From: Terribium retamae
GTDB taxonomy: Bacteria > Pseudomonadota > Alphaproteobacteria > Rhizobiales > Rhizobiaceae
Reading direction: 5' to 3'
Length of the DNA: 64,000 nt
Assembly (NCBI RefSeq): GCF_022347545.1
Contig: NZ_JAKREW010000003.1
Coordinates: 62,001 to 126,000 of the forward strand
Positions 1 to 64,000 of this stretch are shown one piece after another. The notes below the pieces were generated by a model. It did no database searches and had not been told where the DNA came from. It was given only the letters and a program-made list of their open reading frames with translations. Each line of letters starts with the position of its first letter. The stretch's first letter is position 1. Made by a program: the position numbers and the translations under genes.

Positions 1-154
1 TGGCATCGGCATCCGTCTTGGTGGCCGCGCTGTTGTAATGGATTGCAATTGCCTTGGCGCCATGTGCGGCAAGATCGCGTGCGATCAATCCGCCCAAATT
101 CTTCGCTCCGCCTGCGATGAGAACGGTTTTGCCCTTGATGCTGTGATCGGTCAT
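1..154 (-). CDS. Short-chain dehydrogenase/reductase, N-terminal fragment
   Basis: The 51 codons visible on the minus strand begin with ATG at 154 and run off the left edge. They read MTDHSIKGKTVLIAGGAKNLGG and continue into ...HYNSAA. This is the first beta strand and the glycine-rich NAD(P)-binding turn of the SDR family (TGxxxGxG-like, here AGGAKNLGG), followed by the second strand. The gene is divergent from the LysR regulator starting at 293, with 138 bp between them that contain a perfect inverted repeat, so it is a likely target of that regulator. The substrate cannot be inferred from this fragment. Confidence 0.8.
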   Translation of the reverse strand, partial: MTDHSIKGKTVLIAGGAKNLGGLIARDLAAHGAKAIAIHYNSAATKTDADA

Positions 155-214
155 GGGTGGCCTCCTTTGCCTCTTGGCCTCTTGCGATGCCGCACGGCAC
201 CGATTTGGCAAAAC

Positions 215-238
215 TTATCGTCTGGAAATTCACGATAA
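215..238. promoter_or_regulatory. Inverted repeat between SDR and LysR genes (candidate operator)
   Basis: TTATCGT and ACGATAA form a perfect 7-bp inverted repeat separated by 10 bp, centred in the divergent SDR/lysR intergenic region. LysR-type regulators usually bind dyads of this kind between their own gene and a divergent target. The assignment rests on position and symmetry only. Confidence 0.45.
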
Positions 239-292
239 AGTAGACGAAACTGACATCACTTGTCAGAATTGCCTACCAATTGCGAGGCGCAG

Positions 293-1192
293 GTGGACCG
301 TATAGATCTGTTCCGCATTTTCACGCGCGTCGTCGAATGTTCCAGTTTCACGCGTGCGGCGGCGACGCTTGGCCTGCCGCGCTCTTCGGTGTCGGCGGCA
401 GTCATCGAGCTGGAAGACCGTGTCGGCGCGCGCCTGCTGCATCGTACCACCAGACAGGTGTCGGTGACGCAGGACGGCACTGCCTTCTACGAGCGTTGCT
501 TGGGCCTGATTGCCGATGTCGAGGAAACCGAAGGCCTGTTTCGGCATACCGCATCGAAACCATCGGGCAGGCTCAAGATCGACGTGCCGGGGCGTATCGG
601 GCGTCTCATCATCATTCCCGCCCTTCCGGATTTCCTGGAGAAATATCCCGAGATCACCGTCGAGTTGGGCGTCACCGATCGCGCCGTCAACCTGATCGAA
701 GACAGCGTCGATTGTGTCCTGCGGGTCGGCCCGCTCTCAGATTCCGGCCTCATCGCTCGCTCGATCGGGCAATTGCCGCTCGTCAATGTCGCGAGCCCTC
801 TCTACCTCGAACGCCATGGCACGCCCCTGACGCCGGATGAACTCGAGATACATTGGGCGGTCAACTACGCGTCACCTTCGACTGGCCGTGTCGAAGATTG
901 GGAATGGCTGGAAAACGGCATTTTGCGGACACGAACGATGCGCAGCCGGATTACCGCCAACAGCGCCGAGGCCTATATCGCCAGTTGCCTAGCAGGGCTG
1001 GGACTGATCCAGATCCCGGCCTACGATGTCCGCCCTCATCTTGAAGCCGGCACGCTTGTCGAGGTGTTGCCAGACTTTCGGGCGGAGCCGATGACCATGA
1101 CAATCCTCTACCCGACCAGACAGCATCTGTCCCACCGCCTGCATGTCTTTGCCGATTGGCTGGAGGCTCTGTTGCGTGAAGCTGTCAGGTGA
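293..1192 (+). CDS. LysR family transcriptional regulator
   Basis: This 299-residue protein has an N-terminal winged helix-turn-helix (about residues 1-60, MDRIDLFRIFTRVVE, then SFTRAAATLGLPRSSVSAAV) and a C-terminal periplasmic-binding-like effector domain (about 90-295). A GTG start at 293 is preferred because it follows a GAGGCG ribosome site and gives the usual LysR N-terminus. An in-frame TTG at 260 would add 11 unlikely residues. The gene is divergent from an SDR oxidoreductase, its probable target. Its end overlaps the convergent cydC stop by 8 bp. The effector is unknown. Confidence 0.9.
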   Translation: MDRIDLFRIFTRVVECSSFTRAAATLGLPRSSVSAAVIELEDRVGARLLHRTTRQVSVTQDGTAFYERCLGLIADVEETEGLFRHTASKPSGRLKIDVPGRIGRLIIIPALPDFLEKYPEITVELGVTDRAVNLIEDSVDCVLRVGPLSDSGLIARSIGQLPLVNVASPLYLERHGTPLTPDELEIHWAVNYASPSTGRVEDWEWLENGILRTRTMRSRITANSAEAYIASCLAGLGLIQIPAYDVRPHLEAGTLVEVLPDFRAEPMTMTILYPTRQHLSHRLHVFADWLEALLREAVR

Positions 1193-2828
1193 GCCTGTCG
1201 AGCTTGAATTCGCGTGTCTTTTCTCCCGCAGCAAATGCCTTGTGGCTGGAGATAAGCACGATGCGATCCTGGAAGTGGGCGATCAGGCGCTGGACGATGC
1301 GGTGAGCCTGTTCCTTGTCCAGATGTTCTCCGGGCTCATCGAGCAGCACGATGGGACACCGGCTCAGCACGGCGCGAGCGAGGTTGAGCCGATGCGCCTC
1401 GCCCAATGAAAGCGCATCCTGGGTGATCCACCCTTCCAGACCGCCCGCAAGCTGGATGCGTTCACGCAGTTCGACCATATCCAGCGCCGCCCAGCATTCG
1501 GCCTCGGTTGCGCCGGGCGCGAACAAATTCTCGCGTGCCGAATCCGAAAGCACTGCCGCATCGTGCAGACCAAGAAAAGCGAGCTCCATGCGCGAGGATG
1601 GCGTTAGTTGAACGCTGTCACCGACGAACTTCCCAATCCCGTCGGCCTCCAGCCACCCGGCGATCTGCTTCAACAAGGATGTCTTGCCGCTGCCGCTTGG
1701 CCCGGAAAGCACTGTCGGCCGCCCAGCTTCCAAGGCGAAATCCATCGTGGCGCAGAGCGGCCTGCCGTCCGGTGTGCAACGCGGCAAAGCGATGATGTCC
1801 AATCTGCGCAAGCGAGCTCCACGGCGCGTTGTCGCCGTGTCGGCCAGGATGCGTGGGACCCAGGCTCGCAACTGTTTCGACGCGGCACCTTCTTTGATCC
1901 GGGCGAGAAGGATGCGCGAGATGCCTTGCACGGCTTCCCCCAGGGCCAGCCACGCGAAGGCGACAAAGGCCGCAGGCAGCAGCGCTTCCCCGCGTTGACC
2001 GTCCAGCCATGCGATACCCAAGACAACCGAGCCGCAAATGGGGCCGAGCAGGCCGATAAGAGTATCTGCAGCGGCCATCTTGTGCCGAGACCGGAGAAGC
2101 CGTGCGTCGGCGCGCGAAAGAGTGACGAAGGATGTGGTCAACGCTTCCGACCAGGCCCGTTCTGCCTGAAGCGGAACAACCGCAGCCAGTCCCGCGCCAA
2201 GCCGCCGGCCTGCAGCCCGCTTCCGCAGCCGCACGCAATGCCAGTTCGACGTCAGGGCTGGCAGAATCCGAAGCGCGCAGACGGCTACGGCCAACAAGAT
2301 GGGCAAGATAACGACCAAGGCCATAGGGGCGATAAAAACCGTGGCGACGACGGCGAAGGCAAGACCGCAGGCTGATGCCAGCAGCGGCAATTGCACCCTG
2401 AGCTTGGCGAAGTCCAAGTTCTCGACGTCGTCGACAAAATCCGCGAGCCTGTCCTGGTCGCCAAGTTGCCAACCTGCGCTGCGTACCTTTGGCGCGGCCG
2501 CCATCGCCGAGAACAGCATCGAACGGCGCGACACCTGATCGAGCAGGGCCGCCTTGTGGCCGACAAGGCGTTCGCCATATTTGGCCGCCGTGCGAGCCAT
2601 GGCGAACAACCGGATCAGAGCTGCGGGAATGTGAAAATTGAAAGTGTAGGCAGCGCCGCCCGCGCCGGCCAATGCAACGGCGCCGAGAAACCACGCCGAA
2701 ACACCGGTCAGCAGGACTCCCGCGAACAACGCCGCCAAGGCAAGCACCGCGGACAGACGCCACCAGGGGGTTGAACTGCGCGGACCTAGACTTTCGCTCC
2801 CGGCTTCAGTTGGAATGAGAGGGCTCAT
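1185..2828 (-). CDS. cydC: Thiol reductant ABC exporter subunit CydC
   Basis: This 547-residue half-transporter pairs with CydD to export glutathione/cysteine to the periplasm, which is needed to assemble cytochrome bd. The N-terminal half holds six membrane segments (about residues 20-310, including the family motif GVSAWFL near 43). The C-terminal half is an ATPase with Walker A GPSGSGKTS, an altered signature LSLGEAHRLNLARA in place of LSGGQ, and Walker B PIVLLDEPGEHLD. The ATG overlaps the cydD stop by 4 bp (ATGA), so the two are translationally coupled. The divergent cydABX genes confirm the role. Confidence 0.93.
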   Translation of the reverse strand: MSPLIPTEAGSESLGPRSSTPWWRLSAVLALAALFAGVLLTGVSAWFLGAVALAGAGGAAYTFNFHIPAALIRLFAMARTAAKYGERLVGHKAALLDQVSRRSMLFSAMAAAPKVRSAGWQLGDQDRLADFVDDVENLDFAKLRVQLPLLASACGLAFAVVATVFIAPMALVVILPILLAVAVCALRILPALTSNWHCVRLRKRAAGRRLGAGLAAVVPLQAERAWSEALTTSFVTLSRADARLLRSRHKMAAADTLIGLLGPICGSVVLGIAWLDGQRGEALLPAAFVAFAWLALGEAVQGISRILLARIKEGAASKQLRAWVPRILADTATTRRGARLRRLDIIALPRCTPDGRPLCATMDFALEAGRPTVLSGPSGSGKTSLLKQIAGWLEADGIGKFVGDSVQLTPSSRMELAFLGLHDAAVLSDSARENLFAPGATEAECWAALDMVELRERIQLAGGLEGWITQDALSLGEAHRLNLARAVLSRCPIVLLDEPGEHLDKEQAHRIVQRLIAHFQDRIVLISSHKAFAAGEKTREFKLDRLT

Positions 2829-4432
2829 ACCGCGACCTCCGCTAGGCTAGGCCGTTGCCGATCGAGATCGAAAACCAGCGTTGCCAGCGCCTCCAGTTCC
2901 GGGTCATGAGTCGCCACGACCACCAGCCTCTCGCGGGCACAATCTGCGAGGACTGTCCTGACGCGCGCAGCGTTGGCGGGGTCGAGCTTTGCAGTTGGTT
3001 CGTCGGCAAAAATCGGGCGATCGGATAATAGAGCGCGCGCGACGCCAATCCGGAGGCGCTGCCCGCCGGACAGGTTCTCGCCTCCAGCCCTTATCGGTGC
3101 GTCCAACCCGCCCGGCAGCAACGTATCGTCCAGCAGCGCGACGCGTTCTGCCGCAGACGGCAACTCCATCGGGTCGCAAACCCGATTCCAGGAGAGTGCA
3201 TCCGCCAGCGTGCCGGCGGGGACCGGGATGTCGGTTGATATCCAGTCGACACCAGTCACAGACGGCGGTTGTCGGGTTTCTTTGGCCGGAGCCTCAATCC
3301 CCGCTAGCCGGCGCAACAATGTCGATTTTCCAGATCCGCTTTCGCCGACGATCGCCACGATTCCCTTTGGCGGCAGGCACAAGTTGCGATCGGTTCGGTG
3401 CAAGCCAAGAGGCATCGCCTGTTCCAAGGCGGTCGGCTCTGTCAGGAAGCCATCCATCGCCAGGGCTGCCGCATTGCCTTCCGCCTTGGCATGATACTGC
3501 TCCGCATAGCGGCGGAAGGGCGCGAAGAATTCCGGTGCCAGCATGAGGATGAACAGGCTTTGCCACAGCTGCATGCCCGAGAAACCGGGGATCTCGGCCA
3601 GCTTCAAATGTCCCAGGCCGAGGAAAACGGCTAGGATCGCGATCGAAAGCGACGAGAAGAAATCGATGACGCCGGCATTGAGGAAAGCCACCTTCATCAT
3701 GCTCATGGTGCTGTCCGCGTAAGCCGCCATCCTGGCTTCCAGCTTTTTGCGTTCGCTATCCACGCCATGCGCGGAGAGAATGGTCGGCAATGTGCGGATG
3801 CGGTCGTCGAATTGCGTTGCGAGTTGCCCGAAGGCGCGCTCCTGTTTTTCTGCCCGGGCATGGATCGTTCTGCCGAGCAGCACGAAGAAGCCGACCATCA
3901 CTGGTGTGGCAAAAAGCAGCGCCACCGCCGCCTGCCAAGACACCGCGACGATTGCGCACACCACCAGAACCGGAACGATGCCCAGCATGAGGGCCGCTGC
4001 GCGATGGCCGACGACAAGGGCTGCCAGCGCTTCCGGGTAGCGCTGGAGACCTGCAATCAAAGCACCAGCGGGCAGCGCCTGTACGGTCTGGGCCGGCATC
4101 GCGGCGAGCGTTTCGCGGGCGCTTTCGCGCAGGCCCTCAGCCACGGAAAATTCCGTCACCGCCTGCTGCCGATCGGCAAGAAAACCGCCCAGTGCGGCGA
4201 GAAGCAGCGCTGCAAGGCCGATGACGACTGCCATTTCCGAGACGTTTCCGGTTTCAATCATGACGCCGGCAAAGATTGCCAGCGTGCCAGCGAAAACCAG
4301 GCGCAACGCCGTGCGCGATATCTGCAGCAAAAGCGTAATCCGGAGCCCGCCGACTGCCAGCGAACGTGCCCGCACGAGCGTATCGGACGCCAGCGGGCTA
4401 TCGGGAAATATGCGTTTCGAGGCTGGGCTCAT
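2825..4432 (-). CDS. cydD: Thiol reductant ABC exporter subunit CydD
   Basis: This 535-residue partner of CydC has an N-terminal six-helix membrane domain (about 25-320) and a C-terminal ATPase domain with Walker A GESGSGKST, signature LSGGQRLRIGVARA, and Walker B PIFADEPTAKLD. It is the first gene of the cydDC pair and is divergent from cydA across a 126-bp intergenic region. Together the pair sets periplasmic thiol/haem conditions for the bd oxidase encoded alongside. Confidence 0.93.
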   Translation of the reverse strand: MSPASKRIFPDSPLASDTLVRARSLAVGGLRITLLLQISRTALRLVFAGTLAIFAGVMIETGNVSEMAVVIGLAALLLAALGGFLADRQQAVTEFSVAEGLRESARETLAAMPAQTVQALPAGALIAGLQRYPEALAALVVGHRAAALMLGIVPVLVVCAIVAVSWQAAVALLFATPVMVGFFVLLGRTIHARAEKQERAFGQLATQFDDRIRTLPTILSAHGVDSERKKLEARMAAYADSTMSMMKVAFLNAGVIDFFSSLSIAILAVFLGLGHLKLAEIPGFSGMQLWQSLFILMLAPEFFAPFRRYAEQYHAKAEGNAAALAMDGFLTEPTALEQAMPLGLHRTDRNLCLPPKGIVAIVGESGSGKSTLLRRLAGIEAPAKETRQPPSVTGVDWISTDIPVPAGTLADALSWNRVCDPMELPSAAERVALLDDTLLPGGLDAPIRAGGENLSGGQRLRIGVARALLSDRPIFADEPTAKLDPANAARVRTVLADCARERLVVVATHDPELEALATLVFDLDRQRPSLAEVAV

Positions 4433-4529
4433 TTGCCTTGCTGCAATCTACCTCTTGCTCATCCGGGCTTGCGTCGAAGAGGCACAAGGCAAGCTATTGT
4501 AATCAGCATTTTATGCTCGTCTTATAGTG

Positions 4530-4543
4530 AGCGTCGTGACGCT
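4530..4543. promoter_or_regulatory. Short dyad upstream of cydA
   Basis: AGCGTC and GACGCT form a perfect inverted repeat with a 2-bp centre. It ends 15 bp before the cydA ATG and next to its AGGGGA ribosome site. It could be an operator controlling cydABX and cydDC, or a small leader hairpin. No FNR-type TTGAT-N4-ATCAA box was found in the intergenic region. Confidence 0.3.
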
Positions 4544-4558
4544 TATAGGGGACGCCTG

Positions 4559-6118
4559 ATGACCGATCCGCTACTCGTCGAATTGTCGCGCCTGCAATTC
4601 GCACTGACCGCGATGTATCACTTCCTATTCGTGCCGCTGACCCTGGGTCTCTCCATCATGATTGCGATGATGGAAACGGTCTATGTCATGACCGAGCGTA
4701 CCATCTGGCGCGACATGACAAAGTTCTGGGGGGTGCTGTTCGGCATCAACTTCGCACTTGGTGTCGCGACAGGCATCACGATGGAGTTCCAGTTCGGAAT
4801 GAACTGGGCTTTCTATTCGCACTATGTCGGCGACGTGTTCGGCGCGCCACTCGCCATCGAAGGCCTGATGGCTTTCTTCCTGGAGGCCACATTCGTTGGG
4901 CTGTTCTTCTTCGGCTGGGACAAGCTTTCTCCCCGCGCGCATCTTGCCGTCACCTGGCTTGTCGCACTCGGCACCAACTTCTCCGCGCTGTGGATCCTGA
5001 TTGCCAATGGCTGGATGCAGAACCCGGTCGGAGCCGCCTTCAACCCCGACACGATGCGCATGGAAGTCACCGACTTCATCGCGGTGCTGTTCAATCCCGT
5101 CGCACAGGCGAAATTCGTTCATACGGTTTCGGCGGGCTACGTCTGCGGTGCCACCTTCGTGCTTGGCATCTCGGCCTTCTACATGTTGCGCGGCCGGCAT
5201 ATCCAACTGGCCAAGCGTTCTTTCGTGATTGCGGCCGCTTTCGGCACGGCCTCGGCTCTTTCCGTGATCGTGCTCGGCGACGAGAGCGGATACGAGATCA
5301 CCGACAACCAGAAAATGAAGCTGGCCGCCATGGAGGCCATGTGGGAGACCGAGCCGGCGCCGGCGTCCTTCACGGCCATCGGCATCCCCGACATGCAGGA
5401 CAAGACCACGCATTTCGCGATCCGGATCCCTTGGGTGATGGGGCTGATCGGCACACGTTCGATCGACAAGCAGATTCCCGGCATATTCGAACTGGTAGAG
5501 CGGGCTGAAAAGCGCATCCGCGACGGGATTCCCGCCTATGATGCGCTTGAACAGCTGAAGGCCGATCGTAGCAACGCCGCCGCGCGCGCACGCTTCGACG
5601 CAACCAGCGCCGATCTCGGCTATGCGTTGCTTCTGAAGCGCTATGTCGCCGATCCACGCCAGGCGACGGAGGAGCAGATAAAGCAGGCGGCGTGGGATAC
5701 GGTGCCTACGGTTCCCGCGATCTTCTTCACCTTCCGCATCATGGTGGCGTGCGGTTTCCTGCTGCTTGCCGTGTTCCTGACGTCCCTCTGGTACACGATG
5801 CGCGAGGCTCCGGCACCGCGCTGGCTGTTCCGCATGGCGCTGTTTGCCATGCCACTGCCGTGGATTGCGGTCGAGGTCGGCTGGTTCGTGGCTGAATTCG
5901 GCCGCCAGCCCTGGGTGATCGAAGGGGTGCTGCCGACGTTCCTGGCAACCTCTCACCTCAGCGTCAGCGATCTCATCATCACCATACTCGGCTTCACGCT
6001 CGCCTATGGCACGCTTGCCGTTATCGAAGTCCGGCTCATGCTGGCCGCCATCGCCAAGGGGCCGGCAACCGAACACACCGAGACGTCGCGCAGCGCCATA
6101 CTTGTTCCCGCGCAATAG
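4559..6118 (+). CDS. cydA: Cytochrome bd ubiquinol oxidase subunit I
   Basis: This 519-residue multi-helix subunit carries the haems and the quinol-binding loop of the high-affinity bd oxidase, which reduces O2 to water under low oxygen. Haem ligands are visible at His21 (TAMYH) and His188 (KFVHTVSAGY), with a Met ligand in FRIMVACG. Channel glutamates lie in EGLMAFFLEATF (101 and 109). The GRQPW motif follows the Q-loop. The length matches the long-Q-loop E. coli type (522 aa). The ATG at 4559 follows AGGGGA. The gene heads cydA-cydB-cydX. Confidence 0.97.
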   Translation: MTDPLLVELSRLQFALTAMYHFLFVPLTLGLSIMIAMMETVYVMTERTIWRDMTKFWGVLFGINFALGVATGITMEFQFGMNWAFYSHYVGDVFGAPLAIEGLMAFFLEATFVGLFFFGWDKLSPRAHLAVTWLVALGTNFSALWILIANGWMQNPVGAAFNPDTMRMEVTDFIAVLFNPVAQAKFVHTVSAGYVCGATFVLGISAFYMLRGRHIQLAKRSFVIAAAFGTASALSVIVLGDESGYEITDNQKMKLAAMEAMWETEPAPASFTAIGIPDMQDKTTHFAIRIPWVMGLIGTRSIDKQIPGIFELVERAEKRIRDGIPAYDALEQLKADRSNAAARARFDATSADLGYALLLKRYVADPRQATEEQIKQAAWDTVPTVPAIFFTFRIMVACGFLLLAVFLTSLWYTMREAPAPRWLFRMALFAMPLPWIAVEVGWFVAEFGRQPWVIEGVLPTFLATSHLSVSDLIITILGFTLAYGTLAVIEVRLMLAAIAKGPATEHTETSRSAILVPAQ

Positions 6119-6142
6119 GCACCTGGATCAAGGAACACGGAC

Positions 6143-7294
6143 ATGATCGAGTTTCTTTTCGACTACACCACGCTTCGAATGATCTGGTGGATCCTGTTGG
6201 GTGTCCTGCTGATCGGCTTTGCCGTGACCGATGGTTTCGACATGGGGGTGGGCACGCTGCTGCCTTTCGTCGCCAAGACCGACATCGAGCGCCGCGTCGC
6301 CATCAACACCGTCGGTCCGGTCTGGGAAGGCAATCAGGTGTGGTTCATCCTCGGCGGCGGCGCGATCTTCGCTGCCTGGCCAGCGCTTTATGCGCTGAGC
6401 TTCTCCGGCCTCTACCTGGCGATGTTTCTCGTGCTGTTCGCGCTGATCCTGCGGCCCGTCGGGTTCAAATATCGGTCCAAGCGCGACAGCCGGCGTTGGC
6501 GCAACAATTGGGACTGGGCACTGTTCATCGGCGGCGCGGTGCCGGCGCTGATCTTCGGCGTGGCGGTCGGCAATGTGCTGCAGGGGGTGCCCTTCCATTT
6601 CACGGATGATCTGCGCCCCATCTATGAAGGCAACTTGTTCGGCCTGCTCAACCCGCTGGCGATTTTCTGCGGGCTGGTGTCGCTGGCGATGCTTGTCATG
6701 CATGGCGCCGCGTGGCTCGCCTTCAAGGCCGATGGTGTGGTGGGCGAGCGTGCCGCGGCGATCGGCCCCAAGGCAGCGCTGCTCGCCGCGATCCTGTTCG
6801 CGCTGGGCGGCGTTTTCATCTTCCTGGGCTGGTTCGGCGGCTATGAAGTGACAGGCCCGATCGTATGGGACGGACCATCCAATCCGCTCCGCAAGATCGC
6901 CGCCGCAAATGCCGGTGCGTGGCTGCACAACTTCCAGAACATGCCGCTGCTGTGGCTGGTGCCGCTATGCGGCGTGCTGCTGCCGTTGGTGGCCGCTGCG
7001 GGTTTCCGGGCACGCAAGGCCGGTCTGACCTTTTTCGCTTCGCAGCTTTCAATCGTCTGCATCATCGCCACGGTTGGATTGGCGATGTTCCCGGTCATCC
7101 TGCCGTCGAGCACAAATCCCAGCCATTCGCTGACGGTGTTCGATGCCTCGTCCAGCCGCGCAACACTGCGCAACATGCTGTTCGCAACCGTGATCTTCCT
7201 GCCGCTCATCCTGCTCTACACCGCCTGGGTTTACCGGGTACTCTGGGGCAAGGTGAGCGAGAAGGACGTGCACGACGCGGACCACGCTTATTGA
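6143..7294 (+). CDS. cydB: Cytochrome bd ubiquinol oxidase subunit II
   Basis: This 383-residue integral membrane subunit starts 24 bp after cydA. It opens with the typical CydB sequence LLGVLLIGFAVTDGFDMGVG, followed by NTVGPVWEGNQVWFI, both family hallmarks. About eight or nine hydrophobic helices span the chain. It forms the heterodimer with CydA in the inner membrane and is stabilised by CydX, encoded 10 bp downstream. Confidence 0.96.
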   Translation: MIEFLFDYTTLRMIWWILLGVLLIGFAVTDGFDMGVGTLLPFVAKTDIERRVAINTVGPVWEGNQVWFILGGGAIFAAWPALYALSFSGLYLAMFLVLFALILRPVGFKYRSKRDSRRWRNNWDWALFIGGAVPALIFGVAVGNVLQGVPFHFTDDLRPIYEGNLFGLLNPLAIFCGLVSLAMLVMHGAAWLAFKADGVVGERAAAIGPKAALLAAILFALGGVFIFLGWFGGYEVTGPIVWDGPSNPLRKIAAANAGAWLHNFQNMPLLWLVPLCGVLLPLVAAAGFRARKAGLTFFASQLSIVCIIATVGLAMFPVILPSSTNPSHSLTVFDASSSRATLRNMLFATVIFLPLILLYTAWVYRVLWGKVSEKDVHDADHAY

Positions 7295-7304
7295 GGAGCG
7301 GCCC

Positions 7305-7436
7305 ATGTGGTACTTCGCCTGGATACTCGGTCTTGGCCTTGCCGCCACCGTCGGCATTCTCAACGCCCTTTGGTATGAACTGCGCGTCCTGCGTGACCAG
7401 CCACAGGACGTGATGCCAAAGCAGCCGACGCCTTAG
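7305..7436 (+). CDS. cydX: Cytochrome bd oxidase small subunit CydX
   Basis: A 43-residue single-pass membrane protein beginning MWYFAWILGLGLAATVG and continuing with NALWYELR. This N-terminus is the CydX/YbgT hallmark: an aromatic start, one transmembrane helix, then a short charged tail. It sits 10 bp after cydB with a GGAGCGG ribosome site. CydX binds CydA and stabilises the haems of the bd oxidase. Genes this short are often left unannotated. It is the last gene of the cydABX operon and converges on the tRNA gene. Confidence 0.92.
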   Translation: MWYFAWILGLGLAATVGILNALWYELRVLRDQPQDVMPKQPTP

Positions 7437-7479
7437 TTGGGGCAACTGCTGCGATTTGGGTTGGAAGGTACTGAAAGCG

Positions 7480-7556
7480 TGGTGATCCCGACAGGAATCG
7501 AACCTGTGACCTACAGATTAGGAATCTGCCGCTCTATCCTACTGAGCTACGGGACC
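7480..7556 (-). tRNA. tRNA-Arg (anticodon CCT)
   Basis: The minus strand folds as a 77-nt cloverleaf. A 7-bp acceptor stem (GGTCCCG with CGGGATC) is followed by a D arm with AGCTCAGTAGGATAGAG. The anticodon loop is TTCCTAA, giving CCT, which reads AGG. The T arm contains GGTTCGATTCC. The CCA end is encoded at 7480-7482. A plausible promoter lies just upstream. Confidence 0.96.
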
Positions 7557-7568
7557 ACGCGGGGCGAA

Positions 7569-7597
7569 CACATAGCCGTTTCACGCCGCTTCGCCAA
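7569..7597 (-). promoter_or_regulatory. Predicted promoter of tRNA-Arg
   Basis: On the minus strand TTGGCG (-35) and TATGTG (-10) are separated by exactly 17 bp. The -10 box ends 12 bp before the mature tRNA 5' end, which suits a short leader removed by RNase P. The -10 is imperfect. Confidence 0.5.
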
Positions 7598-7746
7598 GTG
7601 CCGACGGGCCAAATTGAAAGCCTGGCGCCGCTGGATGCGCGTCCGGTCGCGATGCGGCAACCGCCGCCGATCGATGTACTCTCGGTCGTTCCGCTGGGGT
7701 CGGCCTCTCCCCGCTTTGCCAGGGAAGAGGCGCGAATGCCATGCGA

Positions 7747-8910
7747 TCAGGCTGCCAGCGCCTTCTCGGCGAGTTTCACCCAGTAGCTGACGCCATGCGG
7801 GATGACCTCGTCGTTGAAGTCGTAGGCGGGGTGGTGCAGACCGGCGGTGTCGCCGTTGCCGATGAAGATGAAGGCGCCGGGGCGGGCCTCGAGCATGTAG
7901 GAGAAGTCCTCGCCACCCATCACGGGCTGGATCGTGCGCTGCACTTGCGCATCGCCGGCCACTTCGGCTGCGATATCTCCGGAAAAGACGGTCTCTTCGG
8001 GGTGGTTGAAGGTGACAGGATAGTTGGCGTCGTAATCGACCTCGATCGTCGTGTCGTGGGCGGCGGCAAGGCCGGCGCAGAGTTGCCGGATCCGTTCCTC
8101 AGCCTTCCTGGCCACTTCCTTCTTCAGCGAGCGCACCGTGCCGGCGATCTCGGCGGTTTCCGGGATAACGTTATAGGCATCGCCGGCGTGGAACTTGGTG
8201 ACCGACACGACGACCGATTCGACCGGATCGGTGTTGCGCGAAGCGATCGTCTGCAGGGCGCCGACCAGCTGGCTGGCGATGACGATCGGGTCGATCGTGC
8301 CGTGCGGCATCGCCGCGTGGCCGCCGCGGCCTTTTACGGTGATGGTGAACTCGGCGGTTGCCGCCATGATCGGGCCTGGCCGGATGGCGAACTGGCCGAC
8401 CGGCAGGCCGGGCATGTTGTGCATGCCGAACACCTTGTGGATGCCAAAACGGTCCATCATGCCGTCCTTGACCATTTCGTTGCCGCCACCGCCGCCTTCC
8501 TCGGCGGGCTGGAAGATGACGGCGACCGAGCCCGCAAAATTGCGTGTCTCGGCGAGATATTTGGCTGCCCCCAGGAGCATGGCGGTGTGGCCGTCATGGC
8601 CGCAGGCGTGCATCTTGCCCGGTGTCTGCGAGGCGTAGGGCTTGCCGGTGATCTCGGTGATCGGCAGCGCGTCCATGTCGGCACGCAGGCCAACGGTGGA
8701 GCCATTGCCCTTGCTTCCGCGGATGATACCGACCACGCCGGTCTTGCCGATTCCTGTCACCACCTCGTCGCATCCGAATGCTTTCAGCTTCTCGGTGACG
8801 AAAGCCGCCGTCTCGAACACATCGAAATTGAGTTCCGGATTCTGGTGGATGTGGCGACGCCAACCGGCGACCTCTTCCTGCAGTTCGGCGGCGCGGTTCA
8901 GAATGGGCAT
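7747..8910 (-). CDS. M20 family amidohydrolase (hippurate hydrolase-like)
   Basis: This 387-residue protein belongs to the M20D amidohydrolases, metal enzymes that cleave N-acyl amino acids such as hippurate or acyl-IAA conjugates. The metal-binding motif MHACGHDGHTA (Cys103, His105), the catalytic glutamates in QPAEEGGGG, the dimerisation-domain motif GRGGHAAMPH and a C-terminal MGGEDFSYML are all present. The ATG at 8910 is chosen over a TTG three codons upstream. The natural substrate is not evident. The gene stands alone between the tRNA and a divergent carboxypeptidase gene. Confidence 0.9.
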   Translation of the reverse strand: MPILNRAAELQEEVAGWRRHIHQNPELNFDVFETAAFVTEKLKAFGCDEVVTGIGKTGVVGIIRGSKGNGSTVGLRADMDALPITEITGKPYASQTPGKMHACGHDGHTAMLLGAAKYLAETRNFAGSVAVIFQPAEEGGGGGNEMVKDGMMDRFGIHKVFGMHNMPGLPVGQFAIRPGPIMAATAEFTITVKGRGGHAAMPHGTIDPIVIASQLVGALQTIASRNTDPVESVVVSVTKFHAGDAYNVIPETAEIAGTVRSLKKEVARKAEERIRQLCAGLAAAHDTTIEVDYDANYPVTFNHPEETVFSGDIAAEVAGDAQVQRTIQPVMGGEDFSYMLEARPGAFIFIGNGDTAGLHHPAYDFNDEVIPHGVSYWVKLAEKALAA

Positions 8911-9113
8911 AGGTCTCAAACTCGCTATTGGCCCGGTTGTTAACCCGGCGTGGACAGAATTGTGATCGCGCTATGCTTTGCCTTGGTGATGTCACATAGG
9001 CTAGATAGCAGCGCGGCATTGCGGCCGGGAGACGGCCGAATGACGAAACCTGACGATCCGTGGTCAAATCTTACGGAGACCAGGGCGATGACGGCAAGAG
9101 CGATTCGGAACGT

Positions 9114-10298
9114 ATGATGAGGCCAAGGCATTTGCTTAAGATTCTGGCAGCGGGCGCGGTGTTTGCCTCGGCTCTCGCGGTGCAGCAGGCCCAGGCCAAC
9201 CCGACCGTGCTGTTCGATCTCGACAACGGACGCGTGCTTGAGCATCAGGACGCCTTCAAGCGCTGGTATCCGGCTTCCTTGACCAAGCTGATGACCGCCT
9301 ATGTCGCCTTCAAGGCCATCGCCGACGGCGAGGTCGCACTCAATTCGCCGATCCGCATGACCAAGCTGGCCAGTAGCCAGCCCCCGTCGAAGATGGGTTT
9401 CAAGCCGGGTTCGGTGCTGAGGCTCGACACGGCGGTCAAGATCATGATCACCAAGTCGGCCAACGACGTCGCCATGGCGATCGGCGAGAATATCGGTGGT
9501 TCGCAGGAAGACTTTGCCGCACGCATGAACGCCACGGCAGCCCAGCTCGGCATGAGCGGCACACATTTCGTCAACCCCAACGGCCTGTTCTCCCCCGACC
9601 AGTACACGACCGCGCGCGACATCGCGTTGCTGGTGACGGCGCTGCGCCGCGACTTCCCGCAATATCAACCCTGGTTCTCGATCGAAGGCCTGTCGATCGG
9701 CAAGAAAAAGATCCCCAACTACAATCTGCTGGTCGGCCGCTATCCCGGCGCCACCGGCATGAAGACCGGTTTCGTCTGCCCGTCGGGCTACAACATGGTG
9801 GGCACGGCGACACGAAACGGCCGCACGCTTGCCGCCGTGGTGCTGGGCGAAAAGTCGGCGATCGCACGCGCCGATGCGGCCGCGAAACTGCTCGATCAGG
9901 GTTTCGGCACCTCGATGACGGCCTCCGTCAACCTTGCTGGATTGCAGCCCTATGGCGACACCCTGGCGGTCAACGACATGCAGGAAGAAGTCTGCAAGAA
10001 GCAGCCGAAAGAAGCCCAGTCCGAAGCGGCGCCGGCTCCGGATGCCAAGGCGCCGAAATCGCCATGGCGTGAAAAGCTCATCAATCCGAAGCTGGTCGCC
10101 GTCAGCCTCGGCGGTGCGACCGGACCGGTTCCGAGGGCAATGATCGGTCGCATCGAAGTCGCCGATACTGCTCCCGAAAGCGGCAAGGCCGCGAACGTTC
10201 CGGTTCCAGCCTGGCGGCCGGATCGTCCGTTGCCGGTGGCCGTGGCGCCGGTTGCGGCCGGCATGCAGGGCGACCAGCCGGTCAAGGTTGCCAACTGA
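9114..10298 (+). CDS. D-alanyl-D-alanine carboxypeptidase (penicillin-binding protein, S11)
   Basis: This 394-residue DacA/DacF-type enzyme trims the terminal D-Ala of peptidoglycan pentapeptides in the periplasm. A signal peptide (about residues 1-28, cleavage after QQAQA) precedes the S11 catalytic domain with the active-site SLTK tetrad at Ser55, the SAN triad in ITKSANDVA, and KTG in GMKTGFVCPSGYN. A proline/alanine-rich tail follows from about residue 300. The start at 9114 follows GGAA; the GTG at 9060 would put 18 polar residues before the signal peptide. The CobW GTPase gene follows after 19 bp. Confidence 0.9.
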   Translation: MMRPRHLLKILAAGAVFASALAVQQAQANPTVLFDLDNGRVLEHQDAFKRWYPASLTKLMTAYVAFKAIADGEVALNSPIRMTKLASSQPPSKMGFKPGSVLRLDTAVKIMITKSANDVAMAIGENIGGSQEDFAARMNATAAQLGMSGTHFVNPNGLFSPDQYTTARDIALLVTALRRDFPQYQPWFSIEGLSIGKKKIPNYNLLVGRYPGATGMKTGFVCPSGYNMVGTATRNGRTLAAVVLGEKSAIARADAAAKLLDQGFGTSMTASVNLAGLQPYGDTLAVNDMQEEVCKKQPKEAQSEAAPAPDAKAPKSPWREKLINPKLVAVSLGGATGPVPRAMIGRIEVADTAPESGKAANVPVPAWRPDRPLPVAVAPVAAGMQGDQPVKVAN

Positions 10299-10317
10299 CG
10301 GCAAGGCAGGTGTAATA

Positions 10318-11421
10318 ATGGGCGCGAGTTTCCCCATTCCCGTCACGGTGGTTACCGGATTCCTGGGCGCCGGTAAGACGACGCTGCTCAACCGACTGCT
10401 CAAGGATCCCGCGCTCACCGACACTGCCGTCATCATCAACGAATATGGCGAGGTAGCGATCGACCATCTTCTCGTCGAGCAGGCCTCGGACGGCATCATC
10501 CAGCTTTCCGACGGTTGCCTGTGCTGCACGGTGCGTGGCGAACTGGTCGACACGCTTGCCGACCTCGTCGACCGGCTGCAGACCGGGCGCATCGAGAAAC
10601 TGGCCCGCGTGGTCATCGAAACGACGGGCCTGGCCGATCCAGCACCGGTGCTGCAATCGATCATGGCGCATCCGGCGCTGGTGCAGGCCTTCCGTCTCGA
10701 CGGCGTCGTCGCGCTGGTCGACGCGGTTAATGGTGACGCCACGCTCGATGCTCACGAAGAGGCGCTGAAGCAGGCGGCGATGGCTGACCGGCTGGTGCTG
10801 ACCAAATCCGATCTAGTCGATGCCGCTCAGGTCACGGCGCTGGCGGCGCGCCTGAAGGAGATCAATCCCGGCGCCCGGCTTCTCGATGTCCAGCAGGCCA
10901 ACGCAGCGGCTTTGCTCGATTGCGGCCTCTACAATCCGGCCACCAAAGGCGCCGACGTGGCGCGCTGGCTAGGTGAAGCAGCAGAAGAGCATCATGACCA
11001 TGGCGATCATGATCACCATCACCATGATCATCACCACCACGGTCACCGCCATGACTCGCGGGTGAAGACTTTTTCGCTGGTGCATGACGGACCGGTGGCA
11101 TTCGCTGCGATCGACATGTTCTTCGACCTGCTGCGCTCCACGCACGGCGAGCAGCTCCTGCGCATGAAGGGCGTGATCGAGCTGAAGGAAGATCCGGCGC
11201 GTCCCCTTGTCGTGCATGGCGTGCAGAAACTTCTGCATCCGCCGGTGCGGCTGCCCGCCTGGCCGGATGGCCAGCGTGGCACCCGGCTGGTGCTGATCAC
11301 GCTCGACATGCCGGAAGATTATGTGCGACGTCTGTTTTCGGCACTGACCGATCGTCCAGCCATCGACACACCTGACCGTGATGCCCTGACGAACAATCCG
11401 CTGGCGATTGCCGGCCGCTGA
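10318..11421 (+). CDS. CobW/COG0523 family metal-chaperone GTPase with His-rich segment
   Basis: This 367-residue G3E GTPase has Walker A GFLGAGKTT (14-22), the metal motif CLCC (Cys67, Cys69, Cys70), a TKSD guanine-specificity motif near 162, and a C-terminal CobW domain (about 250-345). Residues 225-245 contain 14 histidines, an obvious metal-binding loop. COG0523 proteins deliver zinc, cobalt or iron to client enzymes. No zinc-specific operator is visible upstream and the gene follows the carboxypeptidase closely, so the metal and client stay open. Zinc is the best guess from the histidine tract. It is not the cobalamin-pathway cobW by position. Confidence 0.88.
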   Translation: MGASFPIPVTVVTGFLGAGKTTLLNRLLKDPALTDTAVIINEYGEVAIDHLLVEQASDGIIQLSDGCLCCTVRGELVDTLADLVDRLQTGRIEKLARVVIETTGLADPAPVLQSIMAHPALVQAFRLDGVVALVDAVNGDATLDAHEEALKQAAMADRLVLTKSDLVDAAQVTALAARLKEINPGARLLDVQQANAAALLDCGLYNPATKGADVARWLGEAAEEHHDHGDHDHHHHDHHHHGHRHDSRVKTFSLVHDGPVAFAAIDMFFDLLRSTHGEQLLRMKGVIELKEDPARPLVVHGVQKLLHPPVRLPAWPDGQRGTRLVLITLDMPEDYVRRLFSALTDRPAIDTPDRDALTNNPLAIAGR

Positions 11422-11427
11422 CCGGCT

Positions 11428-11682
11428 TCAGGCGCCGCGTTCGACCAGGAAACGATGTCCGCCCGGCATGGCAACGCTCTCGACCAGCCGGTGGCCGCTG
11501 TCAGCGCAGAAGGCAGGAATGTCGATGACGGCGAGCGGGTCCGTCGTCTCCAGCCACAATAAACCGCCCGGCTGCATGTCGGTCAGGCGCTTGCGCGCCT
11601 TCAGGACCGGCAGCGGACAGTTCAAACCCCTGAGGTCATAGACGGCGGGCATCTCGGCGGCGGAGGCGATTTCCTGCGACAT
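11428..11682 (-). CDS. TusA/SirA family sulfurtransferase
   Basis: An 84-residue TusA-fold protein with the conserved CPLP motif at Cys22-Pro25 (LRGLNCPLPVLKARK), followed by the usual LxxTDP segment (LETTDPLAVIDIPAFC). TusA-type proteins carry persulfide sulfur on this cysteine for tRNA thiolation or molybdenum-enzyme maturation. The length matches the family. It lies 13 bp downstream of the L,D-transpeptidase gene on the same strand and ends 6 bp from the convergent CobW gene. Confidence 0.88.
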   Translation of the reverse strand: MSQEIASAAEMPAVYDLRGLNCPLPVLKARKRLTDMQPGGLLWLETTDPLAVIDIPAFCADSGHRLVESVAMPGGHRFLVERGA

Positions 11683-11695
11683 AGCAAATACCGGC

Positions 11696-12982
11696 TCAGC
11701 CGCCGAACATGCCGAGCAGCTTCTTCTTCATCTTCGAAAGGCGGCCTTCGTCCTCGACCGGCACTTCGGGCGCGGGCTGAACCTGGGCCGTCAAGGTCTC
11801 AGCCGGCTCGGAAGCCTTGTTCTTGGCTGCTTCCTTGGCGGCAAGCGCTTCTGCCTTGGCGCGTTCCTTTTCGGCCTTGGCAGCAAGGATTGCCGCCCTC
11901 TTCTCTTCTTCGGCCTTCTTCTTGGCGGCCTGCTCGGCCTCGAGCGCCGCCATCTTGCGTCCGGCCGGAGAATCGATGCGCCCCATGCGGGTGGTGTTTT
12001 CGGTCACTGAACCATCGTGGTTCATCGATGGAGGATCGATGGTGATGCGTTCGCCGCGGGCGCGGCGCTTTGTCCAGTCGGAAACGAGCTTGGCTTCCTT
12101 GATACCGGCGATCGAAGCCTTCGGTGCAGGCGTCGAGCCGTTCATAGCGCTGGCGAAGGCCGCATCGTAGTTCTTCTGATAGTTGGCGTAGGCCACTTTC
12201 AGCGGATCCGGCGTGGTGCTGGTTGGACAGGCGCCGGTCGGATTGAATTTCTGGCCGTCGGGCGCAACCTGGTTGAAGACATAGCGCTTCTCGCAGACGT
12301 CGACCTTCGGCGGCACCTTGGTGATCTCGAAATTGTCGTATCCCACCTTCAGCATCTTCCAGAACTCGTAGTTCGGGTCGTTGCGATAGCGTGCCATGTT
12401 GGCGGCGGTCATGCGGAAGGGATAGGCCTGGATCTGGAATTCGGTCTGGCCGCCCTTGAAGGCATCGCGGGCGAAAGCATAGATCTCTTCGATCTGCGGA
12501 TCGTTCATCGAATAGCAGCCCGACGACGAACAGGCACCGTGCACCATCAGATTGGAACCGGTGCGGCCATTGGCGCGGTCATAGGCATTGGGATAGCCGA
12601 TATTGAAGGAAAGATGATAGCCCGATTTCGGGTTCATCTGGCCGGGACGCACCGTGTAGAAGCCTTCCGGGGCCTGACGGTCACCTTCGGTATATTTCGG
12701 GCCGAGCTTGCCCGAATAGCGGCAGATCGGGTAGGTGGCGATGATGTCGTAGCGGCCGTTGGTCTTCTGCTTCCAGACCTCGACGACGTTCTCTTCCTTG
12801 AAGATGCGTCCGACGATCGGCGCCTCGCGATTCATGCCCTTGGAGCGCATCTCCGCCAGGATCTTTTCGGGCAGCTGCTTGTTGGCGCCCTGGGGTACGA
12901 AATCGGCAACGGACTTTTCGTTGCAGCCGGCCACGGCAAGAACGCTGATCATGAAGCCGGTGCGTGCGAGTTTCGCGAACAT
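11696..12982 (-). CDS. L,D-transpeptidase (YkuD) lipoprotein
   Basis: This 428-residue predicted lipoprotein has an N-terminal hydrophobic segment with lipobox LAVAGC (Cys20). A YkuD/murein L,D-transpeptidase domain (about 45-235) carries the catalytic motif HGACSSSGC (His148, Cys156). The C-terminal 100 residues are an Ala/Lys/Glu-rich helical tail, probably a coiled coil. It resembles the YafK-type murein transpeptidases that crosslink peptidoglycan or process lipoprotein linkage in the periplasm. The ATG at 12982 lacks a strong ribosome site; a TTG seven codons upstream is the alternative. No gene is seen in 12983-13248. Confidence 0.85.
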   Translation of the reverse strand: MFAKLARTGFMISVLAVAGCNEKSVADFVPQGANKQLPEKILAEMRSKGMNREAPIVGRIFKEENVVEVWKQKTNGRYDIIATYPICRYSGKLGPKYTEGDRQAPEGFYTVRPGQMNPKSGYHLSFNIGYPNAYDRANGRTGSNLMVHGACSSSGCYSMNDPQIEEIYAFARDAFKGGQTEFQIQAYPFRMTAANMARYRNDPNYEFWKMLKVGYDNFEITKVPPKVDVCEKRYVFNQVAPDGQKFNPTGACPTSTTPDPLKVAYANYQKNYDAAFASAMNGSTPAPKASIAGIKEAKLVSDWTKRRARGERITIDPPSMNHDGSVTENTTRMGRIDSPAGRKMAALEAEQAAKKKAEEEKRAAILAAKAEKERAKAEALAAKEAAKNKASEPAETLTAQVQPAPEVPVEDEGRLSKMKKKLLGMFGG

Positions 12983-13248
12983 GGATGCGCTGTCGTTTTC
13001 CAATTGTACGCCACGGCCCTCAAGGCCCAGGCGCTACCCTGAACATCGGTGGACACTAAGCCCGTTAACCTTGAAATTTCCTTACTGCAAGCGGCTTGCG
13101 CCGCCTTCCCGACAAAGTGTCAGAGCCGACAGCGACGGCAATTTTGTGGCAAAAAATGGGTTCTCCGCCACATTTTAGAGGCGGTCGACGCCGGAAATGG
13201 CCCTGGGAGAAACCATTCGATCGCCCGGTGCAATCGTTAGGAGGGGTA

Positions 13249-14199
13249 TTAGAGGGAACGGCCCATGGCGAGGTATTTCTCGCGGCGCTGCTCGCGGAAA
13301 TCGACGTTCGAGCCGGCAAAGTCCTGCATCGTCTTGGCGACCAGGTCACCGGTGGCGGCAATAACCTTTTCCGGCTCGCGATGGGCGCCGCCGAGCGGTT
13401 CGGGAATGATGGCGTCGATGATCTTGAGTTCGAGCAGGTCCTGCGCGGTGATCTTCATGTTGGTTGCTGCGTCTTTGGAGCGGGTGGTGTCGCGCCAAAG
13501 GATCGAAGCCGCACCCTCCGGCGAAATCACCGAATAGATGGCGTGTTCGAGCATGTACACACGGTTTGCGGTGGCAATCGCAATCGCGCCACCCGAGCCG
13601 CCTTCGCCGATGACGATCGAGATCGACGGCACTTTCAGGGCTAGACCTGCCGAAGTGGAGCGGGCGATCGCTTCCGCTTGGCCACGCTCTTCGGCGTCGA
13701 CGCCCGGGAAAGCACCCGCCGTGTCGACTAGAGTGATAAGCGGCACCTTGAAGCGATCGGCCAGTTCCATCACGCGGACCGCCTTGCGATAGCCCTCAGG
13801 CCGGACCGAGCCGAAATTGTGTTTCAGGCGGCTGGCGGTGTCGGAGCCCTTTTCCTGGCCAATGACGGCGACCGATTCCCCGCGGAAGCGGGCGAAACCG
13901 CAGACAATAGCCTGATCGTCGCCGAAACTGCGATCGCCGGCCAGCGGCGTGAAGTCGGTGAACAGGCCGCTGATATAGTCGAGGCAGTGCGGCCGGTCGG
14001 GATGGCGCGCCACCTGCACCTTCTGCCATGGCGTCAACGCCTTGTAGGCCTCGCGCAGCGCATCGCGTGCCCGCTTTTCCAGCCGCGCGATCTCGTCGGC
14101 GACATCGACGGCCTCGCCGCTTTCGGCGAGCTTCTTCAGTTCGAGGATCTTGCCCTCGAGATCCTGAACCGGTTTTTCGAAGTCGAGATAATTGTACAT
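13249..14199 (-). CDS. accA: Acetyl-CoA carboxylase carboxyltransferase subunit alpha
   Basis: This 316-residue subunit transfers the carboxyl group from biotin-BCCP to acetyl-CoA, making malonyl-CoA for fatty-acid synthesis. The start MYNYLDFEKPVQDLEGKI is the family N-terminus, which fixes the ATG at 14199; upstream in-frame codons do not resemble the family. Core motifs GSVRPEGYRKAVRVM, DTAGAFPGVDAEERGQAEAIA and GEGGSGGA (CoA and oxyanion sites) are intact. It lies downstream of xerD on the same strand. Confidence 0.97.
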   Translation of the reverse strand: MYNYLDFEKPVQDLEGKILELKKLAESGEAVDVADEIARLEKRARDALREAYKALTPWQKVQVARHPDRPHCLDYISGLFTDFTPLAGDRSFGDDQAIVCGFARFRGESVAVIGQEKGSDTASRLKHNFGSVRPEGYRKAVRVMELADRFKVPLITLVDTAGAFPGVDAEERGQAEAIARSTSAGLALKVPSISIVIGEGGSGGAIAIATANRVYMLEHAIYSVISPEGAASILWRDTTRSKDAATNMKITAQDLLELKIIDAIIPEPLGGAHREPEKVIAATGDLVAKTMQDFAGSNVDFREQRREKYLAMGRSL

Positions 14200-14295
14200 T
14201 CGTGAGGGGACCGCTGCGCCGGAAAACAAAGGGACAGGAAGCCGTGACGGCAGTGCCGAGCTATGAAACGTCGCCCTCACATAGCGATAGAGGGG

Positions 14296-15210
14296 CTAGT
14301 CGGCAAGCGGATGGTGATCGTTGACCAGCCGGACAAGCCTTTCCTCCAGCACATGGGTGTAGATTTGCGTGGTGGAGATGTCGGCATGGCCGAGCAGCTG
14401 CTGCACGGCGCGCAGGTCCGCACCGTTTTGCAAAAGATGGCTGGCAAAGGCGTGCCGCAGCACGTGTGGCGATATTTTCGATGCAGTGATGCCGGCGCGG
14501 GCAGCCAGACCTTTCAGTTCGCGTGCGAAAACCTGCCGAGGCAGATGGCCGCTATCGGATGAAGCGGGAAAGAGGAACGTGCTCTCGGCATAGGCAGGCA
14601 CCTTCGCGCGTGCGGCGAGCCAAGCCGACATCGCGGCGCGCGCCTTGGCGGAGAGCGGTACCATGCGTTCCTTATTGCCTTTGCCACGCACCATGAAGAA
14701 GCGGTCGTCGCGTTGCGCCACGGTCACCGGCAGGCCGACAAGCTCCGAAACGCGCAATCCCGTGGCGTAGAGCACTTCCACCAGCGCATGCAGCCTGAGC
14801 GCCGCCAGGCGGTCGCTTCCCTGTGACGGGTCGAGCGCCTCAGCCGCAGCGCGGTCGAGCAGCCGACCGGCTTCGGCTTCTCCCATCGTCTTTGGTAACG
14901 AGCGCCCTTTCTTCGGGCTGTCCAGAGTGCCGGTCGGATCGTCCTGGCGCAGTCCTTCGGCATAGAGGAACTTGAAGAACTGCCGTAGCGCCGAAAGCTT
15001 GCGTGCCTGCGAGGTCGGTGCAAAACCCTGGGCGGCGATCCTGTCGAGATAGGCGCGGATGTCCTGCGGGCCGGCATTGGCCAGCCCGCCCTCGATCGCG
15101 GAAGCCGCGTCCTCCAGGTCGCGACGATAGCTGCTCAACGTGTTTTCGGCGGCGCCGCGCTCCGCACTCATCATTTCGAGGAACGCTTCGATGCGGGCGG
15201 CGCTGCTCAT
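14296..15210 (-). CDS. xerD: Site-specific tyrosine recombinase XerD
   Basis: This 304-residue recombinase resolves chromosome dimers at dif together with XerC. An N-terminal SAM-like core-binding domain (about 1-90) precedes the catalytic domain. The tyrosine-recombinase residues are all present: Arg153 (GLRVSE), Lys177, His249 and Arg252 (HVLRHAF), His275 (LGHADIS) and the nucleophile Tyr284 (TQIYTHV). It is a housekeeping gene next to accA and aroK, so it is not evidence of an integrated element. Confidence 0.94.
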
Positions 15211-15225
15211 GGCGCGGGCTCTTCG

Positions 15226-15378
15226 CTAGTTTTTCTTTGGATTGAGTTTTTCGGCCGGAATACGCACGGAAAGCTCGGCCTGCTTGGGCGAAACAAACAT
15301 CACCAATGCAAACATCGCGCCATAGGTGAGGCCGGCCAGGATCGCCAGGGTCACGACGAGGCGGAGCAGGGTCGGCAT
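15226..15378 (-). CDS. Small single-pass membrane protein
   Basis: A 50-residue protein beginning MPTLLRLVVTLAILAGLTYG. A transmembrane helix (about residues 6-32) is followed by the short basic tail ELSVRIPAEKLNPKKN. It starts from an ATG at 15378 and ends 15 bp before xerD, so the two are probably cotranscribed, divergent from aroK. Similar tiny proteins occur at this position in related Rhizobiales as far as I recall. No function is known. Confidence 0.7.
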   Translation of the reverse strand: MPTLLRLVVTLAILAGLTYGAMFALVMFVSPKQAELSVRIPAEKLNPKKN

Positions 15379-15522
15379 GACTTCGGATGGCGCCTTGATT
15401 CTGTGGTGTTGCCTGAGACGTCCCGTTATGGGACGGCGATTCCGCCATTTCAAGGGCAGGCAGCGCCTGTCACGGCCTGGGCCGCTTGACGCAAAGGGGC
15501 TTTTCATGTCGATACGCCGGCA

Positions 15523-16134
15523 ATGAACCCGCAAAGCGCCATTCCGCAGGATGAAGCCCGTGTCGCGCTGGTAACGCAGCTCGCAGGGCGCTCGATCGTT
15601 TTTGTCGGGCTGATGGGCGCCGGCAAAACAGCCATCGGCCGCAAGACTGCAGGAGCTCTGGGCCTCGGCTTCATCGACAGCGATCAGGAAATCGAGGATG
15701 TGTCGCGCATGACCATCCCGGACCTGTTCGAGCGTTACGGCGAAACGGAATTCCGTGCGCTGGAGCAACGGGTCATCCTGCGCCTTCTGGAACAAGGGCC
15801 GCAGGTGCTTTCCACTGGCGGCGGCGCCTTCATGAACGCGCAGACGCGCGAGGCGATCGCAGCGCATGGTATTTCGGTGTGGCTGAAGGCCGATCTCGAC
15901 CTCTTGATGGAAAGGGTTTCCAAGAAGCAGAACCGTCCGCTGCTGAAGACAGCCAATCCACGGGCCACGCTGCGGAAGCTGATGGACGACCGTTATCCCA
16001 CCTATGCGCTGGCCGATATCACCGTGCCAACGCGCGACGAGCGCAAGGAAGTGATCGCCGACGAGGTGATAGCCGCCCTTTGCGGGCATTTCGGTATCCG
16101 GACAGCGATTGCTGCCGGCGAGGGGCAGCCATGA
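15523..16134 (+). CDS. aroK: Shikimate kinase
   Basis: This 203-residue kinase phosphorylates shikimate at O3 in aromatic amino-acid synthesis. Walker A GLMGAGKT (29-36), the substrate-binding FIDSDQEIE segment, ETEFRALE with the shikimate-binding arginine, STGGGAF, and a lid with KKQNRPLL are present. About 20 extra N-terminal residues precede the core, as is common in alphaproteobacteria. Its stop overlaps the aroB ATG by 4 bp, so the genes are translationally coupled. Confidence 0.95.
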
Positions 16135-17246
16135 GCAAGACCGTCACCGTTGAGGTCGGATTGGGCGACCGCGCCTATGACATCCTGATCGGGTCAGGTC
16201 TCATCGCTCGCGCCGGCGAGACCATCTCGGCCCGGCTGCCGGGGACTCGGGTGGCAATCGTCACCGACGAGAATGTCGCAGCGAGCCATCTCGAAGCTCT
16301 GAAGAGCGGACTGGAAAGCGGAGGTGTCGCCGTGGCTGCGACCATTGCGCTGCCGGCCGGCGAAAAGACCAAGGGTTTTGCCTTTCTGCAGGAGGTGGTC
16401 GACGCCGTCCTTGGGGCCAGGCTGGAGCGTCGCGACGCGGTCGTGGCGCTTGGTGGCGGCGTGATCGGCGACCTGGCTGGCTTTGCTGCAGGCATCGTGC
16501 GGCGTGGCATGGATTTCGTGCAGATCCCGACTTCGTTGCTTGCGCAGGTCGATTCCTCTGTCGGTGGCAAGACCGGCATCAACAGTGCGCGCGGCAAGAA
16601 CCTGATCGGCGTCTTCCATCAGCCGAAACTGGTGCTGGCTGACAGCGGTGTGCTCGACACGCTGCCGATCCGCGAGTTCCGTGCCGGCTATGCAGAGCTT
16701 GCCAAATACGGGCTGATCGATCGGCCGGACTTCTTCGCCTGGCTGGAGAAGAATTGGCGGGAGGTCTTTGAGGGGGGCGATGCGCGCATCGAAGCGATCG
16801 CCGAAGCCTGTCGGGCCAAGGCGGATGTGGTGGCGCGCGACGAATTCGAGACGGGTGACAGGGCCTTGCTCAATCTCGGCCATACGTTCGGGCACGCGCT
16901 TGAAGCTGCAACTGCCTACGACGGGGCAAGACTGGTGCATGGCGAAGGTGTCGCAATCGGCATGGTGCTGGCACACCGCTTCTCCGCACGGCTGAACCTG
17001 GCCAGCCCGGATGATGCCGTGCGCGTCGAGGCGCACCTGAAAGCGGTCGGCTTGCCGACCCGCATCGCTGACATTCCCGGTGAGATGCCGGGCGCGGACA
17101 AGCTCCTCGACTACATCACCCAGGACAAGAAAGTCTCGCGCGGCGCGTTGACCTTCATCCTGACGCGCGGCATCGGCCAGTCCTTCATCGCCAAGGATGT
17201 TCCGTCTTCGGAGGTGCTGGCGTTCCTGCGGGACAGCCTCGGATGA
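16131..17246 (+). CDS. aroB: 3-dehydroquinate synthase
   Basis: This 371-residue enzyme makes 3-dehydroquinate from DAHP with NAD and zinc. The nucleotide site [11 protein letters not shown], the substrate-site sequence [19 protein letters not shown], and the metal-ligand segments [12 protein letters not shown] and HGEGVAIGM are all intact. The length is normal. It overlaps aroK upstream and the CorC-like gene downstream by 4 bp each, giving a tight three-gene operon. Confidence 0.97.
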
Positions 17247-18169
17247 TCGAGATGGCGGGATGGGTTACTGCCGCCGCACTGCTTGTCGCGGTGCTTGCGG
17301 CCATCCTGTTTCGCAAACCGCTGCTTGCCACATTCGGATTGCAACTGATCAGCCTGAAGCGGCGCCGCATGACCCAGCAGGAGGCGCGCGCAGTGATTTC
17401 CCGGTTGCGCAGCGAAGCGAAAGCCATGAAGGAAGATCGCAACCGCGTCGAGGCGCTTCTGGCGCTGCGTGAGCTGGAAGTCTCCGACGTCATGGTTCAT
17501 CGCACCAACATGCGCTCCGTCAACGCCGATAACGCGCCTGAAGCGATCGTGCGTGAGGTGCTGCAGAGCCCGCACACGAGATTGCCGCTGTGGAAAGGAT
17601 CGCTCGACAACATCGTGGGCATCCTGCACGCCAAGGATCTTCTGCGTGCCCTCAACGAAGTCGACAATGATTTTTCCCAGATCGACATCCTGAAGATCGC
17701 GGCGAAGCCGTGGTTCGTGCCGGACACGACCAGCCTGGAGGATCAGCTCAATGCCTTCCTGCGCCGCCGTGCGCATATCGCCATCGTGGTCGACGAATAT
17801 GGTGAGGTCGAGGGGCTGCTGACGCTGGAAGACATCATCGAGGAGATCGTCGGCGAGATAGCCGACGAGCATGACATCGATGTCCAGGGCGTAAAGCAGG
17901 AGGCGGATGGCTCTGTGGTGGTGGAAGGCACCGTATCGATCCGTGACCTCAATCGCGCCTTGGGCTGGGTGCTGCCCGACGATGAGGCTACAACCATCGC
18001 CGGCCTGGTCATTCACGAGACGCAGTCCATCCCGGAAGAGAAGCAGGCCTTCACCTTCCACGGCAAGCGTTTCCTGGTGATGAAGCGCGACAAGAACCGC
18101 ATCGCGCGCATCAGGATCAAGCCCGCGCCGGTGGAGATCCAGCAGCAAGAGGCTCAGAAGCCGCAGTAA
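17243..18169 (+). CDS. CorC/HlyC-like CBS-domain protein lacking the DUF21 membrane domain
   Basis: This 308-residue protein has one N-terminal transmembrane helix (about residues 5-25), a short helical linker, a tandem CBS pair (about 80-205, starting [16 protein letters not shown]) and a C-terminal CorC_HlyC transporter-associated domain (about 215-295). Relatives encoded behind aroB in rhizobia are, from memory, about 430 residues with a four-helix DUF21 domain before the CBS pair. Here the ATG overlaps aroB, so there is no space for that domain. The product is proposed to act in Mg/Co efflux or membrane homeostasis. It may be a natural CorC-type short form or a deletion derivative. Confidence 0.82.
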
Positions 18170-18347
18170 GCTTCGGCCAGAGCAAACACGCAGCGAAGAA
18201 TGATGCGAAACTGCCCAAGCTTCGTGCGACAATCCAGCCTGCAACATCGGTAGGCCTGATTTCCGCTGCCGTGAAACACGCGAGAGTTCTCAGGCGCGGA
18301 ATAAGCCGCCCCAGTCGCTCGCGGAAGACAAGTTTCAATCTTTGGCG

Positions 18348-18650
18348 CTACCAGCGCGTCTTTTCGCCCGGTGCGGCAGGCTCGATGGCAAGCGCATGCA
18401 GGCCGGCTTTCAGTTCGTCTGCCAACAGTGCGTTGACGGCGCGATGGCGTTCGATGCGGGTCATGCCGGCAAAGGCAGGCGAAACGATGCGAATGCGGAA
18501 ATGTGTCTCGCCGGTACCGTCGAAGGTGGCGTGATGGCCGCTTTCGACATGGTGATGGCCGGCGTGGAGGTGACTTTCGTTGACGACGGCCAGCCTTTCC
18601 GGCGCAAAAGCGTCGGTAAGCTTCTTTTCCATTGCGATTTGCATGGACAT
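18348..18650 (-). CDS. BolA family protein
   Basis: A 100-residue BolA-fold protein with the class sequence VVNESHLHAGHH near the start of the KH-like domain and the conserved second half ETHFRIRIVSPAFAGMTRIERHRAVNALLADEL. BolA proteins bind [2Fe-2S] clusters with monothiol glutaredoxins and can act in iron regulation. A strong AGGAGG site precedes the ATG at 18650. It is divergent from a J-domain protein gene. Confidence 0.92.
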   Translation of the reverse strand: MSMQIAMEKKLTDAFAPERLAVVNESHLHAGHHHVESGHHATFDGTGETHFRIRIVSPAFAGMTRIERHRAVNALLADELKAGLHALAIEPAAPGEKTRW

Positions 18651-18807
18651 TGTCGTCCTCCTTCACCACATAGGCTCTACCGCCAACATTTCCGTCGCCG
18701 GCCGGCTGCTGTCCGCCCCTTTTAAGCCGCGATTCAGCGGTTAGGGCGATCATCGTCGAAATGTCAATTCTTGTATCGCCGGGCGAACAGCCCATAAATG
18801 GGGTCAG

Positions 18808-19425
18808 ATGAAGCCCTATCCAAAATATTTCGAGAAAATCCGCATTCGTCCCGAGAAGGACGCGGAAGCGAAGGCGCATGCGCCGATTTGCCAGTGGGAC
18901 GGCTGCAAGGAGCCGGGTACGCATCGTGCGCCGGTGGGACGCATGGCTGAGGGGCAGTATTTCAAGTTCTGCTTCGACCACGTGCGTGAATACAACAAGG
19001 GCTTCAACTACTTTTCGGGCGTTCCCGATTCCGAGATCGCGCGGTTCCAGAGGGAAGCGCTGACAGGACATCGCCCGACCTGGACGATGGGCACGAATGG
19101 CGGCGTACACACCGCGCCTGATTTTGCGCAGAAACGCTCGGGCCGCGCTGGCTACTACAACCGCATGCGCGACCCGTTCAACCTGTTCAATGAGCCACGG
19201 GACCGCGGCGCACCACGCGAACGCAAGGCAAGGCCGCTTGAGGCCAAGGCGCTGGAAACGCTTGGTCTTGACGCAAAGGCGACTGGCCAAGAGATCAAGG
19301 CGCGTTATAAGGAACTCGTGAAACGCCACCATCCGGATGCGAATGGCGGTGACAGAGGTTCGGAAGACCGGTTCCGCGATGTGCTGCAAGCGTATCGCGT
19401 GCTCAAGCAGGCAGGCCTGTGTTGA
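18808..19425 (+). CDS. J-domain (DnaJ-like) protein with N-terminal Cys/His motif
   Basis: This 205-residue protein ends in a J-domain (about 148-203) with the HPD tripeptide in VKRHHPDANGG, so it should stimulate a DnaK-type Hsp70. Upstream are Cys28-x4-Cys33 and Cys55-x2-His58, a zinc-finger-like arrangement, then the aromatic stretch EYNKGFNYFSG. A glycine-rich linker separates the two parts. It lies between bolA and cobS/cobT. A client role toward cobaltochelatase or Fe-S proteins is conceivable but unproven. Confidence 0.85.
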   Translation: MKPYPKYFEKIRIRPEKDAEAKAHAPICQWDGCKEPGTHRAPVGRMAEGQYFKFCFDHVREYNKGFNYFSGVPDSEIARFQREALTGHRPTWTMGTNGGVHTAPDFAQKRSGRAGYYNRMRDPFNLFNEPRDRGAPRERKARPLEAKALETLGLDAKATGQEIKARYKELVKRHHPDANGGDRGSEDRFRDVLQAYRVLKQAGLC

Positions 19426-19448
19426 GCTCAAGCTGAGCTGAGGTCGTG

Positions 19449-19484
19449 CCTTTTTCCAACTATCATCGGGTTGGAAAAGGTTTT
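19449..19484 (+). terminator. Probable intrinsic terminator after the J-domain gene
   Basis: CCTTTTTCCAAC and GTTGGAAAAGG form an 11-bp stem with one bulged T around a 9-nt loop, followed by TTTT. It lies 23 bp after the J-domain gene stop and 69 bp before the cobS ATG, so it probably separates the two transcripts. Confidence 0.55.
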
Positions 19485-19552
19485 ATGACCGCCCCGAACA
19501 ATTTGGGTTGCCGGCGAAGCGCAACGCTTCGCCCGTGGAGACGTTGAGACGC

Positions 19553-20539
19553 ATGAACAAGGTCGATCGCGATATCGCCAACCTGCCCGATACGACGGTG
19601 TCGGTGAAGGAGAAATTCGGCTTCGAATCCAAGATGGTCGTGCCGGCCTATTCGGTGGCCACCGAACATGTGCCTGACATCGATCCGGACTATCTGTTTG
19701 ATCAGCACACCACGATGGCGATCCTAGCCGGCTTCGCTTACAACCGCCGCGTCATGGTGTCGGGCTATCACGGCACCGGCAAGTCGACGCATATCGAGCA
19801 GGTCGCCGCGCGCCTCAACTGGCCCTGCGTGCGCGTCAATCTCGACAGCCATGTCAGCCGTATCGACCTCGTCGGCAAGGATGCCATCGTCGTCAAGGAA
19901 GGCATGCAGGTCACGGAATTCCGCGACGGCATCCTGCCTTGGGCGTATCAGCACAATGTGGCACTCTGCTTCGACGAATACGATGCCGGTCGCCCGGACG
20001 TGATGTTCGTCATCCAGCGTGTGCTGGAATCGTCAGGCCGCCTGACGTTGCTCGACCAGAGCCGCGTCATTCGTCCGCATCCGGCCTTCCGCTTGTTTGC
20101 CACCGCCAACACCGTCGGTCTCGGCGACACCACCGGCCTTTATCACGGCACGCAGCAGATCAACCAGGCGCAGATGGACCGCTGGTCGATCGTGACCACG
20201 CTGAACTATCTGCCGCATGACAATGAAGTCGCCATCGTGCTGGCCAAGGCCAAGCACTACAAGAACGACAAGGGCAAAGACATCGTCAACAAGATGGTGC
20301 GCGTCGCCGACATGACGCGCTCTGCCTTCATCAATGGCGATCTGTCGACGGTCATGAGCCCGCGTACCGTCATCACCTGGGCTGAGAATGCCGAGATCTT
20401 CGGCAATGTCGGTATGGCGTTCCGGCTGACCTTCCTGAACAAGTGCGACGAACTGGAGCGTTCGGTGGTGGCCGAATTCTATCAGCGCGCTTTCGGTGAG
20501 GATCTGCCGGAAAGCTCCGCCAACGTGGTGCTTGGCTAA
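19553..20539 (+). CDS. cobS: Cobaltochelatase subunit CobS
   Basis: This 328-residue AAA+ ATPase is the motor subunit of the aerobic cobaltochelatase (CobNST), which inserts cobalt into hydrogenobyrinate a,c-diamide during B12 synthesis. Walker [10 protein letters not shown] (71-79), Walker [10 protein letters not shown] and sensor sequence LFATANTVG are present. The ATG at 19553 gives the usual start [18 protein letters not shown]; an upstream TTG at 19508 is less likely. cobT follows after 12 bp. CobN is not in this window. Confidence 0.96.
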
Positions 20540-20551
20540 ACAGGACATTCC

Positions 20552-22450
20552 ATGGCCGGCCCCGGCGACAATACACGCAACAAGCCGAAGAACGGCTCGG
20601 ACACGGACGCCTTCAAACGCGCCGTGACGGTGTGCATGCGTGCCATTTCCGGCGACAAGGAGATGGAAGTCGGCTTCGCCAAGGAGCGCCCGGCGTTGGC
20701 CGGCAGCCGTGCCCGCCTGCCGGAATTGCCGAAGAAGGCTTCGGCCGTCGACATTGCCGTGACGCGCGGCCTTGGTGATTCCATGGCGCTGAAACGCGCC
20801 TGCCATGATAGCCGCATCCACACCAAGCTGGCCCCGGAAGGCAAGCAGGCGCGTGCCATCTTCGACGCGGTCGAGCAGGCTCGTGTCGAGGCGATCGGCT
20901 CGCGCATGATGGCCGGCGTCGCCGACAACATCGGCACGATGCTGGAAGACAAATACGCCAAGGCCAATCTCGCCGACGTGCGCGACCGTGCGGACGCGCC
21001 GCTGGAGGAGGCTTTGGCCCTGATGGTGCGCGAAAAGCTGACCGGCCGTGCGGTGCCGAAGAGCGGCGAACGTCTGGTCGACCTCTGGCGCCCTTGGGTC
21101 GAGGACAAGGCAGGCGCCAATCTCGACGGATTGGCTGGCAAGCTGGAAGATCAGCAAGCCTTTGCCCGCGTCGTGCGCGACATGCTCGTTTCCATGGAAA
21201 TGGCCGAGGAACTCGGCGACGACCAGGAAACCGAGGATACCGAGGACGACAACGAGAACCAGCCGCAGGGCGAGGAACAGAGCGAGGAGGGCGGCGAGGA
21301 CGATTCCGGCTCCGACCAGTCGCAGGCCGAGGACGCAGATGCCTCGGACGACGATGAGGAATCCGCTGAGGCCGAAGCCACGGACGCCACCTCTCAGGAC
21401 CTGTCCGACGAAGAAGAGGCTGACGCCGAGACTCCAGGCGAGGCCAAGCGCAACGACAATCCCTTCGCCACGATCTCGAAGGACGTCGATTACAAGGTCT
21501 TCACCACCGCCTTCGACGAGACGGTCGGAGCCGAGGAATTGTGCGACGAGGAGGAACTCGATCGTCTGCGCGCGTTCCTCGACAAGCAACTCGCCAACCT
21601 GCAGGGCGTGGTGGGGCGACTGGCCAACCGGCTGCAGCGTCGCCTGATGGCACAGCAGAACCGTTCCTGGGATTTCGACCTGGAAGAAGGCTATCTGGAT
21701 CCGGCGCGCCTGGTGCGCGTCGTCATTGATCCGATGCAGCCGCTATCCTTCAAGCAAGAGCGCGATACCAAGTTCCGCGATACTGTGGTGTCGCTGGTGC
21801 TCGACAATTCAGGCTCGATGCGCGGTCGGCCGATTACGGTTGCGGCGACCTGTGCCGACATCCTGGCGCGTACGCTGGAGCGTTGCGGCGTCTCGGTGGA
21901 GATCCTTGGCTTCACGACCCGCGCCTGGAAGGGCGGGCAGGCGCGTGAGAAGTGGCTGAAAGAGGGCAAGCCGCCCGCACCCGGCCGTCTCAACGATCTG
22001 CGTCACATCGTCTACAAGTCGGCCGATGCGCCCTGGCGGCGCGCGCGTCGCAACCTCGGCCTGATGATGCGCGAGGGGCTGCTCAAGGAGAACATCGACG
22101 GCGAGGCGCTGTTGTGGGCACACAACCGCCTGATCGGCCGGCCGGAACAACGCAAGATCCTGATGATGATCTCGGACGGCGCGCCGGTCGACGACTCCAC
22201 GCTTTCGGTCAATCCAGGCAACTATCTGGAGCGGCATCTGCGCGCGGTCATCGAATTGATCGAGGATCGTTCGCCGGTGGAACTGCTTGCCATCGGCATT
22301 GGCCATGACGTGACACGCTATTATCGCCGTGCCGTTACCATCGTCGATGCAGAGGAACTGGCCGGTGCCATGACCGAGCAGCTTGCCTCGCTGTTCGGCG
22401 AGGAAACTGCGCGCGATATGCGGCGCGGCGGCTTCAGGCGCGCTTCGTGA
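20552..22450 (+). CDS. cobT: Cobaltochelatase subunit CobT
   Basis: This 632-residue partner of CobS has an N-terminal helical region and a highly acidic central linker (about 225-300, mostly Glu, Asp, Gln and Ser). A C-terminal von Willebrand A domain follows with the MIDAS motif [11 protein letters not shown] (Asp418-Ser422) and a second metal motif [10 protein letters not shown]. The length equals that of known CobT. CobS and CobT form a chaperone-like ring that activates CobN in the cytoplasm. The stop codon overlaps the GTG of the next gene. Confidence 0.96.
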
Positions 22451-23481
22451 TCCGTCCCCGGCGGGTGTCGATGTCAGGATGCCTACGACTCTTTTCTTGT
22501 CTTGTTACAGGCTTCCTCGTCACGTCCTCGGCTTTCGCCGCAGGCCGCCAGCCAGTCGAGCCGGTAGAAATCAGCGTCCGGCAAATCACGCAATTCCATA
22601 TCGGCCGGGACGAAAGGAAGTTCGGGCCGCTGGAATTTGTCGGCGGACTGGAGATGACGGGTTCGTCGCGCGATTTCGGTGCGCTATCGGCTTTCCGGTT
22701 CCTCACTCCGGGCAGTGATTTCATCGGTGTGACCGACACTGGCTTCTGGTATTTCGGTTCGATTGCGCGAATGGCACAAGGCCAGCCTTTCGCGATCTTC
22801 AACTTCACCATGCAGCAGATGATGGATGAGGCCGGCCAGCCGATCGACAAGAAATGGGAGGTCGACGCCGAAGGCCTGAACGTCCGGGATGGCGTCGCCA
22901 CCGTCGGCTTCGAGCGCAACCATCGTGTCGCGCAGTTCAAGATCGATCCGAAGGGCATGAAAGCGCCGTTCAGGTTGCTCGATTTCGTGGTGCCCGAGAA
23001 CGAACTGCGCAGGAACCGCGGCTTCGAGACGGTGACGCGGGCGCCGGTCGACGGGCCACTGAAGGGCTCACTTGTGGTGGTGTCCGAAAAGAGCCTCGAC
23101 AAGGATGGCAACATCTATGCGGCCATCCTCGAAGGGCCGGGCAGAGGCATCTTCAAAGTTCGCCGCAATGGCGAGTTCGATATCACCGATGGCGCATTCC
23201 TTCCCGGCGGCGACCTGCTTCTCCTGGAGCGGTCCTTCTCAATGGCTGGCGGCGTCAAGATGCGGCTGCGCCGCATCGCCGGCTCCGAGATCGCCAAGGG
23301 CAAGGTCGCCGACGGCTCGGTGCTTCTGGAGGCCGACATGGCCTACCAGATCGACAATATGGAAGGCATGGATGTCTGGCGTCGCGACGATGGCAGGCTG
23401 ATCGTGTCGCTGGTTTCCGACGACAATCACTCGATCCTGCAGCGCAACCTTTATTTGGAGTTCATCCTGCACGAGGATTGA
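22447..23481 (+). CDS. Exported esterase-like/phytase-like domain protein
   Basis: This 344-residue protein has an N-terminal signal peptide (cleavage near AFA-AG, about residue 32) followed by a phytase-like/esterase-like beta-propeller domain (PF13449 type). Family-like segments include [21 protein letters not shown] and the [24 protein letters not shown] ending. The GTG at 22447 overlaps the cobT stop (GTGA). An ATG eight codons later is an equally good signal-peptide start. No catalytic assignment is possible, and nothing links it functionally to cobalamin besides the overlap. Confidence 0.78.
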
Positions 23482-23534
23482 GAGGGTCATAGCTGCAATG
23501 TTAGGCTCCTGTCCGCACACTTTGAGGCTGTCCG

Positions 23535-23909
23535 ATGCCTTCAAATCCCACAGACCTGATTGATCGCTATTGCGCTATCTGGAACGAACCCGATGATGCG
23601 CGCCGTGCTACGCTTCTCCACGCGGTCTGGGCCAAGGACGCGAGTTATACCGATCCCCGTGCGGATACGGTCGGGGCAGAAGAGTTGCTCGCTCACATCG
23701 TCAGGGTGAGAGCTGGCCGCCCAGGCGCTCGGATCGTCCGCACCACCGCAGTCGATGTTCATCATGGTATCGCGCGTTTCGGCTGGCGTGTGGTCGAAGC
23801 GGACGGCACGGAGATGCCGGAAGGACTCGACATTGCGATTTTAAGCCCGGATGGCAGCCGTATCGAGAGCATTATCGGCTTCTTCGGACCGCTGCAGCCT
23901 TTGAGCTAA
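23535..23909 (+). CDS. NTF2-like/SnoaL-like small protein
   Basis: A 124-residue protein with the cone-shaped NTF2-fold pattern: an N-terminal helix (LIDRYCAIWNEPDDARRATLLHAVWA), the DASYTDPRAD strand motif common in SnoaL-like proteins, a second helix, and beta strands ending SIIGFFGPL. Such proteins are often small isomerases or ligand binders. The substrate is unknown. It stands alone and is convergent with a GNAT gene. Confidence 0.75.
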   Translation: MPSNPTDLIDRYCAIWNEPDDARRATLLHAVWAKDASYTDPRADTVGAEELLAHIVRVRAGRPGARIVRTTAVDVHHGIARFGWRVVEADGTEMPEGLDIAILSPDGSRIESIIGFFGPLQPLS

Positions 23910-23927
23910 CCTGGCGAACTCCGCCCT

Positions 23928-24374
23928 TCAGGTATTCCCGAGTTCAAGGCGCATGACGGTCTCATCGCCCAGGATCTGGCCGGTCTCTCGAAAACCTTCC
24001 CGATGGTAAAATCCGGCGGCTGTCCGATTTTCCTGCATGACGCCGAGATAGATGGCGTTGCAGCCGGGAATGGCGGACATTCTTTCGACCACCGCACGCA
24101 AGGCAGCACGGCCGTAACCGCGCTTCTGAAACCGCTGGTCGATCATCAAACGGTAGATCCACCAGTTTCCATCGTCGGCGTCCAGGGTGTACATGGCGAA
24201 GCCGACCGGTTCGTCATCCACGAAAATGCCGAGCGGCACGCAGGCCGGGTTCTCGTCGGCTTCCTCCAGGGACTCGGCGTTGGTGGCGACGAAGTCGTCT
24301 TGGTCATCGGCAACGTGGAGAGCAATGACAGCTTTGCGCTCGGCTTCGCCGAGCGATCTCAAGGTGAGGCGCAT
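23928..24374 (-). CDS. GNAT family N-acetyltransferase
   Basis: A 148-residue single-domain acetyltransferase. The acetyl-CoA loop is RFQKRGYGRAALRAVVERM (Q-x-x-G-x-G/A), preceded by the strand WWIYRLMIDQ and followed by YLGVMQENRTAAGFYHREGF. The pattern resembles spermidine/spermine acetyltransferases of the SpeG/BltD kind. A spermidine-synthase-like gene lies next on the same strand 118 bp upstream, so a polyamine substrate is possible but unproved. Confidence 0.85.
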   Translation of the reverse strand: MRLTLRSLGEAERKAVIALHVADDQDDFVATNAESLEEADENPACVPLGIFVDDEPVGFAMYTLDADDGNWWIYRLMIDQRFQKRGYGRAALRAVVERMSAIPGCNAIYLGVMQENRTAAGFYHREGFRETGQILGDETVMRLELGNT

Positions 24375-24492
24375 TCAAATACCTGCTTTGGAAAGAAGGC
24401 TGCAGAATGATTGCGATTCGCATCGGAACTGTGGTTGGTGTTTGGCTCTTCCGGCCAAATCGGATGAGCCAGAGCGTCTTGCACAAGGGCGT

Positions 24493-25167
24493 CTAGCGCG
24501 GTTTGACGGCCAGCCAAATGGTGTGCTTGGCGCCGCGCTTGCCGTGGGCGCGCACTGTGACAGCCTCGGCAGCAAAGCCGCTCTGCTGCAGCCGGCGGGT
24601 GAAGCCGCGACCCGGTCCGGAAGACCAGACCGCCAGCACGCCCGCAGGCTTCAACGCATCGCGAGCGGCCTTGAGGCCGGCGAAGCTGTAGAGCGTGTCG
24701 TTGCTATCCTGGGTCAACCCTTCGGGCCCGTTGTCGACGTCGAGCAGGACGGCATCGAACTCTTGGCGGGCTGCATCGATCAAGCGGGCGACATCGCCTT
24801 GTTTGACGGTGACGCGCGGATCATCGAGACAACCGTTGAAGATTCCGGCCATCGGCCCGCGTGCCCAGTCGGTCACAGCCGGCACAAGTTCGGCAACGGT
24901 GACCTTTGCATCGTTGCCAAGTTCGGCGAGCGCCGCGCGCAGGGTGAAACCCATGCCGAGGCCGCCGATCAGCACATGAATGCGGTCACGCTTGCCGAGT
25001 TTCTCCAGCGAGAGGCGGGCGAGTGCTTCTTCCGAGCCGCTGAGACGGCTGTTCATCAGCTCGTTGGAACCGAGCATGATCGAGAATTCGCTGCCGCGCC
25101 GTTTCAGTCGCAGCTCCTGCTTGCCGTCAGGCGTCCTGGCAGTGTCGAGCTGCTCCCAGGGAATCAA
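24493..25167 (-). CDS. Spermidine synthase-like methyltransferase-fold protein
   Basis: A 224-residue Rossmann protein of the spermine/spermidine synthase superfamily. The cofactor-site segment is VLIGGLGMGFTLRAAL, with the acidic strand VTVAELVPAV and the DAVLLDVDNGPEG segment in place of the usual DxxxxDxxDP. These stand-alone relatives lack the N-terminal beta domain and their reaction is uncertain. The TTG start overlaps the transporter stop by 4 bp (TTGA), so translation is coupled to the queuosine-precursor transporter. Confidence 0.75.
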   Translation of the reverse strand: MIPWEQLDTARTPDGKQELRLKRRGSEFSIMLGSNELMNSRLSGSEEALARLSLEKLGKRDRIHVLIGGLGMGFTLRAALAELGNDAKVTVAELVPAVTDWARGPMAGIFNGCLDDPRVTVKQGDVARLIDAARQEFDAVLLDVDNGPEGLTQDSNDTLYSFAGLKAARDALKPAGVLAVWSSGPGRGFTRRLQQSGFAAEAVTVRAHGKRGAKHTIWLAVKPR

Positions 25168-25847
25168 GGCTGAACCGTCGCCGGCTGGCTCCAGCGCGCA
25201 GCGATCAACCGGTAAGGGATCAGTGCGACGACGGCGATGAGCAGCTTCACCGACAGGTCGCCCAGCGCCCAGGACAGCCAGCGCATGGTTTCCATCGGAA
25301 ACACACCGAGCAAGGGAGCATTCTCCAATGCGAAAGCATCGTCAGGACCGATGAAGGCGAAGGCCGCGGAAAAAGCGATCGAGAAGAAGATCAGCGTGTC
25401 GAACACCGAGCCGACCAGTGTGCCGAAGATCGGTGCACGCCACCAGGTTTGGCGGCGCAGCCAGTTGAACACGGTGACATCCAGGAGCTGGGCGGTGAGG
25501 AAAGCCGCACCGGAGGCGCAGGCGATGCGCACCAGGCGAGCGGCAGCCGTGTCGAATTCGATCAGACCGGCGCGGAACAGCAGCGGCGGCGCGACGATGG
25601 AGCAGATGACGGCTGCCATGAAGCCGACGAAGACGATTCGGCGCGCCACAGCGGGTCCGTAGCGGCGGTTGGCAAGATCGGTGACAAGGAAGGCGAAGGG
25701 ATAGGTGAACGCGCCCCAGGTCAGGATATCGGCCAGCGACAGTGCGCCGACCTGTCCCTGCATGGGGAACTGAACAAGGATATTCGAAGCCACGACGACA
25801 AGCGCCATGGCGACCACGAAGGGCAAATACTGCGAAAAGAAACGCAT
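25164..25847 (-). CDS. Queuosine precursor transporter (VUT/YhhQ family)
   Basis: This 227-residue inner-membrane protein has about six helices. It begins MRFFSQYLPFVVAMALVVVASNI and contains the YhhQ-type segments FLVTDLANRRYGPAVARRIVF and GTLVGSVFDTLIFFSIAF. The family imports preQ0/preQ1 for tRNA queuosine. The ATG at 25847 has AGGA seven bases upstream and sits inside a preQ1-I-like pseudoknot, which supports the substrate assignment. A spermidine-synthase-like gene follows with overlapping codons. Confidence 0.9.
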   Translation of the reverse strand: MRFFSQYLPFVVAMALVVVASNILVQFPMQGQVGALSLADILTWGAFTYPFAFLVTDLANRRYGPAVARRIVFVGFMAAVICSIVAPPLLFRAGLIEFDTAAARLVRIACASGAAFLTAQLLDVTVFNWLRRQTWWRAPIFGTLVGSVFDTLIFFSIAFSAAFAFIGPDDAFALENAPLLGVFPMETMRWLSWALGDLSVKLLIAVVALIPYRLIAARWSQPATVQP

Positions 25848-25873
25848 TTTTTTATCCTGGGTAATGGAACCAG
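25845..25873 (-). ncRNA. preQ1-I-like riboswitch overlapping the transporter start codon
   Basis: The leader on the minus strand reads CUGG-UUCCAUUA-CCCAG-GAUAAAAAAAUG. P1 is CUGG/CCAG. The first C of CCCAG sits where the preQ1-pairing cytosine lies in the B. subtilis queC aptamer. The U after CUGG and the last A before AUG match the other two ligand contacts. The AUAAAAAA strand is identical to that aptamer. P2 would be CAU of the loop with the AUG start codon. The ribosome site AGGA lies partly in P1, so binding should block translation. The internal loop is three bases shorter than in queC. Confidence 0.72.
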
Positions 25874-25981
25874 TGGAGCACCTGGCCGGGACGGGCGGCG
25901 CATCCTTCATTCGAGCATCGGATGGTTCAAGCCAGGCTAGCCGATCCGACGCTCAGGCGGTCGTCCCCCGCCTGAAAGCAA

Positions 25982-26278
25982 TCAGGCAGCGGCCTGTCCG
26001 GCGTTCTTCTTGGCGATCTGCTTCTTCAGCAGACGAGCGCGCTGCGACAGCTCCTTCTCGTCGGCCTTGGCCAGGAAGGCGTCGAGGCCGCCGCGATGCT
26101 CGACCGAACGCAGCGCGTTGGCCGAAATACGCAGGCGCACGTTCTGGTTCAGCGCTTCCGAGATCAGCGTGACATTGACCAGGTTCGGCAGGAAGCGACG
26201 CCGGGTCTTGTTGTTGGCGTGGCTCACATTGTTGCCGGTCTGGACGGCTTTGCCGGTGAGTTCGCAAGCGCGGGACAT
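25982..26278 (-). CDS. rpmB: 50S ribosomal protein L28 (bL28)
   Basis: A 98-residue bL28 beginning [29 protein letters not shown], the family signature. The start at 26278 is fixed by that N-terminus; upstream in-frame codons do not match. It is a structural protein of the large subunit. The gene stands as its own unit between the transporter leader and a DUF1284 gene. Confidence 0.98.
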
Positions 26279-26411
26279 TTTTGCTACCTTCAGTTCATAC
26301 CGAGCCAAACCTTCGAGCCGCGCCGTATGGCGCGCAATGCTGTCGGCGGCCTCATGGAAAAAGTTGGCGTTCCATAGTGGCATTTCGCCGAGGCGTCAAG
26401 CGTTGTTCGGC

Positions 26412-26837
26412 TTAGGAACAGGTAAGCCGCACTTCCTTGAAGCCGGAACCGGCGATGGTGCTGCACAGATCGAACCACTCGCAGCCGTGACAGGCTTGAC
26501 GCGTTGATCCGGCGTGGAAGGCTACGCGCATGCGTTCGATCACCGACGCATCAAGGGAAAAGCGCGCGCCCTCGCGGATCGGGCGGTCCGCCAGGATTGC
26601 AACCGCATCGGCGGCAAGCCGATCGCGTTCGGTCACGGTATTCCAGAAACAATGAGGGTCGGTATCGCCAAGCAGTGGTTGGCAGATGTCGTCGGGACCG
26701 GCGACGAGGAGTATATCCTCGCCGCGGTTCAGCCGTTGCACCACCTCGTCATAGCCCTTCGTGAAGGCTTCGCTGTAACCCTTGCCAACATAGGTCAGCA
26801 TGCACAGCAGGTGATGGGCGCGGATACGGACGGTCAC
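26412..26837 (-). CDS. DUF1284 domain-containing cysteine-rich protein
   Basis: A 141-residue protein starting with GTG and reading VRIRAHHLLCMLTYVGKGYS, the DUF1284 hallmark. Seven cysteines (12, 52, 63, 116, 119, 125, 140) include Cys116-x2-Cys119-x5-Cys125 near the C-terminus, which could bind an iron-sulfur cluster or zinc. The function is unknown. It lies 21 bp downstream of bioY on the same strand and is probably cotranscribed with it. Confidence 0.82.
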   Translation of the reverse strand: MTVRIRAHHLLCMLTYVGKGYSEAFTKGYDEVVQRLNRGEDILLVAGPDDICQPLLGDTDPHCFWNTVTERDRLAADAVAILADRPIREGARFSLDASVIERMRVAFHAGSTRQACHGCEWFDLCSTIAGSGFKEVRLTCS

Positions 26838-26858
26838 GTCGGCTCCGCAAGAAGGGTA

Positions 26859-27440
26859 TCAGAGCGAGATCTTGCCGCGGCGCACCGCTTCAAGGGTCGC
26901 AGTGGCCAGCACGGCTTTCAGGATGCCGCCGAGCACGAACGGCGCGAAACCGAACGTATAGGCTTTCTCTGCGCCGATCATGCCGGCCAGCACCAGTGTG
27001 CCGAAAACCAGGATGAAGGCATTGCCGGCCAGCATGGCGACAACGCTGCGTACCAGACGGCCCTCGGCGGTCCAGCCGCGCTCGGCCAGCCAGCCGACGA
27101 AGGCCGCTGCGATCGGGAAGGCTGCAAGATAACCGGCGGTCGGGCCGGCGAAATAGGCAAGGCCGCCGGCGCCGCCAGCCAGGACCGGGAAGCCGATGGC
27201 GGCTTCACCCAGCCAGGCCAGAACGGTGACGAGACCCAGACGCCAGCCGAAAAGCGCGCCGACCAGCGTGACGGCAAAGGTCTGCATGGTCATCGGCACG
27301 GGGAACATCGGCACTTCGATCCAGGACGAGGCGGCGAGGAACAGCGTGCCCAGAAAGACCGCGACCGCCTGGACGGTCAGCGAACGGCCAGCTAGGCGCA
27401 AGGGAACAAAAGTGGTGGAAGCTGCAGCGGGAGCGTTCAT
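26859..27440 (-). CDS. bioY: Biotin transporter BioY
   Basis: This 193-residue S component of an ECF-type biotin transporter has six helices and the family motifs VPMTMQTFAVTLVGALFGWRLG and GGLAYFAGPTAGYLAAFPIAA. The ATG at 27440 is chosen because the hydrophobic core starts soon after. BioM and BioN are not adjacent, so it may act alone or with energising subunits elsewhere. No TTATCTATAA-type BioR box was seen upstream. Confidence 0.95.
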   Translation of the reverse strand: MNAPAAASTTFVPLRLAGRSLTVQAVAVFLGTLFLAASSWIEVPMFPVPMTMQTFAVTLVGALFGWRLGLVTVLAWLGEAAIGFPVLAGGAGGLAYFAGPTAGYLAAFPIAAAFVGWLAERGWTAEGRLVRSVVAMLAGNAFILVFGTLVLAGMIGAEKAYTFGFAPFVLGGILKAVLATATLEAVRRGKISL

Positions 27441-27553
27441 CGGGCCTCTCCGGGTCAAATTTTGGTTCGCCGGCTCTGCGGCGTTTTTGCAGGATGCATA
27501 TTTCACAGGCTGATGGTGCAACGCAACAGCATTTGCGGCGTTGTGACCGAGGC

Positions 27554-27566
27554 CTGCATAATGCAG
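27554..27566. promoter_or_regulatory. Short dyad in the bioY/DUF3108 intergenic region
   Basis: CTGCAT-A-ATGCAG is a perfect 6-bp inverted repeat with a single central base, midway in the 236-bp divergent region between bioY and the DUF3108 gene. It could be an operator for either gene. The assignment is positional only. Confidence 0.25.
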
Positions 27567-27676
27567 ATGCCGGTCGGCTTCCCATAGATTTGCCGGATTT
27601 GGCGGTTTGAGAGACCGACAGGGACATCCAGAGCTGATGCTTGCCATCAGCAGACTGTGAAAGGAACGACGTTTCG

Positions 27677-28462
27677 ATGCCGCGCCCCATGCTTGTCCTT
27701 GCTGCGCTGCTTGCCGGCACCGTCATGCCTACGCACGCCGCCTCCGCGGCAGAGGCCTTTCACGGCGAGTACACAGTCTCCTTTCTCGGAATCACCGTTG
27801 CCAGGTCGAGCTTCGACAGCCGCTATGAGGGCGACAAATACACGATCGACGGCCGCGCTTCGGCAGCCGGCTTGGCACGGATCTTCGATGATACGACCGG
27901 TACGCTGACGGCGAGCGGTCGCTTTTCGCGGGCCGGCATCCAGCCGCAGACCTTTCGCGCGGACTATACGTCGGGCAAGAAGGTCTCGATGGTGGATATC
28001 CGCTTTTCCGGAGGCACGGTATCTTCGTCCAAGGTCTTGCCGCCGCCAAAGCCACGCGGCGACGATTGGCTGCCCCTCGACGCAGGGGATTTGAAAGGGG
28101 TGGCTGATCCGATCGGTGCGACGGTCATACGCGCCGGCAGCCTGGATGAGGTCTGCGGTCGCACCGTGAAGATGTATGACGGCGAGATGCGCGCCAATCT
28201 GGTGCTGGCGCCGGGTAGCAAAAGCAAGATCGCGGTCAAGGGTTATCAGGGCCCAACCGTGAGCTGCCGCATGACCTTCCAACCGGTGTCCGGCTATGCC
28301 CAACGCCGCAAGGCGTTGAAGTTCCTGCGCGACCGTTCGAAGATCATGGTGACGTTTGCGCCGCTTGGCCAAACCGGGATATATGCGCCGATCTACGCAA
28401 CTGTCGGCACGGAGATCGGTACGATCACCATCAAGGCGCGACGGTTCGAGGCGAAAAGCTAG
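27677..28462 (+). CDS. DUF3108 domain-containing exported protein
   Basis: A 261-residue protein with a signal peptide (MPRPMLVLAALLAGTVMPTHA, cleavage near residue 24) followed by a DUF3108 beta-rich domain starting FHGEYTVSFLGITVARSSF. Proteins of this family are periplasmic and structurally resemble lipid- or LPS-handling beta-barrel-like folds. The role is unknown. The ATG at 27677 is preferred over an upstream in-frame start that would lengthen the signal region. The yddG-like gene follows after 29 bp. Confidence 0.8.
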   Translation: MPRPMLVLAALLAGTVMPTHAASAAEAFHGEYTVSFLGITVARSSFDSRYEGDKYTIDGRASAAGLARIFDDTTGTLTASGRFSRAGIQPQTFRADYTSGKKVSMVDIRFSGGTVSSSKVLPPPKPRGDDWLPLDAGDLKGVADPIGATVIRAGSLDEVCGRTVKMYDGEMRANLVLAPGSKSKIAVKGYQGPTVSCRMTFQPVSGYAQRRKALKFLRDRSKIMVTFAPLGQTGIYAPIYATVGTEIGTITIKARRFEAKS

Positions 28463-28491
28463 GCGCGTGAAGACGCGCCACCGGAGGGGAC

Positions 28492-29382
28492 ATGGCGCGC
28501 GCGACACTGATTGGCTTCTCGGCCGTGGCGATGTGGGCGCTGCTGGCGCTGCTCACGGACGCCTCCGGAACGATGCCGCCGTTCCAGCTTTCGGCGATCA
28601 CTTTCGCTATCGGCACCTGTGTAGGCCTTATCGCGAGGCTCTTCATGCCAGCCGCCGAGCGCGAGCCGGTCCCGTCGATCGTGTGGGTGATCGGCATTGC
28701 CGGCCTGTTCGGTTATCATTTCTTCTACTTCACGGCACTGCGTAACGCGCCCGCAGTCGAGGCGAGCCTGATCGCTTATCTTTGGCCGCTGCTGATCGTG
28801 CTGGGCTCGGCGCTGATGCCGGGAGAAAAGCTGGCCTGGAACCATATTGCGGGGGCGCTGCTCGGTCTTGCCGGCACCTTCCTGATCGTCACCAAAGGGG
28901 GTGAGTTGGCCTTCGATCCACGCTACGGTTTCGGCTATGCCATGGCTGCGGTCTGCGCGGTATTGTGGTCATCCTATTCGCTGCTGTCGCGGCGCTTTCC
29001 ATCGGTTCCGACCACCATCGTGACCTGGTTCTGCCTGGCGACCGCGGTGTTGTCCCTGGTCTGCCACCTGCTGCTCGAGCAGACCGTGTGGCCGGAAAAT
29101 GCCGGCCAATGGCTGGCCGTGCTCGGCCTCGGCCTGATGCCGGTGGGGGCTGCCTTCTACGCCTGGGACATCGGTGTGAAGCGCGGCAACATCCAGGTGC
29201 TGGGCGCCGCGAGCTATGCCGCTCCGCTTCTGTCGACGCTGGTGCTGATCGCCGCCGGCTTCGCCGAACCCAGCCTTCGCATCCTTGCAGCCTGCGTGCT
29301 TATCACCGGCGGTGCCGTGCTGGCGGCGAAGTCACTGCTTTTCGGCAGGCGCCAAGCGATCGAGAACGGAGCAGGCGCATGA
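28492..29382 (+). CDS. EamA-family transporter (YddG-like aromatic amino-acid exporter)
   Basis: A 296-residue drug/metabolite transporter with ten predicted helices in two EamA repeats. The segment WVIGIAGLFGYHFFYFTALRNAPAVEASLIAYLWPLLIVLGSAL is typical of the YddG branch, which exports aromatic amino acids. A strong GGAGGGG ribosome site precedes the ATG. The stop overlaps the lysoplasmalogenase ATG by 4 bp (ATGA). Confidence 0.87.
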   Translation: MARATLIGFSAVAMWALLALLTDASGTMPPFQLSAITFAIGTCVGLIARLFMPAAEREPVPSIVWVIGIAGLFGYHFFYFTALRNAPAVEASLIAYLWPLLIVLGSALMPGEKLAWNHIAGALLGLAGTFLIVTKGGELAFDPRYGFGYAMAAVCAVLWSSYSLLSRRFPSVPTTIVTWFCLATAVLSLVCHLLLEQTVWPENAGQWLAVLGLGLMPVGAAFYAWDIGVKRGNIQVLGAASYAAPLLSTLVLIAAGFAEPSLRILAACVLITGGAVLAAKSLLFGRRQAIENGAGA

Positions 29383-30053
29383 TGCCGTTTCCCGGCGGCA
29401 TCGAAGCCACGCCGAACGGCACGCTGGTTTTTTCTTTCGTCGCGGCGGTGCTCTATGCCTTCGCCATCGACAGGCCACCGTCATTGAAACGCTCGGCGGC
29501 CAAGACGCTGGCTGTCGCGCTGCTCGCAATGCTCGCCTGGCTGCAAGGCGGGCCGGTGCTGCTTGTCGCGGCCCTGGGGCTCAGTGCGCTCGGCGATGCC
29601 TTCTTGTCGCAGGACGGCGACAAGGCGTTCCTCGGTGGGCTCGGCAGTTTCCTTACCGCGCACGTCGCCTATGGTGTGTTGTTCGCCGCTGCGGGTGGTG
29701 GGCTGGCGTCATTGACCGAAACGCCCTGGCATATCGTGGCAGCCGTGATCATGGCCGTTTTCGCACTCGCCACGTTGCGTTTGTTGTGGCATCGGATCGG
29801 GTCTGAGCTGAAAGCGCCGGTGGCTGTCTATGTCGCTGCCATCTTCGCCATGGGCGTAACCGCGCTGACCACCAATAGCGCGCTTGTGATCGCGGGTGCA
29901 GTGCTGTTCATGGCTTCGGACGCGCTGCTGGCGATCGAGAAATTCCTGGCCGAGGCGGTCGAACGGCATCGGCTCTGGATGCGATATGCGGTGTGGGCGC
30001 TGTACTATCTGGCGCAAGCGGCGATTACGCTGGGCTTCCTGCTCGTGGCCTAA
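29379..30053 (+). CDS. Lysoplasmalogenase-like membrane protein (YhhN family)
   Basis: A 224-residue protein with seven or eight transmembrane helices and the YhhN/TMEM86 signatures LGLSALGDAFL and FMASDALLAIEKF, the acidic residues thought to form the active site. Animal members hydrolyse the vinyl-ether bond of lysoplasmalogens; the bacterial substrate is unknown. It is translationally coupled to the upstream yddG-like gene. Its TAA stop overlaps the TAG stop of the convergent cupin gene (shared CTAA). Confidence 0.82.
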   Translation: MMPFPGGIEATPNGTLVFSFVAAVLYAFAIDRPPSLKRSAAKTLAVALLAMLAWLQGGPVLLVAALGLSALGDAFLSQDGDKAFLGGLGSFLTAHVAYGVLFAAAGGGLASLTETPWHIVAAVIMAVFALATLRLLWHRIGSELKAPVAVYVAAIFAMGVTALTTNSALVIAGAVLFMASDALLAIEKFLAEAVERHRLWMRYAVWALYYLAQAAITLGFLLVA

Positions 30054-30469
30054 GAGGGCTTCCAGTCGGGCTCGGCCATCTCGAACACTGCAAAATTGAA
30101 ACCCGGCGCCACGGTGCAGCCAACCAACGTCCAATCGCCCAGGCTCTTTGCGGTCTGCCACCAGCCGGCCGGCACCACGATCTGCGGCCGTTCATCGGCA
30201 ATAAGATCCACACCCAGAACATGCCGTGTCACGCCGTGGCCCTCCCGGTGCAACGACAGTTCCAATGGAGCGCCGGCATAGTGGTGCCAGACTTCGGAAG
30301 CATCCTTGACCCGATGCCAGGTTGAAACCTGGCCGCGTTCGAGCAGGAAGTAGATCGCCGTCGAATAGCCGCGGCCGCCTTGCGGTGCGTCTCGAAAGGT
30401 TTCGACATACCAGCCGCCTTCCGGGTGGGGCTGCATATCGAGGGCCGCGATGATTTCCGTCGGGGTCAT
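30050..30469 (-). CDS. Cupin (DUF985/cupin_5) family protein
   Basis: A 139-residue cupin starting MTPTEIIAALDMQPHPEGGWYVETFRD, the DUF985 opening, with the barrel motifs STAIYFLLERGQVSTWHRVKDASEVWHHYAG and a C-terminal GCTVAPGFNFAVFEMAE. The pocket histidines and glutamate suggest a metal or sugar-ligand site. It starts 1 bp after the gloB stop, so it is the second gene of that operon. Confidence 0.88.
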   Translation of the reverse strand: MTPTEIIAALDMQPHPEGGWYVETFRDAPQGGRGYSTAIYFLLERGQVSTWHRVKDASEVWHHYAGAPLELSLHREGHGVTRHVLGVDLIADERPQIVVPAGWWQTAKSLGDWTLVGCTVAPGFNFAVFEMAEPDWKPS

Positions 30470-30470
30470 G

Positions 30471-31238
30471 TCAGAACACGTCCTTGCGCTTGCGGATCTC
30501 GGCAAAGACCTCGGCATCGCCCGCTTTTTCCATGCCGAGATGACGACGGATCGCGGGGTCGTGCCAGCGCAGGAACGGGTTGGTCGACAATTCCTCGCCG
30601 ATCGTCGTCGGCAAGGTCGGCTTGTCGTCCGCGCGCAGCTTCTCGATTTTTGCGGCGCGCTCCTTCAGTGCGGAATTGGTCGGGTCGACAGTCAGCGCGA
30701 AACGCGCGTTGGACAAAGTGTATTCGTGGCCACAATAGACTTTTGTGTCGGCCGGCAATGCGGCGAGCTTTTTCAGCGATTCAAACATCACACCGGCGGG
30801 TGCTTCGAACAGGCGGCCACAGCCTAGCGCGAACAGCGTGTCAGCAGTGAAGACGACTCCGGATTGCGGGAAGTAGTAGGAAACGTGGCCGGCCGTATGG
30901 CCTGGCGTGAAGATCACCTCGACCATTTCTTCACCCAGCTTGAAGCTGTCACCGCCCTTTACGGTACGATCGATGCCGGGAATCTTGGCTTTTTCCGCTT
31001 CCGGACCAATGATTTCGAGACCGAAGCGCTGCTTCAGCGGGAGGTTGGCCTCAACATGGTCGGCATGGTGATGGGTGGTCAGGATGGTCTTTGGCGTCCA
31101 GCCGGTGCGTTTGGTCGCAGCTAGGATGGATGCTTCTTCCGGAGCGTCGACAAGCGCCACCGAACCGCTTTTCGGCTCGCGCAGAAGCACGCCGAAATTG
31201 TCCTGGCGGCACATGAACTGTTCGATTTCGATCGCCAT
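30471..31238 (-). CDS. gloB: Hydroxyacylglutathione hydrolase (glyoxalase II)
   Basis: A 255-residue metallo-beta-lactamase-fold enzyme that hydrolyses S-lactoylglutathione to lactate and glutathione, completing methylglyoxal detoxification. The metal motif [39 protein letters not shown] with the bridging aspartate, and [14 protein letters not shown] are all present. The C-terminal HAGH_C domain ends in RKRKDVF. The ATG at 31238 is supported by the family start MAIEIEQF. The cupin gene follows directly. Confidence 0.94.
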
Positions 31239-31386
31239 CGCCGGTCTCCTTGTCGTCCGCAGAGATAGGGTGATCAACTGTTCCTGTCACCCTTTAAAGA
31301 TGCCGGCTCGACCCTACCTGTCCGAAGATAAGGCCAACAGCGCCGCAGTTTGTTGACACCAGCCTCCCCACAGATACGGTCCAGCC

Positions 31387-32172
31387 ATGCATTCGGATAT
31401 TGTCGATCTGCGCTCCTTCTACGCCTCGCCGCTCGGACAATTGGCCGAGCGCTCGATCACCATGGCGTTGTCGTCGGTCTGGGCCTCGGTGCCCAATGAG
31501 AGACTGGTCGGACTTGGCTATGCATTGCCATGGCTGGAGCGCTTCGGCGCTGACGCGGAACGGACGCTTGCCTTCATGCCGGCAACTCAGGGGGCAGTGA
31601 TGTGGCCGCCAGCAGGCCCGTCGGCGACGGCGCTGGTATTCGACGAGGAGTTGCCACTGGTCGATTCGTCCATTGATCGGATGCTGCTCATCCATTCGCT
31701 GGAGCATACGGAAAATCCGCGCGAGACACTGAACGAGATCTGGCGTGTCTTGGCGCCGGCCGGCCACGTCGTTATCGTCGTGCCGAACCGGCGAGGCATG
31801 TGGGCACGTTTTGAACACACGCCGTTCGGTACCGGTCGGCCCTATTCGCGTGGCCAGATCGCCGAATTGTTGCGGGAAGCGAACTTCACACCGGCTGCCT
31901 GGTCGGATGCGCTCTATTTCCCGCCCTCCCAGCGTCGTTTCATGATGCGCTTCCAGTCATTGTTCGAAAGCGCCGGGCGGCGGATGTGGCCGATCTTTTC
32001 CGGTGTCATCGCAGTCTCGGCGCAGAAACGACTCTACCAGGGCGTGCCGGTGGCGCAGCGCGCGTCGCGTCGTGTCTTCGTGCCGGTGTTTTCACCGCAG
32101 GGCGCCACGCGGCTCGGTCGGCAGATGAACGAACCCAACCGGTTGGGTGTTCCGGGGGCACAACGGCGATGA
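31387..32172 (+). CDS. Class I SAM-dependent methyltransferase
   Basis: A 261-residue methyltransferase-fold protein (Methyltransf_11 type) with the late motif DRMLLIHSLEHTENPRETLNEIWRVLAPAGHVVIVVPNRRG. The glycine-rich motif I is poorly preserved (GLGYALPWLERFG), so cofactor binding may be altered. The rest of the C-terminal half is basic. Its stop overlaps the ABC transporter start (ATGA), implying joint expression. The substrate is unknown. Confidence 0.83.
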   Translation: MHSDIVDLRSFYASPLGQLAERSITMALSSVWASVPNERLVGLGYALPWLERFGADAERTLAFMPATQGAVMWPPAGPSATALVFDEELPLVDSSIDRMLLIHSLEHTENPRETLNEIWRVLAPAGHVVIVVPNRRGMWARFEHTPFGTGRPYSRGQIAELLREANFTPAAWSDALYFPPSQRRFMMRFQSLFESAGRRMWPIFSGVIAVSAQKRLYQGVPVAQRASRRVFVPVFSPQGATRLGRQMNEPNRLGVPGAQRR

Positions 32173-34019
32173 GCGATACTACCGGCACCGTTCAGGCCGA
32201 AATGAGCAGCCTTCGGGATCAACTGGCGACGGTGCGACAGGGGTTGACGTTCTCTCCGGGGCGTCGTGCCCTGCTGGGCTTCGGCGGCGGCATCCTCGCG
32301 GTCATCCTGGCCACGGCCTATGGCCAGATCCTGCTCAACCGCTGGAACCAACCCTTCTACGATTCGCTGCAGCGGAGGGATCTGGCTGCCTTTCTCGATC
32401 AGTTGGTCGTATTCGCGATGATCGCCGGCGGCCTGCTCGTACTCAACATTGGTCAGCAATGGCTCAATCAGCGTTTCCGGCTGAAGCTGCGCGAGGCGCT
32501 GACAACCGACCTGATCGAGGAGTGGCTGAAGCCGAATAGAGCCTTCCGCCTCCTCAACGCAGGCGCCATCGGTGTCAATCCCGATCAGCGCATGCAGCAG
32601 GATGCCGGGCACCTGTCCGATCTTTCGACCGACCTCGGCGTCGGCCTGGTGCAATCCTTCATCCTGCTGGTGTCGTTCGTCGGTGTCTTGTGGGCGCTCT
32701 CCTCGGGTTTCGTCTTCAACATCGGTGGCCACACCATAGCCATTCCCGGCTACATGGTCTGGGCGGCGTTCCTCTACGCCGGCATCGCTTCCTGGCTGAG
32801 CTGGCTGGTCGGACGGCCGCTGATCGGGCTCAACAGCGACCGCTATGCGCGCGAAGCGGACCTGCGCTTTTCCATGGTGCGCGTGAATGAGAACATCGAC
32901 GCCATCACGCTCTCGCGTGGCGAGGCGAGCGAGAAGCGGCGGCTTGCAGCCGATCTCGCCGCACTGGTCGCCTCGATCATGCGGATCTTCCGTGCCCAGA
33001 TCAATCTCGGCTGGGTCACCGACACCTATGGCTGGATCACCGTGGTCGCGCCGATCCTGGTCGCGGCGCCGGTTTATTTTGCCGGTGACATCACCTTCGG
33101 CGGGCTGATGATGGCTGTCGGCGCCTTTAACCAGGTCCACTCCTCGCTGCGCTGGTTCGTCAACAATATCGGTGCGATCGCCGACTGGCGCGCCACGCTG
33201 ATGCGTGTCGCCGACTTTCGCATGGCGCTGAAGGAGGCTGACCAATTGCACGGTAGCGAACAGCATATAGAGCTGTTCGAAACCAAGGACGGCACGATGG
33301 TGTTCGAGGACTTGATCGTCGGTGCGACATCCGGCTGTTCGAAACTGGCGGAAAAGTCGGTGACGATCAAACCCGGCGAGCATGTAGTGATCACAGGTGA
33401 TCCGAGCGCAGGCAAGACGCTGTTCTTCCGCGCAGTGGCGGGGCTATGGCCGTGGGGGGCAGGCCGCATCGGCATGCCGGCAGGCGCCAATCTCGCCTTT
33501 ATTCCACGCACCCCGTATTTCGCGCCGGGAACACTGCGCGAGGTGCTGATCGACGGTATGACGGGGATCGACGATGCCAGCGTCACGGGCGTGTTGGCCG
33601 AAATCGGTCTTGACCACCTTGCATCTTCCCTGGGTCGTCACGCTCGCTGGGACAGGGAGCTCAACGAGGAGGAACAGCGGCTGGTGGCCTTTGCGCGGCT
33701 CGCGCTGCAGAAGCCGGACTGGGTGATCATCGACGAAGCGATGGATACATTCAGCGGCACGATTGCCAAACGAGTGTTCGCCATGCTGGGCAAGCATCTG
33801 CCCAAGGCAGGGCTCCTCAACATCGGCCGTGGCCAGCACAACTACAACTTCTTTCCGCGGGCGCTCGAGATCATCAAATGCGCTGACCTGCCGGCGCTGA
33901 AACCGCCGCGGATACGGGCCGGCGCGCTGGAGCCGCCACCCGCCGTTCGGCAGCGCAAACGCAATGGAAACGGCGCCAAACAGCATGATGCCGATCTCGA
34001 GGCCGAAAAGGTGCTGTGA
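32169..34019 (+). CDS. ABC transporter, SbmA/BacA-like membrane domain fused to ATPase (YddA type)
   Basis: A 616-residue protein with six helices in an ABC_membrane_2/SbmA-BacA-like domain (about 30-360) fused to an ATPase (about 390-570). Walker A is GDPSAGKT, Walker B is PDWVIIDEAMD, and the signature is LNEEEQRLVAFARLAL rather than LSGGQ. A basic tail follows. Related YddA/Rv1819c-type proteins move vitamin B12 or peptides; BacA-type transport matters in rhizobial symbiosis. The substrate here is unknown. It is coupled to the upstream methyltransferase by a 4-bp overlap. Confidence 0.88.
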   Translation: MSDTTGTVQAEMSSLRDQLATVRQGLTFSPGRRALLGFGGGILAVILATAYGQILLNRWNQPFYDSLQRRDLAAFLDQLVVFAMIAGGLLVLNIGQQWLNQRFRLKLREALTTDLIEEWLKPNRAFRLLNAGAIGVNPDQRMQQDAGHLSDLSTDLGVGLVQSFILLVSFVGVLWALSSGFVFNIGGHTIAIPGYMVWAAFLYAGIASWLSWLVGRPLIGLNSDRYAREADLRFSMVRVNENIDAITLSRGEASEKRRLAADLAALVASIMRIFRAQINLGWVTDTYGWITVVAPILVAAPVYFAGDITFGGLMMAVGAFNQVHSSLRWFVNNIGAIADWRATLMRVADFRMALKEADQLHGSEQHIELFETKDGTMVFEDLIVGATSGCSKLAEKSVTIKPGEHVVITGDPSAGKTLFFRAVAGLWPWGAGRIGMPAGANLAFIPRTPYFAPGTLREVLIDGMTGIDDASVTGVLAEIGLDHLASSLGRHARWDRELNEEEQRLVAFARLALQKPDWVIIDEAMDTFSGTIAKRVFAMLGKHLPKAGLLNIGRGQHNYNFFPRALEIIKCADLPALKPPRIRAGALEPPPAVRQRKRNGNGAKQHDADLEAEKVL

Positions 34020-34070
34020 GCGCGCCAGAAAGCGGGCCGCAATCGACCGGCAGGCCTGCTGCGCCGGTGT

Positions 34071-34418
34071 TCAGCCGCGCAGGACAGTGATCAACTTGGC
34101 GTAGTTGCCGTTGCGCTGGGCGCCAAAAATATCCCGATGGCTCAGACGGCCATCGGCCATAGCGCCGACGATGCGATTGCAAAAGGCGGCAGGCAGTCTG
34201 GCGACCGAAACGCCGAGGAAAGCTGCCATATTGGCTTTGTCGGCGGCGCTTTCCCGCTTCATGTCTGCGATGCAGTCGGCGGTGATCTGCCTGCGCGTGG
34301 TCCCGCTTTCCTTCAGCACTACCTGAGCAGATTTGTATTCGCCTTCGGTGACAGTGCTGCAGCCTGCCACCGCCAGCAAGGCCAATGCCATGGCAATCCC
34401 GGAAATGGTCCTGATCAT
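34071..34418 (-). CDS. Small predicted lipoprotein
   Basis: A 115-residue protein with a lipoprotein signal (MIRTISGIAMALALLAVAGC, lipobox LAVAGC, Cys20) and a mature domain of about 95 residues. That domain has cysteines in ITADCIADM and AAFCNRI that could form a disulfide in the periplasm. I do not recognise a family. It sits between a convergent ABC transporter gene and a same-strand MFS gene. Confidence 0.72.
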   Translation of the reverse strand: MIRTISGIAMALALLAVAGCSTVTEGEYKSAQVVLKESGTTRRQITADCIADMKRESAADKANMAAFLGVSVARLPAAFCNRIVGAMADGRLSHRDIFGAQRNGNYAKLITVLRG

Positions 34419-34500
34419 GATTTCCCCCGCGACGAGCCGTGACCGAGGTAGCTGAAAGTGGGCGCCGACACAACAGCCCGGCGCGCCACAGTGCGGGAAG

Positions 34501-36051
34501 TTAGAGCGGGTGGCTATGCGCTTGCGATATCGGCAGAGGGCGCGTCTTGCCCGAGCCGAAAATGATGTAGGACAGCGCGGCCAGCACCCATACGCCGAGG
34601 CCGCCATACAGCATCACCCAGCCGAAGCCTTCGACCAGCGCAGCATGCACGATGTCGGACGGTATGGGCAAAGCCGACTGGCCAGGAGCCTGAAGAGCCG
34701 TGGCGTTGCCAGCAGCGATCTTTTCGGCGGCCGCGCGCAGGTCGACCCCATCGAACGCGCTGGGCAGGGCCTTCTTCAGCCCATGCAGAATGCCTTCGAC
34801 AAGGACAAAACCCATCACCGCGATGTTGATGGCAAGCGCGATCAGGCGGGCGCTGGTGTCGATGCCCGAAGCCATGCCGGCGCGGCTCGCTGGCACTGAA
34901 CCGGTCGTCATGTTGGTGGCGGGCGTCGTGGTGAGGCCGAGGCCGATGCCGGCGATGAGAGCGCCGGGCAGCACGGTCAGGCCACTCGCTGCTTCGGAAG
35001 CGGAACCCAGCCACATCAGAATGAAGCCGAGGCCGATGGTGAACAGGCCGAGCGGAATGACGATACGTGCATTGAAACGCGCCAACAGGTACTGAGCGAT
35101 GGGCGGCATCACTAGGAAAGGCACCGTATAGGCAAGCACCGCCAGACCCGTCCTGGTGCTGTCGTAGCCCAACCCGACCGAAAAATAGATCGGCAGATAG
35201 ATCATGAACGGCCAGTAGCTGAAGTTCATGCCGACGCAGCCGACGATCGCGCCGGAAAAGTCGCGGATCTTGAAGACGGAGAAGTCGAACATCGGGTGGG
35301 CGTGATAGCGTTCAACCAGCACGAAAGCGATGAAGCCGATGATCGTCGCTGCAGCGATGCCGAGAGCCGCGGGGCTCAGGAAGCCGCCGAAATCGGGAGC
35401 CTGGGTGATGTAATAGGCAAGGCCGAAGACGGCGGCGCTCAGTGTGACGATGCCCAGCGCGTCTAGCTTCTTGGCCTGCGGATCGCGGGATTCGGTGACG
35501 CCAGCAAAGGTGAGGATCAGACATAGAACCGCCAGCGGCGCGTGAATGAGAAATACCCATTGCCAAGTAGACAGGGCGACGATGCCGCCACCGATGACCG
35601 GACCGAAACCCAGGCCAATGCCGGCAATAACACCCCAGATGGCGAAAGCCCTGCCGCGTTCCCTGCCGTCCTGGAACTGGTGCGAAAGGATAGCAATGGA
35701 GCAGATGAACATGGCGCCGCCGGCCATGCCTTGCAGGAAGCGCGCTGCAATGAGCAGTGAAGTGTCGGGAGCAAGGCCGCACATCAGCGAGGTCAGACCG
35801 AAAGCCGCGACCGTAATGGCAAAGACCAGTCTTCTGCCGAAGCGGTCGGCGAAAGTGCCGGTCGCCATCAATACGGTGGTGCAAGCGATGGTGTAGGCGT
35901 TCATGATCCACTGCATGGCTTTGAAATCAGCCTGCAGCACGCGTTCCAGCGTCGGCAGGATCACTGGCACACTTGAAATCTCCAGGCCGAACATCAGCGC
36001 GGACAAACATACGGCAGCCAGGACGAGGCCGTTTCTACTGGCGGTGTGCAT
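34501..36051 (-). CDS. MFS transporter, DHA2-type (14-helix) drug efflux
   Basis: A 516-residue permease with about 14 helices. It has motif A-like GTFADRFGRRLVFAI and the antiporter motif C region AIWGVIAGIGLGFGPVIGGGIV typical of drug:H+ antiporters in the DHA2 branch. The ATG at 36051 follows a strong GGAGG six bases upstream. It is divergent from a LysR regulator across 135 bp, which probably controls it. The substrate is unknown. Confidence 0.9.
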   Translation of the reverse strand: MHTASRNGLVLAAVCLSALMFGLEISSVPVILPTLERVLQADFKAMQWIMNAYTIACTTVLMATGTFADRFGRRLVFAITVAAFGLTSLMCGLAPDTSLLIAARFLQGMAGGAMFICSIAILSHQFQDGRERGRAFAIWGVIAGIGLGFGPVIGGGIVALSTWQWVFLIHAPLAVLCLILTFAGVTESRDPQAKKLDALGIVTLSAAVFGLAYYITQAPDFGGFLSPAALGIAAATIIGFIAFVLVERYHAHPMFDFSVFKIRDFSGAIVGCVGMNFSYWPFMIYLPIYFSVGLGYDSTRTGLAVLAYTVPFLVMPPIAQYLLARFNARIVIPLGLFTIGLGFILMWLGSASEAASGLTVLPGALIAGIGLGLTTTPATNMTTGSVPASRAGMASGIDTSARLIALAINIAVMGFVLVEGILHGLKKALPSAFDGVDLRAAAEKIAAGNATALQAPGQSALPIPSDIVHAALVEGFGWVMLYGGLGVWVLAALSYIIFGSGKTRPLPISQAHSHPL

Positions 36052-36186
36052 CAAAACCTCCGGCGTCGGCGGAGGCGATGTCCACGCCCGCGCCGTCAAT
36101 TGCGTTGCGAAATCCGAGTTTCAGATAGTTGCAGCTTGAACATAAGAAAATGCGATGTAAACCTATTTCAGAGATAACAAATTGGT

Positions 36187-37053
36187 ATGCTGACAATGTT
36201 GTCACTAGACGTCGAAGCCGTGCAGGCTTTTGTCATGGTTGCCGATCTTCAGAGCTTCACCCGCGCCGCCGACGCGTTGGGCACAACGCAGGCAGCCATC
36301 AGCGTGAAGCTCAAGCGCCTTGAGGAAAAGGTCGGCCGCAGGCTGATCGAACGCACGCCGCGGCACGTGCGGCTTTCAGCGGAAGGGGCGGTGTTTATCC
36401 AGCCCGCGCGCGACTTTCTCGCTGCACATGACCGTGCCGTTGCCGGGCTTTTCTCCTGCGCCCGCCGCTTTGCGCTGGGCATCGCAGCCCATGTCGCCGG
36501 CCCGGAGGTCACGACACTGCTGGCGCGTCTCAACGAACATGATCCGGCGCTGACCATCGAGGTGCAGGTCGACAATTCCCGCAATCTGCTCGATGCGTTC
36601 GACCGTGGAGAACTCGACGCGGCGATCGTGCGGCGCGAGGACGATCGGCGCGACGGGGAGGTGTTAGGGCCAGAGCATTTCGGCTGGTTCGCAGCGCCCA
36701 ATTTTCGTTGCCGCCCGGACGAGCCGATACGGCTTGCCGCCTTGTCGCCTGCATGCGGCGTTCGCGACATCGGCACGCATGCGCTCGATGACGCCGGCAT
36801 CGCGTGGACCGAGGTGTTCCTGGGTGGCGGCTCTTCGGTCGTGATGGCGGCCGTCTCGGCAGGATTGGCCATGGCCGTATTCTCGGAGCGGCTTGCGCCG
36901 GTCGGTACGGTTGAAGTGAGCCGCAAGTTCAACCTGCCGCCACTGCCATCCTCGGAAATTGTGCTGCATTCGACGCTGACCGACCAGCGTTCGCGCGACG
37001 CGCTGCGCACCATCGCCTGCGCCTTCCGCGAACATCGCGCCGCGGCAGCGTAG
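36187..37053 (+). CDS. LysR family transcriptional regulator (divergent from MFS gene)
   Basis: A 288-residue LysR protein with an N-terminal winged helix (LDVEAVQAFVMVADLQSFTRAADALGTTQAAISVKLKRLE) and a type-2 periplasmic-binding effector domain (about 95-285). Alternative starts are ATG 36187 or ATG 36196; the second gives the shorter MLSLDVEAVQAF start. Its likely target is the divergent efflux permease. Confidence 0.9.
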   Translation: MLTMLSLDVEAVQAFVMVADLQSFTRAADALGTTQAAISVKLKRLEEKVGRRLIERTPRHVRLSAEGAVFIQPARDFLAAHDRAVAGLFSCARRFALGIAAHVAGPEVTTLLARLNEHDPALTIEVQVDNSRNLLDAFDRGELDAAIVRREDDRRDGEVLGPEHFGWFAAPNFRCRPDEPIRLAALSPACGVRDIGTHALDDAGIAWTEVFLGGGSSVVMAAVSAGLAMAVFSERLAPVGTVEVSRKFNLPPLPSSEIVLHSTLTDQRSRDALRTIACAFREHRAAAA

Positions 37054-37088
37054 ACGCGCCCTGTCGGGCACGGTCCACGACCTGCCGC

Positions 37089-37192
37089 TAGAGCATTTTG
37101 TAGCCAAGTGGAATCACTTGGCGTCACAAAAATGCGACGAAAACAAAAACTTAAAGCGTTTCCGCGTTTCCGTGAAAAACGGAAACGTTCTA
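37089..37192 (+). repeat. Extragenic palindromic element, module A (copy 1)
   Basis: About 104 bp: TAGAGCATTTTGTAGCC, then an AAGTG/CACTT dyad, ACAAAAATGCG, an A-rich linker, then the hairpin module GCGTTTCCGC...GGAAACGTTCTA. It matches the copies at 38378-38480 and 42599-42700 by eye. Its last three bases (CTA) are the metA stop codon on the other strand. Confidence 0.85.
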
Positions 37193-38113
37193 GCGATCCT
37201 TGCCGATGTTTTCCAGATCGTATGCCGTGGTTTGGTAGACCCGATTGATCCAGTTGCCGAACAGCAGGTGGGCGTGCGAGCGCCAGCGGTTGAGCGGCGG
37301 GCGGCTGGGATCGTCATCCGGATAATATTCATGGGGCACCGCGATCGAAACGCCGGCATTGATGTCGCGGTCGTACTCTTCCTTGAGCGATGTCGAGTCG
37401 TATTCGATGTGGTTGAACATATAGAGCCGGTTGCAGGCTTGTTCCGCCAGCAGGCTCAGGCCGGTCTCATCCGAGTCCATCAGGACTTCCAGGCCGGAAC
37501 CCGCAGGGATGTCGGCGGTACGGACCTCAGTCCAGCGCGATACGGGAATCGCAAAGTCATCCGAGAAGCCGGCCAGATAGGGAGAGGCGGGCGCGTTGTT
37601 GCGGTGCCGGAATACGCCGAACGCCTTATCGGACAGCGTGTGCTTCGGGACTCGGTGAAAATGCCAGGCCGCCGCCATGGCGCCCCAACAGATGAAGAAG
37701 GAGGAATGCACGTTCGTCGTCGTCCAATCGAGGATGCGCTTGAGTTCGTCCCAGTAGGTCACGTCCTCGAACGGCAGCAGCTCGATCGGCGCACCGGTGA
37801 TGATGAAGCCGTCGAACTTGCGATCCTTCACCTCGTCCCAGGTCTGGTAGAAGGTGATGAGATGATCTTCAGAGGTGTTCTTGGCCTTATGATTGCCGAT
37901 TCGCACGAGGGTCAGTTCGACCTGCAGCGGCGTGGCACCGATCAACCGCGCGAACTGCGTCTCCGTCCTGATCTTGTTGGGCATCAAGTTGAGCAGACCG
38001 ATTTGAAGCGGGCGGATATCCTGGCGCAGGGCGGTCTGCTCGTCCATGATGGACACGCCCTCTTTGACCAGAACTTCACGGGCGGGGAGCTGATCGGGGA
38101 TTTTGATCGGCAC
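37190..38113 (-). CDS. metA: Homoserine O-acyltransferase MetA (predicted acetyl-CoA type)
   Basis: A 307-residue MetA-fold enzyme acylating homoserine in methionine synthesis. The catalytic cysteine is Cys142 ([14 protein letters not shown]). His/Glu catalytic partners lie in FNHIEYDS. Residue 111 is glutamate ([13 protein letters not shown]). In characterised MetA proteins Glu111 goes with acetyl-CoA and Gly111 with succinyl-CoA, so acetyltransfer is predicted. The GTG at 38113 is chosen because it follows GGAG at eight bases and gives the family start [14 protein letters not shown]. The leader carries a SAM-II riboswitch and a terminator. Confidence 0.92.
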
Positions 38114-38124
38114 TTTGCGAACTC

Positions 38125-38161
38125 CAAAAAACAAAACCGGCATTGCTGTCGCAAAGCCGGT
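38125..38161 (-). terminator. Intrinsic terminator in the metA leader
   Basis: On the minus strand ACCGGCTTTGC and GCAATGCCGGT form an 11-bp stem with one T-T mismatch around GACA, followed by TTTTGTTTTTT. It lies between the SAM-II aptamer and the metA GTG (12 bp before it). This suggests the riboswitch can act by premature termination when SAM is high. Confidence 0.75.
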
Positions 38162-38176
38162 TTACGGATCGCAAAC

Positions 38177-38230
38177 GGCCCTTTAGCGACTTATTTAACG
38201 TGGCTGCAAGCCGACCGGCCAAATCACCAC
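38177..38230 (-). ncRNA. SAM-II riboswitch (metA motif)
   Basis: The leader reads GUGGUGAUUUGGCCGG, continues with CGGCUUGCAGCCACGUUAAA, and ends with the conserved GCUAAAGGGCC. P1 is formed by GUGG and CCAC; the remainder makes the SAM-II pseudoknot. Class, gene and orientation agree with the alphaproteobacterial metA motif. The 3' edge is 63 nt before the metA start. Confidence 0.93.
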
Positions 38231-38243
38231 GGATCAAGCCCTG

Positions 38244-38272
38244 CTAATACGCCGACCAAGTGATGACGTCAA
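38244..38272 (-). promoter_or_regulatory. metA promoter
   Basis: TTGACG (-35) and TATTAG (-10) are spaced by exactly 17 bp on the minus strand. The -10 ends 13 bp before the first base of the SAM-II aptamer, so transcription would begin just ahead of it. Confidence 0.75.
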
Positions 38273-38377
38273 TCGATGGCCCAACGCGTTGCTCAAACGC
38301 GTAGTTCAAACTGGGCCAGCCCGGGCACGGTTCCGGTTTTCCTCGACATTCGGCGGTGTGGGCGGTATTTCCGCCCT

Positions 38378-38480
38378 GGAGCATCTTTTGTGGCCAGGTG
38401 GAATCACCTGCGTCACAAAAATGCGGCCAAAACAAAAACTTAGAGCGTTTCTGCGTTTCCGCGAAAAACGGAAACGCTCT
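38378..38480 (+). repeat. Extragenic palindromic element, module A (copy 2)
   Basis: About 103 bp with the same order as the copy at 37089-37192: GGAGCATCTTTTGTGGCC, the AGGTG/CACCT dyad, CACAAAAATGCGG, an A-rich linker, then the hairpin GAGCGTTTCTGCG...GGAAACGCTCT. It ends 38 bp before hisC, so it lies in the hisC 5' region, and it flanks the metA transcription unit on the other side. Confidence 0.85.
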
Positions 38481-38518
38481 GGCCTCCGGCCGGAGGCGTC
38501 AATCACGGACCTTTCGAC

Positions 38519-39628
38519 ATGACCAAGGCAACCGACCCGCTTCGTCCGCAACCCCGTGCCGGTATCATGGATATCGAGGCTTATGTACCGGGCAAGGGCG
38601 CGGCGCACGGTGTCGCCAAGGTTCATAAACTCTCAGCCAACGAAAATCCGCTCGGTCCGTCGCCCAAGGCGGTCGAAGCAGCGCAGGAAGCCGCCGCCGG
38701 GCTGGAGCGCTATCCGGACGGACAGGCAACCAGACTGCGTCAGGCGATCGCCGACACGCATGGGCTGAATATCGCCAACATCCAGTGCTTCAACGGTTCG
38801 GACGAGGTGCTCGGTCTGCTCGCCCGGATTTATCTCGGGCCTGGCGACGAGGCGATCTATACCGAACACGGTTTTTTGGCCTATCCGATTTTCATCCTGG
38901 CGGCGGGAGCAACGCCCGTGGTGGCCAAGGAAGCGGGTGAGCGCGTCGACGTCGACGCTATCCTGGCTTCCGTTACCCCGCGCACGAAGATGGTATTCCT
39001 GGCCAATCCGAACAATCCAACCGGAACCTACATTGCCTTCGAGGAGGTGCGACGCCTGCATGCCGGCCTGCCGAAAAACGTGCTTCTGGTGCTGGATGCA
39101 GCCTATGCCGAATTCGTGCGCCGCAACGACTACGAGGCGGGCATCGAACTGGTTGCCAGCAATGAGAACGTCGTCATGACGCGCACGTTCTCAAAAGTGC
39201 ACGGTCTCGGTGGCGCGCGCATCGGCTGGTCTTACGCGCCCGCGCATATCGTGGACGTGCTCGAGCGTGTGCGTGATCCCTTCAATGTCAGCAGCACGGC
39301 GATTGCCGCGGGCGAGGCGGCGATGCGCGACCGTGCCCATGTCGAGCGCTCGGTGCAGCATATCGAGACCTGGGTACCGTGGTTGACCGAGGAACTGACC
39401 AAGCTCGGCTTGCGAGTAACGCCGAGCGTCGGCAATTTCATCCTGATCCATTTCCCAGACGATCGGGAACATTCCGCACCTGAGGCGGACGGATATTTGA
39501 GTGAGCGAGGTTATATCCTGCGGCGCGTTGCCGGCTACGGTTTTCCCAACGCGCTGCGGATGACGGTCGGAACCGAAGAAGCCAACCGCGGCGTGGTCGC
39601 CGCACTCACCGAATTCCTGAAAAGCTGA
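38519..39628 (+). CDS. hisC: Histidinol-phosphate aminotransferase
   Basis: A 369-residue PLP-dependent class II aminotransferase converting imidazole-acetol phosphate to histidinol phosphate; family members also act on aromatic substrates. The opening [21 protein letters not shown], the [12 protein letters not shown] motif and the PLP-lysine motif [17 protein letters not shown] are intact. It is followed after 3 bp by tyrA, so the pair may serve aromatic as well as histidine synthesis. Confidence 0.93.
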
Positions 39629-39631
39629 AAA

Positions 39632-40564
39632 ATGTCCGAACCCCTGTTTGAAAAGATCGCCCTTATCGGCATCGGCCTGATCGGCTCCTCGCTGGCGCGT
39701 GTGGTACGCCGCGAAGGACTTGCCGGCCACATCGCCATCTCGACCCGTCGCTCGGAAACGCTGAAACGCGCCGAGGAGCTGCAACTCGGCGACAGCTATA
39801 CGACTGACGCAAAGCTGGCAGTGCGTGATGCCGATCTCGTCATCGTCTCGGTGCCGGTGGGCGCGTCCGGTGCCGTCGCAGAGGAGATCGCACCGGCACT
39901 GAAGAAGGGGGCGATCCTGACCGATGTCGGCTCCACCAAGCAGTCGGTGGTTGCACAGATGTCACCTTTCATACCGGAAGGCGTGCACTTCATTCCCGGG
40001 CACCCGCTCGCTGGCACCGAGAATTCCGGCCCGGATGCCGGTTTCCCGGATCTGTTCGACAACCGCTGGTGCATCTTCACGCCGCTGCCGGACACTGATC
40101 CGGACGCGCTTGAGAAATTGTCGGAGTTCTGGCGCCGCTGTGGCTCCAACATCGACACGATGACGCCCGAGCATCATGACATGACGCTGGCGATCGTCTC
40201 GCATCTGCCGCACATCATCGCCTACAACATCGTCGGCACGGCCGACGATCTGGCGAATGTGACGAAGTCCGAGGTCATCAAATATTCGGCTTCCGGTTTC
40301 CGCGATTTCACGCGCCTCGCCGCGTCGGATCCGACCATGTGGCGCGATGTATGCCTGCACAACAAGGATGCGATCCTGGAAATGCTGGCACGCTTCTCGG
40401 AAGATCTGTCCTCCCTGCAAAGGGCGATTCGATGGGGCGACGGCGATAAGCTGTTCGACCTCTTCACCCGCACCCGCGCCATCCGCCGCTCGATCATCCA
40501 GGCCGGCCAGGACATAGATGTGCCGGACTTCGGGCGCCAGGTGGTGGAACATCCGATCAAGTGA
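39632..40564 (+). CDS. tyrA: Prephenate/arogenate dehydrogenase
   Basis: A 310-residue NAD(P)-dependent dehydrogenase of tyrosine synthesis, with the Rossmann motif ALIGIGLIGSSLARVV, VSVPVGA, the catalytic histidine regions HFIPGHPLAGTENSG and HHDMTLAIVSHLPHIIAY, and SGFRDFTRLAASDPTMW. It is the single-domain form without chorismate mutase. It lies 3 bp after hisC, forming an operon. Whether it prefers arogenate (tyrC type) or prephenate cannot be told from sequence alone. Confidence 0.93.
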   Translation: MSEPLFEKIALIGIGLIGSSLARVVRREGLAGHIAISTRRSETLKRAEELQLGDSYTTDAKLAVRDADLVIVSVPVGASGAVAEEIAPALKKGAILTDVGSTKQSVVAQMSPFIPEGVHFIPGHPLAGTENSGPDAGFPDLFDNRWCIFTPLPDTDPDALEKLSEFWRRCGSNIDTMTPEHHDMTLAIVSHLPHIIAYNIVGTADDLANVTKSEVIKYSASGFRDFTRLAASDPTMWRDVCLHNKDAILEMLARFSEDLSSLQRAIRWGDGDKLFDLFTRTRAIRRSIIQAGQDIDVPDFGRQVVEHPIK

Positions 40565-40710
40565 GGCAGTCGGCAATAGGCAGTAGGCAATAGCAACATG
40601 CTTGCGATTGTTGAAAGCACCAGCGAGCAGTTCGACTGCCGACTGCCGACTGCCGACTGCCGACTGCCGACTGCCGACTGCCGACTGCCGACTGCCGACT
40701 GCCGACTGCC
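40565..40710. repeat. Inverted heptanucleotide tandem arrays
   Basis: Directly after the tyrA stop are four degenerate 7-bp units (GGCAGTC, GGCAATA, GGCAGTA, GGCAATA; 40565-40592). After a 40-bp spacer come 11 perfect copies of CGACTGC (40633-40709), which is the reverse-complement register. The arrays can fold on each other. They fill the gap between the convergent tyrA and DUF2125 genes, the latter stopping at 40710. Confidence 0.95.
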
Positions 40711-41708
40711 TACTCTACCGGCTTGATCATCCCCAATGGAATGAAGCCCAGCGAGGCGCGGCCCTTCACCACTTTCAGCGGCATGGACGGTTCATTGCCG
40801 AGCATCGACAATGCAGCGAAACCTTGTTGGATCTGGCTTGCCTGTTCAGGAATAGCCGCGGCGAGAATGGCGGCCACCGCCTTCGGATTCTGCAGTTTGA
40901 TGTTGAGGGTGGCGTCGATCAACCCGTCGGCATCGACCGCGATCGGACCTGCGACAACGATGCGCGCTTCGCCGGAAGACAGTTCGAGATTCCTGATCTC
41001 GGCAGACTGGCCGCGCAGGCTCTTTGGAGGGGTGCTGAGCAGGGCGATGCCGTTTTTCACCGTGGCGTCGCCCTTGCCGCTGAAAGGCGGCAGGACGCGG
41101 CCGCCGATCGTGTGGGCGTCGATCTCCAGGTCTGTGAAATCGTGGGTGAGTATCAGATCCTGCCCCGCAGGGCTGGCTGCGGCGGCGAGTTGCCCGACGC
41201 TGAACAACTGAACGGGATCGGTTTCGTCGGTCGGGTCGGTTTGGCCGTTGAAGCCTTCCGCAGTCACCGAAATGCGGCTGGGCAAGGGCCACCAAAGCCG
41301 TCCGCTGATGTCCAGTTGATCCCAGTCGATCCACAATGGCGGCATGTCGGGCACGGAGGTGCGCAACGGTCCGTCGAGATTGACGTTCGGCGCGAGAGGC
41401 TGGGCAAGGCTTGCCGTGGCAATCATGCCGCCCGCAGCGGCTGCAACGTTCCTGGCGTCATCCTGATAGGCGAGCCCGTCGCAGGTAACCACGAAACGTA
41501 AAGGATAACCGCTGACGGTCAAATTGGTGCAGTCGGCGTTGATGCCCTTGGCCGCGAGGGCGGCAACCGTGTTCGTTGCGTCGCTTCTGACGCGGCCGGC
41601 CAGCCAGTACCAGCCCGCGCTGTAGAGGCCGAAGAGGACGAGCAGAGCGAGGATCAGCCCGGCCAGCCAGCGCCGACGTTTTGGCTTGCTCTGGTCACTT
41701 GACGTCAT
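40710..41708 (-). CDS. DUF2125 domain-containing protein
   Basis: A 332-residue protein with a basic N-terminus (KPKRRRW), one transmembrane helix (about 14-35, LAGLILALLVLFGLYSAGWYWLAG), and a long beta-rich DUF2125 domain on the periplasmic side. The family is found mainly in alphaproteobacteria and resembles AsmA/DUF945-like envelope proteins. No function is known. It stands alone, convergent with tyrA, its 3' end abutting the heptamer array. Confidence 0.82.
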   Translation of the reverse strand: MTSSDQSKPKRRRWLAGLILALLVLFGLYSAGWYWLAGRVRSDATNTVAALAAKGINADCTNLTVSGYPLRFVVTCDGLAYQDDARNVAAAAGGMIATASLAQPLAPNVNLDGPLRTSVPDMPPLWIDWDQLDISGRLWWPLPSRISVTAEGFNGQTDPTDETDPVQLFSVGQLAAAASPAGQDLILTHDFTDLEIDAHTIGGRVLPPFSGKGDATVKNGIALLSTPPKSLRGQSAEIRNLELSSGEARIVVAGPIAVDADGLIDATLNIKLQNPKAVAAILAAAIPEQASQIQQGFAALSMLGNEPSMPLKVVKGRASLGFIPLGMIKPVE

Positions 41709-41901
41709 GCTCTAGCCCTCGATAACGCAGAAGAACCGGCGACCATCCCGGCCGGAATGATTTTGGTGCGAACGATTGAGCCCGCCCAGGGCGGGAATGC
41801 GATGAAAATGAAGCGGCATTCCGCCCTATCTCTTTGCTTGTCGCATGATCTTTGTCCAAAAAGTCTGCGACCTCTTGGGATCACGCTTTAGGCTTGTCGA
41901 T

Positions 41902-42456
41902 ATGGGCGATTTTTGGGTTTTTGGCTACGGTTCGCTGATCTGGCGTCCCGGTTTCGCGCATGTCGAGACACAAAGGGCGCGCCTGCACGGCTATCGGCGC
42001 TCGCTCTGTGTCTATTCCTTCGTCCACCGCGGCACCCGCGAAAGACCCGGGCTGGTGCTTGGCCTCGACCGCGGCGGCTCCTGCATCGGATTGGCCTTCC
42101 GGGTGCCCGGCGAATTGCGTGACGAGGTCATCGCCTATCTGCGCGAGCGCGAACTGGTGACCAACGTCTACCTCGAACGCTGGGTCAAGGTGGCGCTGGA
42201 GGATGGCCGCGTGGCGGATGCGGTGACCTACGTCGCCGACCGCGGGCACGAGCAGTATGCTGGCGCCCTTGGCGAGGCGGAAGCCGCGGCCGTGGTGCGG
42301 GGCGCCGTCGGTCAATCCGGCGTCAATGAAGACTATGTCCTCAACACCATCCAGCATCTTGAAGCGCTTGGCATTCGCGATCGCTGGCTGGAAGAGGTGG
42401 CGCGGCGGATCGTTCCGGTTGAAAACGCTTCTGGCCCATTGAACCCCGCGCGATAG
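41902..42456 (+). CDS. Gamma-glutamylcyclotransferase (ChaC-like)
   Basis: A 184-residue protein with the ChaC/GGCT opening FWVFGYGSLIWRPGF and the substrate-loop region GYRRSLCVYSFVHRGTRERPGLVLGLD. A glutamate-rich helix YLRERELVTNVYLERW should hold the catalytic glutamate. ChaC enzymes split glutathione to 5-oxoproline and Cys-Gly. The ATG at 41902 is preferred over an in-frame start 19 codons upstream because it gives the family N-terminus. Confidence 0.88.
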   Translation: MGDFWVFGYGSLIWRPGFAHVETQRARLHGYRRSLCVYSFVHRGTRERPGLVLGLDRGGSCIGLAFRVPGELRDEVIAYLRERELVTNVYLERWVKVALEDGRVADAVTYVADRGHEQYAGALGEAEAAAVVRGAVGQSGVNEDYVLNTIQHLEALGIRDRWLEEVARRIVPVENASGPLNPAR

Positions 42457-42494
42457 TCCCTAGCTTCCTGCTGGACCGGCGCCCCCGCCGGTAT

Positions 42495-42601
42495 TAGAGC
42501 GTTTCCGTTTTAAGGAAACGCGGAAACGCTCTAATTCTTTGTTTTTTTGCGCAGTTCCGGGGCGGAAAACCGCTACGCACTTTTCCTGGAATTGCTCTTA
42601 G
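42495..42601 (-). repeat. Extragenic palindromic element, module B (copy 1)
   Basis: In this orientation it begins with a 13-bp perfect hairpin (TAGAGCGTTTCCG with CGGAAACGCTCTA, 42495-42533), then an A/T-rich linker, and ends in the AATTCC module (TTTTCCTGGAATTGCTCT). It overlaps the next repeat in a TAGAGC join at 42599. The hairpin is shared with module A copies. Confidence 0.85.
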
Positions 42602-42700
42602 AGCGTTTCCGTTTTTCACGGAAACGCGGAAACGCTCTAAGTTTGTTTTCGCCGCATTTTTGTAACGCCAGGTGATTCCACCTGGCTACAAAATGCTCTA
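42599..42700 (-). repeat. Extragenic palindromic element, module A (copy 3)
   Basis: Inverted relative to the copies at 37089 and 38378: the hairpin GAGCGTTTCCG...CGGAAACGCTC comes first, then GTTTGTTTTCGCCGCATTTTTG, the AGGTG/CACCT dyad, and ACAAAATGCTCTA. It ends 13 bp before the TTG of the aldo/keto reductase gene, just ahead of its ribosome site. Confidence 0.88.
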
Positions 42701-42712
42701 GGGAGATCAATC

Positions 42713-43663
42713 TTGGACAGACGCCTGCTCGGTCGCACCGACCTCGAAATCGCGCCCCTTGTGCTGGGGGGCAATGTCTTCGGCTGGACCGCCGACGAAA
42801 AGACGTCCTTCGATCTGCTGGACCGTTTTGTCGATGGCGGGCTCAACGCCATCGATACGGCCGACGTCTATTCGCGCTGGGCGCCCGGCAACAAAGGCGG
42901 CGAATCGGAAACCATCATCGGCAAATGGATGAAGGCGCGGGGCAATCGCGACAAGGTGGTCGTCATCACCAAGGTCGGCTCCGATATGGGACAAGGCAGG
43001 AAGGACCTCTCCGCCGGCCATATCGAACAGGCCGTGGAAGCCTCGCTAAAGCGCCTGCAGACCGATGTCGTCGATCTCTATCTCTCGCATTGGCCGGACC
43101 CGACCGTGCCTTATGAAGAGACGCTCGGCGCCTATCAGAAGCTTCTTGCCAAGGGCAAGGTTCGCCATATCGGCTGCTCCAATCTGGACGCCGGTCAACT
43201 GCGGGCCGCGCTCGATGTCGCCAAGCTGCGCAATCTGCCGCGCTACGAGGTTCTGCAGCCGGAATACAATCTCTATGACCGCGCTTCCTATGACGGCCCG
43301 CTGCGCGATCTTTGCATAGCAGAAGGGCTTGGCGTGATCACCTATTTCAGCCTCGCCAAGGGTTTCCTGTCAGGCAAGTACCGCAGCAAGGCCGACCTCG
43401 GCAAAAGTGCCGCGCGGGGCGAGGACGTGGAGAGCTATCTCAACAAGCGCGGCATGCGTATCCTGGCGGCACTCGACGCCGTCGCCGGGCGGCATGGGTC
43501 CAAGCCGGCCGAAGTTGCGCTCGCCTGGGTAATCGCCCGGCCGGGCGTGACGGCGCCGATCGCCAGCGCAACCACGCCGGAGCAGATGGCAAATCTGGTG
43601 CGTGCCGCGTCACTGAAACTCTCGCAGGTCGATATCGAAGAACTGGACAAGGCGAGCGCCTAG
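42713..43663 (+). CDS. Aldo/keto reductase
   Basis: A 316-residue (beta/alpha)8 NADPH-dependent oxidoreductase. The tetrad is visible in NAIDTADVYS (Asp, Tyr), VITKVGSDMG (Lys) and YLSHWPDPT (His), with the C-terminal cofactor segment PIASATTPEQMANL. It resembles the YajO/YghZ-like group. It starts from TTG with GGGAGA upstream, directly after a repeat. Its TAG stop is the first three bases of the next repeat. The substrate is unknown. Confidence 0.9.
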   Translation: MDRRLLGRTDLEIAPLVLGGNVFGWTADEKTSFDLLDRFVDGGLNAIDTADVYSRWAPGNKGGESETIIGKWMKARGNRDKVVVITKVGSDMGQGRKDLSAGHIEQAVEASLKRLQTDVVDLYLSHWPDPTVPYEETLGAYQKLLAKGKVRHIGCSNLDAGQLRAALDVAKLRNLPRYEVLQPEYNLYDRASYDGPLRDLCIAEGLGVITYFSLAKGFLSGKYRSKADLGKSAARGEDVESYLNKRGMRILAALDAVAGRHGSKPAEVALAWVIARPGVTAPIASATTPEQMANLVRAASLKLSQVDIEELDKASA

Positions 43664-43755
43664 GGCAATTCCAACAAAAGTGTGTGACGGCTTTCCGTGC
43701 GGAGTTGCGTCAAGGCAAAGGCTTGGCGCGTTACCGTGAAACGGAAACGCTCCAA
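43661..43755 (+). repeat. Extragenic palindromic element, module B (copy 2)
   Basis: A diverged copy: TAGGGCAATTCCAACAAAAG, a TGTGACGG...CCGTGCGG dyad, GTTGCGTCAAGGC, then the hairpin end CCGTGAAACGGAAACGCTCC. The first TAG is the stop codon of the aldo/keto reductase. It resembles 42495-42601 (inverted) and 56924-57017. Confidence 0.75.
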
Positions 43756-43791
43756 GCTCGCCTGACAAGGGGTCCGCGGAAGCAGAGACCG

Positions 43792-44157
43792 TCAGGCTGC
43801 CAGCGCGCGACCGACCCGGTCGCGGATTTCGGCCAGGGTGAAGGGCTTCTGCACGACATCCAGGATGATACCGTTCAATTCATCCGCACGCTCGCGCTGA
43901 TCGGCGTAACCAGTCACCAGCATGATCTTGAGTTCAGGGAAAGCCGCTGCCGCCGCCTTGGCCATTTCGATGCCGTCCATCTCCGGCATGCGGATATCCG
44001 AGACGATGAGATCGTAATTGCCGTTGGCAGCACGGATGCTTTCAAGCCCCTGCGCACCGTCGGCGGCGATGTCGATGTTGTAGCCTGCGCGCTCGAGCGC
44101 GCGGGCGGCGAGAGTGCGGACGGATTCATCGTCCTCGACGATCAGGAGCTTTGCCAT
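43792..44157 (-). CDS. Single-domain response regulator (CpdR-like)
   Basis: A 121-residue receiver domain with no output domain: acidic pocket EDDE, phospho-acceptor Asp54 in LIVSDIRMPEMDG, Thr/Tyr switch in LVTGYADQRERADEL, Lys104 in VVQKPF. The TGYADQRERA segment and length resemble rhizobial CpdR proteins, which control ClpXP proteolysis and the cell cycle. The match is from memory. It may be cotranscribed with hpt, 85 bp upstream. The ATG at 44157 fits the receiver-domain start. Confidence 0.85.
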   Translation of the reverse strand: MAKLLIVEDDESVRTLAARALERAGYNIDIAADGAQGLESIRAANGNYDLIVSDIRMPEMDGIEMAKAAAAAFPELKIMLVTGYADQRERADELNGIILDVVQKPFTLAEIRDRVGRALAA

Positions 44158-44242
44158 GCGCAGAGATTTGCCCTGCAAATGTTGACGTTTCCTGAAAGTC
44201 CGAGCGGCCCGCCAATTCTTTTCGCGAGGCTCGAAAAAGAGG

Positions 44243-44785
44243 TCAGGTGTCGTCCTTGACCACGCCCACGAAAGGCAGTTCGCGGAAAGCATGACCGACA
44301 TCCATGCCATAGCCGACGACGAAATAGTCAGGGCAATCGAAGCCGACATAGTCGGCATTCAGGTCGGTCTGGCGGCGCATGCGTTTATCGAGCAGCACGG
44401 CGATGGAGCAGCTCCTTGCACCGCGTGACAGCATGAGTTCGCGGGTGAATTTGAGTGTCTTGCCGGATTCCAGTATGTCATCGATCAAGAGCACGTCGCG
44501 GCCCGCCACCTCGTTATCGATGTCGCGCAGCACGCGCACCTGGCCACTTTCGGTGCCGGCGCCATAGCTGGAGATGAAGATGAATTCGACTTCGGGCGAC
44601 AGGCCGGCGTCGTGCATCGCGCGGATCAGGTCGGCGGCGAAAATGAAGGAACCCTTCAGCACCGAGATGACCAACAGGTCGTGGTAATCGTGGGCCGCGA
44701 TTTCCTTGGCGAGTTCCAGATTGCGGCGTGCGATCGCTGACGCCGAAAACAGAACTTCGATATCCTTGCCGCGCACAATTGGCAT
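44243..44785 (-). CDS. hpt: Hypoxanthine phosphoribosyltransferase
   Basis: A 180-residue purine salvage enzyme converting hypoxanthine or guanine and PRPP to IMP or GMP. The PRPP motif DVLLIDDILESGKTL, the flexible loop after SSYGAGTESGQV, and the purine site VGYGMDVGHAFRELP are present. A GGAAAGGG ribosome site precedes the ATG at 44785. The response regulator gene lies downstream. Confidence 0.95.
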   Translation of the reverse strand: MPIVRGKDIEVLFSASAIARRNLELAKEIAAHDYHDLLVISVLKGSFIFAADLIRAMHDAGLSPEVEFIFISSYGAGTESGQVRVLRDIDNEVAGRDVLLIDDILESGKTLKFTRELMLSRGARSCSIAVLLDKRMRRQTDLNADYVGFDCPDYFVVGYGMDVGHAFRELPFVGVVKDDT

Positions 44786-44833
44786 GAAGACCCTTTCCTG
44801 GAACGCGGATCCGAGGGGCTTGGAAGCCGCCGG

Positions 44834-45481
44834 TTATCGCGCGAAAGTGACCGAGACGGCCGTTACGCCGTTTCTAGGCACCTCGAGCCGACTGGAAAAG
44901 GCAAATCTTTCGCCTGGCGGCAAGCTGCGGCCGGATGTCCCCAGCCCATACCGGGTAATGCGGCCATCATTGCCGGTCACACGGATCTCGAGCGGCGGCA
45001 AGACAGCTGCTTCCGCTCCATCATTGCCGGCTTCGCCATCGACCAGAAGCACCGGCTTGGAACCGGTACTATCGACACGCGAGGTCACGCTGGAGATGCT
45101 GAGTGCCGCAGCAGCGGTGTCGCCGTAGCCCAGGAACGCGGTTTGGTGAAACAGCGCATGGCCGCCCGAAATCCAGAAGGCGAGGAGGGCGATCGCAATA
45201 CCACTGGTCCAGAACAATGCCCCGCCGGGTGCTGGGCGAGCCAGGTCGGGGCCCGTTTCGCCTTTACGCAACATATCCATGCCGTCGAGCGGAGGCGTCA
45301 TTTCCGACTGCAGGGCAGCGGGTTGCGGTGGCAGCCGTTCAGCGATCCGGCTGGAATCGGAATCAAGCACGATGAAGTCGGCGTCAATCACGTCAACAGC
45401 CACAGCCGGGCCTTCGCGGCCGATCGTCGCCGCGGTCATGATTTCGCCGGAAACCGGGCGTGCCGTGCCGCGATCGGCCAT
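44834..45481 (-). CDS. Single-pass membrane protein with DUF3426-like C-terminus
   Basis: A 215-residue protein with a polar N-terminal 90 residues, one transmembrane helix (about 87-106, GGALFWTSGIAIALLAFWISG), and a C-terminal domain of about 90 residues. That domain ends GRSLPPGERFAFSSRLEVPRNGVTAVSVTFAR, resembling the DUF3426 pattern (P-G-...-F-...-L-..-P-...-V-V-F). Zinc-ribbon proteins with this domain often sit next to ftsE in Rhizobiales. Here the N-terminal CxxC zinc ribbon is missing. The function is unknown. Confidence 0.65.
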   Translation of the reverse strand: MADRGTARPVSGEIMTAATIGREGPAVAVDVIDADFIVLDSDSSRIAERLPPQPAALQSEMTPPLDGMDMLRKGETGPDLARPAPGGALFWTSGIAIALLAFWISGGHALFHQTAFLGYGDTAAAALSISSVTSRVDSTGSKPVLLVDGEAGNDGAEAAVLPPLEIRVTGNDGRITRYGLGTSGRSLPPGERFAFSSRLEVPRNGVTAVSVTFAR

Positions 45482-45625
45482 CCTGTTCCTTGGTCGCCTC
45501 TGTTCGCCGTCTGTTTCAATTCCGTAGACAAAAATGGTTAATGCTTCCCCACCGGATTTGTTTTACAGCAGCGGTCGGCGTCAAAAATTAACCGGCGATT
45601 AACCATGCCGGTCGATGGTCGTTTC

Positions 45626-45729
45626 TAGAGCGCTGCGCGTCCAATCGGGGAAGCAAAGGACGCTCCAACACTTTGAGGTGGCGCATGATCCTTTCGAAAA
45701 TCGGTTCGATTTTCGAGGTCATGCGCTAG
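45626..45729 (+). repeat. Extragenic palindromic element, module C
   Basis: About 104 bp: TAGAGCGCTGCGCGTCC, then AAGGACGCTCC, then GGTGGCGCATGATCC, an 8-bp perfect hairpin (CGAAAATC with GATTTTCG), and CATGCGCTAG. It differs from modules A and B but shares the TAGAGCG/CTAG edges. It lies in the 290-bp gap before ftsE, ending 42 bp before its start; I see no gene in that gap. Confidence 0.75.
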
Positions 45730-45771
45730 ATACGGGCGGACTGCCGCCCAATACAGTTCAGGTCGCCGCAC

Positions 45772-46431
45772 GTGATCCGCTTCGAAAATGTCGGCCTCCG
45801 CTATGGCATGGGTCCGGAGATTCTCCGTGACATCACCTTGCATGTGCCGGAGCGCTCCTTTCAATTCCTGAGCGGGCCGTCCGGCGCCGGCAAAACGACC
45901 TTGCTGCGCCTTCTGTTTCTGTCGCTGAAACCGACACGGGGGCTGATCACGGTCTTCGGCAAGGATCGTGCGCGAATCACGCGCGAGGAACTGCCGCATC
46001 TGCGCCGTCGGATCGGCGTGGTGTTCCAGGATTTTCGTCTGCTCGACCATATGACGACCTATGAGAATGTCGCGCTGCCGCTGCGTGTACGCGGCCGTGA
46101 GGAGGCGAGCTATCGCACCGATGTCGTCGAGCTCCTGAAATGGGTTGGCCTTGGCGATCGCATGCATGTCTTGCCGCCGGTACTGTCGGGTGGCGAAAAA
46201 CAGCGCGCCGCGATCGCACGCGCGCTGATTGAGCAACCGCAGCTCCTGCTTGCCGACGAACCGACCGGTAATGTCGATCCGCAACTGGCGCGTCGGCTGC
46301 TTCGGCTCTTCATCGAATTGAACCGGCTTGGCACGGCCGTTGTCATCGCCACACATGATCTCGGCCTCATGGAACAAGTCGACGCCCGGCGTTTGATCCT
46401 GTCGGGAGGAAGGCTGGACATCTATGATTGA
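45772..46431 (+). CDS. ftsE: Cell division ATP-binding protein FtsE
   Basis: A 219-residue ABC ATPase with Walker A GPSGAGKT (35-42), signature LSGGEKQRAAIARAL, Walker B LLLADEPTGNVD, and the H-loop histidine in VIATHDLG. With FtsX it regulates periplasmic peptidoglycan hydrolases at the septum. It starts from GTG and overlaps ftsX by 8 bp. Confidence 0.95.
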   Translation: MIRFENVGLRYGMGPEILRDITLHVPERSFQFLSGPSGAGKTTLLRLLFLSLKPTRGLITVFGKDRARITREELPHLRRRIGVVFQDFRLLDHMTTYENVALPLRVRGREEASYRTDVVELLKWVGLGDRMHVLPPVLSGGEKQRAAIARALIEQPQLLLADEPTGNVDPQLARRLLRLFIELNRLGTAVVIATHDLGLMEQVDARRLILSGGRLDIYD

Positions 46432-47413
46432 GATGACGGCCGAACACGAAGAAGACGGCGAAGTCCGCGGCGCAGCAACGCCTCGGCGCGCGCAGCGCAA
46501 AATGGCGCCCATCGTGCCGGCACAGAACATCGCCGGCCGCGCGCTGGTGTTTGTCATCGCCATCATGACATTCCTGTCGTGCCTGACATTCGGAGCAGTG
46601 ACTTTGGTGCGCAGCACCGCCGCCGTCTGGGAAAACCAGATCTCGCGCGAGGCGACGATCCAGATCAAACCTGTCGATGGGATGGACATGGAAGCGGCGC
46701 TGACAAGCGTTGCCGAAATCGCCGCCAGGTTTCCAGGCGTCAAAGCCACCAACATTGTCGATCGTGACGCTACCGCCCGGCTGCTTGCGCCATGGCTGGG
46801 CAGCGGCCTCAATATCGATGAACTGCCGGTGCCTCGCCTCGTGGTGGTCACCATCGACGAGAACAATCCGCCCAATTTCGCGGCGATGCGGGAGGCGTTG
46901 ACGAATACCATCGCCAGCGCTTCGCTGGATGACCATCGAACCTGGGTGGATCGGCTGGTCGCGATGGCCCGCACCACGGTAACGATTGGCATGCTGGTTC
47001 TGGTGCTCATGCTTTCAGCGACCGTACTGACGGTGGTGTTCGCAACGCGTGGCGCCATGGCGGGCAACGGTCACATCATCGAAGTTTTGCATTTTGTCGG
47101 CGCTGAGGCGCGTTTCATCGCCCGCCAGTTCCGCCAGCAATTTCTGGTCACCGGGATGAAGGGGGCAGCGGCCGGTGGTGTGGCGGCGATTGTCGTCTTC
47201 CTGCTCTTTTCCTTCTGGGCGTCGCGAAATATGGCGACGCCGCAAGCCGACCAGGCTGTCGCTTTGTTCGGCAGTTTCGCCATCGGCTGGGCCGGATATC
47301 TCGGCGTCGTCCTGATGGTGATGGTTATCGGTGCACTCACGGCAGCGACATCGCATGCCACGGTGATCGCCTATCTCAGCGATCTCGACACGCGCCAGAC
47401 CGACGGTGGTTGA
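46424..47413 (+). CDS. ftsX: Cell division protein FtsX
   Basis: A 329-residue membrane partner of FtsE. A polar N-terminal tail is followed by a first helix (about 35-60, IAGRALVFVIAIMTFLSCLTFG), a periplasmic domain, and three C-terminal helices (about 185-320), the FtsX topology. ftsE overlaps upstream, and a YdcF-family gene follows at once. Confidence 0.93.
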   Translation: MIEMTAEHEEDGEVRGAATPRRAQRKMAPIVPAQNIAGRALVFVIAIMTFLSCLTFGAVTLVRSTAAVWENQISREATIQIKPVDGMDMEAALTSVAEIAARFPGVKATNIVDRDATARLLAPWLGSGLNIDELPVPRLVVVTIDENNPPNFAAMREALTNTIASASLDDHRTWVDRLVAMARTTVTIGMLVLVLMLSATVLTVVFATRGAMAGNGHIIEVLHFVGAEARFIARQFRQQFLVTGMKGAAAGGVAAIVVFLLFSFWASRNMATPQADQAVALFGSFAIGWAGYLGVVLMVMVIGALTAATSHATVIAYLSDLDTRQTDGG

Positions 47414-47424
47414 CGGAGGAGGCG

Positions 47425-48201
47425 ATGACGCATTGCGGCTCCGAAATCAGATCGAGCGAAGGCGCTTTCTCCTACCAAAGGACGCAATTCGGCACTAATC
47501 ATGAAGGTATGAGAAATCGCGATTCTGCCAACATGGCCGAAGCCGCGCCGGACACTTTAACTGTGCAGCACAGTCCGTCTCGATTGCGCAGGACGCTGCG
47601 GTCGTTGGGGATAGTCGTTCTGGCGACGATAGCGGTCTACGCGCTGGGTTTCGGTTGGTTTGCGAGCCATGTCAGCCGGCTTGTCACGCCTGCCGATCCC
47701 GAGCCGGCGGACGCCATCATCGTGCTGACCGGCGGCCAGTCGCGGCTGGATGCGGCCATCGGGCTGCTGGAATCCGGCAAAGGCGCCAGGTTGCTGATCA
47801 GCGGTGTGCATCCCACCGCCAGCCGCAAGCAGTTGCAGAAGGCGACCCGAAGCGACAACGAGCTGTTCTCTTGCTGCGTGGACATCGACCGCGCAGCCCT
47901 GGATACGATCGGCAACGCCGAGGAAAGCGCAAAATGGGTCGAAACCCATGGCTACAGCCGTATCCTTTTGGTCACCAACAACTATCACATGCCGCGCAGC
48001 CTGCTGGAGATGGGCAGGTTGTTGCCGTCGGCACGGCTGGTGCCCTATCCGGTGGTCAACAGCAATCTCGACAATGGCGGCTGGCTGATCAAGCCGGGCG
48101 CCTTGCGCGTGCTGTTCACCGAATACAACAAATACCTGCTGGCGCTCGGCCGCGTGATCCTGCCGATCCGGCCGGCCTTCGCCAGCCACAACATCGATTG
48201 A
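47425..48201 (+). CDS. YdcF family protein (DUF218)
   Basis: A 258-residue protein with one transmembrane helix (about residues 60-82) and a DUF218 domain starting DAIIVLTGGQSRLDAAIGLLESGKGARLLISGVHP, including the NNYHMPRSLLEM motif. ElyC/SanA/YdcF relatives act in envelope integrity and peptidoglycan or lipid-carrier metabolism. The ATG at 47425 follows GGAGGAGG, a very strong site. It is the third gene of the ftsEX unit. Confidence 0.88.
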   Translation: MTHCGSEIRSSEGAFSYQRTQFGTNHEGMRNRDSANMAEAAPDTLTVQHSPSRLRRTLRSLGIVVLATIAVYALGFGWFASHVSRLVTPADPEPADAIIVLTGGQSRLDAAIGLLESGKGARLLISGVHPTASRKQLQKATRSDNELFSCCVDIDRAALDTIGNAEESAKWVETHGYSRILLVTNNYHMPRSLLEMGRLLPSARLVPYPVVNSNLDNGGWLIKPGALRVLFTEYNKYLLALGRVILPIRPAFASHNID

Positions 48202-48203
48202 AT

Positions 48204-48827
48204 TCATCGCTTCGAGAGTTCAGCGCGCAACCGATCGATTTCCGCTTCCAGGGTGGCGATGCGCTTATCGCGGTCGCCCAGGATAGCCGCGACGTCAGCC
48301 GCTTCGAAGCGCTGCGGAATGTGCTGAGGGCAGTTCGCGTCCCAGGTGGAAACGGTGAACAGGATCACCTGTTCGGGACGCGCCTTGTAATCCTGCGGCA
48401 TAAGGCGGGCGAGAAGGTCGGGGTCGTTTTCGATGATCCGCGCCTCACCCCAGATCTTGATGCGCTGCCGTAGCATATAGTCGATCAGGAACAGGAAGGC
48501 CCGGTTGTTGTCGGCGAGATTGCCCTGCGAGATGAACTGCCGGTTGCCGGAGAAGTCCGCGAAACCGATGGTGCGGCTATCGAGCACCTGCAGGAAACCG
48601 GCGGGCCCGCCTCGGTGCTGGATATAGGGCTGGCCCTCGGCATTGGCCGTTGCGAAGAAGACGCTGGTCTGCGCGGCAATGAAAGCGGCGAGATCCGGCG
48701 TGATCTCTTCGTTCCAGCCACGTTCCTCGGAGCGCGCATAGGCCTGTCGCGAACCTTTGCGAGCCTGAATTGCCTTCACTGTCGGCGTAAAGGCAACGTC
48801 GCTCGCATAAACGTGGGAAGCGGTCAT
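48204..48827 (-). CDS. Pyridoxamine 5'-phosphate oxidase-fold flavoprotein
   Basis: A 207-residue split-barrel protein: the FMN-binding stretch is TSVFFATANAEGQPYIQHRGGPAGFLQVLDSRTIGFADFSGNRQFISQGNLADNNRAFLFLIDY. A C-terminal coiled coil ends IATLEAEIDRLRAELSKR. It is probably an FMN-dependent general oxidoreductase. A GGGAG site precedes the ATG at 48827. It is divergent from a LysR regulator across a 112-bp gap with a perfect dyad. Confidence 0.88.
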   Translation of the reverse strand: MTASHVYASDVAFTPTVKAIQARKGSRQAYARSEERGWNEEITPDLAAFIAAQTSVFFATANAEGQPYIQHRGGPAGFLQVLDSRTIGFADFSGNRQFISQGNLADNNRAFLFLIDYMLRQRIKIWGEARIIENDPDLLARLMPQDYKARPEQVILFTVSTWDANCPQHIPQRFEAADVAAILGDRDKRIATLEAEIDRLRAELSKR

Positions 48828-48904
48828 GATGGTCTCCCTCGATGGGCCCTGCGTGGGAATTTCACCGAAGCTGGTATCTTTCGCCTTTCATAAGTAGATG
48901 TCAT

Positions 48905-48927
48905 ATTTGGAAGGTATTATTCCAAAT
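48905..48927. promoter_or_regulatory. Perfect palindrome, candidate LysR operator
   Basis: ATTTGGAA and TTCCAAAT form an exact 8-bp inverted repeat with 7 bp between, located 13 bp before the lysR ATG and 77 bp before the divergent flavoprotein gene. The position fits an autoregulated LysR site controlling both genes. Confidence 0.6.
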
Positions 48928-48939
48928 ATTGGAAGGTTC

Positions 48940-49845
48940 ATGGATCGCCTGGCATCGATGTCATTGTTCGTGACCGTGGCCGAAGCCGGTAGCCTGTCGG
49001 CGGCCGGACGCAGCCTCGCCGTGCCCTTGGCCACCGTCAGCCGCAAACTTTCCGATCTTGAAAGACATCTCGGCACACGGCTGCTCAACCGTTCCACCCG
49101 TCGTTTGGAATTGACCGAAGCGGGGCATGCCTACCTCGCTGCCTGCCGACGCATCCTGGAGGATGTCGAGGAGGCGGAGCAAACTGCGGCGGGAGAATAC
49201 AGCCAGGCCCGCGGTGAACTGGTGGTGACGGCGCCGATTGTCTTCGGACGCCTGCACGTGCTGCCGGTGGTGGTGGACTTTCTCGCCGCCTATCCGGAAG
49301 TCGACGTCAGGCTGACGCAATCGGATACGCTACGGCGGTTGGTCGAAGAGCACATCGATGTGGCCTTGCGTATCGGAAAACTACCGGATTCCAGCATGGT
49401 GGCGACCCGCGTGGGCTCGATCCGCCGCGTGGCCTGCGCCAGCCCGACCTATCTCGAAACCCATGGTACGCCAAAGGTGCCGCAGGATCTGACGGCTCAT
49501 CAATGTGTGACCTTCGAGCGGCTGGCGCTGCCGGCGGCATGGACCTTCACGGAAGGACAGGCGGAAATCGCGGTGCCGGTCCGGTCCCGCCTTTCGATCA
49601 ACACGGCCGAGGCCGCCATCGATGCGGCGATCTCCGGCGTCGGGATTGTCAGGGTGTTGTCTTATCAGGCCGCCGATGCTGTTCGATCCGGAGCGCTGAA
49701 GCTGGTGCTGGAGGAATTCGAACCGGAGCCGTGGCCGGTCAGCCTGGTGCATGCCGGCCGCGGTCTGTTGCCGCTCAAGCTGCGCGCGTTCCTGGACTTT
49801 GCGGCGCCCCGATTGAGGGCGAGACTGGCTGGGCTCGGCATTTGA
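48940..49845 (+). CDS. LysR family transcriptional regulator (divergent from flavoprotein gene)
   Basis: A 301-residue LysR protein (MDRLASMSLFVTVAEAGSLSAAGRSLAVPLATVSRKLSDLE for the winged helix, then an effector domain, about 92-295). The ATG at 48940 follows GGAAGG and gives the usual N-terminus; an in-frame upstream start lies inside the operator. It probably controls the flavoprotein gene. With that gene it separates ydcF from plsC. Confidence 0.9.
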   Translation: MDRLASMSLFVTVAEAGSLSAAGRSLAVPLATVSRKLSDLERHLGTRLLNRSTRRLELTEAGHAYLAACRRILEDVEEAEQTAAGEYSQARGELVVTAPIVFGRLHVLPVVVDFLAAYPEVDVRLTQSDTLRRLVEEHIDVALRIGKLPDSSMVATRVGSIRRVACASPTYLETHGTPKVPQDLTAHQCVTFERLALPAAWTFTEGQAEIAVPVRSRLSINTAEAAIDAAISGVGIVRVLSYQAADAVRSGALKLVLEEFEPEPWPVSLVHAGRGLLPLKLRAFLDFAAPRLRARLAGLGI

Positions 49846-49941
49846 AAGAAGCCTGAAGCACGGTACGGATCGCCGACGCTGTCATTCCTTTTTGCTCGTT
49901 CATGGTGTAACGAACACGCGCTTCCTCACCAGGCTCGCTGC

Positions 49942-50736
49942 ATGCTCTATATCCGCTCACTGGCGTTCAACTTCGTTTTCTATCTCAACCTGATCGTCCA
50001 AATGATCCTTTGGACGCCCTATTACTTCCTGTCACCGCGCGCATGGGCCTGGTTCGTGCCGAAGTTCTGGTCGCGCTCCAGCATGTGGCTCTACAAGATC
50101 ATCGGGAACACGGACAACGAAATCACCGGCACGGAGAACCTGCCCGAAGGCTCCTTTATCCTGGCGCCCAAGCACCAGTCGTTCTGGGATACGATCGCCT
50201 TCTTCCCTTACCTGAAGGACCCGCTCTACATCCTGAAGCGCGAGCTCACCTGGATTCCTTTCTTTGGCTGGTACATCATGAAGATGCGCATGATCCCGGT
50301 CGACCGCGGCAGCCGTTCGAAAGCATTGAAGGCGGTGATTGCCGCCACCAGAGCGGAATTGGCTCGCAACCCGCGCCAGCTCATCATCTATCCGGAAGGC
50401 ACGCGTCGCGCCCCTGGCGATGAGCCGGCCTATAAATACGGTATCGTCGAACTCTATTCGCAACTTGGCGTGCCGGTCGTGCCGGTTGCCCATGTCGCCG
50501 GCCTCTACTGGCCGCGCCGCAAGTTCCTGCGCTTTCCGGGCACCATCAAAGCGCGGTTCCTGCCGCCGATCCCGCCAGGCCTCGACAAGGAAGAGTTCAT
50601 GCGTCGGCTGATCGATGAGACGGAGACTGCTTGCGACGAACTGCTCGCCGAGGCGGCCAATGCCGATAATCCGCCGCCAATGCCACCCACCGCCGCCAAG
50701 CGGCTTGCCGAACTGAGCGCCGCTGCCAAGACCTGA
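49942..50736 (+). CDS. plsC: 1-acyl-sn-glycerol-3-phosphate acyltransferase
   Basis: A 264-residue inner-membrane acyltransferase making phosphatidic acid. The catalytic HX4D is LAPKHQSFWD and the substrate motif is IIYPEGTRRAPGDEP. An N-terminal membrane anchor (about 6-30) precedes the domain and an Ala/Pro-rich tail follows. It is convergent with the TIGR02302 gene. The exact role in lysophosphatidate versus ornithine-lipid acylation cannot be told. Confidence 0.9.
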   Translation: MLYIRSLAFNFVFYLNLIVQMILWTPYYFLSPRAWAWFVPKFWSRSSMWLYKIIGNTDNEITGTENLPEGSFILAPKHQSFWDTIAFFPYLKDPLYILKRELTWIPFFGWYIMKMRMIPVDRGSRSKALKAVIAATRAELARNPRQLIIYPEGTRRAPGDEPAYKYGIVELYSQLGVPVVPVAHVAGLYWPRRKFLRFPGTIKARFLPPIPPGLDKEEFMRRLIDETETACDELLAEAANADNPPPMPPTAAKRLAELSAAAKT

Positions 50737-50764
50737 GGATTTCGGCGGCCGATACTCGCTCTAT

Positions 50765-53353
50765 CTATTTGAGATTCAGCAATCGCTCGAGATAACTGCG
50801 CTCGATTTCCGGGCTCAGCGCATTGCCAAGTCGCTTGCGGATGGCGTCAAGGATTTCACGAGCGCGCTGCGTATCGACCTTGTCGAGGTTTTCGTTCCGA
50901 CTCTGATTCTCCATGGGGCCTCTCTCTCCCCATGGCCTGTCGAGCGGATCCCGGTTGGCTCCGCGTTGTCTGTTGCCCCGCTGAGTGTCGCCCTGGTCGC
51001 CCTGCATCGCCTCCAATTGCTGCATCATGTCCTTGGCGCCACGGCGCAGTGCTTCCAGCGCGCGGCTTTGCTGGCCGACGGCCGCGCCGCTTTCGCCGCC
51101 GCCAAGCGATTGCTCCGCGTCACCCATGGCGCGCCCCGCCTCGCCAAAGCCTTCATTGGGCTCCAGGCCCATGCCTTCGAGGCTCTTCTTGAGCTTTTCG
51201 AGGTCGCTTTTCAGCTTGCCCTGGCCTTCTTGGAGTTGCTTCAGCGCATCGGCGAATTCTTCCGGCGTCATCGGCTTGTCGCCACCGCTGCCATTCTGCT
51301 GACCTTCGTTGTTGCCTTGCTGACCTTCCTGGCCAGGCATCTGCTGGTCGCCAGGCTGTTCATCTTGGCCCTGCTCGCCGCGCTGCATGCGATCTGTTCG
51401 GAACGTCTCGTTCATCATCTCCTGCTGGCGGCGCATGATCTCGCCCAGCTTGTCCATCTGCTGGCGCATCTCGCTGTTCTGCTGACCCTGACCCTGACGG
51501 CGGGCGGTGCGCAGATTGTTCATCATGTCCTGCAATTCGGACAGCAACTGCTGTGCCTTGTCGCGATCACCGGATTTCGCCAGATCCTCGATCTGGTCCA
51601 TCATGCGCTTGAGGTCGTTTTCACTGAGGACGCGAGCGTCGTCCGGTAGAGGCTGTTCCTTGCCTTGGGGATTGCGTTGCGCGAACTCGCGCATGAAATC
51701 CGCCATGGCCTGGCGCAGCTCTTTCATGAGCTTGTCGATCTCCTCGTCGCTGGCGCCGTTCTGCAACGCGTCCTGCAGCGCCTGCTGTGCCTGGCGCAAG
51801 CGCTTTTCGGCATCCGACAGGCTGCCGTTCTCGATGCCGAGGGCGAGGTCCCACAGGTAGGAGACGACGCCGCGCAACTCATCGTCGCTCTTGGCCAGGT
51901 TCAGGCGGCTGCGGGCGCTCATCAGGCCGAGATAGTTCGGCATGGAATCGAAGGTGTCCTCGGGACGGAGGGTGATCGCGTCCATCAGGTCAAGAACACG
52001 CCGCTTCGCATTGGCGTCGAGCGCCAGCAAACGGCGTTGTTCAATCACCGCGCGTGCCAAGGGGTTGGCGAAGGGGCGCTCCGGCAGCGTCCAGCTCTTG
52101 GTTTCGCTGCGGGCAATCTGTCCGGCACCGTCCGTCGCTTCCAGTGTTACTTTCACGCCAGCGCCGGCCCAGACGTGATCGGTCAGGTCCTTGGTGGTAC
52201 GGGCAGCGTTGTTCTTGGCTCCGCGTCGAGGCAGCGACAGCGGCATTTCCGGGGGACCGTAAAGTGGGCGTGCGTCGGGCGCCTGCTGCTCGGCCAGCTT
52301 GAATTCCGCGAGTGCTTTGGCCGGGCCGTAGTCATCGACGATTTCGTAATTGATCTCCGCCGTGCCGTTTGCTGCCCGACGGGGTTCGCCGGAGAAGCGG
52401 ATCTGCGGAGCGGTATCCGGCGTCACGGCAAAAGCCCATCTGCCCAACTCGTCATTCGCCGATTTGAGAACCAGCACGCCATCTGTGATGAGCTTGCCAT
52501 TGAACTGACGTGCGCCATTGGTCGGTGCGGGGTTGCTGGGCGCGGCATCATCTGCCTTCGCCGGGGCATCGGGCTTGATGTCGCGGCTGTTCCCGCTCGC
52601 CTCGTCATAGACGACGGTTTCGTCATCCGCACCGCCAGTGATGCGCACGGTCACATCGCTACCTTGCGGTACGGTGAAGGTGATATCCTTGCGCGTTGCG
52701 TCGGCAGTCAGGAATACCGGTGGCTTGCCGGTATAGTTGGGCGGCGTCACCCAGGCGTCGATACGTGGCGGCACGGCGTCGCGTGCGCCGGCAGCGAGGA
52801 AGGCATCGCTGAGGCGACCGCCTTGCGGGCCATAGGAAAAAGCCAGTGCCACGAACAAGAGCAGCGCAACCACCGCGCGGACGGCCCAGGGGTCGTGGCG
52901 CGCTACGCCGGTAGAAGGCAGGTCGGTGCCCAGCGAGCCGAGCTTTGCGGCCATACGCTTTTGATGTTCGCGCCATAGGGCCTGCGCAAAGTCGCCCGCC
53001 TCGCCGCCAGGCTTATCGGTCTGCACGCGCACGGGGCTGTGGAGCAGCGCGTTGGCCGCCTCGATGCGGGTGTCGACTTCGCTTGCGGTCGGCAGCCTGA
53101 AAAGGCGCAGGGGATAGAGCGATGCCAGCGCTGCGACGCCGAACAGGCCGACGAGGCCCAGGCGGGTAATGTCCGACAGACGTGGGAACAAGCCGAGCCA
53201 GGCAGCGGATACAAACAGTGCCAGGACAAGCAGGAACGGCAGGATCAACGGCCAGGCCCGCTCCACCATCATGACGACACGCGTCGCCAACCTGCTGGCC
53301 GCAAGCCGTGCCGTCAGGCTGCGATCGATGCCGGATGTGGGTCGCTCTGTCAT
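50765..53353 (-). CDS. TIGR02302/DUF4175 large membrane protein
   Basis: An 862-residue protein with two or three N-terminal helices (about 30-100 and 150-170), a periplasmic beta-rich middle, and long Gln/Glu-rich coiled coil-like helices (about 510-780). A low-complexity QGQGQQ... region lies near 610-690. The family occurs in alphaproteobacteria with unknown function, probably envelope-related. The ATG at 53353 follows GGAG and is preferred over one 13 codons upstream. lysA is its usual neighbour in related genomes as far as I recall, but here about 6 kb lie between them. Confidence 0.85.
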   Translation of the reverse strand: MTERPTSGIDRSLTARLAASRLATRVVMMVERAWPLILPFLLVLALFVSAAWLGLFPRLSDITRLGLVGLFGVAALASLYPLRLFRLPTASEVDTRIEAANALLHSPVRVQTDKPGGEAGDFAQALWREHQKRMAAKLGSLGTDLPSTGVARHDPWAVRAVVALLLFVALAFSYGPQGGRLSDAFLAAGARDAVPPRIDAWVTPPNYTGKPPVFLTADATRKDITFTVPQGSDVTVRITGGADDETVVYDEASGNSRDIKPDAPAKADDAAPSNPAPTNGARQFNGKLITDGVLVLKSANDELGRWAFAVTPDTAPQIRFSGEPRRAANGTAEINYEIVDDYGPAKALAEFKLAEQQAPDARPLYGPPEMPLSLPRRGAKNNAARTTKDLTDHVWAGAGVKVTLEATDGAGQIARSETKSWTLPERPFANPLARAVIEQRRLLALDANAKRRVLDLMDAITLRPEDTFDSMPNYLGLMSARSRLNLAKSDDELRGVVSYLWDLALGIENGSLSDAEKRLRQAQQALQDALQNGASDEEIDKLMKELRQAMADFMREFAQRNPQGKEQPLPDDARVLSENDLKRMMDQIEDLAKSGDRDKAQQLLSELQDMMNNLRTARRQGQGQQNSEMRQQMDKLGEIMRRQQEMMNETFRTDRMQRGEQGQDEQPGDQQMPGQEGQQGNNEGQQNGSGGDKPMTPEEFADALKQLQEGQGKLKSDLEKLKKSLEGMGLEPNEGFGEAGRAMGDAEQSLGGGESGAAVGQQSRALEALRRGAKDMMQQLEAMQGDQGDTQRGNRQRGANRDPLDRPWGERGPMENQSRNENLDKVDTQRAREILDAIRKRLGNALSPEIERSYLERLLNLK

Positions 53354-53528
53354 CGGCTCTCCGGAAAGCCGGCCGGAATGGCGCGGCCTCACGATTCAAA
53401 ATCATAGCAGCAAACACGGCAAAGGCGAGGCGACATCGCGAAAAGCCCGTTCACGTTCTCGTCGGCACCGGCAGTGGCGCTATCGCCACACCCTGTGAAA
53501 TGCGATCGCAAAATCGCCCGAACATACT

Positions 53529-53543
53529 TGACTCAAATAGTCA
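53529..53543 (+). promoter_or_regulatory. IRO box (RirA-type) before the TonB receptor gene
   Basis: TGACTCAAATAGTCA fits the RirA IRO-box pattern TGA-N9-TCA exactly and is a near-perfect palindrome. It lies 41 bp before the receptor ATG, so iron should repress the gene through RirA. Confidence 0.75.
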
Positions 53544-53583
53544 TATTTGTGAGGCGGGGCTGCACTCGAAAAAGGAGATACGA

Positions 53584-55701
53584 ATGGGGTCGCAGTCACT
53601 GGTTCGCCGGCTTGAGATTTTGACGCTTGGAAGCGCGCTCGGATTCTTGCCGATGTCGGTTGTTGCGAACGCCCAGGACGGCAACGGCACGCTGCTCGAA
53701 AAGATCACGCTCGAGTCCGAGAGCGGCGATACGTTGAAACAGAATGGCTATGTCGCCAAACAGGATCGCGACGGCACCAAGGTCGACACGCCGATCGTGC
53801 AGATCCCGCAAGCGATCACGGTCATCACGCAAGATCAGATCGAAGACCAGAAACCACGCTCGCTCAACGAAGCGCTGAACTATACCGCCAGCGCCAATCC
53901 CAATGCCTATGGTTTCGACAGCCGCTACGACGCGTTTTTCCTGCGGGGCTTCCAGGCCTATTACAACGGCATGTTCCGCGATGGATTGCGCCAGTACAAC
54001 GGCCCGTCCGCCTGGTTCAAGACCGAGCCTTACGGCATCGAAGGCGTTACCATCTTGAAGGGTCCCGCATCGTCGCTATACGGAGTCAGCGGCCCAGGCG
54101 GCATCGTCAACGTCATCACCAAGCGCCCGAAGGACGAGAATTTCCGGGAGATCGAAGTGCTCGGCGGCGAGTACAACCGCTACCAAGGTGCGTTCGATAT
54201 CACCGGTCCGGCGAATGAAGACAAAAGCCTGCTCTACCGCTTCACCGGACTGGCTCGCAAAAGCGAGACGGAATTGCCTGGTTATCCGGACGATAAAGCT
54301 TATTTCGCGCCCGCATTCACCTTCAAGCCCGACGAAGACACCAAGCTCACCATCCTTGGCGAACTGTCGCGTTCGGTTACCGGCGGCACGGCCTCCTTCT
54401 ACAATCCTTCATACGGTGCGCGCTCCGATCTCTATGAAGGAGACCCCGCCTGGAATGATTTCAGCCAGAACCAAGGCCGCATCGGCTACGAATTCGAACA
54501 TCGCTTCAACGACCTGCTGACGGTACGCCAAAACCTTCGCTACAACGCCGTCGACAGCGACATGGAATACAGCCTCCACTATGCGCCTGGGCCGGACCAG
54601 CCGCTGGAGCGCTATTGGGGCCACTACAAGGAGGACATGAAGAACTTCGTCGTCGACAACATGGCGCAGTTCACCTTCGACACGGGCCCCATCAAGCACA
54701 CTGCCGTTGCCGGCCTGGATTACAGCTGGGCTCGCTACGGCTCCTACAGCGCAACCTCTCTTGTTTCGGCCGCCGACGTCGCCAACCAGCCGGTGCCCTT
54801 TACACGTGGGCAGGAGTTGAACCAGACCGGCGTCTATGTGCACGACCAGATGGAATGGAACAACTTCACCCTGTTCGCGTCGGGCCGCTATGACTGGGTC
54901 GACACCGCCTCCACCGATGCGGAATACAACAAGAGCAAGCAGCGGGACCGCGACTTCTCCTGGCGGCTCGGTCTCTCCTATCGCACCGACTGGGGGATCA
55001 TCCCTTATGCGAATTACTCGACCTCGTTCTCGCCCAACATCGGTTATGTCTACGACCCCGTGACCAACATCCGCCGCGTAGCGCGGGCCACGACAGCCGA
55101 GCAGATGGAAGTCGGCGTCAAATACGAGATCCCGGATACCAACGCTGTTCTCAGCGCTGCTTATTTCGACATCAGCCAGACGGATGGTCTCGTCTATGAC
55201 GGCACCTTCGATGAGCAGGGCAACCAGCGCCAGCGCCAGCTCGACCTCAATTCGCGCGGCATTGAACTGGAGGCGAATGCTTCCTTCGACAACGGCTTCG
55301 GCTTGATCGCTTCCTACACCCATCTGCGCATGAAGATCGAAAAGGGCGCCGAAGGAACGATCGGCAAGGAATTGTCGGCCACACCGAACGACGTGCTGGC
55401 GCTGTGGGGGCACTACAAGTTCGAGGCTGACGCCTTGGCGGGGCTCGGTCTCGGCGCTGGTGTCCGTTATTCCAGCGAGAGCTATGGTGACGACACCAAC
55501 AGCTTCAAGAATGCCGCCCGCACCTATGTCGATGCCGCGTTGTCCTATGATTTCGGCTATCGCAATCCCGACCTGCAGGGCCTGACGCTGCAGGTGAACG
55601 CCAAGAACCTGTTCAACAAGCAGGGCACCATCTGCCAGGCCGGCAGCTGCTACCGCGACGAAGGTCGCTCCGTATTCGGCAGCTTGAGGTATCGTTTCTG
55701 A
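53584..55701 (+). CDS. TonB-dependent siderophore receptor
   Basis: A 705-residue outer-membrane receptor. A signal peptide (cleavage after VVANA, residue 30) is followed by a plug domain (about 60-175, [29 protein letters not shown] and [26 protein letters not shown]) and a 22-stranded barrel ending in Phe (SLRYRF). It resembles FoxA/FhuA/FecA-type hydroxamate receptors. The ATG at 53584 has AGGAGA upstream, with an IRO box before it. Its stop overlaps the next ATG by one base. Confidence 0.95.
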
Positions 55702-56915
55702 TGCACGGCACGGCCTCAAAGAAAGCGGCATCGCCGCTTGCCGTCCTGACGGCGGTTGGCGGACTTTACGTCGCCCAGAGCGTGATCGGCGGTATCACCT
55801 GGATCGGCCTGCCGGCCATCATGCGCAGCGAAGGCGTGCCGCTCGATCGCATCGGGCTGGTTTCGCTGATCGTGTTGCCCTGGGCGCTGAAGTTCCTGTG
55901 GTCGCCGGCGGTGGAACGCTATCGTCTCCCGGCGAACGGCCGCAATCGCACCTCAACCATCGTTTTTGCCGGTGGTATCATTTCGGCGATCGGCTTGTTC
56001 GCAGTCGGTGCGATCGGCCCTACGGCGGTGCTCCCGGTGCTTGCCCTGCTGACCGCCGTTGCCTTTGCAGCTTCGACCGTCGACATCGCATGCGACGGTT
56101 ATGCCGTGCAGAGCCTCGCCAAGGAGTATCACGGCTGGGGCAATGCCGCGCAGGTCGGCGGCGCCTATCTGGGCTCTGCCCTCGGCGGTGGCCTGTTCCT
56201 GATGCTGGTCGATGTCTCAGGCTGGCAGATCGGCATCTGGGCGATGGCGGCACTGTTGTTGCTGCTCGGCCTGCCGTTTCTGGTTGCGCCCACGCCGATC
56301 ATGCCGGACGAAGCGCGCGGTCACATGCCTTCGCTGCTCACCGCATTGAAGCGACCGGAAATCCGGCGTGGTCTCGCAGCCGCTGCGATCTATGTGGTCG
56401 CGCAGAAAGTGGCGCTGGGCATGCTGGGACCATTCCTCATAGACGCCGGACTGGATCTGACCGCCGTCGGTCTGATCAACGGTATCGGCTCGATGTTTGT
56501 CGGCGTCGCCGCGGCTCTTCTCGGCGGTGCGCTCGTGAAGTCTTGGGGCATGCGCAACGTGCTGGTGCTGGCACTGGCACTCCAGGCGGCAGGTCTGTTC
56601 TTCTTTGCCTGCTATGCTCTGATCGGCGGTATTTCCCAGACTGTGCTGATCGTGGTGGCTGTTTTTGCCTCTTCAGGCGTCATGGCGCTTGGCTTCGTAG
56701 CGCTCTATGCGCAGTTCATGCGCTGGTCCGATCCGAGGCAGGCCGGCGTGGACTTCACGCTGTTCCAGTGCATGGACGCGTTGGTCGGTATGGCGGGCGG
56801 CGTGATTGCCGGCTATGCCGCGCAATATTTCGGCTACGGGATCTTCTTCGCAGCCGCCGGGGTCATCGCTTTGGCGGCCATTCCGGCGATTTCGCGGGTC
56901 TCCGACCAGCGATGA
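55701..56915 (+). CDS. MFS permease, RhtX/FptX siderophore-uptake type
   Basis: A 404-residue permease with 12 helices. The opening [27 protein letters not shown] and the segment [16 protein letters not shown] are typical of RhtX/FptX, single-protein inner-membrane importers of siderophores such as rhizobactin and pyochelin. It overlaps the TonB receptor gene by one base (TGATG), so it should carry ferri-siderophore from the periplasm to the cytoplasm. Confidence 0.88.
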
Positions 56916-56923
56916 GAGGAGGC

Positions 56924-57017
56924 TACAGCAATTCCAGCAAAAGTGCGCAGCGGTTTCGCGTCTGGGATTGCGGCAAACGAAGAATTGGGGCGTTTCCGTG
57001 AAAACGGAAACGCTCTA
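56924..57017 (+). repeat. Extragenic palindromic element, module B (copy 3)
   Basis: About 94 bp: ACAGCAATTCCAGCAAAAGTG, CAGCGGTTTCGCG, GGGATTGCGGC, then the hairpin TTTCCGTGAAAACGGAAA inside GCG...CGCTCTA. It lies between the convergent permease and reductase genes; its final CTA is the stop codon of the reductase on the other strand. Confidence 0.8.
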
Positions 57018-58112
57018 ATCCTCGCCTCCCACGCCTTCCTCACCCGACGTTCCGCGGCGCCAGTAGGCGACGATCAGTTGACGGTCTTTCTTCAAGCCCC
57101 ATTCCTTGCGCACGATCCGACGAAGCTCGCGGAAATCGCCGAACTCGCAGCCCGCCCAGACGAAGACGTCATCGGCCAACGAAGCCTGGTCGAGGCCCTT
57201 GAGTGCTTGCGAAAGCAGGTTGGTGGTGCCGGGCTCACGGCCATTCCTATACAGCCAGTTGATCTTGATATTGTCCCCTTCGGCCAAGGGAAGCGCGTCG
57301 GCGGGACTGTCGACCTCGATGAAGACGTCTGCGCGGCTTTCGGGCGCGAGGTTGTCCAGCGTGCGGCCGATTGCCGGCAGTGCCGTATCGTCCCCGAAAA
57401 GCAGGAGATTGCGCTGGTCGGACGCATCGCCGCCGCCTGGGCCGAACAGGCCGATGACCTCTCCGGCCTTCGCGTTGGTGGCAAAGGTAGCGGCGGGCGT
57501 ATGGTCACCCTCGTGCAGGACGAAGTCGACATCGAACCAGCCGGCGACGGGATCGATTGCGCGGATGGTGTAGACCCGCACCGTCAGCGCATCGTCACCT
57601 GATGGCCAAACGATCATGCCGTCGCTGCCCATCGTCGGCCACACCGGCTTGCGGCCTTTGGGCGGCAACAGCAGGCGCACATGCAGGCCCCCACTGGTGA
57701 AACGGGCAAGATTGTCGCCGGTGAAACGCACACGCTGCATATGTGGCGAGATGCGGGTGGATGACTGCACCGTGACTTCGCGGAAGAACACCGGGGTACC
57801 GGCATCGGCTCCGTCGCCCTTCCAGCGAAGGCCGCGGGTCGTGCCGAGGAACTCGACGATGTGCCCGGCGACTGCCATCTTCATATAGGACAGGCAGGTC
57901 TCGTCTTCAGCAAAGACGCGGATCAATACGGTCCGGCCTTCCAGCATCGCGCTGAGCGAGCCGTAATATGTGCTGTATTCCCATTGATGTTCGACACCGG
58001 TCTCGACCGCATATTCCTCATGCTCGGCATGGAATCTTTCCATGGCAACGCGGATGTTGTCATCCTCGACGAGAGTTTCGGCAGTGAGTTGGCTCATGAT
58101 CGACTTGTCCAT
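57015..58112 (-). CDS. Siderophore-interacting protein with N-terminal DUF2218
   Basis: A 365-residue cytoplasmic ferric-siderophore reductase. The N-terminal DUF2218 domain (about 8-100) is followed by the SIP FAD-binding barrel (about 108-228, HMQRVRFTGDNLARF and VRVYTIRAIDP) and the NAD(P)H-binding SIP domain (about 235-350, GDDTALPAIGRTLDN, VFVWAGCEFGDFRELRR). It would release iron from the siderophore imported by the adjacent receptor/permease. An internal ATG at codon 6 is an alternative start. An IRO box lies 93 bp upstream. Confidence 0.92.
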   Translation of the reverse strand: MDKSIMSQLTAETLVEDDNIRVAMERFHAEHEEYAVETGVEHQWEYSTYYGSLSAMLEGRTVLIRVFAEDETCLSYMKMAVAGHIVEFLGTTRGLRWKGDGADAGTPVFFREVTVQSSTRISPHMQRVRFTGDNLARFTSGGLHVRLLLPPKGRKPVWPTMGSDGMIVWPSGDDALTVRVYTIRAIDPVAGWFDVDFVLHEGDHTPAATFATNAKAGEVIGLFGPGGGDASDQRNLLLFGDDTALPAIGRTLDNLAPESRADVFIEVDSPADALPLAEGDNIKINWLYRNGREPGTTNLLSQALKGLDQASLADDVFVWAGCEFGDFRELRRIVRKEWGLKKDRQLIVAYWRRGTSGEEGVGGED

Positions 58113-58204
58113 TCGAATGCAGCGACGCGCCAGGCCGTTGCGCTATTCGCATCAGCCGAACAGGTTCTCCCATGCCACAGTCCCGGACAGGTTTCCAGTA
58201 AACT

Positions 58205-58219
58205 TGATTATTAAATTCA
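58205..58219 (-). promoter_or_regulatory. IRO box (RirA-type) before the siderophore-interacting protein gene
   Basis: TGATTATTAAATTCA fits TGA-N9-TCA, with an A/T-rich centre typical of RirA sites. It lies in the 149-bp gap upstream of the reductase gene and marks the far edge of the iron block. Confidence 0.7.
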
Positions 58220-58261
58220 TATTTATGATTGCCAGCCAATCGGCACGCGGCTAACCCGGAG

Positions 58262-59203
58262 CTAGAACTGCACCGCGGTGGTGTTGCCGCCGCACACAAG
58301 CACCGCCACCCGCTCGCCCGGAGCGGGCTGGTATTTGCCGGAAAGCATGGCGCCGAAGGCGGCAGCGCCGCCCGGTTCCGCGACAACCCGCACCGTGTCC
58401 CACAAGGCCTTTTGCGCGGCAACGATGTCGTTGTCGCTGACCAGAATCGAACGTTCGATGTAGCTCTGCGCGATCGGGAACATCAGCGAGCCGACACGCT
58501 TTGGCGCCAGCGAATCTGCCGCCACGCCTTCGGTCGGCGCATCGACCGGCTCGCCGGCGGCAAAGGCATAGTGCAGGGTCGGCGACCCTTCCGGTTCGAC
58601 TGCGACGATGCGGATGCGTCCAGCCAGCCAGGCGGCCACGCCGCCAATCAGGCCGCCACCGCCGACGGCGACCAGCAGCGTGTCGATGTCGGGCAGGTCC
58701 TGTTCGATCTCCAGGCCAAGCGTGCCCTGGCCGAGCAGCGTTTCGACCTGCTCGAATGCATGCACGGAAAGCGCGCCGGTTCGGGCAACATGGACCTCGC
58801 TGGCCGCGAGCGCATCGGCATAACGGTCGCCGGCGATCACCAGCTCGGCACCATAGCCGCGAATGCGGTCGGTCTTCGCCTTTGGCGACACGCTGGGCAC
58901 GAAGATCGTAGCAGGAACGCCAAGGCGCATGGCGGCATAAGCAACGGCTGCGCCGTGATTGCCGCCCGATGCCGCGACCACCCCAGCCTTCGGGATGTCG
59001 CGTTGCAGGAGATTGGAAAAGGCGCCGCGTGCCTTGAAGGAACCGGAATGCTGCAGGCATTCGAGCTTCAATTGCACCGGTAACGCAGCGTGGCCGAAGT
59101 CGACCATGTCGACCGACAGTACGGGAGTGCGCCTGATATGCGGCCTGATCAGCGTCTCGGTCCGGCTGATGCGGTCGGGCGTGATCTGGGTTTCGGCTGA
59201 CAT
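58262..59203 (-). CDS. Threonine/serine dehydratase-like PLP enzyme
   Basis: A 313-residue fold-type II PLP enzyme. The PLP lysine lies in HSGSFKARGAFSNLL, the phosphate loop is VAVGGGGLIGG, and the C-terminal segment is VVAEPGGAAAFGA. Single-domain members without a regulatory ACT domain act on threonine, serine, hydroxyaspartate or related substrates. The ATG at 59203 follows GGAG; one five codons upstream is the alternative. It is divergent from an ArsR-type regulator. Confidence 0.85.
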   Translation of the reverse strand: MSAETQITPDRISRTETLIRPHIRRTPVLSVDMVDFGHAALPVQLKLECLQHSGSFKARGAFSNLLQRDIPKAGVVAASGGNHGAAVAYAAMRLGVPATIFVPSVSPKAKTDRIRGYGAELVIAGDRYADALAASEVHVARTGALSVHAFEQVETLLGQGTLGLEIEQDLPDIDTLLVAVGGGGLIGGVAAWLAGRIRIVAVEPEGSPTLHYAFAAGEPVDAPTEGVAADSLAPKRVGSLMFPIAQSYIERSILVSDNDIVAAQKALWDTVRVVAEPGGAAAFGAMLSGKYQPAPGERVAVLVCGGNTTAVQF

Positions 59204-59259
59204 CGAGGGCTCCGGCATTCTGCTGTTGACATCAATTAGTAACTTGGCAAAATGCCTAA

Positions 59260-59562
59260 ATGCAAGAGGCTGAAATCTTCAAGGCAATCGCCAATCCGCG
59301 CAGGCTGCAGATCCTCGACTGGTTGAAGGATCCGACGGCGCATTTCCCGCCCCAGGTGGACGGCGATCTGGTCAAGGATGGCGTCTGTGCGCTGCTGATA
59401 GCCGACAAGCTCGGCGTCACGCCCGCTACGCTCAGTGAGCATATGCGCGTGCTTTCCCTGGCCGGGCTGGTGCGCTCAAAGCGCATCAAGCAGTGGATCT
59501 TCTACCAGCGCGACGAGGACAGGATCGGCGCAGTGAAGGCCATGGTGCAGGAGTGCCTGTGA
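59260..59562 (+). CDS. ArsR family transcriptional regulator
   Basis: A 100-residue winged-helix protein: FKAIANPRRLQILDWLKDP, then ADKLGVTPATLSEHMRVLSLAGLVRSKRIKQWIFYQRDEDRI. It lacks the CxC metal site of classic ArsR; Cys43 and Cys99 are its only cysteines. It is divergent from the dehydratase gene with 56 bp between, so that gene is the likely target. The ligand is unknown. Confidence 0.9.
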   Translation: MQEAEIFKAIANPRRLQILDWLKDPTAHFPPQVDGDLVKDGVCALLIADKLGVTPATLSEHMRVLSLAGLVRSKRIKQWIFYQRDEDRIGAVKAMVQECL

Positions 59563-59570
59563 GACAGTTG

Positions 59571-60839
59571 CTAGGCTAACCAGTCCGGGATCGTGTCTAG
59601 GCCGATCAAATCCTCATAGCTGCGGCGTGGACGCACCACCGCAAAACGATCACCGTCTACCAGCACTTCCGGAACAAGCAGTCGCGTGTTGTAGGTGCTG
59701 GATTGGGTTGCGCCATAGGCGCCGGCGGTGCCGATGGCGATCAAGTCGCCGCTCTTCGGTTTCGGCAGGTCGCGGTCGTGACCCAGGTAGTCGCCGGTCT
59801 CGCAGACGGGACCCACCACGTCGGCGCGGATGCGCGGTCCGTCGGGCGAACCCAATCGCACCGGGCGAATGTCATGATAGGCGTCGTAAAGCGTCGGGCG
59901 GATCAGGTCGTTCATCGCGGCGTCGATGATGACGAAGTTCTTTGCCTCGGCTTCCTTGAGGTAGATCACCTCAGCCACCAGGATGCCGGCATTGCCGACG
60001 ATCAGTCGCCCGGGTTCGAAGATCACCTTCAGCCCCAGTCCGCCGACATGCTTCTTCACGATGCCTGCATAGGCATCGGGCAACGGCGGCGGGTTGTTGT
60101 CGGTCTTGTATGGAATGCCCAGGCCGCCGCCGAGATCGATATGTTCGATGGCGTGACCATCGGCGCGTAGCGTCATGGCCAGTTCGGCAAGCAGCCGATA
60201 GGCATCGTCGAACGGCTGCAACTCGGTGATCTGGCTGCCGATATGGGTGTCGATGCCGATCGCCTTGATGCCCGGCAGTTCGGCCATACGCTTATAGACC
60301 TCGCGCGCCCGCTGCCACGGCACGCCGAACTTGTTCTCCGCCTTGCCGGTGGAGATCTTCTTGTGGGTCCTGGCGTCGACGTCCGGATTGACGCGCAGAG
60401 ACACCGGCGCTGTTTTCCCAGCCGCCACGGCGCGTGCTGACAACAATTCCAACTCCGGCTCGGACTCGACGTTGAAGCAATGGATGCCGGCAGCGAGCGC
60501 GAAATCCATTTCGCGCGCGGTCTTCCCGACACCGGAAAAAACGATCTTATCGGCGGGAATGCCGGCCGCCAGTGCCCGGCGCAATTCGCCTTCCGAAACC
60601 ACATCGGCGCCCGCGCCAAGCTTTGCCAGCGTGCGCAATACTGCCTGGTTGGAATTTGCCTTCGGGGAATAGCAGACCAATGCGTCGAGTTCGGCGAAAG
60701 CTTCAGAGAAGACGCGGAAATGGCGCGTCAGCGTCGCGGTGGAATAGCAATAGAACGGCGTGCCGACGCTTGCTGCGATGGCGGGTATTGCGACGTCCTC
60801 GGCATGCAGGATGCCGTCACGATATTCGAAATGGTTCAC
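59571..60839 (-). CDS. lysA: Diaminopimelate decarboxylase
   Basis: A 422-residue fold-type III PLP enzyme making lysine from meso-DAP. PLP lysine is Lys60 (CYSPKANSN); DVVSEGELRRAL, HIDLGGGLGIPY, EPGRLIVGNAGIL and the inter-subunit motif GPVCETGDYLG are intact. It starts from GTG at 60839. lptM and argH lie upstream on the same strand. Confidence 0.96.
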   Translation of the reverse strand: MNHFEYRDGILHAEDVAIPAIAASVGTPFYCYSTATLTRHFRVFSEAFAELDALVCYSPKANSNQAVLRTLAKLGAGADVVSEGELRRALAAGIPADKIVFSGVGKTAREMDFALAAGIHCFNVESEPELELLSARAVAAGKTAPVSLRVNPDVDARTHKKISTGKAENKFGVPWQRAREVYKRMAELPGIKAIGIDTHIGSQITELQPFDDAYRLLAELAMTLRADGHAIEHIDLGGGLGIPYKTDNNPPPLPDAYAGIVKKHVGGLGLKVIFEPGRLIVGNAGILVAEVIYLKEAEAKNFVIIDAAMNDLIRPTLYDAYHDIRPVRLGSPDGPRIRADVVGPVCETGDYLGHDRDLPKPKSGDLIAIGTAGAYGATQSSTYNTRLLVPEVLVDGDRFAVVRPRRSYEDLIGLDTIPDWLA

Positions 60840-60858
60840 GAGAAATTCGTCCGGAAGG

Positions 60859-61068
60859 CTACTGGATCAGCTTGTCGAGAATGAACGGCTTATCCGTTTC
60901 CGGTCTCGTCGGTTCCGGCGGCAAGGGCTCCTTGGCCTTGGCGGCGTCCTTGCGTGCCTGCACGGCGGCTTCATAGGGCGTATCAAGGCCAGCACGTCGT
61001 CCGCAGGCCGTCACTGCCGTCACCGCCGCCAGAACCGTCAGCGTCACCAGTATTCTGCCTGCCGTCAT
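60859..61068 (-). CDS. lptM: Small lipoprotein, LptM/YifL family
   Basis: A 69-residue lipoprotein (MTAGRILVTLTVLAAVTAVTAC, lipobox VTAC, Cys22) with a short proline- and lysine-rich tail. LptM assists assembly of the LptDE LPS translocon. The size, the CGRRAGLDTP start after the lipobox, and the position between argH and lysA match the family. It lies 19 bp before lysA. Confidence 0.85.
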   Translation of the reverse strand: MTAGRILVTLTVLAAVTAVTACGRRAGLDTPYEAAVQARKDAAKAKEPLPPEPTRPETDKPFILDKLIQ

Positions 61069-61135
61069 CGTTGTTTCCGTCCGTGCGTTTCGAGCTGTCG
61101 CTTGTAGCGGAGTTTGTTAGGCATTGCATCCGGCA

Positions 61136-62536
61136 TCAAGCCTTGGCGAGGCGCTTTTTCCAGTAACGGATCTGCTTGCGCACTTCCGATGGCGCGGTGC
61201 CGCCGAACGAGGTGCGGCTCTTGACCGAATTCTGAACAGACAGAACCGAGAAAATATCCTGGCTGATGCCTTCGTGGATCGACTGCAGGTCTTCCAGCGT
61301 CAGTTTTTCCAGGCCGACCTTCTTGTTCTCGGCAAGCGCTACCGCACGGCCGGTGACGTGGTGTGCTTCGCGGAAGGGCAGGCCAAGCGTGCGCACCAGC
61401 CAATCGGCAAGGTCGGTGGCCGTCGAATAGCCCGAGCCGGCGGCCTTCTTCATCGCCGCCACGTTGATCGTCATGTCGCCTACCATGCCGGTCATGGCTG
61501 CAAGCATCAGGTCGAGGGTTTCGGCTGCGTCGAAGACGGCTTCCTTGTCCTCCTGCATGTCCTTGGAATAGGTCAGCGGCAGGCCTTTCATGACGGTAAG
61601 CAGGCCGATGAGATGGCCGCTGACACGGCCGGTCTTGGCGCGCACCAGTTCGGCAGCGTCAGGGTTCTTCTTCTGCGGCATGATCGAAGAGCCGGTCGAG
61701 AAGGAATCCGACAGGCGTACGAAGCCGAATTGCGGTGTCGACCAGATGACGATTTCTTCCGCCAAGCGCGACAGATGGGTCGCCGAGATCGCTGCCACCG
61801 ACAGAAACTCCAGCGCGTAGTCGCGGTCTGAAACGCTGTCGAGCGAATTGCGGGTCGGTTCGCGGAAGCCGAGCGCCCTGGCCGTCTGGTGACGGTCGAT
61901 CGGGAAGCCAGTGCCGGCAAGGGCAGCCGCGCCCAGCGGGCTCTCGTCCATACGCTGGATCGCGTCGCGAACGCGCGACAAATCGCGGGCGAACATCTCG
62001 ACATAGGCGAGGCAATGGTGTCCGAAGGTCACCGGTTGCGCCGTCTGCAGATGGGTGAATCCAGGCATGACGGTGGCGGCATGTTCCTCGGCTCGCACCA
62101 GGAAAGCGGCAATAAGTCCTCTCAGCGCTTCGGCCACACGGTGGAACTCGTCCTTGACCCAGAGCCGGAAGTCGAGCGCGACCTGATCGTTGCGCGAACG
62201 CGCGGTGTGCAGGCGCCCGGCTGCAGGACCGATCAATTCGGCCAAGCGGGCTTCCACATTCATGTGGATGTCTTCCAGCCGGGTCGAGAATTCGAACTGT
62301 CCTACCTCGATCTCTTTCAAAATCGTGTTCAGGCCGTGAGCGATCTTCTGTTGATCATCCGCCGAAATAATGCCTGTTTCGGCCAGCATTTCGCTGTGGG
62401 CGATCGAGCCGCGGATGTCCTGGGCGTAGAGCTTGCGATCGAATGAGATGGACGCGTTGATCGCTTCCATGATCGCAGCCGGGCCCGAGGCAAATCGTCC
62501 GCCCCACATCTGGTTGCTGGCCTTCTTGTCGCTCAT
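61136..62536 (-). CDS. argH: Argininosuccinate lyase
   Basis: A 466-residue lyase that yields arginine and fumarate. It opens [27 protein letters not shown] and contains the superfamily signature [12 protein letters not shown] and the catalytic [13 protein letters not shown] region. The ATG at 62536 is the family start. It is divergent from tlpA with 32 bp between, and lptM and lysA lie downstream. Confidence 0.97.
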
Positions 62537-62568
62537 CGCTATAACCCGATCCCCGGAGACATTTGGAC

Positions 62569-63252
62569 ATGGCAGACGGCAAGAAATTCTTTCCCGCCCC
62601 ACGGCTGATCCTCGCCGCGGTTGTCGCCGGCGTGCTGGCTGGCGCGGTCGCGGTATATGTCAGGGAGAGCGGGTCTGGCAACAACACGCCTGTGCCGGCG
62701 GCTACGGCGTCCGCAAGCAAGGACGACGCGTTCTGTGCTGCCAAGACCGAGCGCGCCAAGAAGGTGGCGGCCGCCGCGACGGGCCAGGTCGCAGCGCTTC
62801 TGCCGGCCGATCCGCCGCAATCGTTGAAGGGGCTCGCCTTCAACGGACCGGACGGCAAGCCGATGACGCTGGCAGATCGCGCCGGAAAGACCGTACTGGT
62901 CAACCTCTGGGCGACCTGGTGTGCACCATGCCGCGCCGAAATGCCGGCGCTCGATGCGCTGCAGAAGGAGAAGGGTTCTGACAGGTTCGAGGTGATGACA
63001 GTCAATGTCGATATCGGCGACGATGCCAAACCGAAGGCCTTCCTCGATGAAATCGGCGTGAAGTCGCTGGCTCATTATCGCGACGCTTCAATGGACGTAT
63101 TCAATGACCTGAAGAAACGGGGATTGGCACTCGGCTTGCCGGTGACACTTCTCGTCGACGGCGAGGGTTGCCTGATCGGCCATATGAACGGTCCCGCCGA
63201 ATGGGCCGGCGATGACGCGAAGCGCCTGGTGGATACGGCGCTGGCTAATTAA
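62569..63252 (+). CDS. tlpA: Thiol:disulfide interchange protein TlpA
   Basis: A 227-residue membrane-anchored thioredoxin-fold protein. An N-terminal helix (about 10-32) is followed by a periplasmic domain with WCAPC (Cys118, Cys121) and the cis-proline segment [12 protein letters not shown]. TlpA reduces thiols for cytochrome oxidase and cytochrome c maturation. A second cysteine pair (Cys56, Cys177) could form a structural disulfide. The ATG at 62569 has GGAG nine bases upstream. Confidence 0.92.
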
Positions 63253-63460
63253 AGCGCCTTTCCGAAGAGCTGCGGGCTTCCCAACCAGGCGCCGGATGAG
63301 GACTGCCGGCTAACGAATCTTGTGCAATTCGAAAGTCAGTCGCAAGCCAAACGATGCTACGATAGTCGCACTCGAAACAAAAACGTTGTCGGCTCATCGT
63401 ATTCGACCCATACTCGCGCCGCGGGCTTAATCGGCCGCCAACGGATAACGGGAGAGAAAC

Positions 63461-64000
63461 ATGTCGTTTCGCGGTCTTGCGGCCGGGGTCGCCGCTACAT
63501 TCGTCCTCTGCACCACCACTTCGGCTTTCGCGGTCACGCAGATCAGCTGGTGGCATGCCATGACCGGCGCCAACGCCGAAGTCGTCGACAAGATCGCCAA
63601 GGATTTCAACGCCAGCCAGAAGGACTATGAGCTGGTTCCGGTGTTCAAGGGCACCTATCCGGAAGCGTTGAATGCCGGTATTGCGGCTTTCCGGGCCAAG
63701 CAGGCGCCGGACATCCTGCAGGTGTTCGATGTCGGAACCGGTGTGATGATGGCTGCTGAAGGCGCGGTGAAGCCGGTGGCTGATGTGCTGACCGAATCAG
63801 GCGCACAGTTCGACAAGGGCCAGTATCTGCCGGGCATTGTCGCCTATTATTCGAAGCCCGACGGCACGATGCTGTCCTTCCCCTACAATTCCTCCTCGCC
63901 GATCCTCTACTACAACAAGGACATTTTCCAGAAGGCGGGGCTGGACGTTAACACGCCGCCCAAGACCTGGAACGAGGTCTGGGAGGCGGCCAAGAAGATC
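63461..64000 (+). CDS. ugpB: sn-glycerol-3-phosphate ABC transporter substrate-binding protein (5' part)
   Basis: The first 180 codons of a substrate-binding protein, continuing past the right edge. A signal peptide (cleavage after SAFA, about residue 24) is followed by VTQISWWHAMTGANAEVVDKIAKDFNASQ, typical of UgpB, with PDILQVFDVGTGVMMAAEGAVKPV. A GGGAGAG site precedes the ATG. It would take up glycerol-3-phosphate or its diesters. No clear PhoB box was seen in the 208-bp upstream gap. Confidence 0.88.
   Translation, partial: MSFRGLAAGVAATFVLCTTTSAFAVTQISWWHAMTGANAEVVDKIAKDFNASQKDYELVPVFKGTYPEALNAGIAAFRAKQAPDILQVFDVGTGVMMAAEGAVKPVADVLTESGAQFDKGQYLPGIVAYYSKPDGTMLSFPYNSSSPILYYNKDIFQKAGLDVNTPPKTWNEVWEAAKKI

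Follow-up and report, generated by a model that had tools for sequence, protein, structure and literature searches.

The leader of a queuosine-precursor transporter gene (VUT/YhhQ) in the window, by which we mean the whole 64,000-nucleotide stretch of DNA analysed, carries CUGGUUCCAUUACCCAGGAUAAAAAAAUG on the minus strand at 25873..25845, ending on the start codon of that gene. A preliminary description had placed a preQ1-I-like H-type pseudoknot here, with the start codon as the 3′ strand of P2; its coordinates and letters are exact, and the proposal is supported, in that it fits the sequence tests run, with the caveats given below. We read the element as a translational preQ1-I riboswitch akin to type III, with the start codon as its expression platform, and put the probability of this reading at roughly 85%. 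What we observe is that the element is conserved, goes with the transporter, matches the element upstream of E. coli yhhQ base by base, covaries in P2 and has the 3′ strand of P2 at the opening of a reading frame; the ligand, its binding and affinity, and the regulation with its direction are inferred by analogy with the E. coli element, there being no binding or expression data.

The element and its gene

With up to three mismatches allowed, the pattern CTGGTKSCATNACCCAGGNTAAAAAAATG matches the window once (25873..25845, minus strand) and none of 100 shuffles. The parts of the element and the adjoining genes are these:

25870..25873, minus strand: 5′ strand of P1, CUGG, read from the sequence; outer two bases free in the pattern scan, inner GG fixed
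25861..25869, minus strand: nine-base loop UUCCAUUAC, equal in length to that of E. coli type III, UUCCCUCAC
25869, minus strand: contact U of the loop
25866..25864, minus strand: anti-start-codon CAU of the loop
25862, minus strand: gatekeeper-like A of the loop
25861, minus strand: specificity C of the loop
25857..25860, minus strand: 3′ strand of P1, CCAG; its AG was free in the scan yet is kept
25855..25858, minus strand: Shine-Dalgarno-like AGGA, read from the sequence, first two bases within P1
25848..25856, minus strand: L3, a GAU linker and six A, resting on the A-run counts in the family's leaders
25845..25847, minus strand: 3′ strand of P2, the AUG start codon, taken to pair with CAU at 25866..25864; it opens the transporter frame, and the adjacent pair covaries
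25844, minus strand: base +4, C in the window; the fourth P2 pair in UG-type relatives, unpaired in UU-type leaders, the window's included
25164..25847, minus strand: queuosine-precursor transporter gene (VUT/YhhQ, 227 aa; Pfam PF02592, NCBIfam TIGR00697)
25982..26272, minus strand: rpmB, 50S ribosomal protein L28, upstream of the transporter gene (NCBIfam TIGR00009, 77.8 bits, cut-off 48.3)

P1 as CUGG/CCAG, a CAU complementary to AUG, the A-run and an AGGA partly within P1 are all present as first described, and the stated length of 29 nt is correct for the window's element, against 30 in UG-type relatives, where base +4 is also paired. The last G of the P1 5′ strand is expected to form the floor of the ligand pocket, and the L3 strand to run along the minor groove of P1.

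The 227-aa protein scores 97.2 bits against Pfam PF02592 (Vut_1; cut-off 27.2) and 105.7 bits against NCBIfam TIGR00697 (queuosine precursor transporter; cut-off 50.95). A longer open reading frame, from 25910, was rejected, since relatives, compared by eye, keep the motif AUG but none of the codons before it. No sigma-70-like promoter was found in 25780..26420, a result that says little for Terribium retamae. In three relatives (L207, L208 and L211) a G+C-rich stretch and a T-run, noted by eye, end at or just before P1; this is perhaps the terminator of the upstream gene, which would leave the 5′ end of the transporter mRNA uncertain.

Likeness to the E. coli type III element

The closest known counterpart is the type III element of E. 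coli yhhQ (PDB 8fza; PMC10622847), and not the queC aptamer to which the preliminary description likened the leader. The E. coli loop, U6 U7 C8 C9 C10 U11 C12 A13 C14, lies between G5 and C15; its P2 consists of U11-A28, C10-G29 and C9-G30; U6, C14 and A27 read preQ1, while C8 and A13 help to roof the pocket; and the 36-mer binds preQ1, the crystal structure coming from its 30-mer derivative (PMC10622847). The E. coli K-12 yhhQ leader carries the linker GGUUAAUC, as given for the 36-mer in that paper. The window's element has in common with it the downstream gene family, a nine-base loop (UUCCCUCAC in E. coli, UUCCAUUAC here), the U after P1, the AC before the P1 3′ strand, the G-C floor pair, the A-rich L3, and three Watson-Crick P2 pairs in a register identical to that of the crystal structure. 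The window's loop, between G and C, has UU after P1 and AC before the 3′ strand; it differs from the E. coli loop at position 10 (A for C) and at position 12 (U for C; C, U or A in Rhizobiaceae). In P2 a single pair is swapped, C10-G29 becoming A-U, and by that swap the ribosome site AAGG, the Shine-Dalgarno sequence that forms the P2 3′ strand in E. coli, becomes AAUG, the start codon. The Rhizobiaceae element as a whole departs from E. coli type III in its P1 (CUGG/CCAG), in the linker that joins P1 to the A-run (3 nt long in 113 of 115 motif leaders) and in the UGS loops of 54 of the 115.

Among the 30 loci of a phylum sample nearest to E. coli YhhQ, presumably gamma-proteobacteria, 26 have GGGUUCCCU...AAGG and none has CAU...AUG, so that in P2 these 26 E. 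coli-type loci have C-G where 115 Rhizobiaceae loci have A-U. With type II preQ1-I (Tte, B. subtilis; RF00522) the element shares the H-type pseudoknot, the contact bases U, C and A, the A-rich L3 and the AC before the P1 3′ strand (PMC11625349). The Tte loop, positions 6-15, is longer by one base (PMC10622847); Tte hides only two bases of the ribosome site, and the B. subtilis type II element drives a terminator (PMC11625349).

Conservation and covariation in the Rhizobiaceae

Transporter matches were obtained in 188 of 199 Rhizobiaceae genomes and in 168 of the 297 genomes of an order-wide sample, 13 of these 168 being Rhizobiaceae. The leaders compared were 124 from Rhizobiaceae, one per genome (119 of the 188, and 5 more from the window's genus), and 70 from the 155 transporter-bearing genomes of other families in the order. 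Defined as CTGG, 3 bases, CAT, 2-3 bases, C or CC, CCAG, 1-9 bases, 4-9 A and ATG, the motif is present in 115 of the 124 Rhizobiaceae leaders and in none of the 70 from other families, which have neither GGGUUCCCU...AAGG nor CAU...AUG. The nine Rhizobiaceae loci without it are L057, L065, L190, L203, L214, L217, L219, L228 and L229. The sequence flanking the motif varies between relatives (by eye). The A-run, for which selection demanded only 4-9, is 6 A long in 111 of the 115 motif leaders, 7 in 3 and 5 in 1. A DNA pattern scan over 84,980 species genomes, with the outer P1 bases, two loop bases and the four bases after CCC left free, matched at least 118 stretches, and the 80 matches with a title listed all bear Rhizobiales or unclassified names. 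The transporter follows 114 of the 116 parsed matches among those listed (tblastn); the other two (L346, L377) lie at locus edges and read like a transporter N-terminus, as does one of two unparsed matches (L316), the second (L326) stopping at a contig edge. In the 116 parsed matches listed, the outer bases of the P1 5′ strand are CU 113 times, UU twice (one U-G pair) and CC once (one mismatch in P1), and the AG of the 3′ strand is kept in all 116, including 4 in which the next base is not G.

The Rfam match by which the preliminary description could have been corroborated is absent: there was none at E≤10 in the leader (25780..25960), RF00522 included, and the 39-bit threshold of RF00522 (PreQ1) was not reached, the best score genome-wide being 16.9 bits, away from the leader. 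Rfam, however, is equally silent at E≤10 on the E. coli K-12 yhhQ leader. Hence its silence on the window's leader is uninformative, and we rejected it as evidence against a riboswitch. A covariance model of our own (R1), built from 37 leaders with the window's among them, has a single match in the window's genome, the leader itself, at 53.3 bits. Across 385 alpha-proteobacterial genomes R1 gave a match at E≤0.1 in 25, the window's and 24 others; this class scan used strict filters, and no other Rhizobiaceae genome is among those listed with a match. The weak matches in the 24 others (≤25.8 bits) were rejected, since none of their 25 loci had the transporter (tblastn). Nested folding energy was likewise set aside: it is no better than that of shuffles (z 0.29), and the E. 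coli element is also indistinct from its shuffles (z 0.52).

Covariation had been named as a check on both helices; P2 shows it, and in P1, where almost nothing varies, none is seen. The 115 leaders fall into three loop types, UUC (61), UGG (40) and UGC (14). UGG leaders always have C directly after AUG, UGC leaders always G, and UUC leaders A, C or U. In an alignment of 138 distinct rows (A2), each required to carry CAU, AUG and the inner P1 pairs, which therefore could not vary, base 7 (just before CAU) pairs with base +4 in 56 of 56 UG-type rows (G-C 42, C-G 14), and G stands at +4 in none of the 82 UUC (UU-type) rows. Since the second codons of UGG leaders specify L, R, Q or P, it is the base and not the residue that is kept. 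That P2 runs through the start codon is thus backed both by the covarying +4 pair and by the compensating pair difference from E. coli-type elements. In half of the UGC rows in A2, it should be said, translation may start elsewhere than at the motif AUG. The gatekeeper-like A is found in 61 of 61 UUC leaders and 40 of 54 UG-type leaders (80 of 82 and 34 of 56 rows in A2, the two UUC exceptions being the Bartonella loci L296 and L345). In the UG-type the second loop U is replaced, and often this A as well, from which we infer two pocket roofs, an E. coli-like triple in UUC leaders and a fourth Watson-Crick pair in the UG-type. Some Bartonella keep the motif before the transporter (L289, L296, L345), and in L296 and L345 the outer P1 pair is U-G and the gatekeeper-like A is absent.

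The controls on this covariation are mixed. In A2 the outer P1 pair is CG in 136 rows and UG in 2, the next is UA in 137 with one mismatch, and the inner pairs are fixed by selection, so that across the 138 rows P1 has only 2 one-sided changes and a single break; CAU and AUG are invariant, but the rows were chosen for them. Two-sided changes occupy 14 cells, a count as high in 1 of 500 shuffles, and the covariation score is reached by none of the 500; the number of pairs with a two-sided change (1) and of additional pair types (2) is no more than in the 500 shuffles. The true register pairs 92.5% of cells against 23-46% in slid structures. Even so, a slide of +2 gives 21 cells changed on both sides, more than the true 14, with 30.4% of cells paired, and a slide of -3 gives a covariation score of 0.038, against 0.019 in the true register, with 25.0% paired. 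Moreover, base 7 shares 0.42 bits with base +4 but 0.38 with column 1, outside the structure; with column 1 nearly as informative, kinship inflates the signal. On the transporter tree (92 rows, the first ten residues omitted, with the AUG at +13 taken as the start of L233, L235, L237 and L207), UGC and G at +4 each undergo 9 changes; only 3 independent UGC/+4G pairs have good branch support, and all 3 go the expected way (p 0.25).

Ligand, start codon and Shine-Dalgarno

The alternative that survives best keeps the fold and the start-codon pairing and replaces the ligand, which would not be preQ1, or not only preQ1, but preQ0 or queuine, above all in the UG-type; we hold it to be unlikely. It draws on the queuosine pathway, whose proteins we searched in 32 Rhizobiaceae genomes. 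PreQ0 is imported by YhhQ and reduced by QueF. The window's genome has QueF (109.2 bits) and QueA (415 bits), and its best QueC-family match (G000:C100:9905-10462) is divergent, at only 83.1 bits against 183-234 in 12 of the 32 genomes; hence it may depend on imported preQ0. UG-type loops, for their part, alter a base adjoining the pocket. QueA, moreover, is missing in four genomes (G006, G091, G168 and G182), of which the first three have the transporter and either no motif or a decayed one. Against a change of ligand, the window keeps all three of the ligand-reading bases (U, C and A) of the E. coli element, which binds preQ0 133-fold more weakly than preQ1 (PMC10622847). A clean link of motif loss to loss of preQ1 synthesis was sought and not found among the genomes searched: six other genomes without an intact motif have QueA, three of them (G124, G005 and G093) QueF and QueC as well, and five motif bearers (G039, G053, G013, G012 and G135) lack a QueF over the cut-off, so that the link is a loose one. 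Two related observations may be recorded here. In G155, of the same genus as the window's genome, the QueC-family match reaches only 23.2 bits. And two loci of a single genus, L217 (G111) and L229 (G006), in genomes of 1.5 and 1.1 Mb with no QueF match and no strong QueC match, have apparently decayed copies of the motif before the transporter, which look like a riboswitch in the process of being lost.

That the motif is merely a ribosome-binding site under conservation, or is bound by a protein or a small RNA, with no small-molecule ligand and a hairpin that only sets the level of translation, we regard as very improbable: AGGA, the A-run and AUG do make a good start region and P1 hardly varies, but CCAG is kept in all 4 parsed scan matches listed without the following G, a ribosome site needs neither the base 7/+4 pairing nor a kept loop, and the E. 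coli element, almost letter for letter the same, has been proven to be a preQ1 aptamer (PMC10622847).

Under the preferred reading, a preQ1-I riboswitch acting on translation, plentiful preQ1 would sit between P1 (CUGG/CCAG) and P2; its Watson-Crick face would be read by C 25861, and its minor edge by U 25869 together with the final A of L3. The ligand would lock P2 as CAU:AUG. With the start codon base-paired and half of AGGA tied up in P1, the 30S subunit could not initiate, and the transporter would be off and import shut when preQ1 suffices. Without ligand, the 3-bp P2 and 4-bp P1 would come apart, leaving AGGA and AUG accessible and normally spaced. In the UG-type P2 would gain a fourth pair with base +4, and in Aureimonas-like relatives the strand AUGGA would be the Shine-Dalgarno sequence for a start 13-17 nt downstream.

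The reading frames bear on this last step. The motif AUG is in frame with the transporter in 110 of 115 leaders, and in 109 of 109 with G after CCAG. Five of the six leaders without that G are out of frame and have an in-frame AUG at +13; in the sixth (L058) the motif AUG is in frame, with a GUG at +15. Among the 116 parsed scan matches the G is missing in 4, Aureimonas L280, L310 and L330 plus L377, where the transporter frame points to AUG +13, GUG +16, GUG +14 and AUG +17, respectively (the last by eye). In this Aureimonas-like minority AUGGA is probably the Shine-Dalgarno sequence for that later start, 13-17 nt away. On the transporter tree the four shifted rows require 3 changes, and in one genus (g40) L213 retains the in-frame start and L207 has lost it.

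In the literature, type III preQ1-I is characterised as confined almost wholly to gamma-proteobacteria and as masking the Shine-Dalgarno sequence (PMC10622847; PMC11625349), and a regulon survey that includes Rhizobiales places preQ1 riboswitches mostly in Firmicutes (PMC3766115). A term search of Corbino 2005 (PMC1273637) returned no mention of yhhQ, COG1738, queuosine, preQ or rpmB. In the open-licence literature we found no paper on the element in rhizobia or on a preQ1 riboswitch that pairs the start codon, though an earlier mention is not excluded. On balance we lean towards regarding the element as a fourth subtype of preQ1-I that nearly all Rhizobiaceae carry. Its pseudoknot would take the initiation codon as 3′ strand, a UG-type branch would have rebuilt the pocket roof through the base after AUG, and across relatives the platform would alternate between Shine-Dalgarno sequence and start codon on an almost unchanged aptamer. 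If so, the platform would be AAGG in E. coli, AAUG in rhizobia and AUGGA, as a Shine-Dalgarno sequence, in Aureimonas-like relatives, a clear case of a platform switching its target from ribosome site to start codon through one compensating pair. The first base of the start codon would cap the ligand-bound pocket, making sensing and start-codon hiding one event, and the base next to the start codon would be held by RNA structure. A large group of riboswitches would be added in rhizobia, agrobacteria, brucellae and relatives, unmatched by Rfam in the window, and at 29-30 nt the element would offer a natural system for studying start-codon hiding separately from ribosome-site hiding.

At its own thresholds, Rfam reports only one SAM-II riboswitch and one tRNA in the whole window. 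The former (SAM_alpha, RF00521) is a second compact pseudoknot riboswitch there:

38163..38240, minus strand: SAM-II riboswitch, 80.1 bits

SAM-II elements of alpha-proteobacteria resemble the transporter-leader element in being compact pseudoknots thought to block the ribosome site, and differ from it in fold, ligand and genes, and in that it is the Shine-Dalgarno sequence that is described as hidden (PMC9373788).
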